From: Heliophilum fasciatum
GTDB lineage: Bacteria > Bacillota > Desulfitobacteriia > Heliobacteriales > Heliobacteriaceae
Reading direction: 5' to 3'
Assembly (NCBI RefSeq): GCF_004341395.1
Contig: NZ_SLXT01000003.1
Location: 1 to 64,000 of the forward strand
DNA length: 64,000 nt
The first letter of the stretch is position 1, and every line of letters begins with the position of its first letter. Shown one piece after another: positions 1 to 64,000 of this stretch. The notes beneath the pieces were generated by a model. That model was not told the origin of the DNA. It made no database searches and saw only the letters and a list, made by a program, of their open reading frames with translations. The position numbers were made by a program, and so were the translations under genes.

Positions 1-332
<332 letters not shown>

Positions 333-481
333 ATTATGAAGTGTTCGAGTCAAGCTCGTTTACTTACTAACTGGAATTTCATTAAAAAGGTTATCACGCT
401 TTTTCAACTGTTTGATTTTCAAGGACCAAGTTTGTCGATGCTTGTTGCTTTCTCTCGAATCACCGCGCACCGGCAAGAAGT

Positions 482-510
482 ATAGTATCATAACGTCCAG
501 GAGACGTCAA
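482..510 (-). promoter_or_regulatory. sigma-A promoter of the rRNA operon
   Basis: On the minus strand TTGACG (505-510) and TACTAT (482-487) are separated by exactly 17 bp, a good vegetative sigma-A match. It lies about 150 bp upstream of the 16S 5' end. The leader in between (333-481) contains a CTTGAAAATCAAACA segment like those before 16S genes in other Firmicutes. I see no coding gene in the leader. Confidence 0.7.
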
Positions 511-524
511 CACCTTTTTTTATA

Positions 525-577
525 AATCGCAAAAAATAAATAACGTCCCGCAAGATGCGCACCATCTCGCAGGACGC
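525..577 (-). terminator. Rho-independent terminator after lysS
   Basis: On the minus strand a 14-bp near-perfect stem (arms 544-557 and 563-576, loop CGCAC) is followed by TTATTTATTTTTT. It sits about 55 bp after the lysS stop and just before the rRNA promoter, so it insulates the rrn operon from lysS transcription. Confidence 0.8.
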
Positions 578-630
578 TAATAACCACCGAAGCGCTACTC
601 TTCCCGCAAGGCGCTAATCCCGCCAAGCCT

Positions 631-2190
<1,560 letters not shown>

Positions 2191-2197
2191 CTACTTA

Positions 2198-2674
2198 CTA
2201 CTTATTGATGTCGAGAACTTTGTACTGGATCTTGCCCGCCGGCACTTGAATCTCCACTACGGCCCCTTTGCGCTGCCCCAGCAACGCTTTGCCGACCGGC
2301 AAAGCGTTTGAGATGCGATGCTTACCCGGGTCTGCTTCGGCTGAACCAACGATCATGTATTCAATTTCCTCGTCATCATCCATGTCCTTGAGCAATACCC
2401 GGGATCCAATGGCCACAACATCCGTCTGAACATTGCTGGCTTCGATCACCTGAGCATTACGAATCATCTTTTCTAGCTGAATGATCCGGCCTTCCACAAA
2501 AGCCTGCTCATTTTTGGCATCTTCATACTCCGAGTTTTCACTGATATCACCATAATCAATCGCTTGTTTGATACGCTCAGCAACCTGTCCACGGCGATGT
2601 GACTTCAACTCATCCAGTTCATCCTCGAGCTTTTGCAAGCCATCTGCCGTCAGTATAACAGCTTTTTCTCCCAT
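2198..2674 (-). CDS. greA: Transcription elongation factor GreA
   Basis: GreA enters the secondary channel of stalled RNA polymerase and stimulates cleavage of backtracked transcripts. The 158-residue length is typical. Residues 1-75 form the coiled-coil hairpin with the tip acidic residues in DYGDISENSEYEDAK. The C-terminal FKBP-like domain begins near IGSRVLL and contains NALPVGKALLGQRKG. GGGGGAG precedes the ATG. It is followed by lysS after a small terminator. Confidence 0.97.
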   Translation of the reverse strand: MGEKAVILTADGLQKLEDELDELKSHRRGQVAERIKQAIDYGDISENSEYEDAKNEQAFVEGRIIQLEKMIRNAQVIEASNVQTDVVAIGSRVLLKDMDDDEEIEYMIVGSAEADPGKHRISNALPVGKALLGQRKGAVVEIQVPAGKIQYKVLDINK

Positions 2675-2926
2675 GTGTGCTCCCCCACTTTATTTTTTAA
2701 TGTTAGGAAGATATGAGATGCTACGATTACTTATGCAATGACAAATACAACCCTAACTTCAACCTCACTTTTACCCCATCAGTAAAGTGAGACATCCATA
2801 CGCAATAAGCACTGCGTCCAGACACATCGGAACGTGTCCAGGCAGTGCTTTCATGCAAAAAATCTTCCTCGTATTATATCGATGCTACAAATAATTGTCA
2901 ACATTAATTTCTACTCCTGTCTACTG
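2675..2926. repeat. Gene-free stretch with two nested inverted repeats
   Basis: No coding gene is visible in these 250 bases. Two hairpins can be drawn: TCACTTT (2765-2771) with AAAGTGA (2784-2790), and a longer one pairing AGCACTGC (2808-2815) with GCAGTGCT (2842-2849), plus an inner GACAC/GTGTC pair. The second hairpin has no T-run on either strand, so it is not a standard terminator. It could be a processing site or a protein-binding palindrome between greA and the next gene. Confidence 0.45.
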
Positions 2927-4054
2927 CTACGCCACATCCATTCGTCCGCCCAACTTTCCAGCTTCCGCCTGAAAATCGTGTTTTTGTGCAAGGACTTGCA
3001 TCGCGCTCACTTGCTCCATAGATAATTCCCCACCCAACGAAAAACATTCATGGCGATGTTCTTTCGCCAGCAAAATCGCTTCGATCAAAGCTGCGTCCAC
3101 CCAGCCCGGCTGGGCAAAACTGCGCCCTTGATAGGTCATACTCGCCGGCATACTGACGCGCTGGCCATGAATCAACAGCAATTCCGGACGCCGTGCGTGA
3201 ATGTACCGGGAAATCGGCGCATGATCGGCAAAATGGCATATGATCGCGTCCGGCGCTACCCCGCCCAGCCAATCATCATGGCCGAACCGCCCTTCCCCGC
3301 CGGCCCACCCGTTCATGCCTGGTTGTTCCCAGCCATCGGACGCCCCGGCCAGCACAATCACATCGGCCTTACGCACTGCCGCCTCCACTTGCCCGGAACA
3401 ACTGACGGCGACACCACTTTCCAGCAAAATGCGATACCCTAATCGCTCCAATCCCCGATGACGCTGTTGACCCGGCATGACCAGCGTCAATTCCCGCATC
3501 TCCCGCGCCAGCATACGAATCAAAATCGCATCCAAGGCCCCTACGGCAAAGGAACCGGCCGCTCCGGCCACCAGCACCACCGAACAGGACGACGGACGCT
3601 TTCCATAAAACCGCAGCCACTTGCGCAGTGTTGCCAGCGTCGTACTGACCGTATAGGCACTTCCCGTCACCACCGGCACCGAATAGCGTTGCGCCATGCT
3701 CCACTCCGCGCCAGGCAGCCCCGACCAGTGCTGGCAGAGATGCCGGAGCATTCCGCCCAGGCCAATCACCCGGACACCCTGTTGCACCGCCCACAAGCAC
3801 GCTTGATGGATCTGCGCCGCCATCGTTTGGATCGACGGCGATTGCCAGGGAAGCAACGTACTTGGACAAGTGATCACCCGCCCCTGGAGCCAGTGATCAC
3901 CGTTCATGCCCACATGCACATGGGCCATCTCAAAGGGAGCAAAAAAGGGGAGCACACGGGTCAGCAGGCCCGGATGGACAAAGCGCGACCAGGGAAAAGC
4001 ACTTTGCAATTCATGCTCATTCCATGGATGCGTAACCAGTACCACAGCAGCCAA
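2927..4054 (-). CDS. Rossmann-fold protein resembling acyl-ACP reductase / COG5322 dehydrogenases
   Basis: I do not recognise this 375-residue protein firmly. Its middle part has the order of motifs seen in cyanobacterial acyl-ACP reductase (AAR) and the related COG5322 'predicted amino acid dehydrogenase' group: an RVIGLGGM segment (about residue 95), VPVVTGSAYTVSTT (about 128-140), then a nucleotide-binding-like VVLVAGAAGSFAVGAL (about 158-175). The AAR catalytic Cys cannot be placed with confidence. The start is probably TTG at 4054, with AGGAGAAGG upstream. It lies alone on the minus strand, divergent from the flavodoxin gene at 4223. Function unknown. Confidence 0.4.
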   Translation of the reverse strand: MAAVVLVTHPWNEHELQSAFPWSRFVHPGLLTRVLPFFAPFEMAHVHVGMNGDHWLQGRVITCPSTLLPWQSPSIQTMAAQIHQACLWAVQQGVRVIGLGGMLRHLCQHWSGLPGAEWSMAQRYSVPVVTGSAYTVSTTLATLRKWLRFYGKRPSSCSVVLVAGAAGSFAVGALDAILIRMLAREMRELTLVMPGQQRHRGLERLGYRILLESGVAVSCSGQVEAAVRKADVIVLAGASDGWEQPGMNGWAGGEGRFGHDDWLGGVAPDAIICHFADHAPISRYIHARRPELLLIHGQRVSMPASMTYQGRSFAQPGWVDAALIEAILLAKEHRHECFSLGGELSMEQVSAMQVLAQKHDFQAEAGKLGGRMDVA

Positions 4055-4222
4055 GCGTTCACACCTTCTCCTGCTTGATATTACTACGATACATACGCAT
4101 CAACTCACAAAAAATACCCAGCGTACCACTCGCTACAACGGCACTGCAGCCGTCGAACACTTGCCAACCGCCCCCCATCAATGCTATTGTTACGGTAACT
4201 ATTCACACGGGGGTTTGCTTTC

Positions 4223-4717
4223 ATGAATACCATCATCGCCTACATGACCCGGCATGGCGCCACCGCCGAATGTGCTCGCTTGCTGGCCGAGAAACTCAAC
4301 GGTCCTGCCGAGTTGATCGATATCGCAGCCGATCGCGCCAAAGCCATCACCGTGCCCTTCCAACGGGTCATCCTGGGCTTTCCGATCTACGGCGGTGACG
4401 TCATCCAATCCCGTGAAATCAAAGATTTTATGCTTTCTAACTTTCAAGACATGATGCGCAAACGGGTCGGCCTTTATGTTTGCGGACTCCAGGAAGGTCC
4501 GCGTTCGCTCGAACAGCTCTATAAAGCCTTTCCCGAACCGCTGCTGAAAAAAAGCGTCGCTGTCGACAACTTCGGCGGCCGCATCATTCGCAGCCAACTC
4601 GGATTGTGGGAGCGCTTGAAATTAAGCTCCGTAACGAACGTCACCACTGACCATTCCACCATCTCCTTAGAGCGCATCCAAGCCTTTGCTGACCAGATGA
4701 ACCGCACCGACTATTGA
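4223..4717 (+). CDS. Flavodoxin-domain protein of the HemG type
   Basis: A 164-residue flavodoxin-like protein. The FMN-phosphate loop is YMTRHGATAECA (residues 7-18), and the second FMN loop is near GFPIYGGDV. The C-terminal half (FGGRIIRSQLGLWERLKLSS) resembles the tail of HemG, the quinone-dependent protoporphyrinogen IX oxidase (Flavodoxin_5 family). HemG oxidises protoporphyrinogen to protoporphyrin IX, the last shared step of haem and chlorophyll synthesis. That job would fit an operon-rich photosynthetic neighbourhood, but it is inferred from fold and motifs only. The upstream GGGGG is a modest ribosome-binding site. Confidence 0.6.
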   Translation: MNTIIAYMTRHGATAECARLLAEKLNGPAELIDIAADRAKAITVPFQRVILGFPIYGGDVIQSREIKDFMLSNFQDMMRKRVGLYVCGLQEGPRSLEQLYKAFPEPLLKKSVAVDNFGGRIIRSQLGLWERLKLSSVTNVTTDHSTISLERIQAFADQMNRTDY

Positions 4718-4782
4718 TCTTCGAACATGACGACATCGCCATACTGACCCTTTCACGAAGACCCAGAACACGAAGAATCCAG

Positions 4783-4860
4783 AAAAAAGCCAAAGGCCTG
4801 CCGGCTCCCGGCGATGACCGAAAAATCAGTTTCGGTCATCACCCAGCCCGACAGGCCTTC
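4783..4860 (-). terminator. Long two-part hairpin terminator
   Basis: An outer stem (about 4793-4804 with 4848-4859, one mismatch) encloses a perfect inner stem GATGACCGAAA (4813-4823) with TTTCGGTCATC (4830-4840). On the minus strand the outer stem is followed by TTTGGCTTTTTTC, so it best terminates the minus-strand gene ending at 4861. It may also stop plus-strand transcripts from the flavodoxin gene. Confidence 0.6.
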
Positions 4861-5097
4861 TTATATTCCCTTGGTTCGCTCCAGTTCATCAACCACTTTT
4901 TGCACCAATCGAATCGCAAAGCGCTCCGTATGACATTTCAAACTCGACACAATACCGTAGAGCAACACCGCGTTCATTTCCCCATTATTACCATCATCCA
5001 TGAGTGCAATCGCAGCTTCAATCTCTTCCAGATAACGTTCCCCGATCTCATTCAGGATGTCTTGCGCGATTTCTTCCACATCCACCGATCTGCGCAT
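4861..5097 (-). CDS. Small acidic helical protein, unknown function
   Basis: A 78-residue protein, predicted all-helical, with no membrane segment and many Glu/Asp/Ile residues (EEIAQDILNEIGERYLEEIE near the start). The ATG at 5097 is chosen because GGTGAGG lies just upstream on the minus strand; an in-frame start at 5118 lacks such a site. It begins just inside or after the end of the hydrolase gene (stop at 5102), so the two are probably co-transcribed and translationally coupled. I do not recognise a family. Confidence 0.6.
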   Translation of the reverse strand: MRRSVDVEEIAQDILNEIGERYLEEIEAAIALMDDGNNGEMNAVLLYGIVSSLKCHTERFAIRLVQKVVDELERTKGI

Positions 5098-5101
5098 ATC
5101 C

Positions 5102-6037
5102 TCACCTCTCCGCACCATCCTTCGCGTTTCGCTGCCCCACTCCTAACGTAATAAAAGATGGTTCCCACCTACTTCGACATATACTCTGCCGATTCCTTGC
5201 GCGCGCCGATATTTTCCTGAGAAACCTTTCACTTGAACGAGCAGCCCAGCGTTCCTGCCAGGGCGCTAAAAATTCATCGACTAACCGATTAAAGATCGCC
5301 GGCTGGCACAGCGACGTCGGATCAAAGGCATGGGGAACAACGCGCAGCTTAGCGCCGGGAATCGCTTCGATCACCCGTCGCATCAACGCGATCCCCAGCG
5401 CCGTATTGCCGCCGACGATGCCTAAACAAGGACAGTGAATCGCGGCCAACCGGGGCGTTAATCGCAATCCACGCATCATCCAGCGCATCTTGACCGCTTC
5501 CATGCCGCGAATTTTCGGAATCTCGGCAGTCAAACAACGGCAAGCCACAGGCCATTTCCCGTAGCTCTCCTTCATCCGCGCCAACATCCAGCGCTTGGGC
5601 ATCAGAAACAGCGGTACCCCCAGCCATGTGGCCAGCCACAAGGCCCCCTCCTGGCTTATACCCGGCCGGAGTTCACTAAACGTATCGACTAAGACCAGCA
5701 TGGCACACCGCTCCGGGTAACGCAGGACCAATTCCTGCGCCACAACGCCGCCAAAAGACAACCCGCAGACGGCCACTTGCTCAATCGCCAGCCTATCGAG
5801 CAGCGCAATCAAATCGGCCACCAGATCGGCCACCCGGCTTTGCCAGGACAACCCTGAGGACTTCCCGGCTCCACGCAAATCCGGCGCAATCACCCGGTAT
5901 GATCGCGCCAACACCGCCAGTTGCGGCGCCCACATCTTGTGACTGACCGCCACCCCGTGGATCAACAGCAGCGGTGCACCGTCACCGCGTTCCTCAAAAA
6001 AGATTCGCCGGTTTCGATGAATAATATACGGCATCAT
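5102..6037 (-). CDS. Alpha/beta-hydrolase-fold protein with an apparently altered catalytic triad
   Basis: A 311-residue alpha/beta hydrolase: the HG oxyanion segment (LLLIHGVAVSHKMW, about residue 23-36), the conserved DLRGAGKS turn (about 53-60) and the nucleophile elbow GLSFGG (about 93-98) are all present. The usual acid segment (G-x-x-D near beta-7) reads GIVGGNTALG, without Asp. The usual GAGH segment carrying the catalytic His reads VPHAFDPTS, with Asp at the aligned His position and a displaced His. The fold is clear but hydrolase activity is doubtful. It lies divergent from bchY, about 250 bp away, so a BchO-like accessory role is possible but unproven. Confidence 0.75.
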   Translation of the reverse strand: MMPYIIHRNRRIFFEERGDGAPLLLIHGVAVSHKMWAPQLAVLARSYRVIAPDLRGAGKSSGLSWQSRVADLVADLIALLDRLAIEQVAVCGLSFGGVVAQELVLRYPERCAMLVLVDTFSELRPGISQEGALWLATWLGVPLFLMPKRWMLARMKESYGKWPVACRCLTAEIPKIRGMEAVKMRWMMRGLRLTPRLAAIHCPCLGIVGGNTALGIALMRRVIEAIPGAKLRVVPHAFDPTSLCQPAIFNRLVDEFLAPWQERWAARSSERFLRKISARARNRQSICRSRWEPSFITLGVGQRNAKDGAER

Positions 6038-6171
6038 CTAACCCCATTTACTTTACAGCATTCCAACTCTCAATCCTTCCTGCTTACTAGTGTAAACCAA
6101 AACAAGAAAAAAATGATCACTCCTCGTCCCACCCCGCACAGAGTCAAAAGGCGGTAATCGGGACATTATTC

Positions 6172-6199
6172 TTGCATTTTCAGACTGTTCGTTTATAGT
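6172..6199 (+). promoter_or_regulatory. Candidate sigma-A promoter for the bchYZ-X operon
   Basis: TTGCAT (6172-6177) and TATAGT (6194-6199) are 16 bp apart, followed by a plausible start site and an 85-nt leader before the bchY ATG at 6293. The divergent hydrolase gene starts at 6037. The remaining 6038-6171 shows nothing else I can name. Confidence 0.55.
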
Positions 6200-6292
6200 T
6201 ATCATAGACACTTGTGCGTTCACGCGTCGCGCCCTTCTTGGGACACGTCGCCTCTGTTGATTTCACATCTTGCTCAGCAAAGGAGATAGACC

Positions 6293-7612
6293 ATGGAACC
6301 GATCAAGTCGATCAAAGTTGCCACCCAAAGCCCCTGTCCCGCCTTCGGCGGCCTGCGCGTGCTAACCCGCCTCGAAGGCTTTTTACCGGTACTGCTTGGC
6401 AACCACGGTTGCTATTACGGCCTGAACTTTCTGGCCCACTTTTATGCCGCCCGCAAATCGATCTACGCTCCCCTGCTGAATTCCATCGATTTTACCGACA
6501 AAAACCTCCAACATAACTTGATGGCGGCCTTGAAACAGCTCATCGAAGAAGAAAAACCGGAATTCGTTCCCGTCATCAACCTTTGCGTCGCCACCACCGT
6601 CGGTATCGACGTCGACGAAATGGCTCGCCAGATGCCCGAGATCATTCCGCTGCGTATCACCGGTTTCGGCACCCGCAGTCACGCCGAAGCCAAAGACGTC
6701 ACCCTGGAAGGCATCTTCAAAAAACTCAAGCAAAACGGTGATCACAAGCTGCGGGAGCCGAAAAGCATCGCCTCCATCGGCGAAGTGTTCCCTTCCGACT
6801 CCATCGCCATTGAACATCTCGCCGAAAAACTCGGCCTCAAATATCGCGCCCACGTACCCAGCAAAGACATCAACGATTTCCGCAAAGCCCTCAACGTCTC
6901 AACCATGGCTTGCCTCCATCCCTTCTACACCCGCTCCATGCGTCAATTCGAAGAAGTGGGCATCAACCACGTCACCAGCGCCCCCGTCGGCGCCGAAGGC
7001 ACCTACAACTGGATCAAAGCGCTCGCCGAAAAAACCGACGTCGATGCCCAGCTGGCCGAAAAAGTCGCCCGGGAAGAACGGGATGCCGTGCAAAAGATCC
7101 TCGACGGTCCTCTCAATCTCAAAGGCGTCAAAATCGTCGTGGCCGGGTATGAAGGCTTTGAATTCTCTATCGCCCGCCTCCTGATCGAAGCCGGAGCTAA
7201 GGTGACCTATGTGTCCACGTCCATCGGCAAATCGCCCCTTTGCGAGCCTGATATCACCTGGCTGAAAGAGCACGGTGTCCAAGAGATCAAATTCCGCAAA
7301 TCGGCCGCTGACGATTTTGTGGCGATTAAAAAGCATCAACCGGACGTATCGCTGGCTGCTACCGACGTCGCCGGTATGGGCAAAGAGTTGGGCATGGTTT
7401 CGGTGTATTTCACCAACCTGATCGCCTCCCGCCCCATGTACCTCGCCCATGGCGCGGAAAACGTGCTGGAACTGATGCACCGTTTGATCGCAACCCGTCC
7501 GGCCGTCCATAACATCCGTTCCTTCTTCCAAGATTTTGATATGCCTCGTTCCCTGCCCGTCGCTGAAGTGGACGAGCACCTTTGCGCCTGTTGCCCGGGC
7601 GCCAAAGGCTAA
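6293..7612 (+). CDS. bchY: Chlorophyllide reductase subunit BchY
   Basis: BchY and BchZ form the catalytic NifDK-like component of chlorophyllide reductase. In heliobacteria this enzyme is known to form the 8-ethylidene group of bacteriochlorophyll g. The 439-residue protein has NifD-type cluster-ligand segments: SPCPAFGG (Cys at about residue 14), GNHGCYYG (about 43) and NLCVATTVGID (about 101). The later Rossmann domain starts near VKIVVAGYEGFEF. The ATG follows AAAGGAGATA. It is the first gene of a plus-strand operon with bchZ 37 nt downstream. It is shorter than many proteobacterial BchY proteins. Confidence 0.93.
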   Translation: MEPIKSIKVATQSPCPAFGGLRVLTRLEGFLPVLLGNHGCYYGLNFLAHFYAARKSIYAPLLNSIDFTDKNLQHNLMAALKQLIEEEKPEFVPVINLCVATTVGIDVDEMARQMPEIIPLRITGFGTRSHAEAKDVTLEGIFKKLKQNGDHKLREPKSIASIGEVFPSDSIAIEHLAEKLGLKYRAHVPSKDINDFRKALNVSTMACLHPFYTRSMRQFEEVGINHVTSAPVGAEGTYNWIKALAEKTDVDAQLAEKVAREERDAVQKILDGPLNLKGVKIVVAGYEGFEFSIARLLIEAGAKVTYVSTSIGKSPLCEPDITWLKEHGVQEIKFRKSAADDFVAIKKHQPDVSLAATDVAGMGKELGMVSVYFTNLIASRPMYLAHGAENVLELMHRLIATRPAVHNIRSFFQDFDMPRSLPVAEVDEHLCACCPGAKG

Positions 7613-7649
7613 CCATAAGCGAACACCGATAAAGGAGATTAGTCCGACC

Positions 7650-9158
7650 ATGCAAATGATGCGCGATGTCGATATGGCCAATGGCTACTGGGGCGCGTTG
7701 GCCGTCCTCGCCCCCATGAAAGGCAACCACTGTATCATCATCGACGGCCCCATCGGCTGTCACTACGTGCCGGTAGACTCGGCCCTTAACTATACCGACT
7801 CCATCCCGTACTTACAAAATGTCCATGCTACCCACATCATCGAAAGCGACGTGGCCCTCGACGGCACGCTCCATAAGCTGCAAAAGCTCTGCGGCGAACT
7901 GATCGACCGTTACGATCAACTGTTTATCCTGTCCTGCCAGGAAAGCGAGATCATCTCCAGCGAAGCGTCCATGCTCGAAGCCGAAATCAACGGCAAGCGG
8001 ATCTGGTACATGGCTACCCGCTCCCTGGACACCGACGACTATACGGCCCGTGACGAAGTGCTGCACTACCTCTATCAAAAAGTGCGCCCCACCTTCCCGG
8101 CGCAGCCCAAAAAAGCAACCGACAAGCCGCTGGTCAACATCATCGGCCCCACCTTTGGCAACTTCAATTCCTATGCCGACTTTGCCGAAATCAAACGGCT
8201 GATCACCGGCATCGGCGCCGAAGTCAACGTGGCTTTTCCTTTTGACTGCCACATCGGCGACATGGTCCGTCTCGACGACGCCGACGCCAACGTCCTCATG
8301 TACCAGGAATACGGCCAAAAACTGGCCAACGCCATGGGCAAACCGGCTTTTCAAGCGCCCATCGGTCTCCGCGCCACTGAAAAATTCCTGCTCGAACTGA
8401 GCCAAGCCCTCGGCCTGGAAGAGTCCGCCCGCGCTTTTATCGCGCAGGAAAAAGCCACAACCTTGCAAGGCTTCTGGGATGTCTGGCGCTCGCCCCACCA
8501 AGACATTTTCCGCACCAGTTCCTTTGGCGTCTATGCCCATAAAACCTACGCCGAAGGCCTGACCGCATTTTTCAAAGATGAACTCGGCTTTACGTGCGAC
8601 ATGAGCGGCGTCAAAACCGACCGCTGGCGCACCAAAAACGCCATGGATATCAAAGCCTCCCTCTTGGAAACACCGCCGACGCTCTTTTTCGGCTGTATCA
8701 ACGAAAAGATCTACATCACTGAAAACAGTCTTTCCACCCGCTTTATCCCCTGCGCCCATCCCATGCCGATCGTCTGCCGTTCCACCGGCACACCGTACAT
8801 GGGCTTTGCCGGCGCCGTGTACCTTATCCAAATCGTCAGCAATGAACTGTTTGACATCCTCTACAGCCACATCCACATTGAGTACAGCAGTGACAAAGCG
8901 AAACGCCGCAGCGAGCGCGACAAAGCCCGCGTCGAATGGGAACAACAGTTGTTGGGCCAAGCCGTCGCCCGCGAAGTGCGTTGGAGCGATGAAGCGCTTA
9001 AGCACATGGACGTGGTGCTGAAAAAGATCCCCTTCTTCGTCCGCGTCAGCGCCTCCAAAATGCTCAAAGTGGAAAGCGAAAAACTGGTTAAAGAACAGTA
9101 CCGCGACACCGTTACCCCCGACGACATCGACGTGATCTTTGCGCGCTTTAAGCGCTAA
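7650..9158 (+). CDS. bchZ: Chlorophyllide reductase subunit BchZ
   Basis: This 502-residue protein is the NifK-like partner of BchY. N-terminal motifs are GPIGCHYVPVDS (about residue 30-42) and the conserved SCQESEIIS segment (about 92-100). The last 55 residues (from WSDEALKHMD) match the PCP_red domain that ends BchZ and BchB proteins. The ATG at 7650 is chosen over upstream in-frame codons because AAAGGAGATT lies 9-16 nt before it. The gene is followed 17 nt later by the first of two small membrane-protein genes. Confidence 0.93.
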   Translation: MQMMRDVDMANGYWGALAVLAPMKGNHCIIIDGPIGCHYVPVDSALNYTDSIPYLQNVHATHIIESDVALDGTLHKLQKLCGELIDRYDQLFILSCQESEIISSEASMLEAEINGKRIWYMATRSLDTDDYTARDEVLHYLYQKVRPTFPAQPKKATDKPLVNIIGPTFGNFNSYADFAEIKRLITGIGAEVNVAFPFDCHIGDMVRLDDADANVLMYQEYGQKLANAMGKPAFQAPIGLRATEKFLLELSQALGLEESARAFIAQEKATTLQGFWDVWRSPHQDIFRTSSFGVYAHKTYAEGLTAFFKDELGFTCDMSGVKTDRWRTKNAMDIKASLLETPPTLFFGCINEKIYITENSLSTRFIPCAHPMPIVCRSTGTPYMGFAGAVYLIQIVSNELFDILYSHIHIEYSSDKAKRRSERDKARVEWEQQLLGQAVAREVRWSDEALKHMDVVLKKIPFFVRVSASKMLKVESEKLVKEQYRDTVTPDDIDVIFARFKR

Positions 9159-9175
9159 CGGCAGGAGTGAAGCCT

Positions 9176-9511
9176 GTGCTAGGACTACTTTCCCTTCCCA
9201 CCTGGATCGTCCATATCGGCAGTATCGTGGAATGGGGCTTGGCCATGGTTTTGTTCTACCGTGTGGGCCAAAAGCTGAACAACCGCATGCTCATGCTTAT
9301 GCCCTGGGCCATGGTGCCCTACTTGATTAGCGGCTTTTTTGCCATCTGGTATCACCTCACCTTAGACACGCTGCAATGGTTGAGTGATGCCCAAAGCTAC
9401 CTGACGCTGATGGGCAGCTGCGCCTTTGGCATCTGGGCCTTCTTCTTGATTCGCTCCCTGCCTGCTACCGGTGTCAACGAAGCGAAAGGGGGCACCCAAA
9501 CCCATGTCTAG
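9176..9511 (+). CDS. DUF2499 (Ycf49-like) membrane protein
   Basis: A 111-residue membrane protein with three predicted hydrophobic helices (about residues 5-27, 38-60 and 74-95). The opening SLPTWIVHIGSIVEWGLAM closely matches the signature of DUF2499, also called Ycf49-like. This family is conserved in cyanobacteria and plastid-bearing eukaryotes and has no function I know of. Start GTG 9176 is preferred because GCAGGAG lies 8 nt upstream; GTG 9167 overlaps that site. The gene overlaps the next by 8 nt and lies between bchZ and bchX, so it is very likely co-expressed with chlorophyllide reductase. Confidence 0.8.
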   Translation: MLGLLSLPTWIVHIGSIVEWGLAMVLFYRVGQKLNNRMLMLMPWAMVPYLISGFFAIWYHLTLDTLQWLSDAQSYLTLMGSCAFGIWAFFLIRSLPATGVNEAKGGTQTHV

Positions 9512-9812
9512 TCTTTCAGAAGCCTTGATGACCCTTTCGATTTTTCCGTATATCTACTTTCTTTATGTCATGCATAAAGTACGAAAGACCCACCCGGAAG
9601 TGATCAACTTCACCACCTACCGTGGCTTTCATGCCTTGATTGGCTTTATCTTTTTTACGGCCGGCACCGGATTCTACGCCACTCAAGTGCTCGGCGCACC
9701 GACCTTGGGCAAAGTGGACTGGCTTCACGGCATCTCCGAAGCAGGACTGACGATCACCAACGGCCTTGTCTTGCTCGGCTTAAAGCGGCAGTTAAGCGAA
9801 TTAGGCAAGTAA
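9504..9812 (+). CDS. DUF3593-like membrane protein
   Basis: A 102-residue protein with about three membrane helices. The segment VDWLHGISEAGLTITNGLVL (about residue 70-89) matches the best-conserved part of DUF3593, another cyanobacterial/plant family without a known role. The N-terminal ALMTLSIFPYIYFLY also fits. The ATG at 9504 lies inside the 3' end of the DUF2499 gene (stop 9509-9511), an 8-nt overlap that suggests translational coupling and a two-subunit complex. DUF2499 and DUF3593 are both typical of oxygenic phototrophs. Confidence 0.75.
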   Translation: MSSLSEALMTLSIFPYIYFLYVMHKVRKTHPEVINFTTYRGFHALIGFIFFTAGTGFYATQVLGAPTLGKVDWLHGISEAGLTITNGLVLLGLKRQLSELGK

Positions 9813-9901
9813 CTTTATCGCCGAGCCAAGGCCTGGTTCCTCGTTCCTAAAATAACCAATCCCATCGGGTCGCCGATGATTAACGTACAGGAGTTGTTGG
9901 A

Positions 9902-10759
9902 ATGTCTGAAAAGAACTTCTATGCCGTCTATGGCAAAGGCGGCAGCGGCAAAAGCTTTGTGATCTCGAACCTCTCAAACAGTGCTGCCCGGATGAACAAA
10001 CGAGTCCTGCAAATCGGCTGTGACCCGAAACACGACTCGACAGTCATTCTGTTTAACGGCGTCAACCTGCCTACCATGCTTGATTACTGGGCGCAACTGC
10101 AAGCAGAATCGGATGATGTCGATCCGGCACCGCGTGTGGAAGATATCATCTTCAAAAGCCGCGGCGTCCACGCGCTGGAAATCGGCGGTCCCGAAGTGGC
10201 CATCGGTTGCGGCGGCCGAGGGATTTCCCTGGGCTTTGAGATTCTGGAACGCATGGGGCTCTACAAATGGCGCTTTGATTATGTTTTTCTCGACTTCCTC
10301 GGCGACGTCGTTTGCGGCGGCTTTGGTGTGCCGATCAGCAAATCGATCGCCAAGTCGATCATCTTGGTGGCCGGCAACGATCACCAGTCGCTCTACGTAG
10401 CCAACAATATCTGTACGGCCGTTTCCTCTTTTGCCAAGCTGGGCGGCAAATCGCGAATCATGGGCATGATCATCAACAAAGACGATGGCACCGGCTATGC
10501 CGAGCAGTTCTGCGAGCGCGTCGGTATCAATGTCTTGGCCCGAATCCCCAACAATCCCGAAGTAGCCAAATTGAACGCTGCTTTTGAATTGATCAGCGAT
10601 CAAGCCCCCTACGATAAACTCTTCCAAGATATCGTTGCCCGGCTGCCCCAAGAAGACGGTGTGCTGCCGAAACCGATGGATTTTGAAGCCTTTTCGCGGA
10701 TTTACCGTGAGGTACCCAAAGTCACGTTGGAACGGGTTACGGAAGCGGAACTTTATTAA
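9902..10759 (+). CDS. bchX: Chlorophyllide reductase iron protein BchX
   Basis: This 285-residue NifH-like ATPase is the electron donor to BchYZ. The P-loop is YGKGGSGKSF (residues 9-18), and the switch I-like segment is QIGCDPKHDST. The two Cys that bridge the dimer's 4Fe-4S cluster lie in AIGCGGRGI and DVVCGGFGV. These features separate it from the BchL encoded at 59572, which has [15 protein letters not shown] precedes the ATG by 8 nt. It is the last gene of the bchYZ operon and a terminator follows 66 nt later. The gap 9813-9901 shows no clear promoter. Confidence 0.92.
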   Translation: MSEKNFYAVYGKGGSGKSFVISNLSNSAARMNKRVLQIGCDPKHDSTVILFNGVNLPTMLDYWAQLQAESDDVDPAPRVEDIIFKSRGVHALEIGGPEVAIGCGGRGISLGFEILERMGLYKWRFDYVFLDFLGDVVCGGFGVPISKSIAKSIILVAGNDHQSLYVANNICTAVSSFAKLGGKSRIMGMIINKDDGTGYAEQFCERVGINVLARIPNNPEVAKLNAAFELISDQAPYDKLFQDIVARLPQEDGVLPKPMDFEAFSRIYREVPKVTLERVTEAELY

Positions 10760-10824
10760 GCCAGTTTCCCGGGGATAAGCAAACGCGTACCGGGGGTAAG
10801 AAAAAGTTTCCCAGATATAAAAAA

Positions 10825-10850
10825 AGCCACTGCAATGCCAGTGGCTTTTT
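10825..10850 (+). terminator. Terminator of the bchYZ-X operon
   Basis: AGCCACTG (10825-10832) pairs with CAGTGGCT (10839-10846), followed by TTTTT. An A-run precedes the stem, so it could work in both directions. It lies 66 bp after the bchX stop. Confidence 0.85.
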
Positions 10851-10996
10851 CACACACTTGAACGGTCAATTTGCTACAGCCGGTCATGGCTGCGGTTGAT
10901 GATTCTTGCTGATGTTTTTTCTGCTACTCGCTCACCGTTCTTGCTACGATGACGTCCTTAACACTTCGCCTTGGCATATTGAGGAGATGTTCATTC

Positions 10997-12295
10997 ATGA
11001 AAGAGCGATTGTCGGTTGACAGTGTAGCGCTCCTGCTTCTTTGTACGAGTCTGGCATTACCGAATCGCCAAGCCAAAAATCAAAAACCCCTTACCCCGCC
11101 CGAATGGGACAAACTGTCGCAACGCCTACGCAACAGTCAACTTCACCCCCAGGCGTTCTTGAAACTTACACCGGCCGATTGGATGACAACGCTCGGCATG
11201 GACGCTGCCGAAAGCGCTCGTATCGAATTTCTGCTGTCTCGCCAAAGCAAGCTATTGGTCGAGTTGGAAATGCTCTCGAGTTCAGGGATATGGATAACGA
11301 CCCTCGCCGAAAAAGACTATCCGGCCAAACTCAAAAAACGCCTTGGCCCGAAAAGTCCTCTCGTTCTTTTTGGTTCCGGCAACCGCAATCTGCTTTTTTC
11401 TTCCGCCACATCGGTGGCCGTTGTCGGCTCTGGAAAAGTCGATGAAAAAAGCGCCCATTTTGCCGAACTGCTGGGACGGCGTTGCAGCAAAGAAGATCTC
11501 ATTGTCGTTACCGGCGGGGCAAGCGGGCTCGAAACAATTGCCCAAAATGCGTCCCTGCAAAACGGCGGCTTTGTCATCTCGATCGTCCCTGAAGGCTTGG
11601 CGGTAACGGTGAGCAAAAAAGCGATCCAAGAGCAGTTGCTTACGGGAAAGTTGCTGCTCCTCTCTTCCGTACTGCCCACGACGGCCAATAAAACCTTCAA
11701 TGCTACGGCCAGAAATAAGCACATTTATGGGCTGAGCGATTATGCCGTCGTTGTTTCCACTACATCAAAATGCGGAACCTGGAGCGGGGCCACCGAAAAT
11801 CTAACCCATCAATGGGTGCCACTGTTTGTCCGCGATGGCGAGGAAACACCGGAAGGCAATCTGCAACTGCTGTCCCTCGGTGGTATTCCTATCACCGACC
11901 CGGTCGTATGTATGCGTCAGGAACGACTGGCGAAATGGTTACACAAAAGCAGCCACGGTTTGGCTGATGCTGAAAGCCTAGGCAATTCAAACAAGCCAAA
12001 CAGTCCAAGCACCCCAAGTACCGCAAGGACTCTCAGCGCCGATTCACCCCCCGGTTCCGGCCAATGTAATGTCTCCGGCCAAAGTCATGTTGATGCCTTT
12101 GACCTAATCTGGCCCACCCTGCAGTCCGTCTTGCAAACACCACGCACCAAAAAAGAGGTGGCAACTGCTCTCAACGTCATCGAACGTCAAGCATCGCTTT
12201 GGCTGGAAAAAGCTCTTCAGAACAAGGATGTTGTACGACTCGATAAGACCCATAAATATATCGTTGCGGCCAATCAAGAATGTTCGTTGTTCTAG
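10997..12295 (+). CDS. Divergent DprA/Smf-like (SLOG-fold) protein
   Basis: A 432-residue protein with a DprA-like central domain: SVAVVGSGKVDEKS (about residue 135-148), IVVTGGASGLETIAQNASL (about 168-186) and FNATARNKHIYGLSDYAVVV (about 235-254). These correspond to the nucleotide-binding and F-x-x-R-N-R-x-I-x-G-L-S motifs of DprA. The N-terminal helical part and a C-terminal winged-helix-like segment (FDLIWPTLQSVLQTPRTKKE) also fit. DprA loads RecA on single-stranded DNA during transformation, but related SLOG proteins act in defence. Start ATG 10997 follows TTGAGGAG. The linker around residue 330-360 is Ser/Pro/Asn-rich. It converges on the GHKL gene at 12393. Confidence 0.7.
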   Translation: MKERLSVDSVALLLLCTSLALPNRQAKNQKPLTPPEWDKLSQRLRNSQLHPQAFLKLTPADWMTTLGMDAAESARIEFLLSRQSKLLVELEMLSSSGIWITTLAEKDYPAKLKKRLGPKSPLVLFGSGNRNLLFSSATSVAVVGSGKVDEKSAHFAELLGRRCSKEDLIVVTGGASGLETIAQNASLQNGGFVISIVPEGLAVTVSKKAIQEQLLTGKLLLLSSVLPTTANKTFNATARNKHIYGLSDYAVVVSTTSKCGTWSGATENLTHQWVPLFVRDGEETPEGNLQLLSLGGIPITDPVVCMRQERLAKWLHKSSHGLADAESLGNSNKPNSPSTPSTARTLSADSPPGSGQCNVSGQSHVDAFDLIWPTLQSVLQTPRTKKEVATALNVIERQASLWLEKALQNKDVVRLDKTHKYIVAANQECSLF

Positions 12296-12350
12296 AGTTA
12301 GTATCGGCAAGCTGGCCATTCCCCCATTTTCCATACTTTTACACCCAACA

Positions 12351-12384
12351 AGAAAGCCACTGGACATGATTCCAGTGGCTTTCT
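12351..12384. terminator. Bidirectional terminator between convergent genes
   Basis: AGAAAGCCACTGGA (12351-12364) pairs perfectly over 14 bp with TCCAGTGGCTTTCT (12371-12384), loop CATGAT. It lies between the plus-strand DprA-like gene and the minus-strand GHKL gene and can stop both. Confidence 0.75.
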
Positions 12385-12392
12385 TGCCCAAA

Positions 12393-13538
12393 TTACTCCT
12401 TTTCTAACGCCCGGTAAACCAACCGCGGCTGACTTGCCGATCCACCAAAAGAAAACCGCAGCTTTTTTTCTTCCAGCAGCTTAGCCAGCGCCACATGGCG
12501 CATCTCCTTCGGGCTTTGTCCCAGGAGCACCGCCAGTTCGGGCAGGGAAAGCGCTCGCTGCTGACAAAGCTCCACGATGGTTGCTTCCAGCTTCTGCTGA
12601 TTCGCCCATTCTTCTTCTTGAATGCCACTGGCAATCCGCCATAATTCCGGCTCTTGATCCAGCGACAGGACCGCGGACGTTGTTCCCTCTACCGGTAAAA
12701 CATGCAGATTACTATTCATACGTAGCTCCGGAAACAGCGAAACCTGATGTAACGTCAACACCGTCCGATCCGGGTGCACTTGCTCCACCAGTTCCGGCTC
12801 CCGCCATTGCTGCTCTTGCCAAACCCAATAAATATTTTTGACACCGGAACCGGGCCGCTCACCGATACCAATACAGCGAAATAAATCATAGAGCCGGGGA
12901 TTCCGGCGCTCGCTTGTACCACCACGCACAGCTTGCGCCAGGGGAATGCCTAACCTGCCGGGATTGGCAAAACGAAAGGTCATCTGCTCTTTCTGGATCA
13001 CAATGCCTTGTTCCCCGTAATAATCGGCGTGAACCAGCGTATTGACCAACGCCTCCCGCAATGCCCGATGAATCAGCCCATCATCTTGCTGTCCCATCCC
13101 GTCGATGGTCAACGATTCCTTAATGCCGGTCGTCAACTTTTGAACGACTGCGAAGAAAAACTCGTACAGATTGGTTGTCCGGGTATCATTGGATACCAAG
13201 CGCTGTGACCATCGTTCACCCGGTTGGGGTGCTACAGCTTCACGATAATCCAAAAAATAAGCGGGAACGGCCTCAACAATTGATGGATATTTCCCAAACA
13301 TAAGTAAGCCCGCTAACGTTGGGCCCTCAACACTTTTGCCACGCACCTTGCCCCAGGCACCTAAGCGGTATAAAAATTCTTTTGTCTCCAGCTCAATCCA
13401 AGGGTTACCGGGATTGCGCAGGGCCAATCGCTCACGGTAACTCTGGATCGATGCCCTATTGAAATCATCAAGATGAAAATCCGGAAGAAGCTCACTGTCC
13501 TGGGATTGCCCCATTTTATCCTCCAGTATTTTCCCCAT
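12393..13538 (-). CDS. GHKL-type putative transcriptional regulator lacking the AlbA_2 domain
   Basis: The 381-residue protein matches the middle and C-terminal part of the family usually called 'ATP-binding protein / RecG-like transcriptional regulator': LLMFGKYPSIVEAVPAYFLDYRE (about residue 79-101, cut here to the motif area), REALVNTLVHADYYG with the GHKL N-box (about 165-180), GIGERPGSGVKNI, and a winged-helix-like C-terminus. Family members normally start with an AlbA_2/Schlafen-like domain of about 120-200 residues, and this one begins right after that point. It may be a 5'-truncated remnant, although the remaining frame is intact. The region 13539-13680 holds no missing domain that I can see. 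Confidence 0.6.
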   Translation of the reverse strand: MGKILEDKMGQSQDSELLPDFHLDDFNRASIQSYRERLALRNPGNPWIELETKEFLYRLGAWGKVRGKSVEGPTLAGLLMFGKYPSIVEAVPAYFLDYREAVAPQPGERWSQRLVSNDTRTTNLYEFFFAVVQKLTTGIKESLTIDGMGQQDDGLIHRALREALVNTLVHADYYGEQGIVIQKEQMTFRFANPGRLGIPLAQAVRGGTSERRNPRLYDLFRCIGIGERPGSGVKNIYWVWQEQQWREPELVEQVHPDRTVLTLHQVSLFPELRMNSNLHVLPVEGTTSAVLSLDQEPELWRIASGIQEEEWANQQKLEATIVELCQQRALSLPELAVLLGQSPKEMRHVALAKLLEEKKLRFSFGGSASQPRLVYRALEKE

Positions 13539-13681
13539 CGTCCTTCTCCCTTTCGCTCAACAGTCACGTTGAAGAATGATTTTTTCGACAACAGCACTGC
13601 AAACTCCTCTCCAAAATCGTTTACCTGGTAAATTAATGCATGAAAACTTTGCTTATCCCACCGTTACTACGATAAAGAAAA

Positions 13682-13709
13682 CCAAAAAACCACCGGAGTG
13701 ATCCGGTGG
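13682..13709 (-). terminator. Terminator after the radical SAM gene
   Basis: On the minus strand CCACCGGA (13702-13709) and TCCGGTGG (13690-13697) form an 8-bp stem with a 4-nt loop, then TTTTTTGGTTTT. It follows the radical SAM stop by about 60 bp. Confidence 0.8.
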
Positions 13710-13769
13710 ATTCGACTGTTGATTGGAATTCGGTGCCTTTTAAGATTTCAGTGCCGTTCGAGAAAAATT

Positions 13770-15008
13770 CTACATAGCCGGGCAGTTCCCGCAAGAACTA
13801 CAGGAATAGCGCATCGTAGATGACTGCCGCTGCACTTCCCGGGTCACCACCCAAAAGAGGCACGTTTCTTCAGAAGGCAAAAAATGATTCCCCGTCTGCT
13901 CCGCATTGACGGCGTAGCAGCCGCCGTAGCATTTTCGGGTGCACCGTCGGCAGTGCGCAGGCATCGACTGGGCCGTATCTTGCAACGGTTCCAACCGTCC
14001 ATAATCAATCGAAGTATGAACATTGCCGACCTTCCACCGCTTGGTTTCGTCCGCCAGGCCCAGCAATTTCGAACAGGGATATAGGTCCCCGTTCGGGGCA
14101 ACCGCCAGCGATGCGATGCCGGCGTGACAGCCCCAGCGTTCATCAGGCCCGGACTCTTTTTCAAAATCATCGATGTAAATCGGATAGCCTAGCTGCTTAA
14201 GGCGATGATATTCTTCCATGATGGCCAACAGATTGCGCCCATACACTTCAATTTCCTTCAATGACCAGAGCGCTGCACCCTGGGCCGGCGCAATGATCAC
14301 CTGATTGATCCCTAAATCAACGATCTGCCGAAAATCATCAACCATTTGCTCGATGGCAGCAGGGCTGACGGTCATGCGCGCCACCACCCATGAGCGATAC
14401 TGTTGAATCAGCGGGATCAACGCGGCAAGCCGATGCCAAGTACCGGCACCGCTTTTCGTCCGGCGGTAGCGGTCATGCGTTTCCGGTCCCCCGTCGATGC
14501 TCAACATCATATTCATGCGGTGGTCAGCAAAATATTGGAGGATTTCTTCCGTCAGCAACGTTCCGTTCGTCGTTATCCCCCAGTTGATCTGAATATGGCG
14601 CGCTCGTGCCGCTTCTTCCGCATAGGGAATGATTTGCTTAATCAAAGGAAATGCGAGCAGCGGTTCCCCACCGATCAAGGTGATCGTGACCTGGGGATAG
14701 GCGGCATGGTCCATTAAGAGAACGATCGCTTGGGTAGCCGTCGCAAGGCTCATCCGTTCTTGGGGGTCTTTGTTGTGAACAAAACAGTAGTCACAGGCAA
14801 GGTTGCAGTTGAAGGTCAAATTTAATTCCATCGCGGCCATGGGGAGGCGCACTGAAACGCCGGCCGGTTCGGCTACGCCGGAAACTTCGTCGGCTCGGTG
14901 CGCCTTAGCAGCAACTTCTGCCGATGGGCACGGTTCCGTCATTACGAAAGTTTCAGCCAATGCCTCAGATTCTTCCGGTGTGAGGCGGAGAAGCGTTTGA
15001 TCGTCCAT
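13770..15008 (-). CDS. Radical SAM/SPASM enzyme, probable peptide or protein maturase
   Basis: A 412-residue radical SAM enzyme. The 4Fe-4S/SAM motif is CNLACDYC (Cys 68, 72, 75), followed by LIGGEPLL and SIDGGPETH. The C-terminal SPASM region has GCHAGIASL, DLYPCSK, and a CRRCTRKCYGGC cluster with a further Cys in EETCLFW, enough for two auxiliary clusters. An extra Cys-rich tail (CSSCGNCPAM) ends the protein. SPASM enzymes of this form usually modify peptides, including thioether cross-linking. It starts 6 nt after the stop of the Cys/Pro repeat protein and has no recognisable ribosome-binding site of its own, so translation is probably coupled. That repeat protein is therefore its likely substrate. 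Confidence 0.85.
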   Translation of the reverse strand: MDDQTLLRLTPEESEALAETFVMTEPCPSAEVAAKAHRADEVSGVAEPAGVSVRLPMAAMELNLTFNCNLACDYCFVHNKDPQERMSLATATQAIVLLMDHAAYPQVTITLIGGEPLLAFPLIKQIIPYAEEAARARHIQINWGITTNGTLLTEEILQYFADHRMNMMLSIDGGPETHDRYRRTKSGAGTWHRLAALIPLIQQYRSWVVARMTVSPAAIEQMVDDFRQIVDLGINQVIIAPAQGAALWSLKEIEVYGRNLLAIMEEYHRLKQLGYPIYIDDFEKESGPDERWGCHAGIASLAVAPNGDLYPCSKLLGLADETKRWKVGNVHTSIDYGRLEPLQDTAQSMPAHCRRCTRKCYGGCYAVNAEQTGNHFLPSEETCLFWVVTREVQRQSSTMRYSCSSCGNCPAM

Positions 15009-15014
15009 GATTAG

Positions 15015-15698
15015 TTAAGGCACAAATCGTGGGCGACAGGGTGGTGGGCCAAATCGTTCACGGCACGGTGGCGGTGGGCTAAAGCGTTCGCGGCACGGTG
15101 GCGGCGGGGCAAAACGCTCACGGCACGGCGGCGGCGGCGGGCCAAATCGTTCGCGGCACGGTGGCGGCGGGCCAAAACGCTCACGACAGGGTGGCGGCGG
15201 GCCAAATCGTTCACGGCACGGTGGCGGCGGTGGACCAAAACGCTCACGACAGGGTGGCGGTCCGAATTGGTACTGCGGGCAACCATAAGGTGGGCCGTAC
15301 TGGTACTGTGGGCAGCCATAGGGCGGGCCGTACTGGTATTGCGGGCAGCCATAGGGCGGACCATATTGATACTGCGGACACCCGTAGGGGCTATACACAA
15401 ACTGCGGGCATAAATACGGCGGCAAGCCGGGGCGTTGCAAACTCTCATAATCCTGATCGTCACCGCTATTGCCCTGCATCTGAGCCGCCATGTACTCCAT
15501 GTGCTCTTTGCTCATCACACAGTTGGCATGACCACAAATGGTGGCCACATCACTGTAAGCAACAACGCGCTTGCCTTCCCCCGTTTCCAGGCTAAACACG
15601 TTATCGTCAACCTCAACAATTTGGCCAGCCAGCTTCTGCCCATCGATGAGATCCAGCGATACGTTTTGATGCAAGTATGTCTTTACTTGTTCAAACAA
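15015..15698 (-). CDS. Cys/Pro-repeat coat-like protein, candidate substrate of the radical SAM enzyme
   Basis: A 227-residue protein in two parts. Residues 1-60 (FEQVKTYLHQNVSLDLIDG onward) look like the small beta-barrel domain of DUF2642/spore-coat-type proteins. Residues 103-146 are four 11-residue repeats of the form PPYGCPQYQYG, and 147-227 are eight repeats of the form PPPPCRERFG. There are 15 Cys in all, one per repeat. I chose TTG 15698 because AAGGGGAG lies 7 nt upstream. The longer open frame to 15857 runs through a terminator hairpin of the upstream gene. It is followed directly by the radical SAM gene. A spore-coat role is inferred from context. Confidence 0.75.
   Translation of the reverse strand: MFEQVKTYLHQNVSLDLIDGQKLAGQIVEVDDNVFSLETGEGKRVVAYSDVATICGHANCVMSKEHMEYMAAQMQGNSGDDQDYESLQRPGLPPYLCPQFVYSPYGCPQYQYGPPYGCPQYQYGPPYGCPQYQYGPPYGCPQYQFGPPPCRERFGPPPPPCRERFGPPPPCRERFGPPPPCRERFGPPPPPCRERFAPPPPCRERFSPPPPCRERFGPPPCRPRFVP
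15018..15392 (-). repeat. Coding tandem repeats: 4 x 33 bp and 8 x 27-33 bp
   Basis: The 3' half of the Cys/Pro protein gene is made of in-frame tandem repeats: block A (15261-15392, unit coding YGCPQYQYGPP) and block B (15018-15260, unit coding CRERFGPPPP with 3-5 Pro). Copies vary mainly in Pro number and third codon positions, as expected from slippage or unequal crossing-over under protein-level selection. Confidence 0.9.
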
Positions 15699-15732
15699 AA
15701 CTGATCTCCCCTTCGGTTTTCTATCCGCTCGC

Positions 15733-15759
15733 AATGTATGTACGTCCTTCGCTCTTGGT
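15733..15759 (-). promoter_or_regulatory. Candidate mother-cell (sigma-K or sigma-E) promoter
   Basis: On the minus strand CATACATT (15733-15740) matches the -10 shared by sigma-E (CATACAnT) and sigma-K (CATAnnnT). An AC pair 17 bp upstream (15758-15759) fits sigma-K spacing. It lies about 35 bp before the TTG start of the Cys/Pro repeat protein and after the terminator of the upstream gene, where a promoter is needed. The motif is short, so chance is possible. Confidence 0.4.
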
Positions 15760-15782
15760 GCTTGCCCATGCCTGTTTGTCCA

Positions 15783-15829
15783 CAAAAAAACCTGCGAATT
15801 CTCACTTTTTAGGAGAAATCGCAGGTTTT
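15783..15829 (-). terminator. Strong terminator after the 93-aa gene
   Basis: A 17-bp stem with one mismatch (arms 15787-15803 and 15813-15829) followed on the minus strand by seven T. It ends the gene at 15857-16138 and shows that the Cys/Pro repeat protein downstream needs its own promoter and start. Confidence 0.9.
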
Positions 15830-15856
15830 CGATTTCATTATGGCCTAACGGCCTCA

Positions 15857-16138
15857 TTAACGGTTGTTGCCAATGACGCCATCTTCTTTATCGAGGGACG
15901 CCTTCATGGTCTCGGTAAATTGCCCCTTCCGCTCTTCCATCGCCGATGTCGGCATATTCCATGCATCATTATCATCGTAATCGTCATCGCCTTTACGAAT
16001 CTGCGCCGCCAGATCATACCAGCCTTTTTGAAGCTCCCAAGGAATCACTGTGTCGCTCAGCGCTCCGTCAATGGTTGACTCCAGCGCTTCCCCCTCGCTT
16101 CCTGCTGCAATCACGGGCCGCTGCCTTTTGTCTTTCAT
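15857..16138 (-). CDS. Small acidic protein of the coat-like island, unknown function
   Basis: A 93-residue soluble protein with an acidic DDDYDDNDAW stretch near the middle. The ATG at 16138 follows a perfect AGGAGGTGATC site; an upstream in-frame GTG lies inside that site. I do not recognise a family. It sits between coat-like genes and ends in its own strong terminator, so it is probably a single-gene unit, perhaps expressed in sporulation. Confidence 0.65.
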   Translation of the reverse strand: MKDKRQRPVIAAGSEGEALESTIDGALSDTVIPWELQKGWYDLAAQIRKGDDDYDDNDAWNMPTSAMEERKGQFTETMKASLDKEDGVIGNNR

Positions 16139-16471
16139 CGTGATCACCTCCTGACGCTAGCATGCCCCATGGGTTTCTCCCTGATGATCAAGCACGCCGG
16201 CATCCGTTGCTCTTCACCGCATGAAGCTGAAAACATTGGCAACACCCATGCGCATAACCCGATCGCGATCATTGAAAACTATTACTGATGCGTTAGTGCC
16301 CGGAAAAATATTTTGGCTTATCCCAACCGCAAGCACCGAATTTTCAGCAGATCGATCAAGGCCAACAAAAGCATTGCTCGATCTGCTGATTCCTCGATCT
16401 GCCGATTCAATGATGCGACCGGCGACGGTTCGCCAACAGCCGAATTCGTTCATGAAGGAAGGAGGTGAAAA
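16139..16471. other. Intergenic region between divergent coat-like genes
   Basis: No gene can be supported here. Two overlapping open frames exist on opposite strands (16221-16475 plus, 16214-16453 minus), but neither has a ribosome-binding site or a recognisable family. A 16-bp tandem repeat occurs: TCGATCTGCTGATTCC (16378-16393) then TCGATCTGCCGATTCA (16394-16409). The region must hold promoters for both flanking genes. Confidence 0.5.
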
Positions 16472-16678
16472 ATGATGCTAACCTTAGCTCCTCATGAAAC
16501 GCTGGAACTGCATGAACTGTTGCGCAGTGAAGTGCTGACGGCCAAAAAACTCAAGGCGACCATTCCCATGATCCAAGATCCGGATCTGAAAACGGCCACC
16601 ACGAACTGCTTGAATGCGCGGATGCGTAAAATCAACGACATTCAACAATTCTGCCAGTCCACCGGCATGCTGCAATAA
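16472..16678 (+). CDS. Small CotF-like spore coat-associated protein
   Basis: A 68-residue helical protein beginning LTLAPHETLELHELLRSE. This kind of short helical protein is commonly found next to Coat F domain proteins in spore formers. AAGGAGGTG precedes ATG 16472 closely. The partner Coat F gene starts 21 nt downstream. The role in the spore coat is inferred from its neighbour and general form. Confidence 0.6.
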   Translation: MMLTLAPHETLELHELLRSEVLTAKKLKATIPMIQDPDLKTATTNCLNARMRKINDIQQFCQSTGMLQ

Positions 16679-16699
16679 CCAACAGGGAGGTGAAACCAC

Positions 16700-16987
16700 A
16701 TGGGCATCATCGATGAATTGATGGGAAATACTCCGAAAGTTACGGATTTTGATATTGCCAATCAATTGCTGACCGATTCCAAGATGGGCATTACGATGTT
16801 GGCCAAAACGCTGACGGAAGTGTCCAATCCGGAACTGCGCATGCTCTTGAGCCGGCACCTGGAAATGGGCCTGCAAGAGCATTTTCAACTGTCCGATATT
16901 GCGACCAATAAAAAATGGTATCAGCCCTACTTGAGCCCCGTGGACCAACTGCGCACCGATTTCCGGATCTCGCAGGAGTTGACCTGA
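16700..16987 (+). CDS. Coat F domain protein
   Basis: A 95-residue protein of the spore Coat F family: a helical core (DFDIANQLLTDSKMGITMLA, about residue 17-36) and the HLEMGLQEHFQLSDIATNKKWY segment that mimics the family's helical ferritin-like pattern, ending in a Tyr/Pro-rich tail. GGGAGGTG lies before the ATG. It is likely in one transcript with the gene at 16472 and ends before a terminator at 17093. Confidence 0.7.
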   Translation: MGIIDELMGNTPKVTDFDIANQLLTDSKMGITMLAKTLTEVSNPELRMLLSRHLEMGLQEHFQLSDIATNKKWYQPYLSPVDQLRTDFRISQELT

Positions 16988-17092
16988 TCTTGATCTGCAT
17001 CGCCCCCTATCCGATTACTTTCCGGCGATTGACCAGGTGGTTGACGTAACGGTTGAACTGACTGTTGGCCTGACGTTTGACCTGAAAATGCA

Positions 17093-17131
17093 AAAAAACT
17101 ACCCATGTTCAGCGGACATGGGTAGTTTTTT
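17093..17131. terminator. Terminator after the coat genes
   Basis: AAAAAACTACCCATGT (17093-17108) pairs perfectly over 16 bp with ACATGGGTAGTTTTTT (17116-17131). It has T-runs in both directions and lies about 105 bp after the Coat F stop. Confidence 0.85.
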
Positions 17132-17251
17132 TGATTATTTACTTTCGTTCTGGCACATTAATTTAGTTTGCTCCATAACCACTTCCACCTTGTTTGCAAA
17201 TTCTAAATTGACTGCCATTGGTAAACCCTCCCATAGGTGTTATGATTCGGG

Positions 17252-18238
17252 GTGGTGGTGATGGTTGTCCAGGGATGGGGTAGCCAAGGTCGAAATAACA
17301 TCTTATGGAAATTAAGTGCTCCGTATGCTACAATCAAAGCAAGCGATACTGTTAAGGAGGGATGGTTTATCGACAGTGATGTTCGCATTCCCCAGCAGCA
17401 TAAAGACATTTCGCTTCGCTCTTTGTCGATGACATTTCGCGGGGAGATTCTCCCGTTTTTCGGGGTGACCCTGCCGAAAGTGATCGATGCTGTCAGCACA
17501 CAAGCACCATTGATCGAAGTCAAAGATCGGGATATGGATGTTGTATTGGCGTTGGAAGACAATACGTTGCTTCACATGGAATTCGAGTCAAGTGAACCAA
17601 CAGTGGATGACCAGATTCGCTATGCTTATTATGATTTAAAGCTATTTTCCGAACGCAAGCAGGCGATTCGCCGCATGGTCATTTATGCGGCAGGAGTTCA
17701 AAAAACGCCGGAACCGCTGGATATAGGCAGTCTCTTGACACAGCAGCAGGTAATTCACTTGAGCCGGCATTTTGACGGTCATCGTGAGTTGGAAGGAATC
17801 CTCACAAAAATTCAGCAACGCCGGCCGTTGGATGCCCAAGACAAGCTGCGGATCATGCTCTTACCGATGATGTTTGAGCAACCGCGTGATCGTTCTCGTG
17901 CGGCTTGGGCGGTTACGGAAGCGCTGGACGGGGAAAAAACTGATAATAGTGCTTATCTGATCGGTACAATGTACGCTGCTAACTTTTCAAATATTGTTGA
18001 ACCGGAAAAATCCAAGATTCTGGAGGTGCTGAATATGTCGCAAGCTTTTCAAGAGTTGTACCGTAGACACGAAGAAATCGGTATCGAAAAAGGGATTAAG
18101 CAAGGCATCATGCAAGGTATTGAAAAAACCGCCATCACGGCATTAAAGGAAGGTTTTCCTCTAGAAACTATTGCGAAACTTACGGGTCTTCCTTATGAAA
18201 GAATTGTCGAGCTTCAAAGACAACTTAAACTACCCTGA
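17252..18238 (+). CDS. Rpn/PD-(D/E)XK family recombination-promoting nuclease-like protein
   Basis: The 328-codon frame encodes a protein of the Rpn (formerly transposase_31/DUF4351-type) family. DMDVVLALEDNTLLHMEFES (about residue 95-114) supplies the D...ExE-like nuclease core. The C-terminus has the family's typical GIEKGIKQGIMQGIEK repeat followed by a small LETIAKLTGLPYERI helix-turn. These enzymes cut DNA and stimulate RecA-independent recombination. The start is uncertain: AAGGAGGG lies near 17357, but the ATG after it is out of frame and hits a stop after five codons. A small 5' frameshift or an internal start at 17429 are both possible. Confidence 0.7.
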   Translation: MVVMVVQGWGSQGRNNILWKLSAPYATIKASDTVKEGWFIDSDVRIPQQHKDISLRSLSMTFRGEILPFFGVTLPKVIDAVSTQAPLIEVKDRDMDVVLALEDNTLLHMEFESSEPTVDDQIRYAYYDLKLFSERKQAIRRMVIYAAGVQKTPEPLDIGSLLTQQQVIHLSRHFDGHRELEGILTKIQQRRPLDAQDKLRIMLLPMMFEQPRDRSRAAWAVTEALDGEKTDNSAYLIGTMYAANFSNIVEPEKSKILEVLNMSQAFQELYRRHEEIGIEKGIKQGIMQGIEKTAITALKEGFPLETIAKLTGLPYERIVELQRQLKLP

Positions 18239-18391
18239 AAGCCATGTCTCCAACTGAGTACTTCTAGGTGATTTTACCCTATCAAGATTGTAACTTTGAC
18301 ATCCCGATTCCCTTCCCGTTGAACTTGTAAGGAATCCTAACAAGTTCAGACTTTAGGCAACGCACCTCCTTTTCTTATCTCCTCCTCCCTC

Positions 18392-18880
18392 CTACGTTAA
18401 TTTGGCATAGAGATCGTTTTTGACAGCGGTCCAGCGGGTTTCTGCTTCACTGATCGTTTTTTGATACTGGCACCATTCCTCTGAGTAGCGCCGCACCAGT
18501 TCCGCGAAAGACTTCGGCCACTTCTTTGAGTTTAACTTTGGTGCGCTGGGACTGCTGAAATTTTTGCAGGTGTTCATCGTCACCGGCGAGCAGCAGTTCA
18601 AAGCGCCAGTCTTCGCGGGTGCGGAATTCGGCGGTGGCGATCGTTTTTTGACCGTTGACCTGGAGGGCGCCGCCGGCAAGTTCCAGAGTACCCAGTTCAG
18701 CGGCGGGTGCAGGCCGAGCAGGTATTCCATGGCGATGCCGTCACTGTCACGGGTCAGCATGGGGGTGCTGATATCATCGGCTTTGGCACCAAAGGCAGGT
18801 AAAGCGATGATGTGATCGAAGTGCTCGCCGGGCAGGCAGTCGGTGTAGATCGATTCAAAGCGGCTTGTTTGACGATTTCT
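18392..18880 (-). pseudogene. Decayed gene fragment with at least two frameshifts
   Basis: Protein-like sequence can be read on the minus strand only by switching frames. One frame gives DHIIALPAFGAKADD and TPMLTRDSDGIAMEYLLGLH. A second frame gives LGTLELAGGALQVNGQK and FRTREDWRFELLLAGDDEH. The first frame returns with FAELVRRYSEEWCQYQK to the stop at 18392. The sequence looks like the C-terminal part of a larger protein whose 5' part is missing. I do not recognise the family. Confidence 0.6.
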
Positions 18881-18931
18881 TCGGTCATATAGGCCGTGAG
18901 GTATGCCGGGGCAAGGAGTATATTGTAGAAC

Positions 18932-18966
18932 AAAAAGACCTTGGATCACCAGATGATCCAAGGTCT
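18932..18966 (-). terminator. Terminator after the CO dehydrogenase gene
   Basis: A perfect 13-bp stem (18936-18948 with 18954-18966, loop of five) is followed on the minus strand by TTTTTG. It lies 30 bp after the cooS stop. Confidence 0.85.
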
Positions 18967-18995
18967 TTCGCTTTTTTACCGTTGTGCCTGCAGAA

Positions 18996-21194
18996 TTAAT
19001 GCACATTCCCCGACGGTAAGCCCAAGGCTTGCCGTTTCGCTTCAATTTCATCGAGATAAATCTGCACAGTTTTTTCCGCATCCAGTTCGACGACCACTTT
19101 ACCGAGGCCCAGCGTGGCCGTCGTTTCCGTTAAGGTTTTAACCACCACTTCACTACCGGTGATCGATGGTACCGGTGCCACATGAACCATCCATCCTAAC
19201 GCCACCGCCGTGCAGGCGTCGGCAACAGCTTTTTGCTCCAGATATTCAGGCGCACCGATGACCAGCGGCAGCTGGTTCGTATCGACGTTCATCTCATCAG
19301 CGATTTCCTTGGCCGTCAGCGTCATCTTACCGATGTCCACACAAGCGCCGAAGTTCAGCACCGGTGGGATGCCCAAGGATTCGCAGACCTTGCGTAGCCC
19401 CGAACCGGCATACGCGGCGGCGGCCGGATCGGTCAGGCCCGTGTACTGCATGACCGACGACGTACAGCCGCCGGAGAGCACAAGCACATTGTTTTTGATC
19501 AAACCTTCAGTGATTTTATAAATGTTGCTGCCACCCTGACCGTAGCGGGCAGTGGTGCAACCGACGATAGTGGCGATGCCGCGAATATTCCCCTGAGCGA
19601 TTTGATCGATAAGCGGACGGAAGGAACCGCCGAGGGCAGCCCGCACCGATTCGGTAGAAAAGCCGACCATACACTTTTCGCTAACATACGGCGGAATGAA
19701 TACCTCACGGTTTTCCGCTTTGCGTTTTTGAAACGATGCAATCGCCATGTCCAGCGCTTTTTCCGCTTGTTCGCGCATCGCTTCCGGACGGAATTCCAAC
19801 ACTTCCGTCCCGGGCATGCGGATTACCGGATCGACGGAAACCATCGTGGTGCCGTAGCGCCGGGCATAGAGCGGTAAGGTCGGCACCGTGCAGTTGTAAT
19901 CAAAGGTCCAAAGATCGACAGCGCCAGTCGCGAAGAGGTATTCTTCTGAAAGCCATTCACCCTCTTGACCGGCATAGGCAGTTTGATTGTGCACACCGCT
20001 GTAGTTGATCAACTGCTGGCCTTCACAGACGTGACCGAGCACTTGCAAACCTGCGGCACCGGCTTCACGGGCTTTGTTTTGCCATTTTTCTTCCGAAGCG
20101 ACTTCAATCAACACGTGTGCCAGGTGCGGCATATGACCGTTGGTGATGATGTTGACTTTGTCTTTCGCTAGGAGGCCCATGTTTTGCTTTTTCATCACCG
20201 GCTGTTGGGTGCCCATGAGGATCTCCTGGATGATATTGAGCAGCAACAAGCCCTGATATTCGTTGGCGATGCCGAGGCGAACAGCCTTTAAAAGGAAGTA
20301 CACCGGATCGGCGTTTAAATTAGTCATGCACATGGTTTGCGCCATGGCCACTTCGGCGTTGGCGCCACCGGGGAAAAGATCGAGCTTTTTCCATAATTCT
20401 TTGCGCTTTGTCGGGGCAAAAGCTTCGGTGGTTTGCGATGGCTCGTAGTGGGGACGGCAGATGTCAGCGATAACCCAGTTGGCGAAGTCGATGGCGAGGG
20501 CGTTCGTATCTTTATGGGTATCGAGGCCCGCTAAGGATGCCCAGTGGCGGAGCTTTTCCGGTTCGCGGATTTTGAGGCCCGATTCCGGATGCTCGGCTGC
20601 GGCTTTTAAGGTACGGGCCACTTGGTGACAATGATACACATTGGCAGCCGTACCGATGGTGACATGACGGTACATAAAGTTACGGGCCACCATCACATCG
20701 GCGTCCACACCGCAGACACCCCGTTGCACTTTATCAGATATCCGGCAAGGGCCGTTGGCACAAAGCTGACAGGAGAGCCCTTCCACACAGAACTTACAGC
20801 GAATTTTCTCCTGTTCGGTGAAACGATCAAAGACGTTGCTGAGACCTTGGTCGTGGACCGATTTGTACATGACGCGCATGGCCGGATCAAGAATGACATT
20901 CAGCGGGTACCCGGCTTTATCTTGATCGTGCTTTCCGGCGACATGCTCGCGCTGCCATTCATGGACAGCGTGGGCCGGCGGAGCTACTGTTTCGTCAATC
21001 ATAAAACGTGGTACTTGATCGTGCTGGTCATGATGGTGGGCCGGATCATTCGTCGACGACGATGTGTGGGTAACCGGTGTTTTGCCGCTTGGCATCATCG
21101 GATCGGTAGCATGCCGTAGATCCTGGGCCGAGTAACTGCCGGTAGGGGTTGCTTTTCCCTGTTCTTGGTTAGGACCTTGGTTATTGCCCGTCAT
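18996..21194 (-). CDS. cooS: Stand-alone anaerobic Ni-CO dehydrogenase catalytic subunit, with His-rich N-terminal extension
   Basis: Ni-CODHs interconvert CO and CO2. B-cluster Cys are present (Cys 142, 145, 150, 161, in SCQLCANGPCRI and GVCG). The D-cluster motif is Cys133-x-x-Cys136, the short form linked to a 2Fe-2S D-cluster in Desulfovibrio vulgaris CODH. C-cluster candidates are all kept: NGHMPHL (His), HVCEGQQ, DYNCTVP, VGCTTAR, SGGCTSS and ACVDIGK. The first 95 residues are an extra, His-rich segment (HHHDQHD at 53-59). No cooC, cooF or acetyl-CoA synthase gene is adjacent. ATG 21194 is chosen with AGGAG 10-14 nt upstream; GTG 21200 is an alternative. Confidence 0.85.
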   Translation of the reverse strand: MTGNNQGPNQEQGKATPTGSYSAQDLRHATDPMMPSGKTPVTHTSSSTNDPAHHHDQHDQVPRFMIDETVAPPAHAVHEWQREHVAGKHDQDKAGYPLNVILDPAMRVMYKSVHDQGLSNVFDRFTEQEKIRCKFCVEGLSCQLCANGPCRISDKVQRGVCGVDADVMVARNFMYRHVTIGTAANVYHCHQVARTLKAAAEHPESGLKIREPEKLRHWASLAGLDTHKDTNALAIDFANWVIADICRPHYEPSQTTEAFAPTKRKELWKKLDLFPGGANAEVAMAQTMCMTNLNADPVYFLLKAVRLGIANEYQGLLLLNIIQEILMGTQQPVMKKQNMGLLAKDKVNIITNGHMPHLAHVLIEVASEEKWQNKAREAGAAGLQVLGHVCEGQQLINYSGVHNQTAYAGQEGEWLSEEYLFATGAVDLWTFDYNCTVPTLPLYARRYGTTMVSVDPVIRMPGTEVLEFRPEAMREQAEKALDMAIASFQKRKAENREVFIPPYVSEKCMVGFSTESVRAALGGSFRPLIDQIAQGNIRGIATIVGCTTARYGQGGSNIYKITEGLIKNNVLVLSGGCTSSVMQYTGLTDPAAAAYAGSGLRKVCESLGIPPVLNFGACVDIGKMTLTAKEIADEMNVDTNQLPLVIGAPEYLEQKAVADACTAVALGWMVHVAPVPSITGSEVVVKTLTETTATLGLGKVVVELDAEKTVQIYLDEIEAKRQALGLPSGNVH

Positions 21195-21356
21195 TATCAC
21201 AGCGCTCCTTTTTTGTGCTTTCTAAAATTGCGGGAGGCGCTTCTTTATCGGTAACCACGTTACGCCTAGTGTTAAAATTCCCCTACACCGGTCATGGTAA
21301 TCGACAATATTTTGGTAAGTTATTGTATTTTCTTAGACCAACAATCCTACAAACAC

Positions 21357-21416
21357 GAATAGCCCTTGACTTCCCATACTGTAGGAAATCAAGAGCGGTC
21401 ATATCACAGGCTATTC
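21357..21416. repeat. Nested inverted repeat upstream of cooS
   Basis: GAATAGC (21357-21363) pairs with GCTATTC (21410-21416). Inside it, CTTGACTTCC (21365-21374) pairs with GGAAATCAAG (21384-21393) with one mismatch. It lies in the 390-bp gap 21195-21584 between cooS and the propeller gene. No coding gene is seen there. It has no long T-run, so it may be a weak terminator of the propeller gene or a regulatory structure in the cooS leader. Confidence 0.45.
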
Positions 21417-21584
21417 AAAAAGCCGCAAAAACCAACCACCGATCAGCCGATCCATGGACCTTGAGCCGGCCTTCGAAAAAAGGGTGCACTTAATAAACAT
21501 CGTCGATCGTTTGATCGACTATACCGTTCGATTGGCCCATCATTCGCTTCGGTGATTTTTTCTGCGCTGAAGCGGCTTATCGGT

Positions 21585-23591
21585 CTATGGAGCGATCTCC
21601 GGCGCTCTCGCTGCCGTTGTCCCCGGAAGCGCAGCACCAACAGGTACCGATCTATTCATCAAAGCTCTTTGATCCGAAGCGCTTTGTTTTGGTTGTTCCG
21701 CAGAACGTCCACCGCCGGGAAGTACTTGCTCATGGCTTGAGCCCGCACTTAACTTGTTCCATGCCGTCGGATCACTGGCAGGAAGATTTTCACGAGCCGG
21801 TGGCGGTGGTGGTGGCGCTGCCGCTTCCACGGCAGCCGTATCCGTATAGGAATGGCGAAGACGCAGTTCGGCCCGATCAGACGTCTTGGTTTGCGCAGCG
21901 TCGCGAACAGTAGCGGTCCCCGCAGAAGCGCTTGGTGCTGAACTAGCCAAGGGCAAAGGGGTGCCGTTGCTTATCGCACGGTTAGTTACGCCGGTTTTCA
22001 TGCCCGTTGCGGCCACCGGTTTCTGCGGTTTGCCACCGTGATTGGTTGGATTGCCGACAGCCGTTGCTGTTTTCTTTTGACTACTTACGCTACGGGTTTT
22101 CCCAGCAGGGCTGCGCACCGACTCGACGGAAGCCGCTTTATTTTCGCTACGGGCCGTTGTCACGGCAGCGACGGACGAACGACTGGTAGCGCCCGGTGCC
22201 TCTGTCCACTGGGCATAAAGCATCGTATCGCCGACACCCACCCGCATCTCTTCATCGGCCCGATAGGACGTTCCGGTGCCATCCATGTTTGTGTTCCACC
22301 CGGCAAATCGGTAGCCCTCTTTTTCCAGATCGCCGCTGTTGCCACGGACAACCACATCAGTACCGGGCTCGTACCGTCGATCGTCCCAGGGCACACTGCC
22401 GCCGGTATGGCCGTTGCCATGATAGATCACTTTATAACTTCGATAGTCCGATGCAAACTTGATCACGGCATTGGCATCACCAGGGATCATCCAGACATTC
22501 CGTCCATCAAAGACGCCGCCATAAAAGGCCATGCTGGTTTGTTTATAACCGCTGGGCCATTGTTCGTGACGCTTCATAATCCCGGTGTCTTTGTCAATCT
22601 GGATCACACTGTCGGCATTAAGCGGAATCATCCAGATGCTTTCCCCGTCATAAACGCCGCCCATAAACGAACTGATTTCCTTGTCAAATCCGTCGGGCCA
22701 GCCCTTGTAACCAATCATGGCACCGCTGTTGATATCAATTTTAACGACTTGATTGGCCCGACAGGGAATCATCCAGATATACTGACCGTCAAAAACACCA
22801 CCGGAAAAGGCAATCGTCCCTGGCGTTAATCCGCTCGGCCAACGGTTATACCCGGTCATCGTCCCACTGTCTTTATCAATCTTGACGACCATATTGGCAT
22901 TGGCCGGAATCATCCAAATATGTTGTCCGTCAAAAGCCCCACCAATAAAGCCATACTCGCCTTTTTCAAACCCGGCGGGCCACGCACTGTATCCGGTCAT
23001 GATACCGGTATCTTTATCGATTTTCACCACCTGATCGGTACCATAAGGGATCATCCAGATCGATTGCCCGTCAAAAACGCCCCCGGCAAAGGCACCGACA
23101 TCTTTGGTGAATCCGGCGGGCCAATTGTTGAATCCAGTCATCACGCCGCTGTCTTTGTCAATGTTGATCACCTGATCGGCATTGGCCGGAATCATCCAGA
23201 TATGCTGTCCGTCAAAAACCCCGCCGATAAAGGCCGTCAACCCCTTGGTAAACCCGGCCGGCCACTGGCGATATCCCGTCATCTCCCCGCTGATGCGATC
23301 CATTTTAACGACCTGATCGGCATCATTGGGAATCATCCAGATCGCTTGCCCATCATAGACGCCACCGGAAAAATCCCGTGTACGTTTCACAAATCCACGG
23401 GGCCAATCCTTAAAGCTGAGCATGGTTACATCAGCGCCTTCAGTCGTTACCGGCTTTTTACTACCGCCGAAGGTAATATGGAATCCATCCGTCACTGCCA
23501 CTGCCGGTACAGGGATCACATTAACAAGCATAGCCAAAGCGGCCACGATCGCAATCGCCAACGCGATGAGACTTACCCGTAGTTTGCCCAT
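21585..23591 (-). CDS. Secreted seven-bladed beta-propeller protein with InlB-type repeat domain
   Basis: A 668-residue exported protein. Residues 1-32 form a signal peptide (MGKLRVSLIALAIAIVAAL, ending near PAVA). Residues about 55-385 contain seven repeats of 47-49 residues with the core GGVFDGQ-IWMIP-ADQVVKIDKDTG-MTGY-WPAGF, which should close as one seven-bladed propeller. Residues about 390-465 match the Listeria-Bacteroides (InlB B) repeat: YKVIYHGNGH to GWNTNMDGTG to LYAQWTE. The last 200 residues are Ala/Ser/Pro-rich and probably disordered. No cell-wall anchor motif is seen. AGGAGGTG precedes the ATG. It stands alone; ligand unknown. Confidence 0.8.
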   Translation of the reverse strand: MGKLRVSLIALAIAIVAALAMLVNVIPVPAVAVTDGFHITFGGSKKPVTTEGADVTMLSFKDWPRGFVKRTRDFSGGVYDGQAIWMIPNDADQVVKMDRISGEMTGYRQWPAGFTKGLTAFIGGVFDGQHIWMIPANADQVINIDKDSGVMTGFNNWPAGFTKDVGAFAGGVFDGQSIWMIPYGTDQVVKIDKDTGIMTGYSAWPAGFEKGEYGFIGGAFDGQHIWMIPANANMVVKIDKDSGTMTGYNRWPSGLTPGTIAFSGGVFDGQYIWMIPCRANQVVKIDINSGAMIGYKGWPDGFDKEISSFMGGVYDGESIWMIPLNADSVIQIDKDTGIMKRHEQWPSGYKQTSMAFYGGVFDGRNVWMIPGDANAVIKFASDYRSYKVIYHGNGHTGGSVPWDDRRYEPGTDVVVRGNSGDLEKEGYRFAGWNTNMDGTGTSYRADEEMRVGVGDTMLYAQWTEAPGATSRSSVAAVTTARSENKAASVESVRSPAGKTRSVSSQKKTATAVGNPTNHGGKPQKPVAATGMKTGVTNRAISNGTPLPLASSAPSASAGTATVRDAAQTKTSDRAELRLRHSYTDTAAVEAAAPPPPPPARENLPASDPTAWNKLSAGSSHEQVLPGGGRSAEQPKQSASDQRALMNRSVPVGAALPGTTAARAPEIAP

Positions 23592-23832
23592 CTACCAGCA
23601 CCTCCTAACAGCAACGAATTGAGACCACATCCATGTTGGACATCAACAAAACAGGTTTCCCGTCATTATTTTCGCATTTTATAATTTTTTACAGAAATCG
23701 ACCTACTTTTACTCGTAATCTTTTCGGCATTTTTCGCTCTTTTCCTTCTTCATTTTAACGCAAAATATTTAATTATGAAGAGTAACGCCTTCTCCAGAAA
23801 TCAATCCTTTTAGATTTTTTTGGATATAACCA
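23592..23832. other. AT-rich intergenic region, no gene seen
   Basis: Between the propeller gene (start 23591) and the MFS gene (stop 23833), both on the minus strand. It is markedly AT-rich compared with its surroundings and likely holds the propeller gene's promoter. I cannot place a convincing -35/-10 pair. Confidence 0.4.
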
Positions 23833-25035
23833 TCACGATAGCGCCGTTTTCTTCTCCTTGGCCAGTGTCCGTGTCAAGACCATCGCGACCACCATAAAAC
23901 CAACAATCATCCAGACAATGCCCGGCCAACCGTACCACGACCAAAGCAAACCGCCCAGCGTTCCGGCCACACCGGCGCCGGTATAATAGAAGAACAAGTA
24001 CAGCCCCGATGCTTGTGCCCGGTCATGACGAGCCAGCAGTCCCACCCAACTGCTGGCAATCGAATGGGCACCAAAAAAGCCAAAGGTAAACACAGCCAGC
24101 CCGATGATCTTGAAAAGCAGTGGCGCCGCCAGCGTCCCGAAGGCGCCGACACCGACAATCAGCAACCCCCACCACAACACGGCCCGCCGCCGGAAGCGCC
24201 CGGCGAGTTGTCCCATCCAGGTCGAGCTCACGGTGCCCACGGTATAGACGATAAAAATGCCGCCGACCCAGGCCGGTCGCAGTTCATAGGGCGGTGCGAT
24301 CAAGACAAAGCCAATATAATTAAACAGCGTAACAAAGCTGCCCATCAGCAAAAAGCCTGTCGCAAACAGACGCACCATCTGGCGATCTTTCAGGTGCTCC
24401 GCCATGGAACGACCCAGCGCCGCGAGCGCCAGCGGTCGGGGCCGGAAATTGCGCGACGCCGGCAAGGTCCGCCAAAAGTACAAACTCGCCAGCAAACTAA
24501 GTACCCCGATTAACGCCAGTGCCCAGCGCCAAGAGCCCAGATCGGTAAGCAACCCAACGATAAACCGCCCGGCCATCCCGCCGATCGAGTTGCCGCTGAT
24601 GTACATCCCCATGGCCAGGCCCAAACTGGTTGGTTCCATCTCTTCGCCCAAGTAGGCCATGGCGATCGCCGGCAGCCCGGCCAAGACCATGCCCAGAAGC
24701 ATGCGCCAGACCAGCAGCGCCTCAAAAGTCGGCGCCAGTGCGGTCGCAATGATCAGCAGCGAAGACGTGACCAAGGTTGCTGTCATCACCGGCTTACGGC
24801 CCCATGCTTCGGAAAGCGAACCGACGATCAGCATAAAAACGGCCATGACCGCTGTCGTCAGTGACACCGCCAGCGATGCCGTCGTCGGCGAAACCAGAAA
24901 CTCTTCCGTAAATTCCGGCAGCAGCGGTTGCACACAGTAAAGGATGGCAAAGTTGACGAATCCCCCGGCAAATAAAGCCAAGTTGGCTTTTTGAAACTGT
25001 GTCGTTCCTTGACGTATATACTGCACACCCTTCAC
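23833..25035 (-). CDS. MFS transporter, YnfM-like
   Basis: A 400-residue inner-membrane transporter with twelve hydrophobic segments. The MFS signature between helices 2 and 3 is GSLSEAWGRKPV (about residue 72-83), and QPLLPEF follows the first helix, as in the YnfM/arabinose-efflux branch. Substrate cannot be told from sequence. The start is probably GTG 25035, with a weak upstream site, so the exact N-terminus is uncertain. It lies downstream of dusB on the same strand but behind a terminator, so it is probably transcribed separately. Confidence 0.85.
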   Translation of the reverse strand: MKGVQYIRQGTTQFQKANLALFAGGFVNFAILYCVQPLLPEFTEEFLVSPTTASLAVSLTTAVMAVFMLIVGSLSEAWGRKPVMTATLVTSSLLIIATALAPTFEALLVWRMLLGMVLAGLPAIAMAYLGEEMEPTSLGLAMGMYISGNSIGGMAGRFIVGLLTDLGSWRWALALIGVLSLLASLYFWRTLPASRNFRPRPLALAALGRSMAEHLKDRQMVRLFATGFLLMGSFVTLFNYIGFVLIAPPYELRPAWVGGIFIVYTVGTVSSTWMGQLAGRFRRRAVLWWGLLIVGVGAFGTLAAPLLFKIIGLAVFTFGFFGAHSIASSWVGLLARHDRAQASGLYLFFYYTGAGVAGTLGGLLWSWYGWPGIVWMIVGFMVVAMVLTRTLAKEKKTALS

Positions 25036-25054
25036 CGTCCATCCCTTTGATCAA

Positions 25055-25078
25055 TAAAAAAAACCGGTCCTTGACCGG
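25055..25078 (-). terminator. Terminator after dusB
   Basis: On the minus strand CCGGTC (25073-25078) and GACCGG (25064-25069) enclose a 3-nt loop, followed by eight T. It lies 4 bp after the dusB stop and ends the birA-coaX-dusB transcript. Confidence 0.85.
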
Positions 25079-25081
25079 CCT

Positions 25082-26119
25082 TTACTGTTCTAGATATTCC
25101 TGAAATAACCGCTCCACCTGGGCCACTTGCGTTACCCGGTTCACTTCCAGCCGCAAGCGCGACGCCCCACGCAAGCCTTTTAAGTACCAAGCCAGGTGGG
25201 CACGCATTTCCCGCACAGCGCGATCTTCGCCTTTATCGGCCACCTTACGCCGCAAGTGTTCCAGCGCCTGGTCGATCCGTTCTGCGGCCGTTGGCGGCGG
25301 CGGCAGTGTCCCTTCGTTAGCCCAACGCATCAACCGCGAGAAGATCCAGGGATTCCCTAGTGCCCCGCGGCCGATCATCACACCAGCACAGCCGGTGGCC
25401 GCCAGGAGATGGGCCGCATCGACCGGTTCCCACACATCACCGTTGCCGATGACCGGGATATGGACAGCCTGAACCACCTGCGCAATCCGTTCCCAATCGG
25501 CCGTACCGGTATAGAACATTTCCCGCGTCCGGCCGTGCACCGTCAGCGCTTGTACGCCGACCGCTTCCAGCATCGGTGCCAGCGTCGGTGCCACGATCTG
25601 ATGGCTCGACCAGCCCGTACGCATCTTGACGGTCACTGGCACCTGCACTGCTTTCACGACCGCTTCGGCAATCGCCACGGCCCGCTCCGGCTCTTTGAGC
25701 AGGGCCGAACCTTCCCCATTGCGGATAATCTTCGGCGCCGGACAGCCCATATTGATGTCGATGATCGAAGCGCCGGCCGCTTCCACGATCCGCGCCGCTT
25801 CTGCCATCACCGGCGGTTCTGAGCCAAAGATCTGCACCACAATCGGCCGCGGCTCGCCGCCGATATCCATTAAATCCAACGTATGCTGGTTGGCATAGGT
25901 AAGTGCCTTATCGGAAAGCATCTCCGTCACGACGAGCGGACAGCGGTGATCTTTTAAAACGGACCGAAACGCCCGATCGGTCACACCGGCCATGGGCGCA
26001 CTGATCAGCGGCACATCCCACCGATAAGGCCCAATCTTCAGCGGCGCCGGCTCCGGCCATGAACAGGCTTCGTTCCGGCTCGGCGACACCACAGTTTCCT
26101 GCTCAAAATTCACCGTCAT
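25082..26119 (-). CDS. dusB: tRNA-dihydrouridine synthase (DusB type)
   Basis: An FMN enzyme that reduces specific uridines in tRNA to dihydrouridine. The 345-residue protein has PLISAPMAGVTDRAFR (FMN site, about residue 38), the active-site Cys segment NMGCPAPKI (about 121-129), VKMRTGW and IGRGALGNPW. About 35 residues precede the barrel. The start may be ATG 26119 or GTG 26113, as GAGGG fits the latter better. It lies 4 nt after coaX and is the last gene of a birA-coaX-dusB transcript. Confidence 0.93.
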   Translation of the reverse strand: MTVNFEQETVVSPSRNEACSWPEPAPLKIGPYRWDVPLISAPMAGVTDRAFRSVLKDHRCPLVVTEMLSDKALTYANQHTLDLMDIGGEPRPIVVQIFGSEPPVMAEAARIVEAAGASIIDINMGCPAPKIIRNGEGSALLKEPERAVAIAEAVVKAVQVPVTVKMRTGWSSHQIVAPTLAPMLEAVGVQALTVHGRTREMFYTGTADWERIAQVVQAVHIPVIGNGDVWEPVDAAHLLAATGCAGVMIGRGALGNPWIFSRLMRWANEGTLPPPPTAAERIDQALEHLRRKVADKGEDRAVREMRAHLAWYLKGLRGASRLRLEVNRVTQVAQVERLFQEYLEQ

Positions 26120-26123
26120 ACCC

Positions 26124-26909
26124 TCACTTTATCGCTGTCGCACGCTGGTAGATGATCGCTAATCCTTCCAGCGCCAAAAGCAGTTCGACCTGATCAATCA
26201 CCGGCGCCAGCGGCGCGATTAAAGGCGCCATTTCACCCGTAGCGATCACCCGCGTCGGTTCACCGATCTCCGCTTTGAGCCGTTCCACGATCCCTTCCAC
26301 CTGACCGGCAAAACCGTAGACAATGCCCGACTGCATCGCCGCTACCGTATTTTTCCCGATCACCCGGGCCGGTTTGACGATCTCAATGCGGGGCAGTTTA
26401 GCCGCTTTGGCAAAAAGCGCTTCCGTAGCGACCGTTACGCCCGGTGCAATCGCTCCGCCCAGATAGACTCCCTGCGCAGAAATCACACAGTAGCTGGTGG
26501 CCGTACCAAAATCGACGATGATCAGCGGGCCGCCATAGCGGGCATAGGCCGCCACCGCATTGACAATCCGATCGGCACCGACTTCATGGGGATTTTCGAT
26601 CTGCACCGGCATCCCCGTACGCACCCCCGGCCGTACCAAAAGCGGCTCCATCGCCAGCAAGGAGCGGCACATCCGCTCCAGCGTCGGAATCATCGGCGGC
26701 ACCACACAAGCGGCGATCACCCCACGCAGCATCTTCGGCTCAATACCGTCGACCAAAAACAAACTCCGCAGTAAAATCGCATATTCATCGGACGTCCGCG
26801 CCCGGTCAGTTGAGATGCTCCAGTGATGCAGCAGTACCGGTGCCGCTCCATCCATGCGATAGATCCCCAGGTGGGTGGTGGTATTGCCTACATCAATCGC
26901 CAAAATCAT
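26124..26909 (-). CDS. coaX: Type III pantothenate kinase
   Basis: It catalyses the first step of coenzyme A synthesis from pantothenate. The 261-residue protein has the ASKHA-fold phosphate motif AIDVGNTTTHLG at the N-terminus, GADRIVNAVAAYARYG (about residue 105-120) and IIVDFGTATSYCVI (about 125-138). The ATG lies inside the end of birA (17-nt overlap), a layout common in Clostridia. With panC-panD at 31575-32818 the window holds several steps of the pantothenate/CoA route. Confidence 0.96.
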   Translation of the reverse strand: MILAIDVGNTTTHLGIYRMDGAAPVLLHHWSISTDRARTSDEYAILLRSLFLVDGIEPKMLRGVIAACVVPPMIPTLERMCRSLLAMEPLLVRPGVRTGMPVQIENPHEVGADRIVNAVAAYARYGGPLIIVDFGTATSYCVISAQGVYLGGAIAPGVTVATEALFAKAAKLPRIEIVKPARVIGKNTVAAMQSGIVYGFAGQVEGIVERLKAEIGEPTRVIATGEMAPLIAPLAPVIDQVELLLALEGLAIIYQRATAIK

Positions 26910-27897
26910 AACCGGTCCCCCCTTCCGGACGAATGCTCACTTCCCCGCTGTACACCCGGTGGGTAGCACCATCGGTATCAGTAACTAAAAGCGCGCCTTC
27001 TTCGTCGATCGACGCCAGGCGCCCTTGCCATTGCCGTTGACCGGCGACGATCTGCACGGGTCGTCCTAACCCGGCGGCTCGCGCCAGCCATTGCTCCCGG
27101 ATGCTCCCAAAGCCATCGCTGAGCCAGCGGTCATAGTCGGCTTCCAGACAGGCCAGAAAGGCCAGCAACAATTGGGTGCTGTCCACGGTTTTGCCCGCTT
27201 CCAGCGCCAGTGACGTCGCCACTGGCCGAACTTCTTCCGGAAAATCGGCCCCTTGATGATTGACGTTCATCCCGATGCCGACAATCAGATAATTGACGGC
27301 TTCCATCTCCGCATGAACTTCCGTCAAGATCCCGCAAATCTTTTTCCCGGACAGGAGTACATCATTGGGCCATTTGATCATCGGTTTCAGCCCCGTAACC
27401 TGCTCAATCGCCCGGCAGTAACTGACCGATGTCAACAGCGTCACCTGCGCCGCCATCCCCAGGGGGACTGCCGGCCGTAGCACCAGGGACAGGTAAATCC
27501 CGCAATTACGCGGTGATACCCAGGCCCGGCCCAGCCGGCCGCGCCCTGCCGTTTGTTCCTCGGCCACCACCAGCGTACCTTCCGGTGCGCCTTGGCGCGC
27601 CAGTTCCTTGGCCGTGCGGTTCGTTGACGGCAGCGAGGCAAAAAAATGATAGTTTTGCCCCAGGCGCTTCGTCGTCAATCGGGGCAGCACTTCGCTCGCC
27701 AATAGGCGCGGCGACGCACTGCGCAAGCGGTAGCCTAAGCGCGTATGGGCTTCGATTTCATAACCCTCTTGACGCAGTGCCACCACATGCTTCCATACCG
27801 CCGACCGGCTGATCTGCAGTTGGCGGCTCAGTTCCTCACCGGATATATAACTCGGGGCATTTTTAATGGCCGCCAGGATCTGTGTTCGCGCCATCAC
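26893..27897 (-). CDS. birA: Bifunctional biotin-protein ligase / biotin operon repressor
   Basis: A 334-residue BirA with an N-terminal winged helix (ISGEELSRQLQISRSAVWKH, about residue 18-37) and the catalytic ligase domain carrying GRGRLGRAWVS (biotin/ATP loop, about 117-127) and KWPNDVLLSGKKICGIL (about 174-190), then the C-terminal SH3-like domain. It attaches biotin to carboxylases and represses biotin genes when loaded. The start (27897 or 27894) lies inside the 3' end of nadC, giving about 35 nt overlap. coaX overlaps its own end. Confidence 0.95.
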   Translation of the reverse strand: MMARTQILAAIKNAPSYISGEELSRQLQISRSAVWKHVVALRQEGYEIEAHTRLGYRLRSASPRLLASEVLPRLTTKRLGQNYHFFASLPSTNRTAKELARQGAPEGTLVVAEEQTAGRGRLGRAWVSPRNCGIYLSLVLRPAVPLGMAAQVTLLTSVSYCRAIEQVTGLKPMIKWPNDVLLSGKKICGILTEVHAEMEAVNYLIVGIGMNVNHQGADFPEEVRPVATSLALEAGKTVDSTQLLLAFLACLEADYDRWLSDGFGSIREQWLARAAGLGRPVQIVAGQRQWQGRLASIDEEGALLVTDTDGATHRVYSGEVSIRPEGGTGYDFGD

Positions 27898-28765
27898 TGC
27901 TTCCTCGCTTCATAACTTCCACGTCCAAACTGATATCGAGTGCCCGGGCACTGTGCGTCAGGGCACCCATCGAGATAAAATCAACGCCGGTCTTGGCGAT
28001 ATCGACGAGATTTTCTTCCGTCACACCGCCCGACGCTTCCACCAGGGCAGCACCGTTAATGATCTGGACCGCTTCCCGCATCATTTCCAGGGGCATATTA
28101 TCGAGCATGATAATATCGGCATTGGCTTCCAACGCTTGCGCCACCTGCTGAAGATCTTCCACTTCCACTTCAATTTTGGCCGTATGCGGTGCATAATGCC
28201 GTGCCTGGGAAACGGCCTGGGCGATGCCGCCGGCCAAGCGGATATGGTTATCTTTGATCAACACCGCATCATAAAGGCCAAAGCGGTGATTGCGGCCGCC
28301 GCCCACACGAACGGCGTACTTTTCCAGCACCCGCAGTCCCGGAATGGTCTTGCGCGTATCGACGATATGCGCCGGATAGTAGGTCAGCTTTTCGGCACAA
28401 CGGGCCGTCTTGGTCGCAATGCCCGACAGGTGCTGTAAAAAGTTCAGCGCCACCCGCTCGGCCGTCAATACGGATCGGGCACTGCCGGTGACCTCGGCGA
28501 TGACGTCACCGCGCCGTAGGGGCTCACCGTCTTTTTTATGGGCCGTAAAGCGCAGTTGCCGATCCATCAGTTCAAAAACCAGCGCCGCCACATCAATCCC
28601 CGCCAGTATGCCCGTTTCCTTGGCATGGATAATCCCGCGCGTCGTCGCTTCCGCCGGCACCGTGCTCATGGCCGTAATGTCGCCGGAACCGACGTCTTCG
28701 GCCAGCGCCTGGGCAACGATTTTCCGCACCTGCGGATAAAACCATTCGACTTTGCTCATCTCCAT
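27863..28765 (-). CDS. nadC: Nicotinate-nucleotide pyrophosphorylase (quinolinate phosphoribosyltransferase)
   Basis: It converts quinolinate and PRPP to nicotinate mononucleotide, the third step of de novo NAD synthesis. The 300-residue protein shows EDVGSGDIT (residues 19-27), AERVALNFLQHLSGIAT, DTRKTIPGLR, GGGRNHRFGLYDAVLIKDNH and the late EASGGV segment. The ATG follows GGAGGAAAGCACC. It is the third gene of nadA-nadB-nadC, 18 nt after nadB, and runs into birA with an overlap. Confidence 0.97.
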   Translation of the reverse strand: MEMSKVEWFYPQVRKIVAQALAEDVGSGDITAMSTVPAEATTRGIIHAKETGILAGIDVAALVFELMDRQLRFTAHKKDGEPLRRGDVIAEVTGSARSVLTAERVALNFLQHLSGIATKTARCAEKLTYYPAHIVDTRKTIPGLRVLEKYAVRVGGGRNHRFGLYDAVLIKDNHIRLAGGIAQAVSQARHYAPHTAKIEVEVEDLQQVAQALEANADIIMLDNMPLEMMREAVQIINGAALVEASGGVTEENLVDIAKTGVDFISMGALTHSARALDISLDVEVMKRGSSDGANTDPGGH

Positions 28766-28783
28766 GGTGCTTTCCTCCGTTCC

Positions 28784-30388
28784 TTAGACCGCATGAATAA
28801 TATGCCGCAGCCAGATATCCCGAGATGCGGGAACATCCACACGGTAATGGCCGCCTCGGCTTTCCGTACGTAAAAGCGCCGAGCAGGCCGTCAACTTACC
28901 CAATAAAAGCATGTTTGCCGCTTCCAGCGCCCGGATCAAACTGCCTTGCTCGGCCTCTTTGATCGCGACACGTTCCAGATCAAAAGCAGCCGACGCTAAC
29001 TCTTCTTCCGAACGCCACAAGCCGACCCGTTCCCACATGATATGTTGAATCGCTTCGGCAATCTTCTGGGCACTGGCCGGATTCGCCCCGGAAGGTAACC
29101 CCGCAAAGACCGATGTCATCCCCAGCGGACCATGATCGATCGTTTCATCCATCGCCACATCCAGCCAGGGCCGCCCCGATTCCACAATCCGCGCACCAAA
29201 GACCAACCCCTCCAGCAGCGAATTGGACGCCAGGCGATTAGCGCCATGCACACCGTTGCATGCCGCTTCCCCGCAAACAAACAAGCGGGGAATATTCGTC
29301 CGTCCCCAGATATCGGTTCGCACACCGCCCATCAAATAGTGGGCCGCCGGCGCCACCGGAATCGGTTCGTTCGGCACATCAATGCCATAAGCCTGACAGT
29401 TGCGATAGATATTCGGGAACCGCTTTGCAAAGGATTCTCCCTTAAGATGGCTTACATCCAGAAAGACCGAAGCGGCGCCGGCATCGTCCATCTCCTGCCA
29501 GATGGCCAGCGCCACCACATCGCGCGGCGCCAATTCGGCCAGCTTGTGATACTTAGGCATAAAGCGCTGTCCTCGCCCGTTGAGGAGTAGCCCCCCTTCG
29601 CCACGAACCGCTTCGGAGATCAAAAAAGGCGGCGCTCCCTCTTTCGTGAGGGCCGTCGGATGAAACTGGACAAACTCCAGATCCATGACCTCCGCACCCG
29701 CCCGGAATGCCGCTGCAATCCCGTCACCGGTGGTGACATCGGGATTGGTCGAGTATTTATAAAGCTGCGCGGCACCGCCGGTCGAGACAATCGTCACCGC
29801 CGCTTTGAACACGTGGAGGCCCCGCTCCTCATGGCAAGCCAGCACACCGCAGCACTCACCGTCGCGATTACGCAAAAGATCGACCAATTGCGTATTTTCA
29901 TACACACGGATCCGGTCATGAGTCACGCAGGCTTCCCAGACAGCACGCCGAATTTCTTCTCCTGTCGCATCACCGCTGGCATGCAAAATACGCCGGCGCG
30001 AATGAGCTCCCTCCCGCGTCAGCGCCAGTTCCCCTTCAATCGTATCAAACTGTGTACCCAACTCGATTAATTCTTCCACCCGGCTCGGCCCTTCATTGAC
30101 CAGCACCTGCACGGCGTCCACTTCATTGAGACCGGCACCGGCCTCCAGCGTGTCTTTCAGATGCAAACTTGGCGAGTCGGCGCTGTCGATGGCCGCGGCA
30201 ATCCCGCCTTGGGCATACTCCGTATTGGAATCACCCACACGGCGCTTCGTCAAAAGGGTTACATGGCCAAACTTGGCCGCTTTCAGCGCCGTATACAAGC
30301 CGGCAATCCCGCTGCCGATGATCAGAAACTCGGCCCGGTATTCCGGCAGTTCCGCCGGGGTAAAGGGAAACAAATAACGCGTACGCAC
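28784..30388 (-). CDS. nadB: L-aspartate oxidase
   Basis: A flavoprotein that oxidises aspartate to iminoaspartate for quinolinate synthesis; under anaerobic conditions fumarate can serve as acceptor in family members. The 534-residue protein has the FAD-binding GSGIAGLYTAL (about residue 26-36), the EYAQGGIAAA loop, and HSRRRILHASGDATG. The start is GTG 30388 with AAGGAGGC upstream. It is the second gene of the nad operon, 94 nt after nadA. Confidence 0.97.
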   Translation of the reverse strand: MRTRYLFPFTPAELPEYRAEFLIIGSGIAGLYTALKAAKFGHVTLLTKRRVGDSNTEYAQGGIAAAIDSADSPSLHLKDTLEAGAGLNEVDAVQVLVNEGPSRVEELIELGTQFDTIEGELALTREGAHSRRRILHASGDATGEEIRRAVWEACVTHDRIRVYENTQLVDLLRNRDGECCGVLACHEERGLHVFKAAVTIVSTGGAAQLYKYSTNPDVTTGDGIAAAFRAGAEVMDLEFVQFHPTALTKEGAPPFLISEAVRGEGGLLLNGRGQRFMPKYHKLAELAPRDVVALAIWQEMDDAGAASVFLDVSHLKGESFAKRFPNIYRNCQAYGIDVPNEPIPVAPAAHYLMGGVRTDIWGRTNIPRLFVCGEAACNGVHGANRLASNSLLEGLVFGARIVESGRPWLDVAMDETIDHGPLGMTSVFAGLPSGANPASAQKIAEAIQHIMWERVGLWRSEEELASAAFDLERVAIKEAEQGSLIRALEAANMLLLGKLTACSALLRTESRGGHYRVDVPASRDIWLRHIIHAV

Positions 30389-30482
30389 GGAAAAGCCTCC
30401 TTAAATGCAAGAACAGCTACCGGTAGAGCACCGACAGCTGCTGTTGCCCTGTCCACTTCAACTTCTTTTTCCCGGCAGAGCC

Positions 30483-31418
30483 TTAAGCCAGCGCCAGCAT
30501 ACGCTCCAGCGAAGCCAACGCTTTTTCCCGGATCGGTGCATCCACGGTGATGCGTGGCTCCATATCCTGTAGTGACCAAAGGATCTTCTCCAGCGTCGTC
30601 ATTTTCATATTCGGGCAGATCAATTTGGAACTGGCCATATAAAAATGCTTATGCGGCGCTTGCGTGGTCAACGGGTGCAGCACACCGGCTTCGGTGGCCA
30701 CGATAAAGGAATCCTTAGGCGATTGTACCGCATAATTGATCAAACCGGTTGTCGATGCAACAAAATCAGCCATGGCGACCACTTCCGGTTGGCATTCCGG
30801 ATGAACAAGCAGTTCGGCTTCCGGATGGGCTTCCCGCGCGGCTTGCACTTCCGCTACGGTTAAACGATCGTGGGTATTGCAGTAGCCCGGCCAAAGTGTC
30901 ATCGCTCGTCCCGTACGCTTCATCACCCAATCACCGAGATTGCGATCCGGCAAGAAAAGAATCGGCCGATCCTCCGGCAAGGAAGCCACCACCTTGAGCG
31001 CATTGGACGAGGTGCAGCAAATGTCGCATTCGGCTTTGACGGCCGCAGACGTATTGACATAGGCCACCACGACCGCGTCGGGCATTGCTTTTTTCTTTTG
31101 TACCAGTGCTTCCGCCGTCACCATGTCGGCCATGGGGCACCCGGCATGTTGATCCGGCAGCAGCACTGTTTTTTCCGGTGCTAGAATCGCTGCCGATTCG
31201 GCCATAAAATGAACACCGCAAAAGACGATCACATCGGCATCGGTCTTCGCAGCCTGCTGCGCCAGTTGTAAGGAATCACCGGTAAAATCGGCTACTTCTT
31301 GAACCTCCGGACGCTGATACACGTGCGCAAGCAGGACCGCCCGACGTTCCTTCTTCAACTGGTTAATTTCTGCTGTCAGTCGCGCTATTGTCTCGACATC
31401 TGTCCCTTGTGCGCCCAC
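30483..31418 (-). CDS. nadA: Quinolinate synthase
   Basis: A 4Fe-4S enzyme that condenses iminoaspartate with dihydroxyacetone phosphate to quinolinate. The 311-residue protein keeps the three cluster Cys in HAGCPMADM, HPECQPEV and KLICPNMK, and the substrate segments LLAHVYQRPEVQ and FCGVHFMAE. The start is GTG 31418 with GGAGG 5 nt upstream. It is the first gene of nadA-nadB-nadC, driven by the promoter at 31535-31563. Confidence 0.97.
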   Translation of the reverse strand: MGAQGTDVETIARLTAEINQLKKERRAVLLAHVYQRPEVQEVADFTGDSLQLAQQAAKTDADVIVFCGVHFMAESAAILAPEKTVLLPDQHAGCPMADMVTAEALVQKKKAMPDAVVVAYVNTSAAVKAECDICCTSSNALKVVASLPEDRPILFLPDRNLGDWVMKRTGRAMTLWPGYCNTHDRLTVAEVQAAREAHPEAELLVHPECQPEVVAMADFVASTTGLINYAVQSPKDSFIVATEAGVLHPLTTQAPHKHFYMASSKLICPNMKMTTLEKILWSLQDMEPRITVDAPIREKALASLERMLALA

Positions 31419-31534
31419 GTAAGCCTCCCCTTCCCCTTATGCCGCCCCCATATATCCTTTGGCGGATTCTCTATTACGTCGTCCCATCGACGATTTTCGC
31501 CGGGACTTTCTCTACTTATGATCAATCTGCAGTC

Positions 31535-31563
31535 ATTCTATCCAGTGCGTTCCCCATTGTCAA
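31535..31563 (-). promoter_or_regulatory. Sigma-A promoter of the nadABC operon
   Basis: On the minus strand TTGACA (31558-31563) and TAGAAT (31535-31540) are exactly 17 bp apart, near-consensus. It lies about 115 bp before nadA, partly behind the panD stop. The remaining 31419-31530 is a leader of about 110 nt with no gene. Confidence 0.75.
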
Positions 31564-31574
31564 GAAAAGGCGTT

Positions 31575-31970
31575 TTAATGTGTCGACGGACCGCAAGTGC
31601 CGGCTTTTTCTTGTTGTACCTGCTGAATGATGCGATTTTGATCATCAACAAAAACGACCTGCGGGCGATAAGTGCGCGCTTTTTCTTCTTCCATCATGGC
31701 ATAGGAGATGATGATTACACTGTCACCGGGCTGAACTAAGCGAGCCGCCGCTCCGTTGAGACAGATCACGCCGGAACCCGGTTTACCGGGAATTACATAG
31801 GTTTCCAGCCGCGCCCCATTGTTATTGTTGACGACTTGTACCTTCTCATTCTCCCAGATATCAGCCGCCGCCATCAAATCCGCATCAATGGTAATCGAAC
31901 CAACGTACTGCAAATTGGCTTCGGTCACCGTTGCCCGGTGAATTTTCGACTTATGCATGAAACGCAGCAT
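31575..31970 (-). CDS. panD: Aspartate 1-decarboxylase proenzyme
   Basis: It makes beta-alanine for pantothenate. The 131-residue proenzyme has the self-cleavage site Gly-Ser at residues 24-25 (VGSITID), giving the pyruvoyl cofactor on the alpha chain. [12 protein letters not shown] precedes it and [12 protein letters not shown] follows. It starts 2 nt after the panC stop, so panC-panD is an operon. The nadA promoter lies just past its 3' end. Confidence 0.97.
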
Positions 31971-31972
31971 AC

Positions 31973-32818
31973 CTACACCTCCACGACCAAGTTATCAATC
32001 AACCGTGTTTTGCCAAAACGCACCGCCAGCGCCAGCAAACAGGCGCCTTCGAGCTTCTCCAGCGGCTGCAAGTTCAAGTTATCCACGATCGCTACATAAT
32101 CCACTTCTGCCCGCGGCTCCTGGGCGATGAGCTCGATCATCAGCCTGCGTAGCACCGTCGCATCGCGCTCTCCGGCTTCCACCGCCGCTTGCGCTGCCGT
32201 CAGCGCCCGGAACAGCACCAATGCCGCTTGGCGGTCCTCCGGCGACAAGTAGACATTGCGTGACGACAAAGCCAGCCCGTCGGCTTCACGCACAATCGGC
32301 ACCGTAACGACGGTTAAGAGCATATTTAGATCCAGCACCATCCGCCGAATCACGGCCACTTGCTGGGCGTCCTTTTGCCCAAAATAAGCGTTATCCGGTG
32401 CGACGATATTCAAAAGCTTACAGACCACCGTTGTGACCCCGCGAAAATGGCCGGGCCGGGCCGCGCCGCAAAGCCCGTCGGTCAGGCCCTGTACTTCGAC
32501 CGCACTGGCAAAACCGTTAGGGTACATGCCGCGCACCGTTGGCGCAAAAATCACATCGACACCGACGGAAGCCGCCAGCGCTTGATCGCGCGACAAATCC
32601 CGTGGGTATTCTTCAAAGTCCTCACCCACACCAAACTGCATCGGATTAACAAAAATACTGACGACCACCCGATCGCAAGCCGCTTTGGCCGTGCGCATCA
32701 ACGTCAAGTGTCCTTCGTGCAAATAGCCCATCGTGGGCACCAAACCGATCGACAGCCCTTCCCGGCGCGTTGCCCTGGTCCAGGCCACCATGTCTTCGAT
32801 CGACGTCAATAAAAGCAT
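31973..32818 (-). CDS. panC: Pantothenate synthetase
   Basis: It joins pantoate and beta-alanine using ATP. The 281-residue protein has [15 protein letters not shown] (residues 27-41), [13 protein letters not shown] (about 57-69), [12 protein letters not shown], and the KMSKS-like [15 protein letters not shown] precedes the ATG. It is the first gene of panC-panD. No panB is present in the window. The 140-bp gap before it (32819-32958) shows no gene. Confidence 0.97.
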
Positions 32819-32958
32819 AACAAAACCTCCCTCTGTTCTTCATCCTTGATGGACGCGACGAAGCAGAAGGAGGTTAAATCCATCCATTCTTTCCCCGACG
32901 CCGTCTCGGTCCCGCAGGATCCAAGCGGTTTGGCTTAGCCATACCGGGTATCAATTGA

Positions 32959-33951
32959 TCAATGATGACCTTCGCGATCAGCGGTCTCGATGGCGCTGAC
33001 CGAGCAGCACTCACCGGACCCATCGCCATGGGTCAACGCATCTATTCTAATCGACTTACGCTCAATATGCAAGACTACGTCGAAATGATCTCGGTGCTCG
33101 TCCAGCGCCTGCAGGAGTTCCCTGGTCGTGCGCCCATCGGGAAAGACCCAATCGGGAGCCACTTCGGCCAACGGTACCAGCACAAAGGCGCGCCGACCGA
33201 TCTCCGGGTGGGGTACCTGCAATCCCGGCGCGTCGATCACTTGATCACCGACGAAGAGAATATCCAGATCGAGCGTACGCGGCCCCCACTTGACTTCCCG
33301 CTGGCGCCCAAACTGCTGCTCCACCGCTTGCAACGTCACCAACAACCGCCAGGGCGACCAGCTTGTCCGGAACAACGCCACACCATTGAGAAAAGCGCCT
33401 TGGGGGACCGCGCCGACCGGCGCCGTTTCATACCACGACGAATGGGCCAAAAGCGTCAGCCCCGGCATGGTCGCTAAGCACGTGAGCGCCTCGGCCAGCG
33501 TCGCCACCCGGTCACCGAGGTTGCTGCCCAGGGCAATGGCCACCGTTTGCTCCGTCGGCTCCGGTTGCGGTTGGCGATAGCGCACAATCTCCACCGCCAT
33601 CGCCCGGAAAATTCCCGGGACCGGCGCCTTCGGTTTTTCCACGCGCAAACGAATCGCTTCGACCAGCGGAAAATCTTCAAGCACGGCTGCGGCCAGCGCT
33701 TCCGCCAGCGCTTCAATCGTTTGATAGCGCTTTGTTTCCACCATCGCGTGCATCCGTGCATAAACTTCACCGTAATGGACGGTAGCCGTCACTGCATCTT
33801 GCCGCCCCGCCGGTGCCAGATCCAAAAATAACTCGGCATCAACATCAAAGGGTTGTCCTAAGACGGCTTCTTCCGGCAAGGCACCGTGATAGCCGTAAAA
33901 ACGCAGGCCATAAAGCCCGATCCGATCACCCTCCGGTACGCGCCGGCTCAT
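32959..33951 (-). CDS. folBK: Fused dihydroneopterin aldolase / HPPK (FolB-FolK)
   Basis: One 330-residue chain carries two folate enzymes. Residues 10-118 are FolB (GLRFYGYHGALPEE, then the YGEVYARM segment and IRLRVEKPKAPVP). Residues about 133-290 are FolK (IALGSNLGDR, YETAPVG, and GPRTLDLDILF). A 40-residue tail follows. The first makes 6-hydroxymethyl-dihydropterin, the second pyrophosphorylates it for FolP. The gene overlaps the upstream folP by 4 nt (ATGA). Confidence 0.95.
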   Translation of the reverse strand: MSRRVPEGDRIGLYGLRFYGYHGALPEEAVLGQPFDVDAELFLDLAPAGRQDAVTATVHYGEVYARMHAMVETKRYQTIEALAEALAAAVLEDFPLVEAIRLRVEKPKAPVPGIFRAMAVEIVRYRQPQPEPTEQTVAIALGSNLGDRVATLAEALTCLATMPGLTLLAHSSWYETAPVGAVPQGAFLNGVALFRTSWSPWRLLVTLQAVEQQFGRQREVKWGPRTLDLDILFVGDQVIDAPGLQVPHPEIGRRAFVLVPLAEVAPDWVFPDGRTTRELLQALDEHRDHFDVVLHIERKSIRIDALTHGDGSGECCSVSAIETADREGHH

Positions 33952-35213
33952 CGGTCGCCCCCTCCGGCGTTCATGGCCTCATCCTGCGTGCCGACGCCCA
34001 TGGGCTCGTCCTTCGCCCCGGTGCGCACGATCGCATCGATCATCGTCGCCACCCGCCGGTTCGCTTGCACATCATGGACCCGGACCAGATCGACACCCCG
34101 GGCCGCAGCCAGGGCCGTTGTGGCCAGCGTTCCTTCTAAGCGCTGCTCGACAGGCAAATCAAGCGTATTGCCAATGACGGACTTCCGGGAAGCGCCCAGC
34201 AGCACCGGCTTGCCCATGACGCGCAGTTCACCCAAGCGATCGAGCACCGCCAAGTTTTCCTCATGGGTCTTGCCAAAACCGACGCCGGGATCCAAGATGA
34301 TCGCTTCTTCCGGCAAGCCGGCATCGATGGCACGCTGCACACTATGATCAAAAAAGGCCAGGATCGCGCGCATCACATCGCCCGCTTCCCGTTCCCGGCG
34401 ATTGTGCATCACCACGACCGGCGCGCCGTAATGGGCCGCTACGGCCGCCATTTCGTCGTCATACTGCAAGCCCCAGATATCATTGATGATATGGGCGCCC
34501 GCTTCCAAGGCCCACTTGGCCGTTTTGGCTTTATAGGTATCGACGGAAACCGGCACAGGACAATTGACCACCAGTTCCCGTAAAAAAGGTAACAGCCGTT
34601 CCATTTCCTCTTCCGCCGACAGGGGGCGATGATGGGGCCGCGTGGACTCCGCACCGATATCGATCACATCAGCGCCCTCGGCCACCATGGCCTCCATGCG
34701 CAAAAGTGCATCGCGCACCGTCGGATAGGATCCGCCATCGGAAAAACTATCCGGCGTCAAATTCAAGATCCCCATGATCCGCGTTTGCCGGCCCAGCACC
34801 AGCGACTTGCCCCGACAGTCCAGCACCTGGGCGGCCTTGCTTCGCGAACAAGCCCGGTCATACTGGCGCAGCACCTGCTCGATGCGCTGGCCCACTTCCG
34901 CCAATCCAAACGGCTGGCGGCGCAGCGTTTGACAGACCCGCTCGAACTGCCGCAGTGTGCCCATCAGCAACGCATCGGTAGACTCCACCGAAAAAGCACA
35001 AGTATTTTTATGGAGCGCACAATCGCCACCTTTGGCCAGCATCTCCTGTTTAAGCAGATTGGCCGCTTGCGGCGTCAACGGTCCTAACCGGAGCAACCGG
35101 TGAACCCCTTTGTTGTTCATCACCGCCGTCCCTGCCGGATCACAACCGATCGCCTCTAAGGCGTTACGCACACCATCTCGATCATATATTTCAATCACTT
35201 GCACCGGGCTCAT
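33948..35213 (-). CDS. folP: Dihydropteroate synthase with N-terminal extension
   Basis: It condenses hydroxymethyl-dihydropterin pyrophosphate with p-aminobenzoate. The barrel starts only near residue 143: IMGILNLTPDSFSDGG, then DIGAESTRP, SVDTYKA, INDIWGL, VVMHN, DPGVGFGKT and GASRKS. The first 140 residues are an extra domain with no assigned role, seen in several Clostridia. The order folP-folBK with a 4-nt overlap makes a folate operon, with the HD-protein gene 19 nt upstream. Confidence 0.95.
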   Translation of the reverse strand: MSPVQVIEIYDRDGVRNALEAIGCDPAGTAVMNNKGVHRLLRLGPLTPQAANLLKQEMLAKGGDCALHKNTCAFSVESTDALLMGTLRQFERVCQTLRRQPFGLAEVGQRIEQVLRQYDRACSRSKAAQVLDCRGKSLVLGRQTRIMGILNLTPDSFSDGGSYPTVRDALLRMEAMVAEGADVIDIGAESTRPHHRPLSAEEEMERLLPFLRELVVNCPVPVSVDTYKAKTAKWALEAGAHIINDIWGLQYDDEMAAVAAHYGAPVVVMHNRREREAGDVMRAILAFFDHSVQRAIDAGLPEEAIILDPGVGFGKTHEENLAVLDRLGELRVMGKPVLLGASRKSVIGNTLDLPVEQRLEGTLATTALAAARGVDLVRVHDVQANRRVATMIDAIVRTGAKDEPMGVGTQDEAMNAGGGDR

Positions 35214-35232
35214 GATTCCACCTTCTTATCGC

Positions 35233-35823
35233 TCAATAAATTAACTGCCCGGCTTTACGATCGGCCCATTTACAGCCTTCCATCGACGGACAATCAAAGC
35301 AACGGCGCGAGTAAAAATCAGCCAGCGCCAAAATGCGGCCCAAAAACCGCGTGCTCAACCGTTTTCCCTTATGCCGGTGCTCTTCGATCGCCGCCGCAAT
35401 CACGGCGATTTCTGCGCTCGTAAAACCGCAATCCGCCAGAACGCCTTGGCACAGTTGGCCACCGACAAGGGCATGATCCTCACCGGTAGCGTACTGGCGC
35501 CATTTCCCCATGTCATGAAGCAGCGCTGCCGCATAGACGATTTCTTTGACATACTTTAACTCCGCCGCCGGCTTCGGCTCCTTGGCCGTTCCCACCTGCA
35601 GTGCGTCCACCCATGCCTCATAGCTTTCCAGCGGCGGCTTTTTGGCCGGTAGTCCACAAACATACTCCAAGACCATTCCATAAGCGATGCGTGCCACATC
35701 CAGCACATGGGCCAGATCATGCCGGCAATAGAGGCGCTCCTGCTCCCAGCGCTGGTTTTGCTCCATACATTGTTGAAAAAAAGCATGTTCAAGAATTCGG
35801 TTCACCCGCTCCAGGCCATCCAT
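35233..35823 (-). CDS. HD-domain phosphohydrolase
   Basis: A 196-residue metal-dependent phosphohydrolase of the HD superfamily: the first His in HDLAHVLDVAR (about residue 35-45), the HD pair in ALLHDMGKW (about 100-108), and EDHALVGG and EEHRHKGKRL in the later metal/substrate positions. A CFDCPSMEGC segment near the end could bind a metal. It lies between fhs and folP, so a link with folate metabolism is possible but not shown. Substrate unknown. Confidence 0.85.
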   Translation of the reverse strand: MDGLERVNRILEHAFFQQCMEQNQRWEQERLYCRHDLAHVLDVARIAYGMVLEYVCGLPAKKPPLESYEAWVDALQVGTAKEPKPAAELKYVKEIVYAAALLHDMGKWRQYATGEDHALVGGQLCQGVLADCGFTSAEIAVIAAAIEEHRHKGKRLSTRFLGRILALADFYSRRCFDCPSMEGCKWADRKAGQLIY

Positions 35824-35891
35824 CCCCCGTCTACCAGCCCCGTTCCCAGACCCGTCACCAGACCCGGACGTGCTATTCTCAGCACTTTGCC

Positions 35892-37562
35892 TTAAAATAA
35901 ACCGACGATTTTACCGTCCTCATCAATATCAATTGAACAAGCAGCCGGACGTTTCGGCAAGCCCGGCATCGTCATAATCGCCCCGGTAATGGCCACAAAG
36001 AAGCCGGCGCCGGCCGACAAGCGCACTTCGCGCACTTGCACCGTAAACCCTTCGGGACGGCCGATCAGGGCTGGGTTATCGGACAGGGAATATTGCGTCT
36101 TGGCCATACAAACCGGTAAATGCCCATACCCCAGTTCGCCAAAGCGGTCCATTTGTTTGCGCGCTTCCGGCGTGTAGCTCACTCCGACGCCACCATACAC
36201 TTCCCGGACCACCGTGGCGATTTTTTCCTGCAATGACACTTCATCCGGATAAAGCACTTGAAAAGCCGCCGGTTTTGTTTCGATCGTTTCCACAACTTTC
36301 TTGGCCAGATCAAGACCGCCGGCGCCACCTTTAGCCCAGACTTCCGATAAGGCAACCGGCACACCTAAGACCCGGCAGCGCTCCTCGACCCAAGCCAGTT
36401 CCGCTTCCGTGTCCGTCGGAAAAGCGTTGATGGCAACAACAGCCGGTACACCGAACTTGGCCATGTTCTCGATGTGTTTTTCCAGATTACCAAAGCCCTT
36501 TTCCAGTGCTGCCAGATTTTCTTGGTTCAGTTCGCCTTTAGCCACTCCGCCGTGTGATTTCAGTGCCCGTACGGTGGCCACAATCACCGTGCAATCGGGC
36601 TGCAATCCAGCCAAGCGGCACTTCAGATTATAGAATTTTTCAGCACCCAGATCGGCGCCGAAGCCGGCCTCGGTGATGCAATAATCGCCTAACTTCATGG
36701 CCATGCGCGTCGCGATGACCGAATTACAGCCGTGGGCGATGTTGGCAAAGGGACCGCCATGCAAGATGGCCGGCGTATGTTCCAACGTTTGCACCAAGTT
36801 CGGCTTGATCGCATCTTTCATCAACACGGTCATGGCGCCGTGGGCTTCCAGATCGGCCGCCGTCACCGGTTTGCCTTCGTAGGTGTAGGCAACAACGATC
36901 TTGGCAAAGCGTTCCTTCAGATCGGTCAGGTTCTGCGCCAAGCATAGAATCGCCATCAGTTCCGATGCGACCGTAATGTCAAAACCGGATTCCCGCGGGA
37001 CACCTTCCGTTCGGCCGCCGAGACCCATGATGATCTTGCGCAGTGCCCGGTCATTTAAATCGACGACGCGCCGGAACACCACTTGCCGGGGATCGATATT
37101 CAACGGGTTCCCTTGCTGCAGCGAGTTGTCCAGCATGGCCGCCAGCAAATTATGGGCCGATGTGATCGCATGAAAATCACCGGTAAAATGTAAATTGATG
37201 TCTTCCATCGGTACAACCTGGGCATAACCGCCGCCGGCTGCGCCGCCTTTGACACCGAAGCTGGGACCTAAGGACGGCTCACGCAGCGCAATGACCACCT
37301 TTTTCCCTAATTGCTTCATCGCATCGCCCAAGCCCACCGTTGTGGTCGTTTTTCCTTCGCCGGCCGGTGTGGGGTTAATGGCCGTCACCAAGATCAGCTT
37401 GCCGTTGGGACGATCCTGTAACCGCTTGAAGGCAGACAGAGAGATCTTGGCCTTATTTTGACCGTAAAGTTCGATCTCTTCCGTGGGAATCGCCAACTGT
37501 TCCGCGATCTTCGTAACGGGCCATAAGGTTGCTTCCTGGGCAATCTGAATATCCGTTTTCAA
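35892..37562 (-). CDS. fhs: Formate-tetrahydrofolate ligase
   Basis: It makes 10-formyl-tetrahydrofolate from formate, ATP and tetrahydrofolate. At 556 residues it has the usual length. Motifs are the P-loop [17 protein letters not shown] (about residue 66-82), [20 protein letters not shown] and [10 protein letters not shown]. The start is TTG 37562 with AAAGGAGC 8 nt upstream. It is upstream of the HD and folate genes on the same strand. In an organism with CODH but no visible acetyl-CoA synthase here, a Wood-Ljungdahl role is not implied. Confidence 0.97.
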
Positions 37563-37678
37563 CGTTTTTAGCTCCTTTCACTTTCCCACTTGTTTTCTGG
37601 AATCAGTATTCGCCGATCACGGGAAATTCCCTGCTGCACGGTCGGCCAGGGGGCGGTCAGTCATCAGGCGCAGCGCTT

Positions 37679-37784
37679 AACGATCGATCTGGTGCAACGC
37701 GGTCTTTGACGTCCACGATCGATCTGGCGTAGCACCCTTCGACGTTAACTCAGCGATAGATCTGGCGCAGCGCCTCCGCGACGT
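37679..37784 (-). repeat. Three degenerate ~35-bp tandem copies of the epimerase gene's 3' end
   Basis: The last 11 codons of the epimerase (DVAEALRQIYR, 37746-37784) are repeated twice beyond its stop: 37714-37746 and 37679-37713. Each unit keeps GACGT at one end and CAGATCGATCG (or CAGATCTATCG) at the other, while the middle has drifted. Together with 37563-37678, where I see nothing else, this fills the gap to fhs. Confidence 0.65.
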
Positions 37785-38655
37785 CAGGATAGCGAAATTG
37801 ACCGCCTAAAGCCAAGTAGCGTTCCGGCACACAGCGCTGTCCCTCAAGCAGCATCTCATCGGCCATCTCACCCAAGGCAATGCGTGCGACAAAAGCAGGC
37901 AAGCGCGTCCACGAAGGAGTACCGATCGCTTTGCCCAAGGCATTCATCATTTGCTCCATCGTCACCGGCTGGGGGCTGCAGGCATTATAAGCACCAACCA
38001 TTTGTTCATCGCTGATCGCCCGTTCAATCATCGTAATCAGATCGTCGCGATGGATCCAAGACATCCATTGTCGTCCGCTGCCGATCGAACCACCGACACC
38101 GATCTTAAAGGGAATTGCCATTTGCGCCAGTGCGCCGCCACCCGGGGCAAGGACCACACCAAAGCGCAAAATCACAACCCGTAGGCCCAAATTTTCGTTT
38201 TGCCGGGCTCCCGCTTCCCAGCGCAAACACAGATCGGCCAAAAAGCCTTGGCCCACACCATCGGCTTCGGTAAACACTTTGTCCCGATGGACGCCATAGT
38301 ACCCCGTCCCGGAGGCATTGATCCAAACCTTCGGAATCCGAGCGCCCTGCTCTTGGGCTTTGGCTAGTGCACGAGCCAATTGCCCCGTCACACCAACACG
38401 ACTGGCCACCAACTGCGCCTTGCGCTCCGGCGTCCATCGTCCTTGACCGATACTTTCACCGGCTAAGTTGATCACACCATCGATATCGGCAAAGCTTGCC
38501 GGATCAAGTTCACCGCCGTTCTGGGGTAAGACGATCGTCTTGCTGCCGCTCCGGTCACGGCGCACCACCAAGCGCACCTCATGACCCAACGCCTCTAACC
38601 GTTTCACCAAGGAGCGTCCGATAAAACCGGTGCCACCGGTTACAGCAAAAATCAT
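37750..38655 (-). CDS. TIGR01777-type NAD(P)-dependent epimerase (SDR39U1-like)
   Basis: A 301-residue extended short-chain dehydrogenase. TGGTGFIGRSLVKRL (residues 6-20) binds the nucleotide, INLAGESIGQGRW (about 72-84) is the typical TIGR01777 segment, and SGTGYYG carries the YxxxK-like region. A C-terminal DUF1731-like end (ALGEMADEMLLEGQRCVP) is present. ATG 38655 is chosen because GGGGGG lies 8 nt upstream; the longer frame to 38688 runs through a terminator. Substrate unknown. Confidence 0.88.
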   Translation of the reverse strand: MIFAVTGGTGFIGRSLVKRLEALGHEVRLVVRRDRSGSKTIVLPQNGGELDPASFADIDGVINLAGESIGQGRWTPERKAQLVASRVGVTGQLARALAKAQEQGARIPKVWINASGTGYYGVHRDKVFTEADGVGQGFLADLCLRWEAGARQNENLGLRVVILRFGVVLAPGGGALAQMAIPFKIGVGGSIGSGRQWMSWIHRDDLITMIERAISDEQMVGAYNACSPQPVTMEQMMNALGKAIGTPSWTRLPAFVARIALGEMADEMLLEGQRCVPERYLALGGQFRYPDVAEALRQIYR

Positions 38656-38675
38656 CGCGATAGCCCCCCTTTTGT

Positions 38676-38708
38676 AAAAAAAAAGCATCGCATCAACTGC
38701 GGTGCTTT
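38676..38708 (-). terminator. Terminator after the 83-aa gene
   Basis: AAAGCATCGCA (38682-38692) pairs with TGCGGTGCTTT (38698-38708), one G-T pair, followed on the minus strand by a nine-T run. It separates the small gene from the epimerase. Confidence 0.85.
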
Positions 38709-38735
38709 AAAATAAGTGCAAATGAAAATAATGAA

Positions 38736-38987
38736 TTACTTTTCATCACGTTTGGCTGCAAAAAAATGAACGAGCGGATGCACAAAACCGGCTTTGCGGG
38801 CTTTGCGCTCAAATTCTTTGAACGCCTCGATGGCTTCCCGCCGTGCGCGCATGCGCTCGACATCGCCTTTAACGTTGATCATGAAGCCTTCTTCAGTTTC
38901 CTTGATAGAAAATTCCCAAGGACCCCACGACCCCGTTTTTTCTTTTCCCTCTGCATTTTCCGCGTCTGCTGTACGGGATTCACTCAT
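38736..38987 (-). CDS. Small soluble protein, unknown function
   Basis: An 83-residue protein with a Ser/Glu/Ala-rich N-terminus, a short beta segment (WEFSIKETEEGFMINVKGD) and a long basic helix (MRARREAIEAFKEFERKARK). AAAGGAGGG precedes the ATG at 38987. It begins 20 nt after the stop of the AarF-like gene, so the two are probably co-transcribed. I do not recognise a family. Confidence 0.7.
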   Translation of the reverse strand: MSESRTADAENAEGKEKTGSWGPWEFSIKETEEGFMINVKGDVERMRARREAIEAFKEFERKARKAGFVHPLVHFFAAKRDEK

Positions 38988-39007
38988 TGTTTTCCCTCCT
39001 TTCCGTC

Positions 39008-40669
39008 CTAAAAGGGTCCATTGCGATGAATGGGCTGGTTAGTATTATGGGGACGCCGGGATGATTGCCACATCAACATCAAAGTAAAGAAAATCCCCAG
39101 CCCGCCCGTCCAGTTGGCCTCAAAATAAAAATGCTGCGTATAAAATATCGTTGTGCAAATCGCCATCGCCGCGACCATGATCGCTAAGGTAACCCGATTA
39201 ACCAATTGCGGCTGAAACTGCAGTGCTCGTTGAATATCGCCCAGGTTGTCGACGCGAACATAAATTTCCCCAAGATCGGCTTTTTTTAATGTACGCGACA
39301 TCAAGCCCGGTAGACCAATGAGTGTGTTGCCGTAATCCTTGGCCCGGCGCCAAACTTCTTGGCCGATGGTACCATCTTCATTGCTGAGCAACTTTTGTAA
39401 ATACGGTGCGGCTACATTGGCATCGATCTGTGGATCCAGTGCAATCGCCACACCGGTCACTGTCGCTACGGCGCGCCCAACAAAGATCAAATAAGCGGGA
39501 ATCTGGATCGGTTGATCATAGACCAGTTCACGCAAATCAGCAGCTAAGGGACCGAGGTTTTTGGTCTGTTCCAGTTCTTTCAGCTGTTCCGGTGAATGAA
39601 ACTGAAAGAAAAACTCCATCGCCCGGCGAATCAAGTTGCGGTTGGCATTGGGCCGCAAAAAGCCCAAGGCGTTCAACGTATTGACCAATTGTTCACTGTC
39701 GCGCTGTAACAGCGCAAAAAGCATGTCTTTTATGTTTTCCTTAGTACCGGATGTTAATTCACCGACCATACCAAAGTCAAGAAAGACCAGTGTGCCATCT
39801 GCCTGAACATAAAGATTGCCCTGGTGCGGATCGGCGTGATAAAAACCAAAAACGATCACCTGATCCAAGTACGCCTGCATCAAGCGTTTGGCCAATTCGC
39901 GCCGGTCGATCTGGTTTTCTTCCAAAAAATCCAGATCATCGATGCGTCGTCCTTCGATAAATTCCATCGTCAGTACCCGACTTGTGGAATAATCGTGATA
40001 AATCAGCGGTACAGCCAGCCCTGGTTTGCCGGCGATCAACGCACGAAAACGATCCGCATAGCCGGCTTCTAAGCGATAATCCAATTCATCGCCAAAGGTC
40101 TGCCGCATTTCCCGGTAGATCGCATCGAGATCCATTTGCTTTTCAATGTCGGTCAGTTTTTTGGCAAACCACATGGTCAGATGAATCGCATCAAAATCCG
40201 CTTGGATGATCTCATTGATGTTTGGCCGAAGAACTTTGACAGCGACCTTTTCCCCCGACGGTAACCAAGCTCGGTGAACCTGTCCTAGCGATGCCGCCGC
40301 CAGTGCCTGTTCCTCGATCTGGGGAAATACCTGGAGCAATGGCCTGCCAAATTCTGCTTCGATCGTCTGTTTAATATGTTCGAACGGTGCCGCCGGTACA
40401 GCGTCTTGTAAGGTATTTAACTCCTCTGTGATCGCTTTCGGCAAGATATCTACACGGGTGGCAAAAAACTGACCTGTTTTGATCAGCAGACCGCCCATTT
40501 CCGTAGACGTCTGGCAAAAGCGCAAGGCCATACGGTGAAAAAGCGCCGACCATTGTTCTTCCATTGCCTTCTGGCCCAGGCGGGCTTCGCGTTTCTTATA
40601 CCACCATACCCGTACCATGAAACTGAAAAACATGCTGGTTATTCGCCATATACGGTAGTAGCGGTTCAT
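39008..40669 (-). CDS. AarF/UbiB/ABC1-type atypical kinase
   Basis: A 553-residue ABC1-family protein. The family-specific KxGQ motif is LIKTGQFFATR (about residue 61-71), the Ala-rich loop replacing the glycine loop is AAASLGQVHRAW, and catalytic parts are FYHADPHQGNLYV and VFLDFGMVG. Two hydrophobic helices close the protein (about 495-540), as in UbiB. UbiB-like proteins support quinone synthesis and lipid handling at membranes. Heliobacteria use menaquinone, so the role here is open. GGAGCGAAGGG precedes the ATG. Confidence 0.88.
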   Translation of the reverse strand: MNRYYRIWRITSMFFSFMVRVWWYKKREARLGQKAMEEQWSALFHRMALRFCQTSTEMGGLLIKTGQFFATRVDILPKAITEELNTLQDAVPAAPFEHIKQTIEAEFGRPLLQVFPQIEEQALAAASLGQVHRAWLPSGEKVAVKVLRPNINEIIQADFDAIHLTMWFAKKLTDIEKQMDLDAIYREMRQTFGDELDYRLEAGYADRFRALIAGKPGLAVPLIYHDYSTSRVLTMEFIEGRRIDDLDFLEENQIDRRELAKRLMQAYLDQVIVFGFYHADPHQGNLYVQADGTLVFLDFGMVGELTSGTKENIKDMLFALLQRDSEQLVNTLNALGFLRPNANRNLIRRAMEFFFQFHSPEQLKELEQTKNLGPLAADLRELVYDQPIQIPAYLIFVGRAVATVTGVAIALDPQIDANVAAPYLQKLLSNEDGTIGQEVWRRAKDYGNTLIGLPGLMSRTLKKADLGEIYVRVDNLGDIQRALQFQPQLVNRVTLAIMVAAMAICTTIFYTQHFYFEANWTGGLGIFFTLMLMWQSSRRPHNTNQPIHRNGPF

Positions 40670-40780
40670 CCCTTCGCTCCTTGCCTATGTAGACCTGATT
40701 GTCGATACTCGGTAATGATGATCTTGACGAAAATCGTTGACGAAGATCGACAGATTAAAAACAAGTAGCCGATACTTGTT

Positions 40781-41083
40781 TTAGGCCATGTCAAAAACTT
40801 TAATCAAGCGGGTTAATTCCATAACTTCTTTGGGTACACCTTGCAAGCCCTTCATGGTTACGCCGCCTTGCATCTGACGGGCTCGCTTATGAATCGTTAC
40901 CAGGACACCTAAACCGGCGCTGTCAATAAAATTAAGCAAACTTACATCGATAACAAAACGGGCGTTGCCTTTTTCAATCTGAGCCAATAATTTTTCACGC
41001 AGATCACCAGCATCATTAATCGTTAAACTGCCACTGAGGACAACATTCACCTGGCCTTGATGCGCTTGAATCGCGTCGATCAT
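40781..41083 (-). CDS. STAS-domain anti-sigma factor antagonist
   Basis: A 100-residue SpoIIAA/RsbV-like protein. VVLSGSLTINDAGDLREKL leads into the conserved FIDSAGLGVLV (about residue 52-62), where Ser is the phosphorylation site expected for control by an anti-sigma kinase. GCGGAGGG precedes the ATG. No kinase or sigma gene is next to it, so its partner lies elsewhere. SpoIIE-type PP2C phosphatases, such as the one encoded at 45223, dephosphorylate proteins of this type, but this is not evidence that they are partners. Confidence 0.9.
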   Translation of the reverse strand: MIDAIQAHQGQVNVVLSGSLTINDAGDLREKLLAQIEKGNARFVIDVSLLNFIDSAGLGVLVTIHKRARQMQGGVTMKGLQGVPKEVMELTRLIKVFDMA

Positions 41084-41220
41084 CGGAAATCCCTCCGCAT
41101 AATTGTTTGCTTATCTTTAGCTAATAGACCGTAATCAATATAAGTCTACCACAAGCTGACGCCACATCATAGATTTTTTATTCATTGATCTTTAAATCAA
41201 TCGCCTTCGACTTCATTCAC

Positions 41221-41251
41221 GAAAAAGAGGCGCCTCTATTGAGACGCCTCT
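41221..41251 (-). terminator. Terminator after ndk
   Basis: An 11-bp stem with one mismatch (41226-41236 and 41241-41251) followed by TTTTTC on the minus strand, 11 bp after the ndk stop. Confidence 0.8.
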
Positions 41252-41262
41252 TTACCCAATGC

Positions 41263-41721
41263 TTATTCGGTAATCCAAGGTTGGTTGTTGCGTTCCCAGG
41301 AAACAAAATCCTCGGGAGCAAAATAAATCGCCAGTTCCCGCTCAGCCGATGCCGGCGAGTCCGAACCGTGGATAATGTTCCGTCCGATGTCCACAGCAAA
41401 GGTACCGCGGATTGTTCCCGGCGCGGCTTTGGCCGGATTGGTGGCGCCCATCAGATCCCGCGAGACGGTGACGATATCTTTACCTTGCCAGCACATGGCC
41501 ACAACCGGTGCCGAAGTAATGTAGTCGACAAGGCCCGGGAAGAAGGGTTTGCCAACATGCTCTTCATAATGCTTTTCGGCCATTTCACGAGTCAAACGGA
41601 GAAATTTCATGGCGACCAGTTGAAAACCTTTTTTCTCCAGTCGAGCGATGACTTCGCCGATGAGTCCCCGTTGTATTGCGTCCGGTTTGAGCATCAAAAA
41701 CGTTCTTTCCATGGTTATCAT
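41263..41721 (-). CDS. ndk: Nucleoside diphosphate kinase
   Basis: It transfers phosphate between nucleoside di- and triphosphates. [15 protein letters not shown] opens the protein, and the active-site His is in [16 protein letters not shown] (about residue 115-130). ATG 41721 has AAGGGG 6 nt upstream; the conserved start MERTF (41712) is an alternative. It lies 47 nt after ftsH on the same strand. Confidence 0.97.
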
Positions 41722-41768
41722 TTGCGCCCCTTACTTATTGATTCTAACCGGGGAGTGACCCCAGTAAT

Positions 41769-43574
41769 TTACGCTTCTTTTTGCATCAGTGCAGCAAATT
41801 CCGACGCTTCAATGGTTTCTTTCTCCATCAACATTTCGGCTAATTGATGCAGTTTATCCATGTTGCTTTCCAGTTTATGCTTGGCTTTAGCGTAGCACTC
41901 ATCGATGATCCGCCGTGCTTCTTTGTCAATCGAGAAGGCTACGGCTTCGGAGTAATTACGATCGCGCGCCAGATCGCGGCCCAAGAAGACCGCTTCTTGC
42001 TTGTGACCGAAGGTCAATGGACCGACTTCATCGGACATACCGAACTCGGTAATCATCTTGCGTACCAGATCGGTGGCCCGCTCTAAGTCGTTCGATGCAC
42101 CTGTCGATACTTCCTTGAGAACCAGCGCTTCGGCGACACGTCCGGCCAAAAGCATCGTCACTTGATCAAGGATCTGCGACTTGGTCATGTAATGGCGATC
42201 TTCTTCCGGCAGCAGCAAGGTGTAACCGCCGGCACGACCACGGGGAATGATGGAGATTTTATGGACCGGATCGGTGTTCTCCAAAAGCCCGCCCACCAGC
42301 GCATGGCCGGCTTCATGATAACTGACCAGTTTTTTCTCAAATTCACTGATCACACGGGATTTTTTCTCCGGACCAGCGATGACCCGCTCAATGGATTCTT
42401 CCATTTCACGCATGGTCACGCGTTTTTGGCTGCGCCGTGCGGCCAACAGGGCCGCTTCGTTCACCAGGTTCGCCAGATCGGCGCCGGTAAAACCCGGTGT
42501 CCGCCGTGAAAGCACATCCAGGTTGACCGAATCGTCAAGCGGTTTTCCTTTGACATGCACACCGAGAATTTCTTTACGTCCGCGGATATCGGGACGATCG
42601 ACGACGATTTGACGGTCAAAGCGACCGGGGCGAAGCAACGCCGGATCGAGAATGTCCGGGCGGTTTGTGGCCGCGATAATGATGATCCCTTCATTGGCGG
42701 AGAAGCCGTCCATTTCCACCAGCAGTTGGTTCAATGTCTGTTCGCGCTCATCATGACCGCCGCCGAGACCGGCACCACGCTGGCGTCCGACGGCATCTAT
42801 TTCATCAATAAACACGATACAGGGGGAGTTCTTTTTGGCTTGCTCAAAGAGATCGCGCACCCGGGACGCGCCAACACCGACAAACATCTCCACAAAGTCG
42901 GAGCCGGAAATGCTGAAAAAGGGCACGCCAGCCTCTCCGGCGACGGCACGCGCTACGAGGGTTTTCCCTGTGCCCGGCGGTCCGAAAAGCAATACGCCTT
43001 TGGGGATCTTGGCACCGAGCTCAACAAAACGTTTGGGATGCTTCAGAAAATCAACGACTTCTTCTAATTCTTCCTTGACTTCATCCGCACCGGCTACATC
43101 AGCAAAGGTGACTTTTTTCTTGTCATCGGTATGCAACTTAGCACGGCTTTTGCCAAATTGCATAACCCGCGAACCACCGCCCTGGGTTTGTTGCATCATA
43201 AAGAAGAACAACGCCACCAAGACCACGATCGGCAATAACGATGAAAGCAACGAAGTCCACCATGGCGGCTCCGGTGCCGGTTCTTGAGTAAAGGGAATTT
43301 GTTTGTCAAGCACCAGATCGGTCACGCGCTTGTTATCAACGGGGCCAATAGTGACAAACTTTGTGCCATCTTTTTTCACACCGGTAATATCGGTGCGATC
43401 CCGCTCAGTGACCATGGTTAATTCTTTAACCTGATCGCTGACCAGCATTTGATAGAATTGTGTGTACGATACTTTCTCCTGTACTACCTCGGGCCGCTGT
43501 GTGACCCGTAATACGGAAAGGGCCAACAGGACAATGAGGATGTATATGGCAAGGTTTTTGACGATGCGGCTCAC
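41769..43574 (-). CDS. ftsH: ATP-dependent zinc metalloprotease FtsH
   Basis: A membrane-bound AAA+ protease for quality control. Residues 8-24 and about 105-125 are membrane helices enclosing the extracytoplasmic domain. The Walker A motif is GPPGTGKT (about 198-205), Walker B is [15 protein letters not shown] follows, and the zinc site is HEAGH (about 421-425). At 601 residues it is of normal length. The start is GTG 43574 after GGGAGGAGG. In phototrophs FtsH also turns over reaction-centre proteins. Confidence 0.97.
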
Positions 43575-43671
43575 GTGTAACCTCCTCCCGCTGAACTTAC
43601 CCGTCTCGCTGTGAACAAGTTAGCGATGACTGGGGAACGATAAATCCGTGATTTCCATTGTAGCATAAGAA

Positions 43672-45111
43672 TTACTCGCTATCAAATATTTTTGCCATCG
43701 ATTCCCCACCTTGCCAACGCAGGCAAAGAACGCTGGTGCTGTTCGCCGTTGGACGATAGCGCCCGTCTTTGCGCTGCCCAATCACCCAGATCACTTCATC
43801 ATCGAAGAGCAGCACGGGGATTTGGTCGCGGGCTTGCCGAGGTACTTTCGCATCAATCAGGAGATCCTTGATTTTTTTTCGACCGCTACCGCTGCCTAAG
43901 GCGATACGATCACCGGAACGGCGACTGCGTAACAGTAACGTTCCATCGCGGACTGCCTCCGGCGCGAGAAAAAAAACAAAGCGCTCCTGCGGTTGCGCTT
44001 GGAGCTGCCAATGGGCTGCCGGCAAGCGTTCGACAATCAGCGCGCCTCCGGCTTCCGGAACTTCCAAGCGCATCGGTTCATCGCCCAAAGGAAGTGGCAC
44101 CGGATAGGCAAAATCATTGGCTCGCGGCGGCCATATCGATGCAACCGTTAATTTCCCACGAGAGAGCACCAGCGCGCCCCTCCCCACCGAACCCACAGCT
44201 CCTGCTTGTCCACACTGCCGTTGTAGCCTTTGCAGTAAGTCCGTCGTCAATACATAGTCCACATAAGGAAGGTCAACTTGCGCCGCTTGACGTTCCAAGA
44301 AGCTGCGCAGCACGCGCCGCTGTAGCGCTACCGGTAAAGCGAGCAAGCCGGCACAGTCTAAGCTGTCGCCCTGCAGGAGCGATCGCTGCGTCTCTTCCGC
44401 TAGTTCCTGCATGCACCGGTCTTCTTCACGCAACACGTCAGCCATACGCTGGAGCGTCGCTACCAGATTGGGGTTATACTGACTCATCATCGGAAGCAAG
44501 TGATGCCGCAGATGGTTGCGCGTATAGTCATCGCTGACATTGCTTTCATCTTCCCGCCAGGTACCACCGTTCTCACGCACAAAGGTTTCGATTTCCTGGC
44601 GCCGAAAGCCGAGCAGGGGGCGGATCAGCCGTCCTCGCCGGACCGGCATCCCCGTCAAACCGCGCAATCCTGTGCCGCGCAGCAGATGAAACACCACCGT
44701 TTCCGCTTGATCATCGGCATGATGCCCCAGGGCAATGCGATCAAAGGCTCCCTCATCGGCCACCCGTTCCAGAAAGGCATAGCGCAAACGGCGCGCCGCT
44801 TCCATTTTGGTCCCTTGTTCGCGGTGCCACCATCCCTCGTCGGCTTGTTCGACCCAGCAGGGCACACCGGCATCGGCTGCCAGTTTCGCTACAAAAGCCG
44901 CATCTTCATCGGCGCTGGCACCGCGCAGCCCATGATGAAAATGGGCGATCCCGAAGGCGACAGGCATCCTTTGCTGCGCCAGTTGATGAAACAATAAAAA
45001 CAAACATACCGAATCGACGCCGCCCGATACGGCAAGCAGTACCCGCTCTCCCGGTAGCAGCAGTTGATGGTTCACAATCGCGTCATGAAAACGTTGGAGC
45101 AATTCTTTCAC
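43672..45111 (-). CDS. tilS: tRNA(Ile)-lysidine synthase
   Basis: It converts C34 of the minor tRNA-Ile to lysidine. The PP-loop AVSGGVDSVCLF lies at about residue 26-37, then HFHHGLRGASADEDA, GTKMEAARRLRY and ALGHHADDQAETV. The C-terminal TilS domains follow. I chose GTG 45111, preceded by CGGAGGAATAAG; the open frame reaches 45210, but this start gives the family's usual N-terminus (479 residues). The order spoIIE-tilS-ftsH matches Bacillus/Clostridium chromosomes. Confidence 0.95.
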   Translation of the reverse strand: MKELLQRFHDAIVNHQLLLPGERVLLAVSGGVDSVCLFLLFHQLAQQRMPVAFGIAHFHHGLRGASADEDAAFVAKLAADAGVPCWVEQADEGWWHREQGTKMEAARRLRYAFLERVADEGAFDRIALGHHADDQAETVVFHLLRGTGLRGLTGMPVRRGRLIRPLLGFRRQEIETFVRENGGTWREDESNVSDDYTRNHLRHHLLPMMSQYNPNLVATLQRMADVLREEDRCMQELAEETQRSLLQGDSLDCAGLLALPVALQRRVLRSFLERQAAQVDLPYVDYVLTTDLLQRLQRQCGQAGAVGSVGRGALVLSRGKLTVASIWPPRANDFAYPVPLPLGDEPMRLEVPEAGGALIVERLPAAHWQLQAQPQERFVFFLAPEAVRDGTLLLRSRRSGDRIALGSGSGRKKIKDLLIDAKVPRQARDQIPVLLFDDEVIWVIGQRKDGRYRPTANSTSVLCLRWQGGESMAKIFDSE

Positions 45112-45222
45112 CTTATTCCTCCGGCTAATCGCCATCGGTTTCTCGTCAAAATCTTTTTGTTCTACAAATGACCATCTTTCCCCTGCTGCTTCGCCTGATA
45201 TTTTCCCCAATCCCCGGCCAAC

Positions 45223-47751
45223 TCAATCGTCTTGATCATCATCTTCCAGCAACGGCGTTTCCATCACGGCGATCACGACGACGGTGGCATCATCGCCGCC
45301 TTGACTGCGCGATGTGGCACGGCTCTCTGCTAAGATTAAATCGGCCAGTGCCTGCGGCTCTTCTGCCGGCACACGGGCCAAGAAGGAAGCCACCCAATCA
45401 TCGTCGGCCTTTTTGCCATCGAGAATACCGTCACTGATCAACACCAACCGATCACCTTGCATCAACGACACCACGATCGATTCGACTTCAATCGATTTCA
45501 TAATTCCCAAGGGCAACGAAGAAATTCGTAATGCCTGCACCCGGCGCCCCCGCCGTAGGTAACTTTGCGTTGCTCCGAGTTTGAATACTTCTGTTTCCAA
45601 CGTCGCTTGATCGATCACCGCCATATCCACAGTGGCAAAAGATTCATCATCGGTAGCCATGGCGATCATGGCATTGACGGCACGGACGGCTTCGTCGACC
45701 GGAATGCCCGATCGCGAAAAGTGTTCCAGCAACGATAAGGTCGCGGCACTTTCACGAGCTGCCCGTACGCCCACGCCGGCACCGTCGGACAAGGCGACAA
45801 CTTGCTGATGACTCGATATTTGCCATTGCCGTACCGTATCACCGCAAACCATATTGCCATGGCGGCCCGCTTGCGCCATGCCCACTTCCAGTTTCCAAGG
45901 TTTCTGTGCAACTAACGTAAACGAGCAAGGCTTACCTAACTGACAGCTTCTTTTGCCAACCATCAAAGGAGAACCAAGTACATCCGCCGCCACCGGCGCA
46001 ATCTGACTGGCACAGTGCTGCGCCCCGCCACAGCCGGTTCCCGTGACGACCACACGCCAGGGATCGGCCTTACGCATGGACTGTATCGTCACACCGTGCT
46101 CGGCCAAGGCGTTTTGCAATTGGTCCTCGATCTTACCGGGAGCAAACCACCGTTCACCCTCTTTGACCAGCGAGCCCATCCATGCCGATAATCCACGAAA
46201 TTGCGCACTGACCAGTCCGCGGCTTTCCTGCATACGCATACGCCAGTATCGGTCCACGGCGAACGTCTCCAACAAGCACTGGATGGTAGCCGCCATTTCG
46301 CCTAAGCGTGTACACCGTCGGGTTAATTCCGGTGTGAGCTTTTTAATGGCGCCGGCGCCTTCTTCGTGCACTTGATCGAGGATGGTACGCAGATAGGCTT
46401 CTGTTCGTGCCTGATCACGGTCCCAGCAAAGACCGCAACTGCTACAGGGTGCACAAACCCGTTCTTGCAAGGCCCGCAGTAAAAGCGCTTCTACTTGCTC
46501 TTTGCCCGGTCCTTCACCGGCTTCCGTCACTTCTTCAAAGGTCTGCGCCAGTTGACCGAAAAGGGAACTCATTTCGTTCAATCGCGGCAAGATGGCTTGT
46601 TTGATTTGCGCTGCCGCTGAGGCCGTTTCGCTACGAACATCGCTGCTTACGCCGGCACGTACCTTGCGCAGCATCGCCACAGGCCAGAAGAAAAACATCG
46701 TTCCGGCGATGACCGTCTCCATCAAAGCTTGTTTGACAGCGATCTCATTGAACATATAGGCTGATAAGATCACATGACCGAGGATAAACCCAATTAATAC
46801 ACCGATCTTGGCCCATCCCCGCAACAAACCGCCCAGCAATCCTGACAGTGCCATCAAAGCCACCGTGATTGGCGGCTGTAAGGAAGCGAGTACCGGCACA
46901 AAACCGGCAAGCACGCCGCTGATCACACCGCCGTAGATACCGCCTGTCCACGCCGCCAGCAAAATCACGGTGCGCAGTGCGATACCTAGCAGCGTAATCT
47001 CACCCATGCTGATGTTCGGGATACCGAGCAATACCAGTAAGCAAATCGCGGCGATACCCAGCGTTTCGTTACCCTGCCACCGACCCGGTTCCCGACGCCA
47101 CGCTTGTTCCCCCCAGGCAAAAGCAACGGCAAACCATCCAGCCAGGAGGCTTTCAAAACCGATAAAAATGAAGCGGTACAACTGTTCCGCCGTGCCCAGC
47201 GCTGCGCTCCCCTCGACCAAAGCAATCACAGCGGCCGTCACGGCACCGACTTGCCAGGCCTTCCAATCGGCGCGGTGCCCATAGCGGCCCACCCACGCCA
47301 AAAGGCCAATCGCCAGCACCCGCGACAACATCGTCGGCCCCAGCGGATCTTGGATCGTTACACTAGCCATATCCGGAATGATCAAGCGGGAAGCCCACGC
47401 CAATAAAACAAGCAGCAGCGTCGGCATCAACATCTGTGGCCGCTTCCAAGCCGTAGCCATGACAATCGCCGGTCCACCCACAAAAAAGCCATCCAACATC
47501 ACGGCCCGGCCGACCAAAAAGGTGACGACGATCGCCGGGATATTCATCGATGCCCGCATCGTGATCGGTGCGAGCCGTAGCCCTGCCGCTTTTTCCTTCG
47601 TCCGCTTGATCTTCGATAGTAATTTTCCTGTCGGCCATGGCCAGGTTACGCCCTTTGCTTCGGGCATCTTTTCTGGTCTAACCCAATCTCCCTCCGCGGC
47701 ACCTTCACTGGCCACCCTGCGAAAGGGGTACACTTTCGGTTCATCCCACAC
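45223..47751 (-). CDS. spoIIE: Stage II sporulation protein E (membrane PP2C phosphatase)
   Basis: SpoIIE sits at the sporulation septum and dephosphorylates SpoIIAA, releasing sigma-F in the forespore. The 842-residue protein has about ten membrane helices in residues 65-380, a cytoplasmic linker including a CAPCSSCGLCWDRD Cys cluster, and a C-terminal PP2C domain with SDGAGVGVRA and LVLISDGILDG metal sites. GTG 47751 is chosen because GCGAGGG lies 7 nt upstream and because the -10 element at 47801-47806 excludes starts further up. The C-terminus ends in Asp-rich DDDQDD. Confidence 0.93.
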   Translation of the reverse strand: MWDEPKVYPFRRVASEGAAEGDWVRPEKMPEAKGVTWPWPTGKLLSKIKRTKEKAAGLRLAPITMRASMNIPAIVVTFLVGRAVMLDGFFVGGPAIVMATAWKRPQMLMPTLLLVLLAWASRLIIPDMASVTIQDPLGPTMLSRVLAIGLLAWVGRYGHRADWKAWQVGAVTAAVIALVEGSAALGTAEQLYRFIFIGFESLLAGWFAVAFAWGEQAWRREPGRWQGNETLGIAAICLLVLLGIPNISMGEITLLGIALRTVILLAAWTGGIYGGVISGVLAGFVPVLASLQPPITVALMALSGLLGGLLRGWAKIGVLIGFILGHVILSAYMFNEIAVKQALMETVIAGTMFFFWPVAMLRKVRAGVSSDVRSETASAAAQIKQAILPRLNEMSSLFGQLAQTFEEVTEAGEGPGKEQVEALLLRALQERVCAPCSSCGLCWDRDQARTEAYLRTILDQVHEEGAGAIKKLTPELTRRCTRLGEMAATIQCLLETFAVDRYWRMRMQESRGLVSAQFRGLSAWMGSLVKEGERWFAPGKIEDQLQNALAEHGVTIQSMRKADPWRVVVTGTGCGGAQHCASQIAPVAADVLGSPLMVGKRSCQLGKPCSFTLVAQKPWKLEVGMAQAGRHGNMVCGDTVRQWQISSHQQVVALSDGAGVGVRAARESAATLSLLEHFSRSGIPVDEAVRAVNAMIAMATDDESFATVDMAVIDQATLETEVFKLGATQSYLRRGRRVQALRISSLPLGIMKSIEVESIVVSLMQGDRLVLISDGILDGKKADDDWVASFLARVPAEEPQALADLILAESRATSRSQGGDDATVVVIAVMETPLLEDDDQDD

Positions 47752-47800
47752 ATGGGTCCCTCGCTTTCGCCACCAACTTAGCACAATGGTATCTTTTACC

Positions 47801-47833
47801 ATTATAGCGAAGGAATCCTGCAAAACTTGTCAA
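47801..47833 (-). promoter_or_regulatory. spoIIE promoter with 21-bp spacer (Spo0A-activated type)
   Basis: On the minus strand TTGACA (47828-47833) and TATAAT (47801-47806) are both consensus but 21 bp apart. In Bacillus subtilis spoIIE and spoIIG, sigma-A promoters with this unusual 21-22-bp spacing are activated by phosphorylated Spo0A. The plus strand overlapping the -35 reads TTGTCAAC, a loose match to the 0A box TGTCGAA. The expected start site falls about 45 nt before GTG 47751. Confidence 0.75.
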
Positions 47834-47873
47834 CTTAATACCCGGTTGTTCCGATTTTTTTAGATAAATTTGT

Positions 47874-47903
47874 GAAAAAAAAAGCGATGGCCAAGCCATC
47901 GCT
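47874..47903 (-). terminator. Terminator after crtN (end of photosynthesis cluster)
   Basis: AGCGATGGC (47883-47891) pairs with GCCATCGCT (47895-47903), loop of three, followed by a T-run on the minus strand. It ends the crtN transcript 14 bp after its stop and shields the spoIIE promoter. Confidence 0.9.
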
Positions 47904-47917
47904 TTAAATCGTTCATC

Positions 47918-49480
47918 TTAATGAGCCGTTGATTGGTGGAGTGCTGTTGCACCTTTCGCAATATTCACGGAAGCCGTACCCCACTCGTTGATAATTTCCT
48001 GGGCCACCATCCGACCGGAGACGATCACCACCGGTACCCCGCCACCAGGGTGGGTGCTGGCGCCGACAAAGTAAAGGTTGCTTACTTGATCCGATTGAAT
48101 ATGCGGACGGAAATAAGCTGATTGGAACAACGTCGGCGCCAGACCGAAGGTGGCACCTTGGTAAGTATTGAACTTTTTCTCGAAAATCGGCGGTGTGTAG
48201 ATCCGCTCAAATTCGATATGCTGGCGTAAATCAGTCAACCCACAGCGCTCCAGTTTGTCCAGCACGCGTTCACGGAACGGTCCCACTTCCTTGGACCAGT
48301 CCACATCGGCGGTCATGTTGGGTACCGGCACCAGTACATAGACGATGTGCTTGCCCGGCGGCGCCACCGAATCATCGACCGTCGTCGGTGCGTAGACGTA
48401 GATGGCGGGATCATCGGGCATTCGATTTTGCTCATAAATCTGATGGAGTGTTTCTTGATAACTCTTCGTGAAGAAGATGGTATGCGTATGCAAGCAATCG
48501 AACTTTTTGTCCGTACCCAAGTACATCATAAAACAGCTACAGGTATTGTGCATACGGGCAAGTTTGGCCGGTGTGTATTTACCTCGGTACGCTTCCGGCA
48601 CCATTTTATTCATCGTTGTCGGAAAATCAACATTGGATACAACAACATCGGCCCGCATTTCTTCACCGGAAGCGAGTCGGACGCCGCAAGCCCGTCCGTT
48701 TTCGATCAAGATCTGGGTCACTTCCTGCTTGCGTAGCAGCTTTCCGCCAAACTCTTCAAGGAGTTTGACCATCGCTTTGCTGATGGCATTCATGCCGCCT
48801 TTGGGATACCAAACACCGCTCAAGGCATGTTCCACATAGGCGATGAGCGTATAAATCGACGGGGCTTGATAGGGAGACAGGCCCAGATAAATCGCCTGGA
48901 AGGTTAGGGCGATACGCAAACGCTCATCTTTGACAAAGCGGGCAATATCGTCGTACATGTGATTGAGCGTCTTGAGTTGGTACATGCCCCAGAGCGTATC
49001 GAAATTCATGAAATGGGTAAGCTTGTGAAGAGGCTTCTCGATAAACTTTTCCCGTGCCACTTGATAGCGTTTGTTGATCTGGGCAAGAAAGGCGAGGTAA
49101 CCGTCGACATCATCGGGGCTGATCCGACGGATCTCATCCAAATTGGATTTTAAGTCATTACAGGGTTCCAGCACCGAGCCATCGTGATAGACGAGGCGAT
49201 AGAGCGGATCGACACGAATTAATTCCAGATAGTCTTCCAGTTTCCGATCGACATCCCGAAAAAATTGATGAAAAACATCATCCATCATCAAAATGGTCGG
49301 TCCAATGTCAATCGTGTACCCTTTTTCTTCGATGGCACTAAGACGGCCGCCGGCGGTTGCTTCTTTTTCGAAAACCGTAACGTCCCAACCTTGATGAGCC
49401 AGATGTACGGCTGTTGATAAGCCCCCCGCACCGGAACCTACGATGAAGACTTTTTTCTTTCCTGCATTTCCGTTTTTCAA
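47918..49480 (-). CDS. crtN: Carotenoid desaturase, CrtN type (diapophytoene/dehydrosqualene desaturase)
   Basis: An FAD enzyme that desaturates C30 diapophytoene toward 4,4'-diaponeurosporene, the heliobacterial carotenoid. The 520-residue protein opens with FIVGSGAGGLSTAVHLA (dinucleotide fold, about residue 11-27), EKEATAGGRL, and the closing FVGASTHPGGGVPVVIVSGR (FAD/CrtI signature, near 480). TTG 49480 is chosen because GGAGAG lies 7 nt upstream; the frame is open to 49522. C30 rather than C40 specificity is inferred from the organism. It is the last gene of the cluster, 224 nt after bchH. Confidence 0.88.
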   Translation of the reverse strand: MKNGNAGKKKVFIVGSGAGGLSTAVHLAHQGWDVTVFEKEATAGGRLSAIEEKGYTIDIGPTILMMDDVFHQFFRDVDRKLEDYLELIRVDPLYRLVYHDGSVLEPCNDLKSNLDEIRRISPDDVDGYLAFLAQINKRYQVAREKFIEKPLHKLTHFMNFDTLWGMYQLKTLNHMYDDIARFVKDERLRIALTFQAIYLGLSPYQAPSIYTLIAYVEHALSGVWYPKGGMNAISKAMVKLLEEFGGKLLRKQEVTQILIENGRACGVRLASGEEMRADVVVSNVDFPTTMNKMVPEAYRGKYTPAKLARMHNTCSCFMMYLGTDKKFDCLHTHTIFFTKSYQETLHQIYEQNRMPDDPAIYVYAPTTVDDSVAPPGKHIVYVLVPVPNMTADVDWSKEVGPFRERVLDKLERCGLTDLRQHIEFERIYTPPIFEKKFNTYQGATFGLAPTLFQSAYFRPHIQSDQVSNLYFVGASTHPGGGVPVVIVSGRMVAQEIINEWGTASVNIAKGATALHQSTAH

Positions 49481-49594
49481 ATTGCTTCTCTCCAGACGAC
49501 TCCAGCCCTCAGGCCAGAGCAAAATATGCGCACCCAGTTAAAACCCAGGGGCAGAGCTGTACCATTGAATGTCGAAAAACACAAGAATAATCGA

Positions 49595-49633
49595 GGGGGA
49601 GCACGATCCTGAATATACGGATTATGCTCCCCT
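49595..49633 (-). terminator. Hairpin between bchH and crtN
   Basis: GGGGAGCA-CGATCC (49596-49609) pairs with GGAT-TATGCTCCCC (49619-49633), about 12 bp with small bulges. There is no clean T-run, so it may attenuate or protect mRNA ends rather than stop transcription fully. The rest of 49481-49704 shows no gene. A weak promoter for crtN could lie after the hairpin but is not convincing. Confidence 0.5.
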
Positions 49634-49704
49634 TACTGATATTGATTACTGCATGGCACCTTAGCTTATATTATCAACTTTATAGTGAAAACACAAATCT
49701 AAAA

Positions 49705-52700
49705 TTAGGCAGGTACACTGACACCTTCGATTTTGTCTTCAATGTCTTGATAGATCTTCATCAGTTGTTCTAATTTTTGTTCGTCAGCATCCCAGAAACC
49801 ACGGCTGTTCGCTTCCAGCAAGCGGCTGACGATGCCGCGCAGCGCATGGGCATTCAGTTCTTGCAGACGTTGCCGCATTTCCTCGTCAGTGATGTACACT
49901 TCGGTAATTTCATCATAGACCCAGTTATCGACGGCTTCCGTCGTGGCACTCCAGCCAAAGGTGTTGTCGACACGCGATTGAATCTCCCGGACGCCTTCGT
50001 AGCCGTGTTTGAGCATGCCTTCGTACCATTTGGGATTGAGTGTTTTCGTCCGTGTTTCAAAGCGTACCATTTCGTCGAGATTGCGGATCTGCACCTTCGG
50101 TGTCGTGGTGTCAGCCACCAGCACGCTTGGTTTTTCACCGCGGATGCTTTTGACAGCGGCCGACACGCCGCCAAGATATTCATAATAGTGGTCAATGTCG
50201 ACAATCCCCACTTCGGAAGAATCGACATTTTGGAAACTCGTCTCCACGTTGGACAAAGCCGAACGGTAGATCTCATCGGCCACTTCACCGCGCACTTGCT
50301 TCCCATAGGCAAAGCCTTTGCGCTTGATAAAGGTGTCGGCCAGTTCACCGGCTTCTTCCCAGGCGCTGTTTTCGACCATTTGGTTGACGTTGCCGCCATA
50401 GGAACCGGGCGCGTTAGAAAAGACCCGTGTGGCCGCGCTTTCAATCGAGATATTCAGTTCCTTCGCTTGCGCCAGCGCGTGCTTACGGATAAAGTTCATC
50501 TCGACGGGCTCATCGGCCATGGCGGCCAGCTTGACGGCTTCATCGAGCAACTCCATCTGATTTTGGAACATATCACGGAAGATCCCCGATACGGTGACGA
50601 CCACGTCAATCCGTGGGCGGCCCAGTTCTTCCAGGGGAATCAGCTTGAGGCGGGTCATCCGTCCCAGATCATCCGGTACAGCCATGGCGCCCATCAGTGC
50701 CATCGCTTGGGCGATACCTTCGCCATAGGTCTTGATATTATCGGTACCCCAGAGGACCACAGCGATCGACTCCGGATAGGCCCCGTTGGCTTCATGCAGT
50801 TTGCGCAACATCATGTCGGCTACGTGTTGACCGGCTTTGATGGCCACCGACGTAGGGATGGCTTGCGGATCGAGGGCATGGATGTTGCGGCCTGTGGGCA
50901 ACGTTTTGGGGTTACGGACAGGGTCACCGCCCGGTCCGGGGTAAGCATAATTACCGGCGACAGCGTGGCAAAGACCGTCGATTTCTTTTTCTTGCACCAG
51001 ATCTTGCAAGACCGACTGCAAATAGAAGAATGTTTTGGCCGCTGCCGTAATATCTAGGGAGGACGCTTGCTTGCCGACGCTGGTCAAGTGATCTTGCATC
51101 GCCTTGGCCGCGATGGTTTCCGATTTGGAGCGGAGAAAACGGAAACCGCCCCGTTCGTCTTTAACCATGTATTCGGCGATCATCTTTTCCACGCCCACTT
51201 TGATCGTGGCGCGAATCAGTTCGATCAAGCGAATCGCCGTTTCTTCGCCCATTTCCATGCGCCGTTCGATGTCGGCAAATTTCTGCCCCATCGCTTCGGC
51301 CAGCAGGGACGACAAGGCCCGTACACCTTGCTCGGGACGGTCAAAAGCGCCAATGGCCGTCAGGTGATCGACCAAGGTCTCTGCCGGCGGTGCTTCACCG
51401 AGAACGTGTAAGCCCGTCGGGATCAAGCGGCTTTCCAGTTCGGTCAGGTACGTATAGAGCTTACCGATAAAATCTTGACCGGGTTCTTTGGGCACCGGCA
51501 CATCACTGTCCAAATGCAGCGCCTGAACTTTTTCGACGATCGTTTCCAGGATCGATTCGCCCCGCGCGTTGCTACGGTTTTCGCCCCACATGCTGATCAA
51601 ATCTTTTAAATCGCGCAGTTCTTTATAAAGCCCGGCATTTTCCGCCGGCGGCGTCAGGTAGCTGACGGTCGTAGCGGCGCTGCGCCGTTTGGCAATGGTC
51701 GCTTCCGAAGGGTTGTTGACGCTGTAGAGGTAGAAGTTCGGCACCGGACCGAGCAAACGGTCAGGCCAGCATTCATCGGTCAAACCGACTTGGTGCCCCG
51801 GCATAAATTCTAAGGCGCCGTGAGTACCAAAGTGCAAGAGTGCATCAGCGCCGTAAACGCGATCGAGCCAGCGATAAAAGGCGGCAAAACCGTGGTGCGG
51901 ACAGGCTGAGCGGGTAAAGAGCAGTTTGATCGGATCGCTTTCATAGCCGAAGGAAGGCTGTACGCCAATGAAAATATTCCCGAAGTGATTGCCATAGATA
52001 TGTAAATCCTGGCCATCGGTGTTCAAATCACCAGGCGGTTGCCCCCAGGTCTGGGCGATCTCTTCCCAGTAGGGGTTGATCGCTTCATACTCTTCCATCG
52101 TCAAGCGTCCGCCCACATGGAGGGCTGCTGACGGCAACATGGATGTTTTGTCTTCAATGATCGATTCCAGCAGCGCTTCTTTCGATGCGGGAATCTCTAC
52201 CGTATAACCTTCCGCTTTTAAGCGGTGCAGCAAGTTATAGAGCGACTGAAACACGTCAAGATAGGCGGCGGTGCCGATGTTGCCTTTATCGGGCGGGAAG
52301 GAGAAAATCACAATGCCCAGTTTTTTATCGGCATTGTTTTTGTGGCGCAGTTCCACCACGCGGCGCATCCGCTCCGTCAACAGTTCAATGCCTGATTCAA
52401 TGGGAATCGCCTTGGAACCACCGTGGATTTCATAACCGCTGTACACCGTGGGCGCAACGAGACCGTCCAATTCCGGAATCGCTACGTTTAACGCCACCTG
52501 GACCGGGTTTAATCCGGACATATCTTCTTTCCACTCTTTGATCGTCTGGAATTCCAGCGGCACTGCCGAGAGATAAGGTACACCCAGCGAGGAAAGTACC
52601 TTGACGGCACTTTCGGCGTCGTTGGACGCAGGACCGCCGACCAAGCTGAAGGACGTCAAGGTAATGACGCCGTCGACGGTGGCCTCGCCTTTGTGCATGA

Positions 52701-53610
52701 ACATGTGTTCGACCACATGGCGATAATCCAATCCTTTGGCAATGCCGGGGACAACACCGAGGCCTTTGCGTTCCAGCGAGCGGATTACCGCGTCGTAGTG
52801 ATCATGGTTATCCGCCAGGAGAGACGTGCGCAGTACAATGAGGCCGATGCGCCGTTTGGACGGTGCATGATGAGCGTACCATTTCTCATAATCAGCCCGC
52901 GACGTAAACCATACGTCCGATTCCGGATGGTAAATCCCTTCTTCGGCATACTCCACCGGCGCATCATAGAGAATGGTTTCATCTTCTCGGCTGTAATACT
53001 GATTGATCAACATGAGCAACATGTTGCACAGGTTTTTCGGCGATCCGTTGAGCCAATAGAGATAGCAAAGCAGATAACTACGCAGATCCTGCATCTTGCC
53101 AGGGATGAATTTGAGCAGTTTCGGCACAGTGCGGATCAGCATCATCATCTGATCCGTTTTCAAAGGTGGTCCGGATTTTTTGGTGGCTGCCGTTTCTTCA
53201 TCGCTGTCGGACTTCTTAAAGCGCTTGAGCAGCTTCATATATTCACTGGTCTGATCGCTGTCGCCGCCCATTTTAAAGGCGCCCATGCGGTTCAGCTTCA
53301 TCAGTTCCGGCATCGCGTTGAGGATGACCACATGGGGGACGATTTTTCCTTCGTTGCGGATGATCTCCGCGATCGTACGGGCCACATCGTCTAAAAAGAC
53401 GTGGGCAATAAAGACAAGGTCCGCCTTGCTTACGGCCTGGCGAAACTCTTCGATCTTATTTTTTTCTTTGAGCTCATGGACACAAAAAGCGGTCGTCTCA
53501 ATCTGTATCGGATACTCGCCTTTGTTGATCGTTTCGCTGGCATGAGAAAAGGCAGTACAGATCTGACGTTCCAGATAGACATGGACGAATTGCATGGTTC
53601 TCTTCGCCAT
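49705..53610 (-). CDS. bchH: Magnesium chelatase subunit BchH
   Basis: The large porphyrin-binding subunit that, with BchI and BchD, inserts Mg into protoporphyrin IX. The 1301-residue protein has the CobN/BchH fold: VGGPASNDAESAVKVL, FSFPPDKGNIGTAAYLDVF, LHFGTHGALEFMPGHQVGL (about residue 620-638), and ESIAVVLWGTDNIKTYGEG and GSYGGNVNQMVENSAWE later. ATG 53610 is chosen because AGGAGGG lies upstream; the open frame to 53769 overlaps bchD and has no site. It follows bchD by 13 nt. Confidence 0.97.
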   Translation of the reverse strand: MAKRTMQFVHVYLERQICTAFSHASETINKGEYPIQIETTAFCVHELKEKNKIEEFRQAVSKADLVFIAHVFLDDVARTIAEIIRNEGKIVPHVVILNAMPELMKLNRMGAFKMGGDSDQTSEYMKLLKRFKKSDSDEETAATKKSGPPLKTDQMMMLIRTVPKLLKFIPGKMQDLRSYLLCYLYWLNGSPKNLCNMLLMLINQYYSREDETILYDAPVEYAEEGIYHPESDVWFTSRADYEKWYAHHAPSKRRIGLIVLRTSLLADNHDHYDAVIRSLERKGLGVVPGIAKGLDYRHVVEHMFMHKGEATVDGVITLTSFSLVGGPASNDAESAVKVLSSLGVPYLSAVPLEFQTIKEWKEDMSGLNPVQVALNVAIPELDGLVAPTVYSGYEIHGGSKAIPIESGIELLTERMRRVVELRHKNNADKKLGIVIFSFPPDKGNIGTAAYLDVFQSLYNLLHRLKAEGYTVEIPASKEALLESIIEDKTSMLPSAALHVGGRLTMEEYEAINPYWEEIAQTWGQPPGDLNTDGQDLHIYGNHFGNIFIGVQPSFGYESDPIKLLFTRSACPHHGFAAFYRWLDRVYGADALLHFGTHGALEFMPGHQVGLTDECWPDRLLGPVPNFYLYSVNNPSEATIAKRRSAATTVSYLTPPAENAGLYKELRDLKDLISMWGENRSNARGESILETIVEKVQALHLDSDVPVPKEPGQDFIGKLYTYLTELESRLIPTGLHVLGEAPPAETLVDHLTAIGAFDRPEQGVRALSSLLAEAMGQKFADIERRMEMGEETAIRLIELIRATIKVGVEKMIAEYMVKDERGGFRFLRSKSETIAAKAMQDHLTSVGKQASSLDITAAAKTFFYLQSVLQDLVQEKEIDGLCHAVAGNYAYPGPGGDPVRNPKTLPTGRNIHALDPQAIPTSVAIKAGQHVADMMLRKLHEANGAYPESIAVVLWGTDNIKTYGEGIAQAMALMGAMAVPDDLGRMTRLKLIPLEELGRPRIDVVVTVSGIFRDMFQNQMELLDEAVKLAAMADEPVEMNFIRKHALAQAKELNISIESAATRVFSNAPGSYGGNVNQMVENSAWEEAGELADTFIKRKGFAYGKQVRGEVADEIYRSALSNVETSFQNVDSSEVGIVDIDHYYEYLGGVSAAVKSIRGEKPSVLVADTTTPKVQIRNLDEMVRFETRTKTLNPKWYEGMLKHGYEGVREIQSRVDNTFGWSATTEAVDNWVYDEITEVYITDEEMRQRLQELNAHALRGIVSRLLEANSRGFWDADEQKLEQLMKIYQDIEDKIEGVSVPA

Positions 53611-53623
53611 TTGCTCTTCCCTC

Positions 53624-55603
53624 CTACTTTCTGAGGGCTTGCACACCGCTACGCACGGTCTCTGCCAAGGCCTCGGCCGACATTTTCGGTAAGTAGTAAT
53701 ACTGGCCCCCGGCTGCTGCCGCAATCTCCTTCGCAAAGCCCGTGGAAGTAAAGCGATTGGATGTGTCAATCACCAGCAGAGAAAAGCCGTTCAATAAGAC
53801 AAGGCGCGCCAGCGACAAAATTTCTTCGTTTAACTGTTCCCGCGTCTTCGGCTGGCCTTCGTTGGGGGTAAGGGGCACATTGCCGCGTCCGTCGGTGATC
53901 AAGGTGATCACGACTTGCGATACATCATTGGCTTGGTTACGCACACCAAGCTCGATGGAACTGGCCAAGGCACTAGCCAGCGGTGAAGCACCACCGACGG
54001 GCACTTGATCAAATCGTTTCTGTGCCAATTCGACACTGCGCGTCGGCGGCACAATGTTCTCCGCGGCTTGCCCACGGAAAACCGACAAAGCCACTTTATC
54101 GCGATTGACATAGGCTTCGTTTAACAACGCCGACACAGCACCTTTGGCGCTTTTCATGCGGTTAAAGGCCATACTGCCGCTGGCATCAACGGCAAAGATG
54201 ATCAACACACCGGACTTGCGCACAAACTGCTTCACACGCAAATCCTCATGGATCACGATGACCTGGCGATCGCCGTATTTTCCCGACAAGCGACGGTGCT
54301 TCTGATAGGGCGCTGCGGCCCGTAACGTGGCATCGACGGCGATCTTGCCGATCTTGCCGGCGGGCGGGAACAAGGCCCGCGTATAGCGGCCGCGCTCCAT
54401 GCTTTTTTGTTTGCCATGGCTGCCGCCGCGGGCTTGCGCCTGCGCTTTGGCTTGCATGGCCATCAATTCATCATCTATGGCCACTTGCTCTGCCTCAAAG
54501 AAAAATTCTTCCGGCAGTTCAAAGGTTTCTTCTTGCTGTTGCGCCTCCGGGGGATCCGGCTTTTGCTCTTGATTCGATTCCGGCGGCGGTGGTGGAGGTG
54601 GAGGCGGCGGCGGCGGTGGTGGTGCCGCTTCTTCCTCATCAGGAATATCGACCAGTTGCCGAGGTTTGATCACCAGATCGACGGCGACGGCCAGATCGAG
54701 CGGCTCGACGGCTGCGCGATCGTTGAGCGCGGCATGAGCCAGCGCCAAGCGAACCGCAAATAAATCAGCGCGATGGCCCGGCACGGCCCGGCGTAGCGCT
54801 TGCCCGGACAGATAGAGGATCTGTTCTTCCGTAATGGCCACCTGCGGCAACCGCTGCCGTGCTCGCTGCACCCGTCGGATCAATTCAGCTTTTTCATCGG
54901 CAAACAGTTCATGGAGCGCGTCCGGTTGATCCGTAAACAGTTCCTGACGGCGCATGATCTGTACCCGTGCATCCAAATCATTGATCGGCACGGCCTGCAC
55001 ATGGATGGCAATGCGGTCAGCCAAGTGTCCCCGTAGCGGACCTTCTTCCGGGTCGTAGGTACCAACCAGCAGAAAATCCGAGGGGTACACCACCGAGACG
55101 CCTTCACGCTCCAAGCGGCACGTTCCTGACATGGCATCAAACATCGTATTGACGAGACCGTCTTCCAGCAGGTTCAACTGGTCAATATAAAGCACGCCAC
55201 GGTTGGCTTCGCCGATGAGGCCCGGTTGCCATGCCCGTGAACCGTCGCCTAGCGCTTTTTCCACATCGATGGCGCCGAGCAAGCGATCTTCCGTTGTGCC
55301 CAGCGGCAGATCGACAAAGGGCGCCGGCACGGTTTGGGCCGTACGCTCACTTTCCGTACGCTGCCGGCACGATGTACACCAGGTATCTTCCCGCTTCGGA
55401 TCACAGTGACAAGAACACCCTTGCAGTTGTTCGATCGCAGGCAATAACTCACGCAATGCCCGTGCAAGCACTGTTTTTCCTGTTCCGCGGCCACCGGCAA
55501 TGGCTACGCCCTTGAGCTGGGGGTCAACGGCGACCAGCGTCAAGGCCAGCTTGACTGGATCTTGCCCGGTAATCGCTGCGAACGGTAAGTTCAGGGCTCT
55601 CAT
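53624..55603 (-). CDS. bchD: Magnesium chelatase subunit BchD
   Basis: The AAA+/integrin-domain partner of BchI and BchH. Residues 1-330 form an AAA+ domain with a Walker-A-like [12 protein letters not shown] (about residue 37-48). Residues about 334-347 are a run of 14 Pro, followed by an acidic linker ([15 protein letters not shown]). The last 190 residues are a von Willebrand A domain with the MIDAS motif DASGSM. Its ATG overlaps the bchI stop by 4 nt. The Pro run is coded in frame, so it is not an assembly error by itself. Confidence 0.96.
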
Positions 55604-56640
55604 GCGCCTGCCATCTCACTTCCGAAGATTTCCTTCGCTTTATCGGCGACACGACGGCCGTTATCCATCGTCGCCAAGGGGTCTTTGCGCAAACGATGGC
55701 GCAGCGCCAGCACGGCGATGCGGTACACATCGGCATCGGTCACATCGGTACGGCCTTCAAAGGCGGTCAGTGCTTTGGCCGCACGAGCCAGCACCAGTTC
55801 ACCGCGGTGGCCGTCGATCTCCAGATCGATGCAAAGCTGCGCAATTTTCACGAGCATATCATCACTGATCGTCACATCATTTAAACGCTCTTGGGCGCTG
55901 ACAATCTTGTCTTGCAGTTCTTTTTGGGCACCGAGGAACTTCTCCGTAAAGGTATCGGGATCTTGGTCAAAATCGCTGCGGCTACGGATGATCGCCACGC
56001 GCCGTTTGGCATCGCGGAGGGTTCGGATCTGCGCATGTAAGCCAAAACGGTCGAGAAGTTGGGGCCGCAGTTCGCCTTCTTCGGGGTTACCGGAGCCGAC
56101 GAGCACAAAGCGGGCTGGGTGGCGCACGCTGATCCCTTCCCGCTCTACGACGTTCACACCGGATGCCGCGCTGTCTAAGAGCACATCAACGAGGTGATCA
56201 TCGAGCAAGTTAACTTCATCGACATAGAGAAAACCACGGTTGGCTTGCGCCAAAAGGCCCACTTCAAAGGCTTTGACGCCTTCAGCGAGGGCCTTTTGAA
56301 TATCAATGGTTCCGCAAACGCGGTCTTCCGTTGCACCTAAGGGAAGATCGACTACTTTGGTCGAGCGATAGACGACAGGGAGGTCTTCCCCTTCCGCCGT
56401 CCGCTCACGGCAAGAGGAACACATATCAGCCACTTTTTGAGGATGGCAGCCAAAAGGGCAGTCGGCCACGGTAGGTACTTCAGGTAACAACTCAGCCAGT
56501 GCCCGGACAGTTGTCGATTTACCGGTTCCCCGATCGCCCATGATCATCACACCGCCGATGCGCGGGTCGATGACGTTGAGGATCAGAGCCAGCTTCATTT
56601 CTTCTTGTCCGATAATGGCCGTAAACGGATAGGTCGGCAT
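55600..56640 (-). CDS. bchI: Magnesium chelatase ATPase subunit BchI
   Basis: The AAA+ motor of Mg chelatase. The 346-residue protein has Walker [15 protein letters not shown] (about residue 36-49), Walker [15 protein letters not shown], the [12 protein letters not shown] insertion loop and the sensor [31 protein letters not shown] precedes the ATG. It follows bchB by 62 nt with a hairpin between, and overlaps bchD by 4 nt. Confidence 0.98.
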
Positions 56641-56662
56641 GGAATTACCTCCTGTTATCGTA

Positions 56663-56695
56663 CTGCACCGGCTTGCTTTTACATCGCCGGTGCAG
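56663..56695. repeat. Intercistronic hairpin between bchB and bchI
   Basis: CTGCACCGGC (56663-56672) pairs perfectly over 10 bp with GCCGGTGCAG (56686-56695), loop of 13. No T-run follows on the minus strand, so it is not a terminator. Such hairpins in photosynthesis operons can set mRNA decay and so subunit ratios (known for puf operons; inferred here). Confidence 0.6.
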
Positions 56696-56702
56696 CCTGC
56701 AG

Positions 56703-58247
56703 CTAGGATTTACTAAAGTGTGTTTTGGCGGCATAAAGAACTTCTGCCGTGATGACGGAATGACCGCGCTCACTGGCAAAGGTTTCGGTGTTCTTCTGCA
56801 CTTTGCTCCGCACGAAAAAGGGAATTTGCTTTAATACTTCGACGGCTTCCGCTTCCCAAGGCATGCCTCCGGGCGAAAGCGGCGCCGGTTGATCCGTCGT
56901 CGTTGTGGCGGCTACTTCGGCCGCTGCTTGGGCGGCAGGCGCTGTAGCTTCACCCATTGGCTCTTCTTCACCAAACATCTTGACCAGATGCTCTTCCAGT
57001 CCTAAGCGGATCGTCCGGTTGATCGTTTCGAGGATTTGAGCCATCCCCTGATAAGCGACAATCGGTTCCGGGAAAATCGGGAAGTTTAAAATATGGGCCG
57101 GTGCGCTGATCACCACACAAGGCAATTGAAACCGCTTGGAACTGTGCCGTTCCATTTGCGTACCAAAAACCACATCCGGTGCGGTATCACGGATTTTATG
57201 ACTGAGCTTTTGGAAATCATCTTCGACAAAAGCTTCTTCCGTCAGTCCGGCTACGGCTTCTTTGAATTCGGCTTCCAGGCCTTTCATATAGGTACCGGCC
57301 CAGAGCACAGTAATGCCGATCTCACAGAGCATGTGTGTAACCCCAACAGCATGGCTGTAATCACCAAAAACAACGGCCCGCTTGCCATACAGGGCGGACA
57401 AGGAGTCCACTGATTTGACAAAACGTGAAAGCGGTCCTGCCGGTGAAATCTGTTTGGCGATATAGGGCTTTACATCGATCTGGGCCTGCTGGCCGATTGC
57501 CTGCAAAAATTTGGCGGTTTGACGCAGACCGATCGGTGTGATCGTGGTATAGGGCATGTTATATTGCTTTTCCAGCATACGGCAAAGCTCGACACCGTAC
57601 TCGCGGTACAAGCAGACATTCATGTGCGCCCGCGTCAAGGTGCGCAGATCTTCAACCGTAGCACCATAAGGCACCACGGCATCGATTTCGACGCCCACAT
57701 CAGCAAGCAGGCGACGGATCTCCGTAAGATCATGGAGTTGATGAAAGCCCAGATACGATGGTCCGATCAAGTTGACACTGAACCGCTCCGTTTTTGGCTG
57801 TTCCTCCACCAATGTACCGACCAGTTGCGTTAAGAACGCATCCATCGTTTCATGTTCCAGATCACGGAAGGCATTGACTTGCGGAACGATGATTTTGGCT
57901 TTGGTTTCTTTACCGAGCGTTCGGGCCACCGAACCGATATCTTCTTGCAACAGCGTCGATGAGCACGTCGGTGTAATGACGATAACATCGGGTTGATGGT
58001 CCCGTTCTACACGCCGGACCGTTTCGACCAATCGTGCCCGTGACCCTTGGGCCATTTCCCGCTGCCCGATCGGTGATAAGGTGAACGGCGGGATTTCATG
58101 AAACCGTTCCAACATGGAAAACATTACATTGATATATCCGTCGCCGCGGGGACCGTGGATCACCGTATGTACCCGTTGCATACTGCCGGCTACACGAGCG
58201 ATCCCGGAAAGCGCCGTTCCTTCGTACATCCAGTAGGCTAGTTTCAC
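56703..58247 (-). CDS. bchB: Light-independent protochlorophyllide reductase subunit BchB
   Basis: BchN and BchB form the catalytic part of the dark-operative enzyme that reduces ring D of protochlorophyllide. The 514-residue protein opens with [16 protein letters not shown]. It keeps Asp36 (HGPRGDGY), the unusual cluster ligand of BchB, and Cys in TPTCSSTLL. The last 50 residues are the PCP_red domain, reached through an Ala/Thr-rich linker (about 430-460). GTG 58247 overlaps the bchN stop by 4 nt. Confidence 0.97.
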
Positions 58248-59623
58248 AGCGCCATGCCCTCCATCCCCCAGCCGTTTTCGGCCAGCGTTTGTTTCTTAAA
58301 CAACGGCTTGGTGAACATCTTGATCAAGTCAACAGCACTGCCAAAGCCGTGAATCGGCGCAAAGGTAAACTCAATCGACCAAGCGGTAGTGAAGCCCCGC
58401 GCCTCCAAAGGATTACAGATACCCAACCCGGCAATGATCAAATCCGGTTGGTATTCTTCAATCCGTTGTAGTTGCTTATGAAAATCAGGATTTTCGACGA
58501 TCGGGATCTGCCGATCGGTGAGCAATTTTAATTCCGCTTGCATATCCTTACGGTGCACATAGGGAATACCGACTTCCACCACGTTTGCACCGCAAGCGGT
58601 CAAAAAGCGCGCCAAAGAAAGCTCCAACAGATTATCTCCTAGGAACATGATTTTTTTGCCGCGCAAGAAGTTCACATATGTTTCTAAGTCGCCCCAGGCT
58701 TCTGCTTCCCGCTGATACACACGATCGATCGGCAGATCAAAACGTTGGCAAATATCCCGGAGGAAATGTGCCGTACCGTCCGGTCCGATCGGGAATACCG
58801 TGGAGAGCACTTCCGCACCGCGTTGGCGACGGATAGCATTGATCGTTTCGTTCAGGTAGGGCTGCAGCGGTACCACCACCGTCTTTTCATGGATCGGCGG
58901 CATTGTTGACAGATCAGCCGAAGGAAACACATCCACTTGGGGAATCCCCAGGCGGTTCAGTTCCCAAACCAGTTGGCGGATCGTAATATCGGGGATCGCA
59001 CCGAGCAAGACCAAATTCGGTTTTGGCTCGGCCGGTACTGCCGTCGGTGCTGCGACCGGTGCCGGTGTTTCCGGTTCGGATTTGCCCAAGGAGAACCACT
59101 TTTTCTTTTTTTCCACTACCGGTGCTTCCGCCGGCACAGGAGCCGGAGCCGGGACAACGGGAGCTTCTTGTGGGGAAAAGGGCAACAACGCCTTCAATAC
59201 GGCATCTTCACCTTGCGTAAAGGTACGATCGATGCCGGATGTTGACGCTAATAGGATCGGAAACTCATGGGTCTTACTTAATTCTTGACAGGAGACTTGC
59301 AGATCCACTTTGAGGATATCGATGCTGCAGGTGGTCATGACAAAAATCACTTTGGGATGCCATTCGTCAATGACTTTACGGATCACGCCATCTAAGGGCC
59401 CCGTTAAGTTGGCGCTGACCAAATCGGACTCTTCCAGCACGGCAAAGCCAAAGCGGGAATGCGCGTAGACCATAACATCCAAGGCAGTCTGAATAAAGTG
59501 AGCACAGGTATGGGTGCCCACAATTAAAAAGAAAGAATCATTAAATTTGCGATGGAGCCAAGCCACACTGGCTATTGGGCAGAAGGTATGGAGGCATCCG
59601 CCTTCGCGGCTGATCGTTTCCAC
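58244..59623 (-). CDS. bchN: Light-independent protochlorophyllide reductase subunit BchN, with Pro/Ala-rich insertion
   Basis: The NifD-like partner of BchB. Cluster ligands are in [12 protein letters not shown] (Cys 10 or 15), GTHTCAHF (about residue 40) and MTTCSIDI (about 98). The 459-residue chain contains a Pro/Ala/Lys-rich, low-complexity insertion of about 50 residues (roughly 152-203) before the second Rossmann domain at [10 protein letters not shown]; BchN/ChlN proteins usually lack this. GTG 59623 lies 52 nt inside the end of bchL, with GGGGAGG 6 nt before it. Confidence 0.95.
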
Positions 59624-60435
59624 GGTAGGTCCTCCCCTCGGAACAGTTCAAACATCTCCCGTGTACCCACCACATCGGGAATCACACCGGGCGGTTTACT
59701 GATCAAATGGGCAGCAATGCGTTTAAACTCGGTCGTGAGTTCTTGCACCGGCTCACCCATATCTTCCAGCTCAAAAACGGTAAAGCCTTGCACACGGGAT
59801 TGACGGATGGTTTCCGCTCGTGGCACAACGCCAAGTAACGGTGATTCCGTGCGGCGAGTAAACGTTTCTAACAGTTCCGTTTGATCGCAACGGTTACCGA
59901 TCACACCGGCAAACTTTACATCATAGCCGGAAGCATTTTTTTCGACGATGCTCTCACAGATGCGGTTGGCCGCAAAGAGCGCATCAAAATCATTGGAGCT
60001 CACCACGCAAGCGAGATCTGCATATTGTAAAGGCGTAGCAAAGCCACCGCAGACTACATCACCAAGCACGTCAAAAAGGATAATATCGTAACTGGTCATC
60101 AAGTCCAGTCGTTCCAGCAGCTTAACCGTCTCACCAACGACATAACCGCCGCAACCGCTGCCCGCGGGGGGGCCGCCGGTCTCCACAACGTGGACACCGG
60201 CGTAACCTGCAACGACCAGATTTTCAGGTTCTATTGATTCATAATGATAATTGTGAGCATCGAGAATTTCTACAACGGTCGGTATCATGCGCCCAGCAAT
60301 GGTAAATGTCGAGTCACTCTTGGGGTCACAGCCAATTTGCAGCACTTTCTTGCCGAGCTTAGCCATAGCCACTGCCAAGTTCGAAGTTACCGTTGACTTG
60401 CCTACGCCGCCTTTACCATAGACTGCGATGATCAT
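59572..60435 (-). CDS. bchL: Light-independent protochlorophyllide reductase iron protein BchL
   Basis: The NifH-like ATPase that passes electrons to BchNB. The 287-residue protein has [15 protein letters not shown] (residues 5-19), [11 protein letters not shown], and the cluster Cys in GSGCGGYV and DVVCGGFA. Its ATG overlaps the bchE stop by 4 nt (ATGA). Its 3' end overlaps bchN by 52 nt, so the last 17 codons are read in two frames. Confidence 0.98.
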
Positions 60436-62114
60436 ATTTTGAACATCCCCCTGGTTGCTTGATCATCCATGGAATTTTCTTCTTTGTACTCCAGATCACG
60501 GGGAGCACCGCAAGCGGAAATGTCGCTCACTTTATTTTCTTTGTATTCTAGATCGCGGGGGGCGCCACATGCCGAGATGTTGCCGACCGAATTGATATCC
60601 GGTGTCAAATCGGGGCGGTTTTTCAAGGATGCAATCTGTTCTTGCGATAAGATTTTGGTCTTGTCGAAGCCCAGATCGATCTCCGTTTTAAAGCCTTTTT
60701 GCTTGACGCGACCAAGATCGTAAAAACGTTTGTTGGCGGTCATTTTGATAAAGGCTTTTAAGCAACCCATCATATATTTGCGCTTCTTGGGATCTTTGAT
60801 AAAGGGGTAATCCATGAAGCTTTTACGCAAATAGAATCGTCCGTAGCTGCGTAATACACCCTTGAGTACATCTTCACGATCCATCGCATCGGGCTGCATG
60901 ATCGGTGTCACGAAGTTGTACTTGGAGTAGTCCCGTACTTGTACTTTGTCACCGAGCTCTTCAAAGAGTTCTGAGAAAGGCCAAGGTGTGTACATGTTCC
61001 AGTTGGCCATATCGGCATCCCAATAAAGCGCCAGTTTATAGGTTTCTTCAATGGTCTCAGGCGTTTCATTTTCGAGACCCATGATGAATTGGGCTTCCGC
61101 GACCATGCCGTTGGCTTTGAGCATGTCGATGGCTTTTTTGTTTTGTTCGATCGTCGTTTCTTTACGGAAACGGTTTAAGTTCATCTGTGTCGATGCTTCG
61201 GTACCGAGCGATACGTGCATCAAGCCAGCTTTACGGTAAAACGGCAGCAACGCTTCATCACGCAGAATATCGGTAACGCGCGTGTTGATACCCCATTGGA
61301 CATCGATCTTGCGGTCGATCATTTCCTGGCACATGGCGATAAACTTGTCCCGGTTAATCGTCGGTTCTTCATCAGCCAGGATGTAGAAGCCCACTTTGTA
61401 ATCTTTGACTAAGGTTTCAACTTCATCGACGAAATTCTTAGGGCTCCGCAAACGGTAGGAACGCCAGAACTTCCACTGGGAACAAAAACGGCACGTAAAG
61501 GGGCAACCACGGGCAAAGTTAGGTACACCCATCCGTACATTCATCGGAATGTAGATATAGCGATCCCACTCCAGCAAGCTCCAATCGGGCGTCAGGCTGT
61601 CCAAATTGGCAATCGGCGGGTGCGCCGGCGTCGCGACGACTTGTTCATCTTCCAAAAAGGCGATGCCTTTGATCTCCCGGCGATCTTTTAGATCTGTGCC
61701 CGCTTCGATGGAACGCATCAAATTGACCGTAATCTCTTCACCTTCACCGCGGACGATATAATCGATCCAAGGTGCTTCCGTGAGTACTTGTGTGTACATA
61801 AAGGTGGGATGGATGCCACCAAGTACTGTTTTCGCTTGGGGACGTTTTTCTTTTACAATTTTCAGGGTATCTTGCGCTTTGTAAATCATCGGGGTAATCG
61901 CTGATGCAAAAACCACATCGGGCTGGTTACGCTCAATGATTTCACCCAAAATCTCATCGGGCATGTCTGCTGCCATGGCGTCGATAAATTTCACATTGGA
62001 ATATCCGGCTGCTTTTAACGCGCCGCCGATATAGGCTGACCAACTGGGCGGCCAGTTACCGGCGATTTCCGCGCCACCACAATGGTAGTTTGGTTGGATC
62101 ATCAATATACGCAT
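60432..62114 (-). CDS. bchE: Anaerobic Mg-protoporphyrin IX monomethyl ester cyclase BchE, with duplicated C-terminal Cys motif
   Basis: A radical SAM enzyme that closes ring E without oxygen. Residues 1-150 form the B12-binding-like domain ([17 protein letters not shown]). The 4Fe-4S motif is CPFTCRFC (Cys 204, 208, 211), followed by [11 protein letters not shown] and [11 protein letters not shown]. The last 48 residues carry an unexpected tandem: [14 protein letters not shown] at 513-526 and again at 532-545. GGAGG precedes the ATG. It follows bchM by 11 nt and overlaps bchL by 4 nt. Confidence 0.96.
60480..60578 (-). repeat. Duplicated 42-bp coding unit in bchE, copies differ only synonymously
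   Basis: Copies at 60537-60578 and 60480-60521, 57 bp apart, encode the same 14 residues. Codon by codon, 9 of 14 differ (Ile, Ser, Ala, Cys, Gly, Ala, Arg, Leu, Glu), all at the third position, and 5 are identical. The protein sequence has therefore been held while the DNA drifted. Confidence 0.95.
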
Positions 62115-62125
62115 GCCTTATCCTC

Positions 62126-62806
62126 CTACTTTTTTGGGTTTACTGGCCGAATCTCCAGCAAGACCGCATTATATATAACATTCGAAAAGAGTTGCTGGCG
62201 TGTGATCTGATAACCCAAGCCCTGCAGGATTGTGCGAATATCAGCGATACGGTGTAAATACGCATTGGTAGTGCGTGAGCCTCCGGAAAATCGCTTGCCA
62301 ATAGCTTTCAACAGTCGAAACAGGGGGGTAGACGGGGCGAACGATATGTATGCTTTTTCTTTGGCACGTGCCAATACATGTTCCAGTAGCGTCGGCATAT
62401 CCGCCAGCGAGTAGTGGATCAGTACGTCCATCGAAACTAAAATATCATAGTTTCCATGCTCTGACATGAGATCACACACAGCATATTCCACTTTGCCGCT
62501 GCCTTGCTTTTGAGCAAGATCGATCATTTTTTCCGAGATATCAATCCCTTTAATGTACGATGCACCGCGATCAACGAATCTTTCTGCCAGCACACCAGCG
62601 CCACATCCGGCATCGAGGATTCGCTTTCCTTCTACGGGACCGACCCAATCAAGCACACATTGATGGATCGCCATGCGTCCTTCAATGAGCTTGCGCTGGG
62701 CAAAGTTCCGTCCATTACCAGTGCTGATCGCTTCCCACCGCTTAAAGGCATCGCCATCAAAGTAGTCCCGAACATGCTCTTGTTGTTTGTTATACCCGCC
62801 GGCCAC
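62126..62806 (-). CDS. bchM: Magnesium-protoporphyrin IX methyltransferase BchM
   Basis: It methylates the C13 propionate of Mg-protoporphyrin IX using SAM. The 226-residue protein has RILDAGCGAGVLAERF (motif I, about residue 62-77), GIDISEKMIDLA, and the late SGGSRTTNAYLHR segment typical of BchM. GTG 62806 is chosen because GGAGG lies 8 nt upstream; the TTG at 62821 is itself part of that site. It lies 11 nt before bchE and only about 40 nt after the pshA terminator. Confidence 0.95.
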   Translation of the reverse strand: MAGGYNKQQEHVRDYFDGDAFKRWEAISTGNGRNFAQRKLIEGRMAIHQCVLDWVGPVEGKRILDAGCGAGVLAERFVDRGASYIKGIDISEKMIDLAQKQGSGKVEYAVCDLMSEHGNYDILVSMDVLIHYSLADMPTLLEHVLARAKEKAYISFAPSTPLFRLLKAIGKRFSGGSRTTNAYLHRIADIRTILQGLGYQITRQQLFSNVIYNAVLLEIRPVNPKK

Positions 62807-62838
62807 TCGTTCTACCTCCAAGGATAGTTTTTGCCATT

Positions 62839-62872
62839 TAAAAAACCCCTGCGCCCCTCAGGGCGCAGGGGT
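62839..62872 (-). terminator. Strong terminator between pshA and bchM
   Basis: ACCCCTGCGCCC (62861-62872 read on the minus strand) pairs perfectly over 12 bp with GGGCGCAGGGGT (62845-62856 read likewise), loop of four, followed by TTTTTT. It lies 28 bp after the pshA stop. The bchM ribosome-binding site begins about 21 bp after the T-run. Confidence 0.92.
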
Positions 62873-62900
62873 GTCGAGACCTAAGGACTCGGCCGAAAAA

Positions 62901-64000
62901 TTACACCATCATCAGGGTCCACATAGCGACGATCGTCATCTTGTAGAAAATCAAGGTGCCGAATGCTTTACCTTCTTTGAGGGTCAGCGCGCGGTTGTAG
63001 ACTTTACCGATAGCACCCAGACCAACTTGTTCGTGAGCCCATTTCAGAACCATAGCACCTTCGTCGCGGGATCCACGATATTGGAACAGCATCGAGAAGG
63101 AGTATGCCCAGATGAAGTGAGCGCCGAGCAGAGCTTGGATCATGTGGCCGTCATAGTATTTGAACATACGGACGGTTTGCGAAATGATGTAGCTGAAGTA
63201 ACCTTCGTTGCTCATCACCGAAATGGTGTGCAGGGAGTAAGTGGTGGGGTCAGCTTGGTACGCAGCCAGAGCGGCTTTGTACACATCGGAGGAAGTAGCA
63301 ACGAACGAACCCATCCAGCAGCCATCAAGCCAGAACCATGCAGGAGCGATGATTTGGAGGCTGAAGAAGATTGCCAGGTAGAATTGGTCAACGAGAGAGA
63401 TGGAGCAAGTACCGCCGTAAGCAGGTCCTAAGCAGGGGAACTCAGCGTCCCGCTTAGCTTTCATGCCAACTTTGGTCGTCCAGGGAGACACTTTGGAGAA
63501 GAACACCATACGCCATACAGGAACCATCGTGAAGTGGATACCACCAGCGATAGCGTGTGCAGCGATGAAGTCAGAAACAGTACCATGGGAACCAAAGATT
63601 GCATCATGAATGAAAGGTTTGATATCGATGTAGGCCATTTGCGAGAAGAGACCGGTTTTTGCATTGGCATGGAGGTCAGCAATTGTGTTGTGGGTAGCGA
63701 TACCATAGGAGATGAAGATCGTCGAGAAAGCGCCGAACATAACCAGAGCCAGGATTTTCTTTTGGAAATCATGGTCGAAGCAACGTTGCAGCATTTTGTA
63801 GTTCTTGAGATCTTCAGCAATTTGAGGATCTTTGGTGGCACGGAACAGGTAGTGTGCACCGTGGAACACGCCACCGATCCAGAAGAGGGTACCGAACATG
63901 AAGTGACCGAAGATCACTTGTTTCAGCATGTAGCCAGGGTTGGTGGAAGCGATTTCGCGGATTTCAGGAGCAGCAAACTGGGAGAGGGAGTATTGTTGCA
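62901..64000 (-). CDS. pshA: Type I reaction-centre core polypeptide PshA, C-terminal part
   Basis: The homodimeric core of the heliobacterial reaction centre. The frame is open to the window edge, so the first part lies outside; 365 codons are visible. The F-X cluster loop is FPCLGPAYGGTCSISLVDQF (63405-63434 for the two Cys). If the protein has 608 residues, these are Cys 432 and 441, as in H. modesticaldum. Several hydrophobic helices carry His/Met ligands for chlorophylls. The terminator at 62839 follows. Codon use here is more biased than in the neighbours, as for a highly expressed gene. Confidence 0.98.
   Translation of the reverse strand, partial: QQYSLSQFAAPEIREIASTNPGYMLKQVIFGHFMFGTLFWIGGVFHGAHYLFRATKDPQIAEDLKNYKMLQRCFDHDFQKKILALVMFGAFSTIFISYGIATHNTIADLHANAKTGLFSQMAYIDIKPFIHDAIFGSHGTVSDFIAAHAIAGGIHFTMVPVWRMVFFSKVSPWTTKVGMKAKRDAEFPCLGPAYGGTCSISLVDQFYLAIFFSLQIIAPAWFWLDGCWMGSFVATSSDVYKAALAAYQADPTTYSLHTISVMSNEGYFSYIISQTVRMFKYYDGHMIQALLGAHFIWAYSFSMLFQYRGSRDEGAMVLKWAHEQVGLGAIGKVYNRALTLKEGKAFGTLIFYKMTIVAMWTLMMV

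Follow-up and report, generated by a model that had tools for sequence, protein, structure and literature searches.

Here, we describe a two-gene system from Heliophilum fasciatum that we read as a sporulation system, in which a radical SAM/SPASM enzyme installs thioether links in the repeat Cys of a structural coat or exosporium protein encoded directly before it, a reading to which we assign a probability of roughly 0.6. The pair lies in the window, the 64,000-nucleotide stretch of contig NZ_SLXT01000003.1 that was analysed, and its features are collected in Table 1. The known targets of SPASM maturases are small peptides, a few redox enzymes and sulfatases, and no description of a radical-SAM-modified spore structural protein was found in the open-licence papers searched. 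Cys-rich coat proteins and SPASM maturases are already known as such, and the chemistry probably falls into a known type; the new element is the two together under a sigma-K-type promoter. If the reading is true, SPASM chemistry would be extended to materials, through the cross-linking of a structural spore protein, and the question of how anaerobes harden a Cys-rich coat in the absence of oxygen-dependent disulfides would have a concrete answer. Further, paralogous substrates with very different repeats would let the acceptor rule be read off.

The original prediction had pointed to a possible modified spore-coat system from the window alone. In this regard, the pairing of the genes, their co-occurrence and a sigma-K-type promoter speak for it, whereas its details on a Glu acceptor two residues after Cys, a functional Cys-rich tail of the enzyme and a DUF2642-like N-terminus of the repeat protein had to be given up.

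Table 1 Positions of the gene pair, its parts and a sporulation-linked neighbour in the window.
Feature	Position	Strand	Basis
Radical SAM/SPASM enzyme, 412 aa	13770..15008	-	Pfam Radical_SAM; NCBIfam PapB best, below cut-off; 51-61% identical orthologues
Extra C-terminal Cys tail CSSCGNC	13779..13799	-	Orthologue alignment: not conserved
SPASM auxiliary-cluster Cys set C294-C383, seven Cys	13860..14129	-	Invariant in alignment
CX3CX2C motif for SAM-binding [4Fe-4S] cluster, residues 68-75	14784..14807	-	Invariant in alignment
Repeat protein, 227 aa, proposed substrate	15015..15698	-	TTG start; ORF and family alignment
Block B: seven CRERF[G/A/S]PPP(P)(P) units and final CRPRFVP	15018..15251	-	Sequence; Tandem Repeats Finder
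Block A: four YGCPQYQ[Y/F]GPP units	15255..15386	-	Sequence; Tandem Repeats Finder
N-terminal Sm/Hfq-like beta-barrel domain, family-defining	15474..15698	-	Alignment; AlphaFold2 model; Foldseek match to Hfq
Ribosome-binding site AAGGGGAG of repeat gene	15706..15713	-	Sequence
Predicted sigma-K-type promoter GCACC-N15-ACATACATTG	15732..15761	-	Consensus KCACM/GCATANNNTA quoted in PMC3416734
Coat_F domain protein	16700-16987	+	Pfam E 1.8e-15; sporulation-linked neighbour

Gene pair and repeat protein

The layout first described was confirmed in the sequence throughout: on the minus strand, the gene of the 227-aa repeat protein is followed after 6 nt (CTAATC) by that of the 412-aa enzyme, whose ATG has no Shine-Dalgarno sequence in the window. 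The repeat gene itself opens with TTG behind a good ribosome-binding site, and translational coupling of the enzyme to it is plausible here. In the relatives, the two genes overlap or nearly overlap, and for most of them a ribosome-binding site of the enzyme lies within the final codons of the preceding repeat gene (AAGGAATAG).

The repeat protein consists, in this order, of an N-terminal domain of ~75 residues, a degenerate unit (LCPQFVYSP), block A and block B, and both repeat arrays were recovered independently with Tandem Repeats Finder. An earlier count of 12 Cys units holds for the four of block A and the eight of block B (seven CRERF, one CRPRF), but leaves out the degenerate unit, which is a 13th. 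The CxERFG core of block B recurs in a relative (L031). Unit-to-unit differences amount to 0.93 per synonymous and 0.03 per nonsynonymous site in block A, and to 0.60 and 0.05 in block B, the nonsynonymous values being biased downwards (a lower bound) because the units were picked by motif. With synonymous values of 0.6-0.9 against nonsynonymous values of 0.03-0.05, the units are old and kept by selection, not recent copies.

For the N-terminal domain, a likeness to DUF2642 had been proposed; Pfam gives no DUF2642 match and returns weak matches to LSM, DUF6897 and RimP-C instead. The AlphaFold2 model of the domain, confident over residues 1-55, comprises a helix and five strands and matches Hfq subunits in Foldseek. 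Rings of the Sm type would point to a role of the domain in assembly or in recognition by the enzyme.

Enzyme family and cluster motifs

The window enzyme lies above the Pfam cut-off of PF04055 (Radical_SAM) and just below that of SPASM, which is exceeded by the enzymes of three other loci (L029, L039, L059). When 14 orthologues were aligned, C68, C72 and C75 of CNLACDYC (CX3CX2C) proved invariant, as did all seven SPASM Cys (C294, C312, C353, C356, C360, C364 and C383), a number that corresponds to two auxiliary clusters, and the full SPASM Cys sets claimed at the outset are thus present. The additional Cys-rich tail noted with them is real, but it is specific to the window protein; since the orthologues do without it, a part in the enzyme machinery is not supported and a functional role was rejected. 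The N-terminal 50 residues have also diverged in the window enzyme, and a conserved, helical-looking segment occupies this part of the other orthologues.

The window enzyme reaches the cut-off of no curated maturase family in NCBIfam. Its top family is PapB (NF047865, 210.2 bits against a cut-off of 340), followed by PeaB (TIGR03906, 174 against 453), the Nif11-peptide maturase and the SCIFF maturase (TIGR03974, 145 against 425). The 14 orthologues agree in the families that they match, with the best E-value for PapB (1.2e-66), and from these shared matches below the cut-offs it appears that the enzymes form a clade without a curated NCBIfam family of its own. The nearest solved structure, by sequence as well as by fold, is that of the SCIFF maturase CteB (PDB 5wgg, 5why), the enzyme model behind the fold comparison being of moderate confidence (pLDDT 66, and less than 50 over much of the SPASM part).

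Distribution of the pair

Orthologues of the enzyme (51-61% identical) were found in about 22 species, counted after removal of duplicates between genome collections, and belong to Pelotomaculum, Desulforamulus, Peptococcaceae MAGs, Sporomusa and Heliophilum. Neither the other eight genomes of the order nor the rest of the 83 genomes of the class yielded an orthologue; the top matches there (about 30% identity, ~500-aa frames) look like SCIFF-type maturases and were set aside. The wider phylum sample contributed four orthologues with 55-60% identity, and the order to which one of these belongs contributed twelve more genomes with an orthologue. Additionally, an alignment-based scan of genome contigs recovered relatives that a single-sequence scan did not return, adding Pelotomaculum propionicicum, P. 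terephthalicicum, Desulforamulus aeronauticus, D. aquiferis, Sporomusa malonica (Negativicutes) and several MAGs; D. aeronauticus, both of these Pelotomaculum species and S. malonica are cultured spore formers. A tblastn search of plasmids gave only distant enzymes such as PeaB, NlpM and the like.

In every orthologue locus, across about 22 species, a repeat-family protein is encoded directly upstream of the enzyme, the repeat frame of D. aquiferis being broken in the draft assembly. The partner in S. malonica (L060:5383-5826 (+)) is minimal, with 148 aa, 6 Cys after the domain and no repeats; repeats are therefore not required, and this protein could offer the simplest substrate for biochemical work. 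A comparison of 17 loci, taken with flanks of up to 6 kb, showed only the enzyme and repeat genes in common, with the next commonest gene in 6/17 and no conserved third gene; in this comparison, one locus (L064) stood outside the second group only through the overlap filter, and its partner is present.

The same association was seen at the level of whole genomes. In the phylum sample (399 genomes), the N-terminal domain occurred in 5/5 enzyme-positive genomes and in 0/394 others, three enzyme matches near 1e-44 (36% identity, frames of about 485 aa) not being counted as orthologues, and in the order sample (100 genomes) it occurred in 14/14 and 0/86, respectively, counts that are not independent events because the genomes are related. 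Two weak extra domain matches in the order sample were rejected, one of them being RimP (L082) and the other (L081) yielding no family member. Enzyme-positive genomes, and only these, often carry unlinked paralogues of the repeat protein as well (L083-L091, L103-L105), which have no adjoining enzyme gene and almost without exception retain the Cys-aromatic pattern. The partner upstream in about 22 species and the exact co-occurrence in both surveys support the earlier view of the pair as one system. Wide occurrence of the repeat protein without the enzyme had been named as evidence that would count against this view; this was checked and did not refute it, as no domain-bearing genome lacked the enzyme in either survey.

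Sigma-K-type promoters

The sporulation link, originally suggested from the coat-like N-terminus of the repeat protein and nearby coat-like genes, is strengthened by sigma-K-type promoters, in the window and beyond. The pattern [AC]AC-N17-CATAnnnT is found 41-51 nt before the start of the repeat gene in 15/16 upstream regions, with variants in one locus that has 1 bp less (N16) and in another with T in first place, and the same type of motif precedes the pair of S. malonica and several unlinked paralogues. This motif agrees with the consensus for sigma-K, KCACM / GCATANNNTA (as given in PMC3416734), in the form KCACM-N15-nCATAnnnT, of the late mother-cell type, with the 15-bp spacing that is optimal for sigma-K in B. 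subtilis (PMC517825). The strict pattern has about 20 further matches in the 491 kb of strand that make up the window and related loci; as the motif keeps its position and spacing in divergent genomes, chance is an unlikely source of the matches before the repeat genes, which are predictions by consensus. Sigma-K-dependent transcription of the pair is predicted on this ground. The host genome encodes sigma-K (TIGR02846, 347.7 bits against a cut-off of 298.65), and between the pair and the gene upstream of it lies an inverted repeat with a T-run, in line with a promoter of its own for the pair.

Residues around the repeat Cys and proposed chemistry

Residue statistics cover 26 proteins with 432 Cys, with 500 shuffles as the null. 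An aromatic residue stands at +4 from 208/432 Cys (null mean 78, maximum 102) and at +5 from 153/432 (null 75), so that 344/432 (80%) have one at +4 or +5 and about 20% have none there. The window protein has an aromatic at +4 for 8 of its 13 repeat Cys, the remaining 5 being followed by aromatics at +3 and +5. By comparison, Asp or Glu anywhere within +1 to +6 accompanies only 69/432 Cys, and the Glu two residues after Cys that had been put forward as acceptor is common only in the window protein and the Peptococcaceae MAG branch; on conservation, it was rejected as a general acceptor. The best-kept residue is Cys itself, across repeats as different as CxxxY in L091 and CFERFG in L031. Family proteins reach 336 aa, and the paralogues range from L105, with the repeats PCYERF and PCLEMF, to L088, with only 2 Cys. 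In the L091 paralogue (L091:1498-1743 (-) and the following frame), CxxxY recurs every 6-8 residues in an extreme background rich in His, Asn and Arg, where the residues retained are chiefly Cys and the +4 aromatic.

Our best model is a PapB/CteB-like enzyme that forms redox-stable thioethers in a large structural coat protein. Late in sporulation, sigma-K would transcribe both genes in the mother cell. The repeat protein, presumably the substrate of the enzyme, would be a structural coat or exosporium protein made of an Sm/Hfq-like domain and a long arm of Cys, aromatic residues and Pro, the domain serving assembly, enzyme recognition or both. By means of the 5'-deoxyadenosyl radical and with its auxiliary clusters, the enzyme would bond the sulfurs of the repeat Cys to nearby carbons, most likely within one unit and at or near the aromatic 4-5 positions downstream of the Cys. 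A stiff arm rich in Pro and aromatics would result, with links that form independently of oxygen and resist reduction, and ring-like N-terminal domains may tile such arms into a coat or exosporium layer. Being oxygen-independent and non-reducible, thioethers would suit strict anaerobes, where disulfides would be unreliable. The gene pairing, the exact co-occurrence, the Cys-aromatic pattern, the sigma-K-type promoter and the intact catalytic and auxiliary cluster Cys are seen in the sequences and strongly imply the substrate; that the enzyme modifies the repeat protein, the bond type, the acceptor residue and the coat location of the repeat protein are what we infer.

A more far-reaching version, in which Cys-to-aromatic (C-x3-F/Y) thioethers serve as the irreversible, oxygen-independent counterpart of disulfides across the whole paralogous family of coat proteins in these strict anaerobes, is tentative and, in our judgement, somewhat doubtful. 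Subtilosin-type Cys-Phe thioethers are a precedent for such bonds. The thioethers that PapB forms link Cys to Asp/Glu in six CX3D/E motifs, and the enzyme accepts spacings of 0-6 (PMC9413430); it is therefore conceivable that the +4 geometry is used here with another acceptor.

Among known systems, that of PapA and PapB (a ranthipeptide) is closest in giving the best E-value for all 14 orthologues and in a dominant +4 spacing. Apart from the low score of the window enzyme, it differs in that the acids of CX3D/E are mostly missing from the repeat proteins, and in that the system described here has a large structural substrate with an Sm-like domain, a sigma-K-type promoter and no shared export genes. 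CteB is thioether-forming, but SCIFF is a small peptide, and the Heliophilum genome appears, from a 512-aa frame with 31% identity (L018), to have a separate SCIFF-type enzyme. PeaB, the quinohemoprotein amine dehydrogenase maturase and second-best family of the window enzyme, is a SPASM enzyme whose Cys cross-links lie within a functional protein, although its target and context are unrelated. The SPASM maturases CefB (Cys-every-fifth) and those of CXXX repeats (NF038107, TIGR04115) have family names that point to Cys-repeat targets, but the window enzyme is below their cut-offs and the NCBIfam targets do not match the repeat protein; we know of no sporulation link for them.

Alternative explanations

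The +4/+5 aromatic is the most conserved neighbour of the Cys, and several SPASM enzymes make cyclophanes, with YhhB and GrrM scoring weakly here, which would fit an enzyme that modifies the repeats without Cys thioethers, through C-C or other links at aromatics (cyclophane-like) or through epimerisation, the Cys then serving in disulfides or metal binding. We regard this as unlikely, given that the nearest families by score and structure (PapB, PeaB, SCIFF/CteB) form thioethers and that conservation across the very different repeats of L091 and L031 is best for the Cys. The gene layout also resembles that of a precursor with a SPASM maturase, and large leader domains exist (Nif11/NHLP type); the N-terminal domain could accordingly be the leader of a RiPP natural product whose repeats are excised and secreted as peptides. 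This is the least probable of the explanations considered, as no protease or transporter is common to the 17 loci, the promoter is of sigma-K type, and the family includes proteins of up to 336 aa and unlinked paralogues without an adjoining enzyme.

The repeat protein might instead be an ordinary Cys-rich coat protein, linked by disulfides or binding metal, with the enzyme acting on another target. Self-assembling Cys-rich coat or exosporium proteins, namely CotY/ExsY, CdeC and CsxA, are known (PMC4950064, PMC8546674, PMC7677010, PMC7333573) and are like the repeat protein in being structural proteins of spore layers. They differ from it in that no sequence homology of the repeat protein to known coat proteins was found and in that the papers found report no radical SAM partner for them. 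The strict pairing and exact co-occurrence of the enzyme and the repeat family, and genes that overlap or nearly do so, make this explanation improbable.

Other genes in the window

A coat-like gene near the pair, as claimed originally, is present in the form of the Coat_F domain protein (Table 1). The gene upstream of the pair, beyond the inverted repeat and T-run, encodes a 96-aa acidic protein with no Pfam or NCBIfam match (15857-16147 (-)). Further away, 18996-21200 (-) holds a Prismane/CO-dehydrogenase (CooS-like) gene, and 21585-23591 (-) encodes a secreted-looking protein of 668 aa in which several repeats of ~45 residues (GGVFDGQxIWMIP) occur together with a Listeria-Bacteroides repeat domain and a tail rich in Pro, Ser and Ala. 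On the other side, 6293-10759 (+) contains three nitrogenase-like genes (two Oxidored_nitro, one Fer4_NifH/frxC), one of which has a weak proto-chlorophyllide-reductase C-terminal match, and these are consistent with heliobacterial bacteriochlorophyll synthesis genes.
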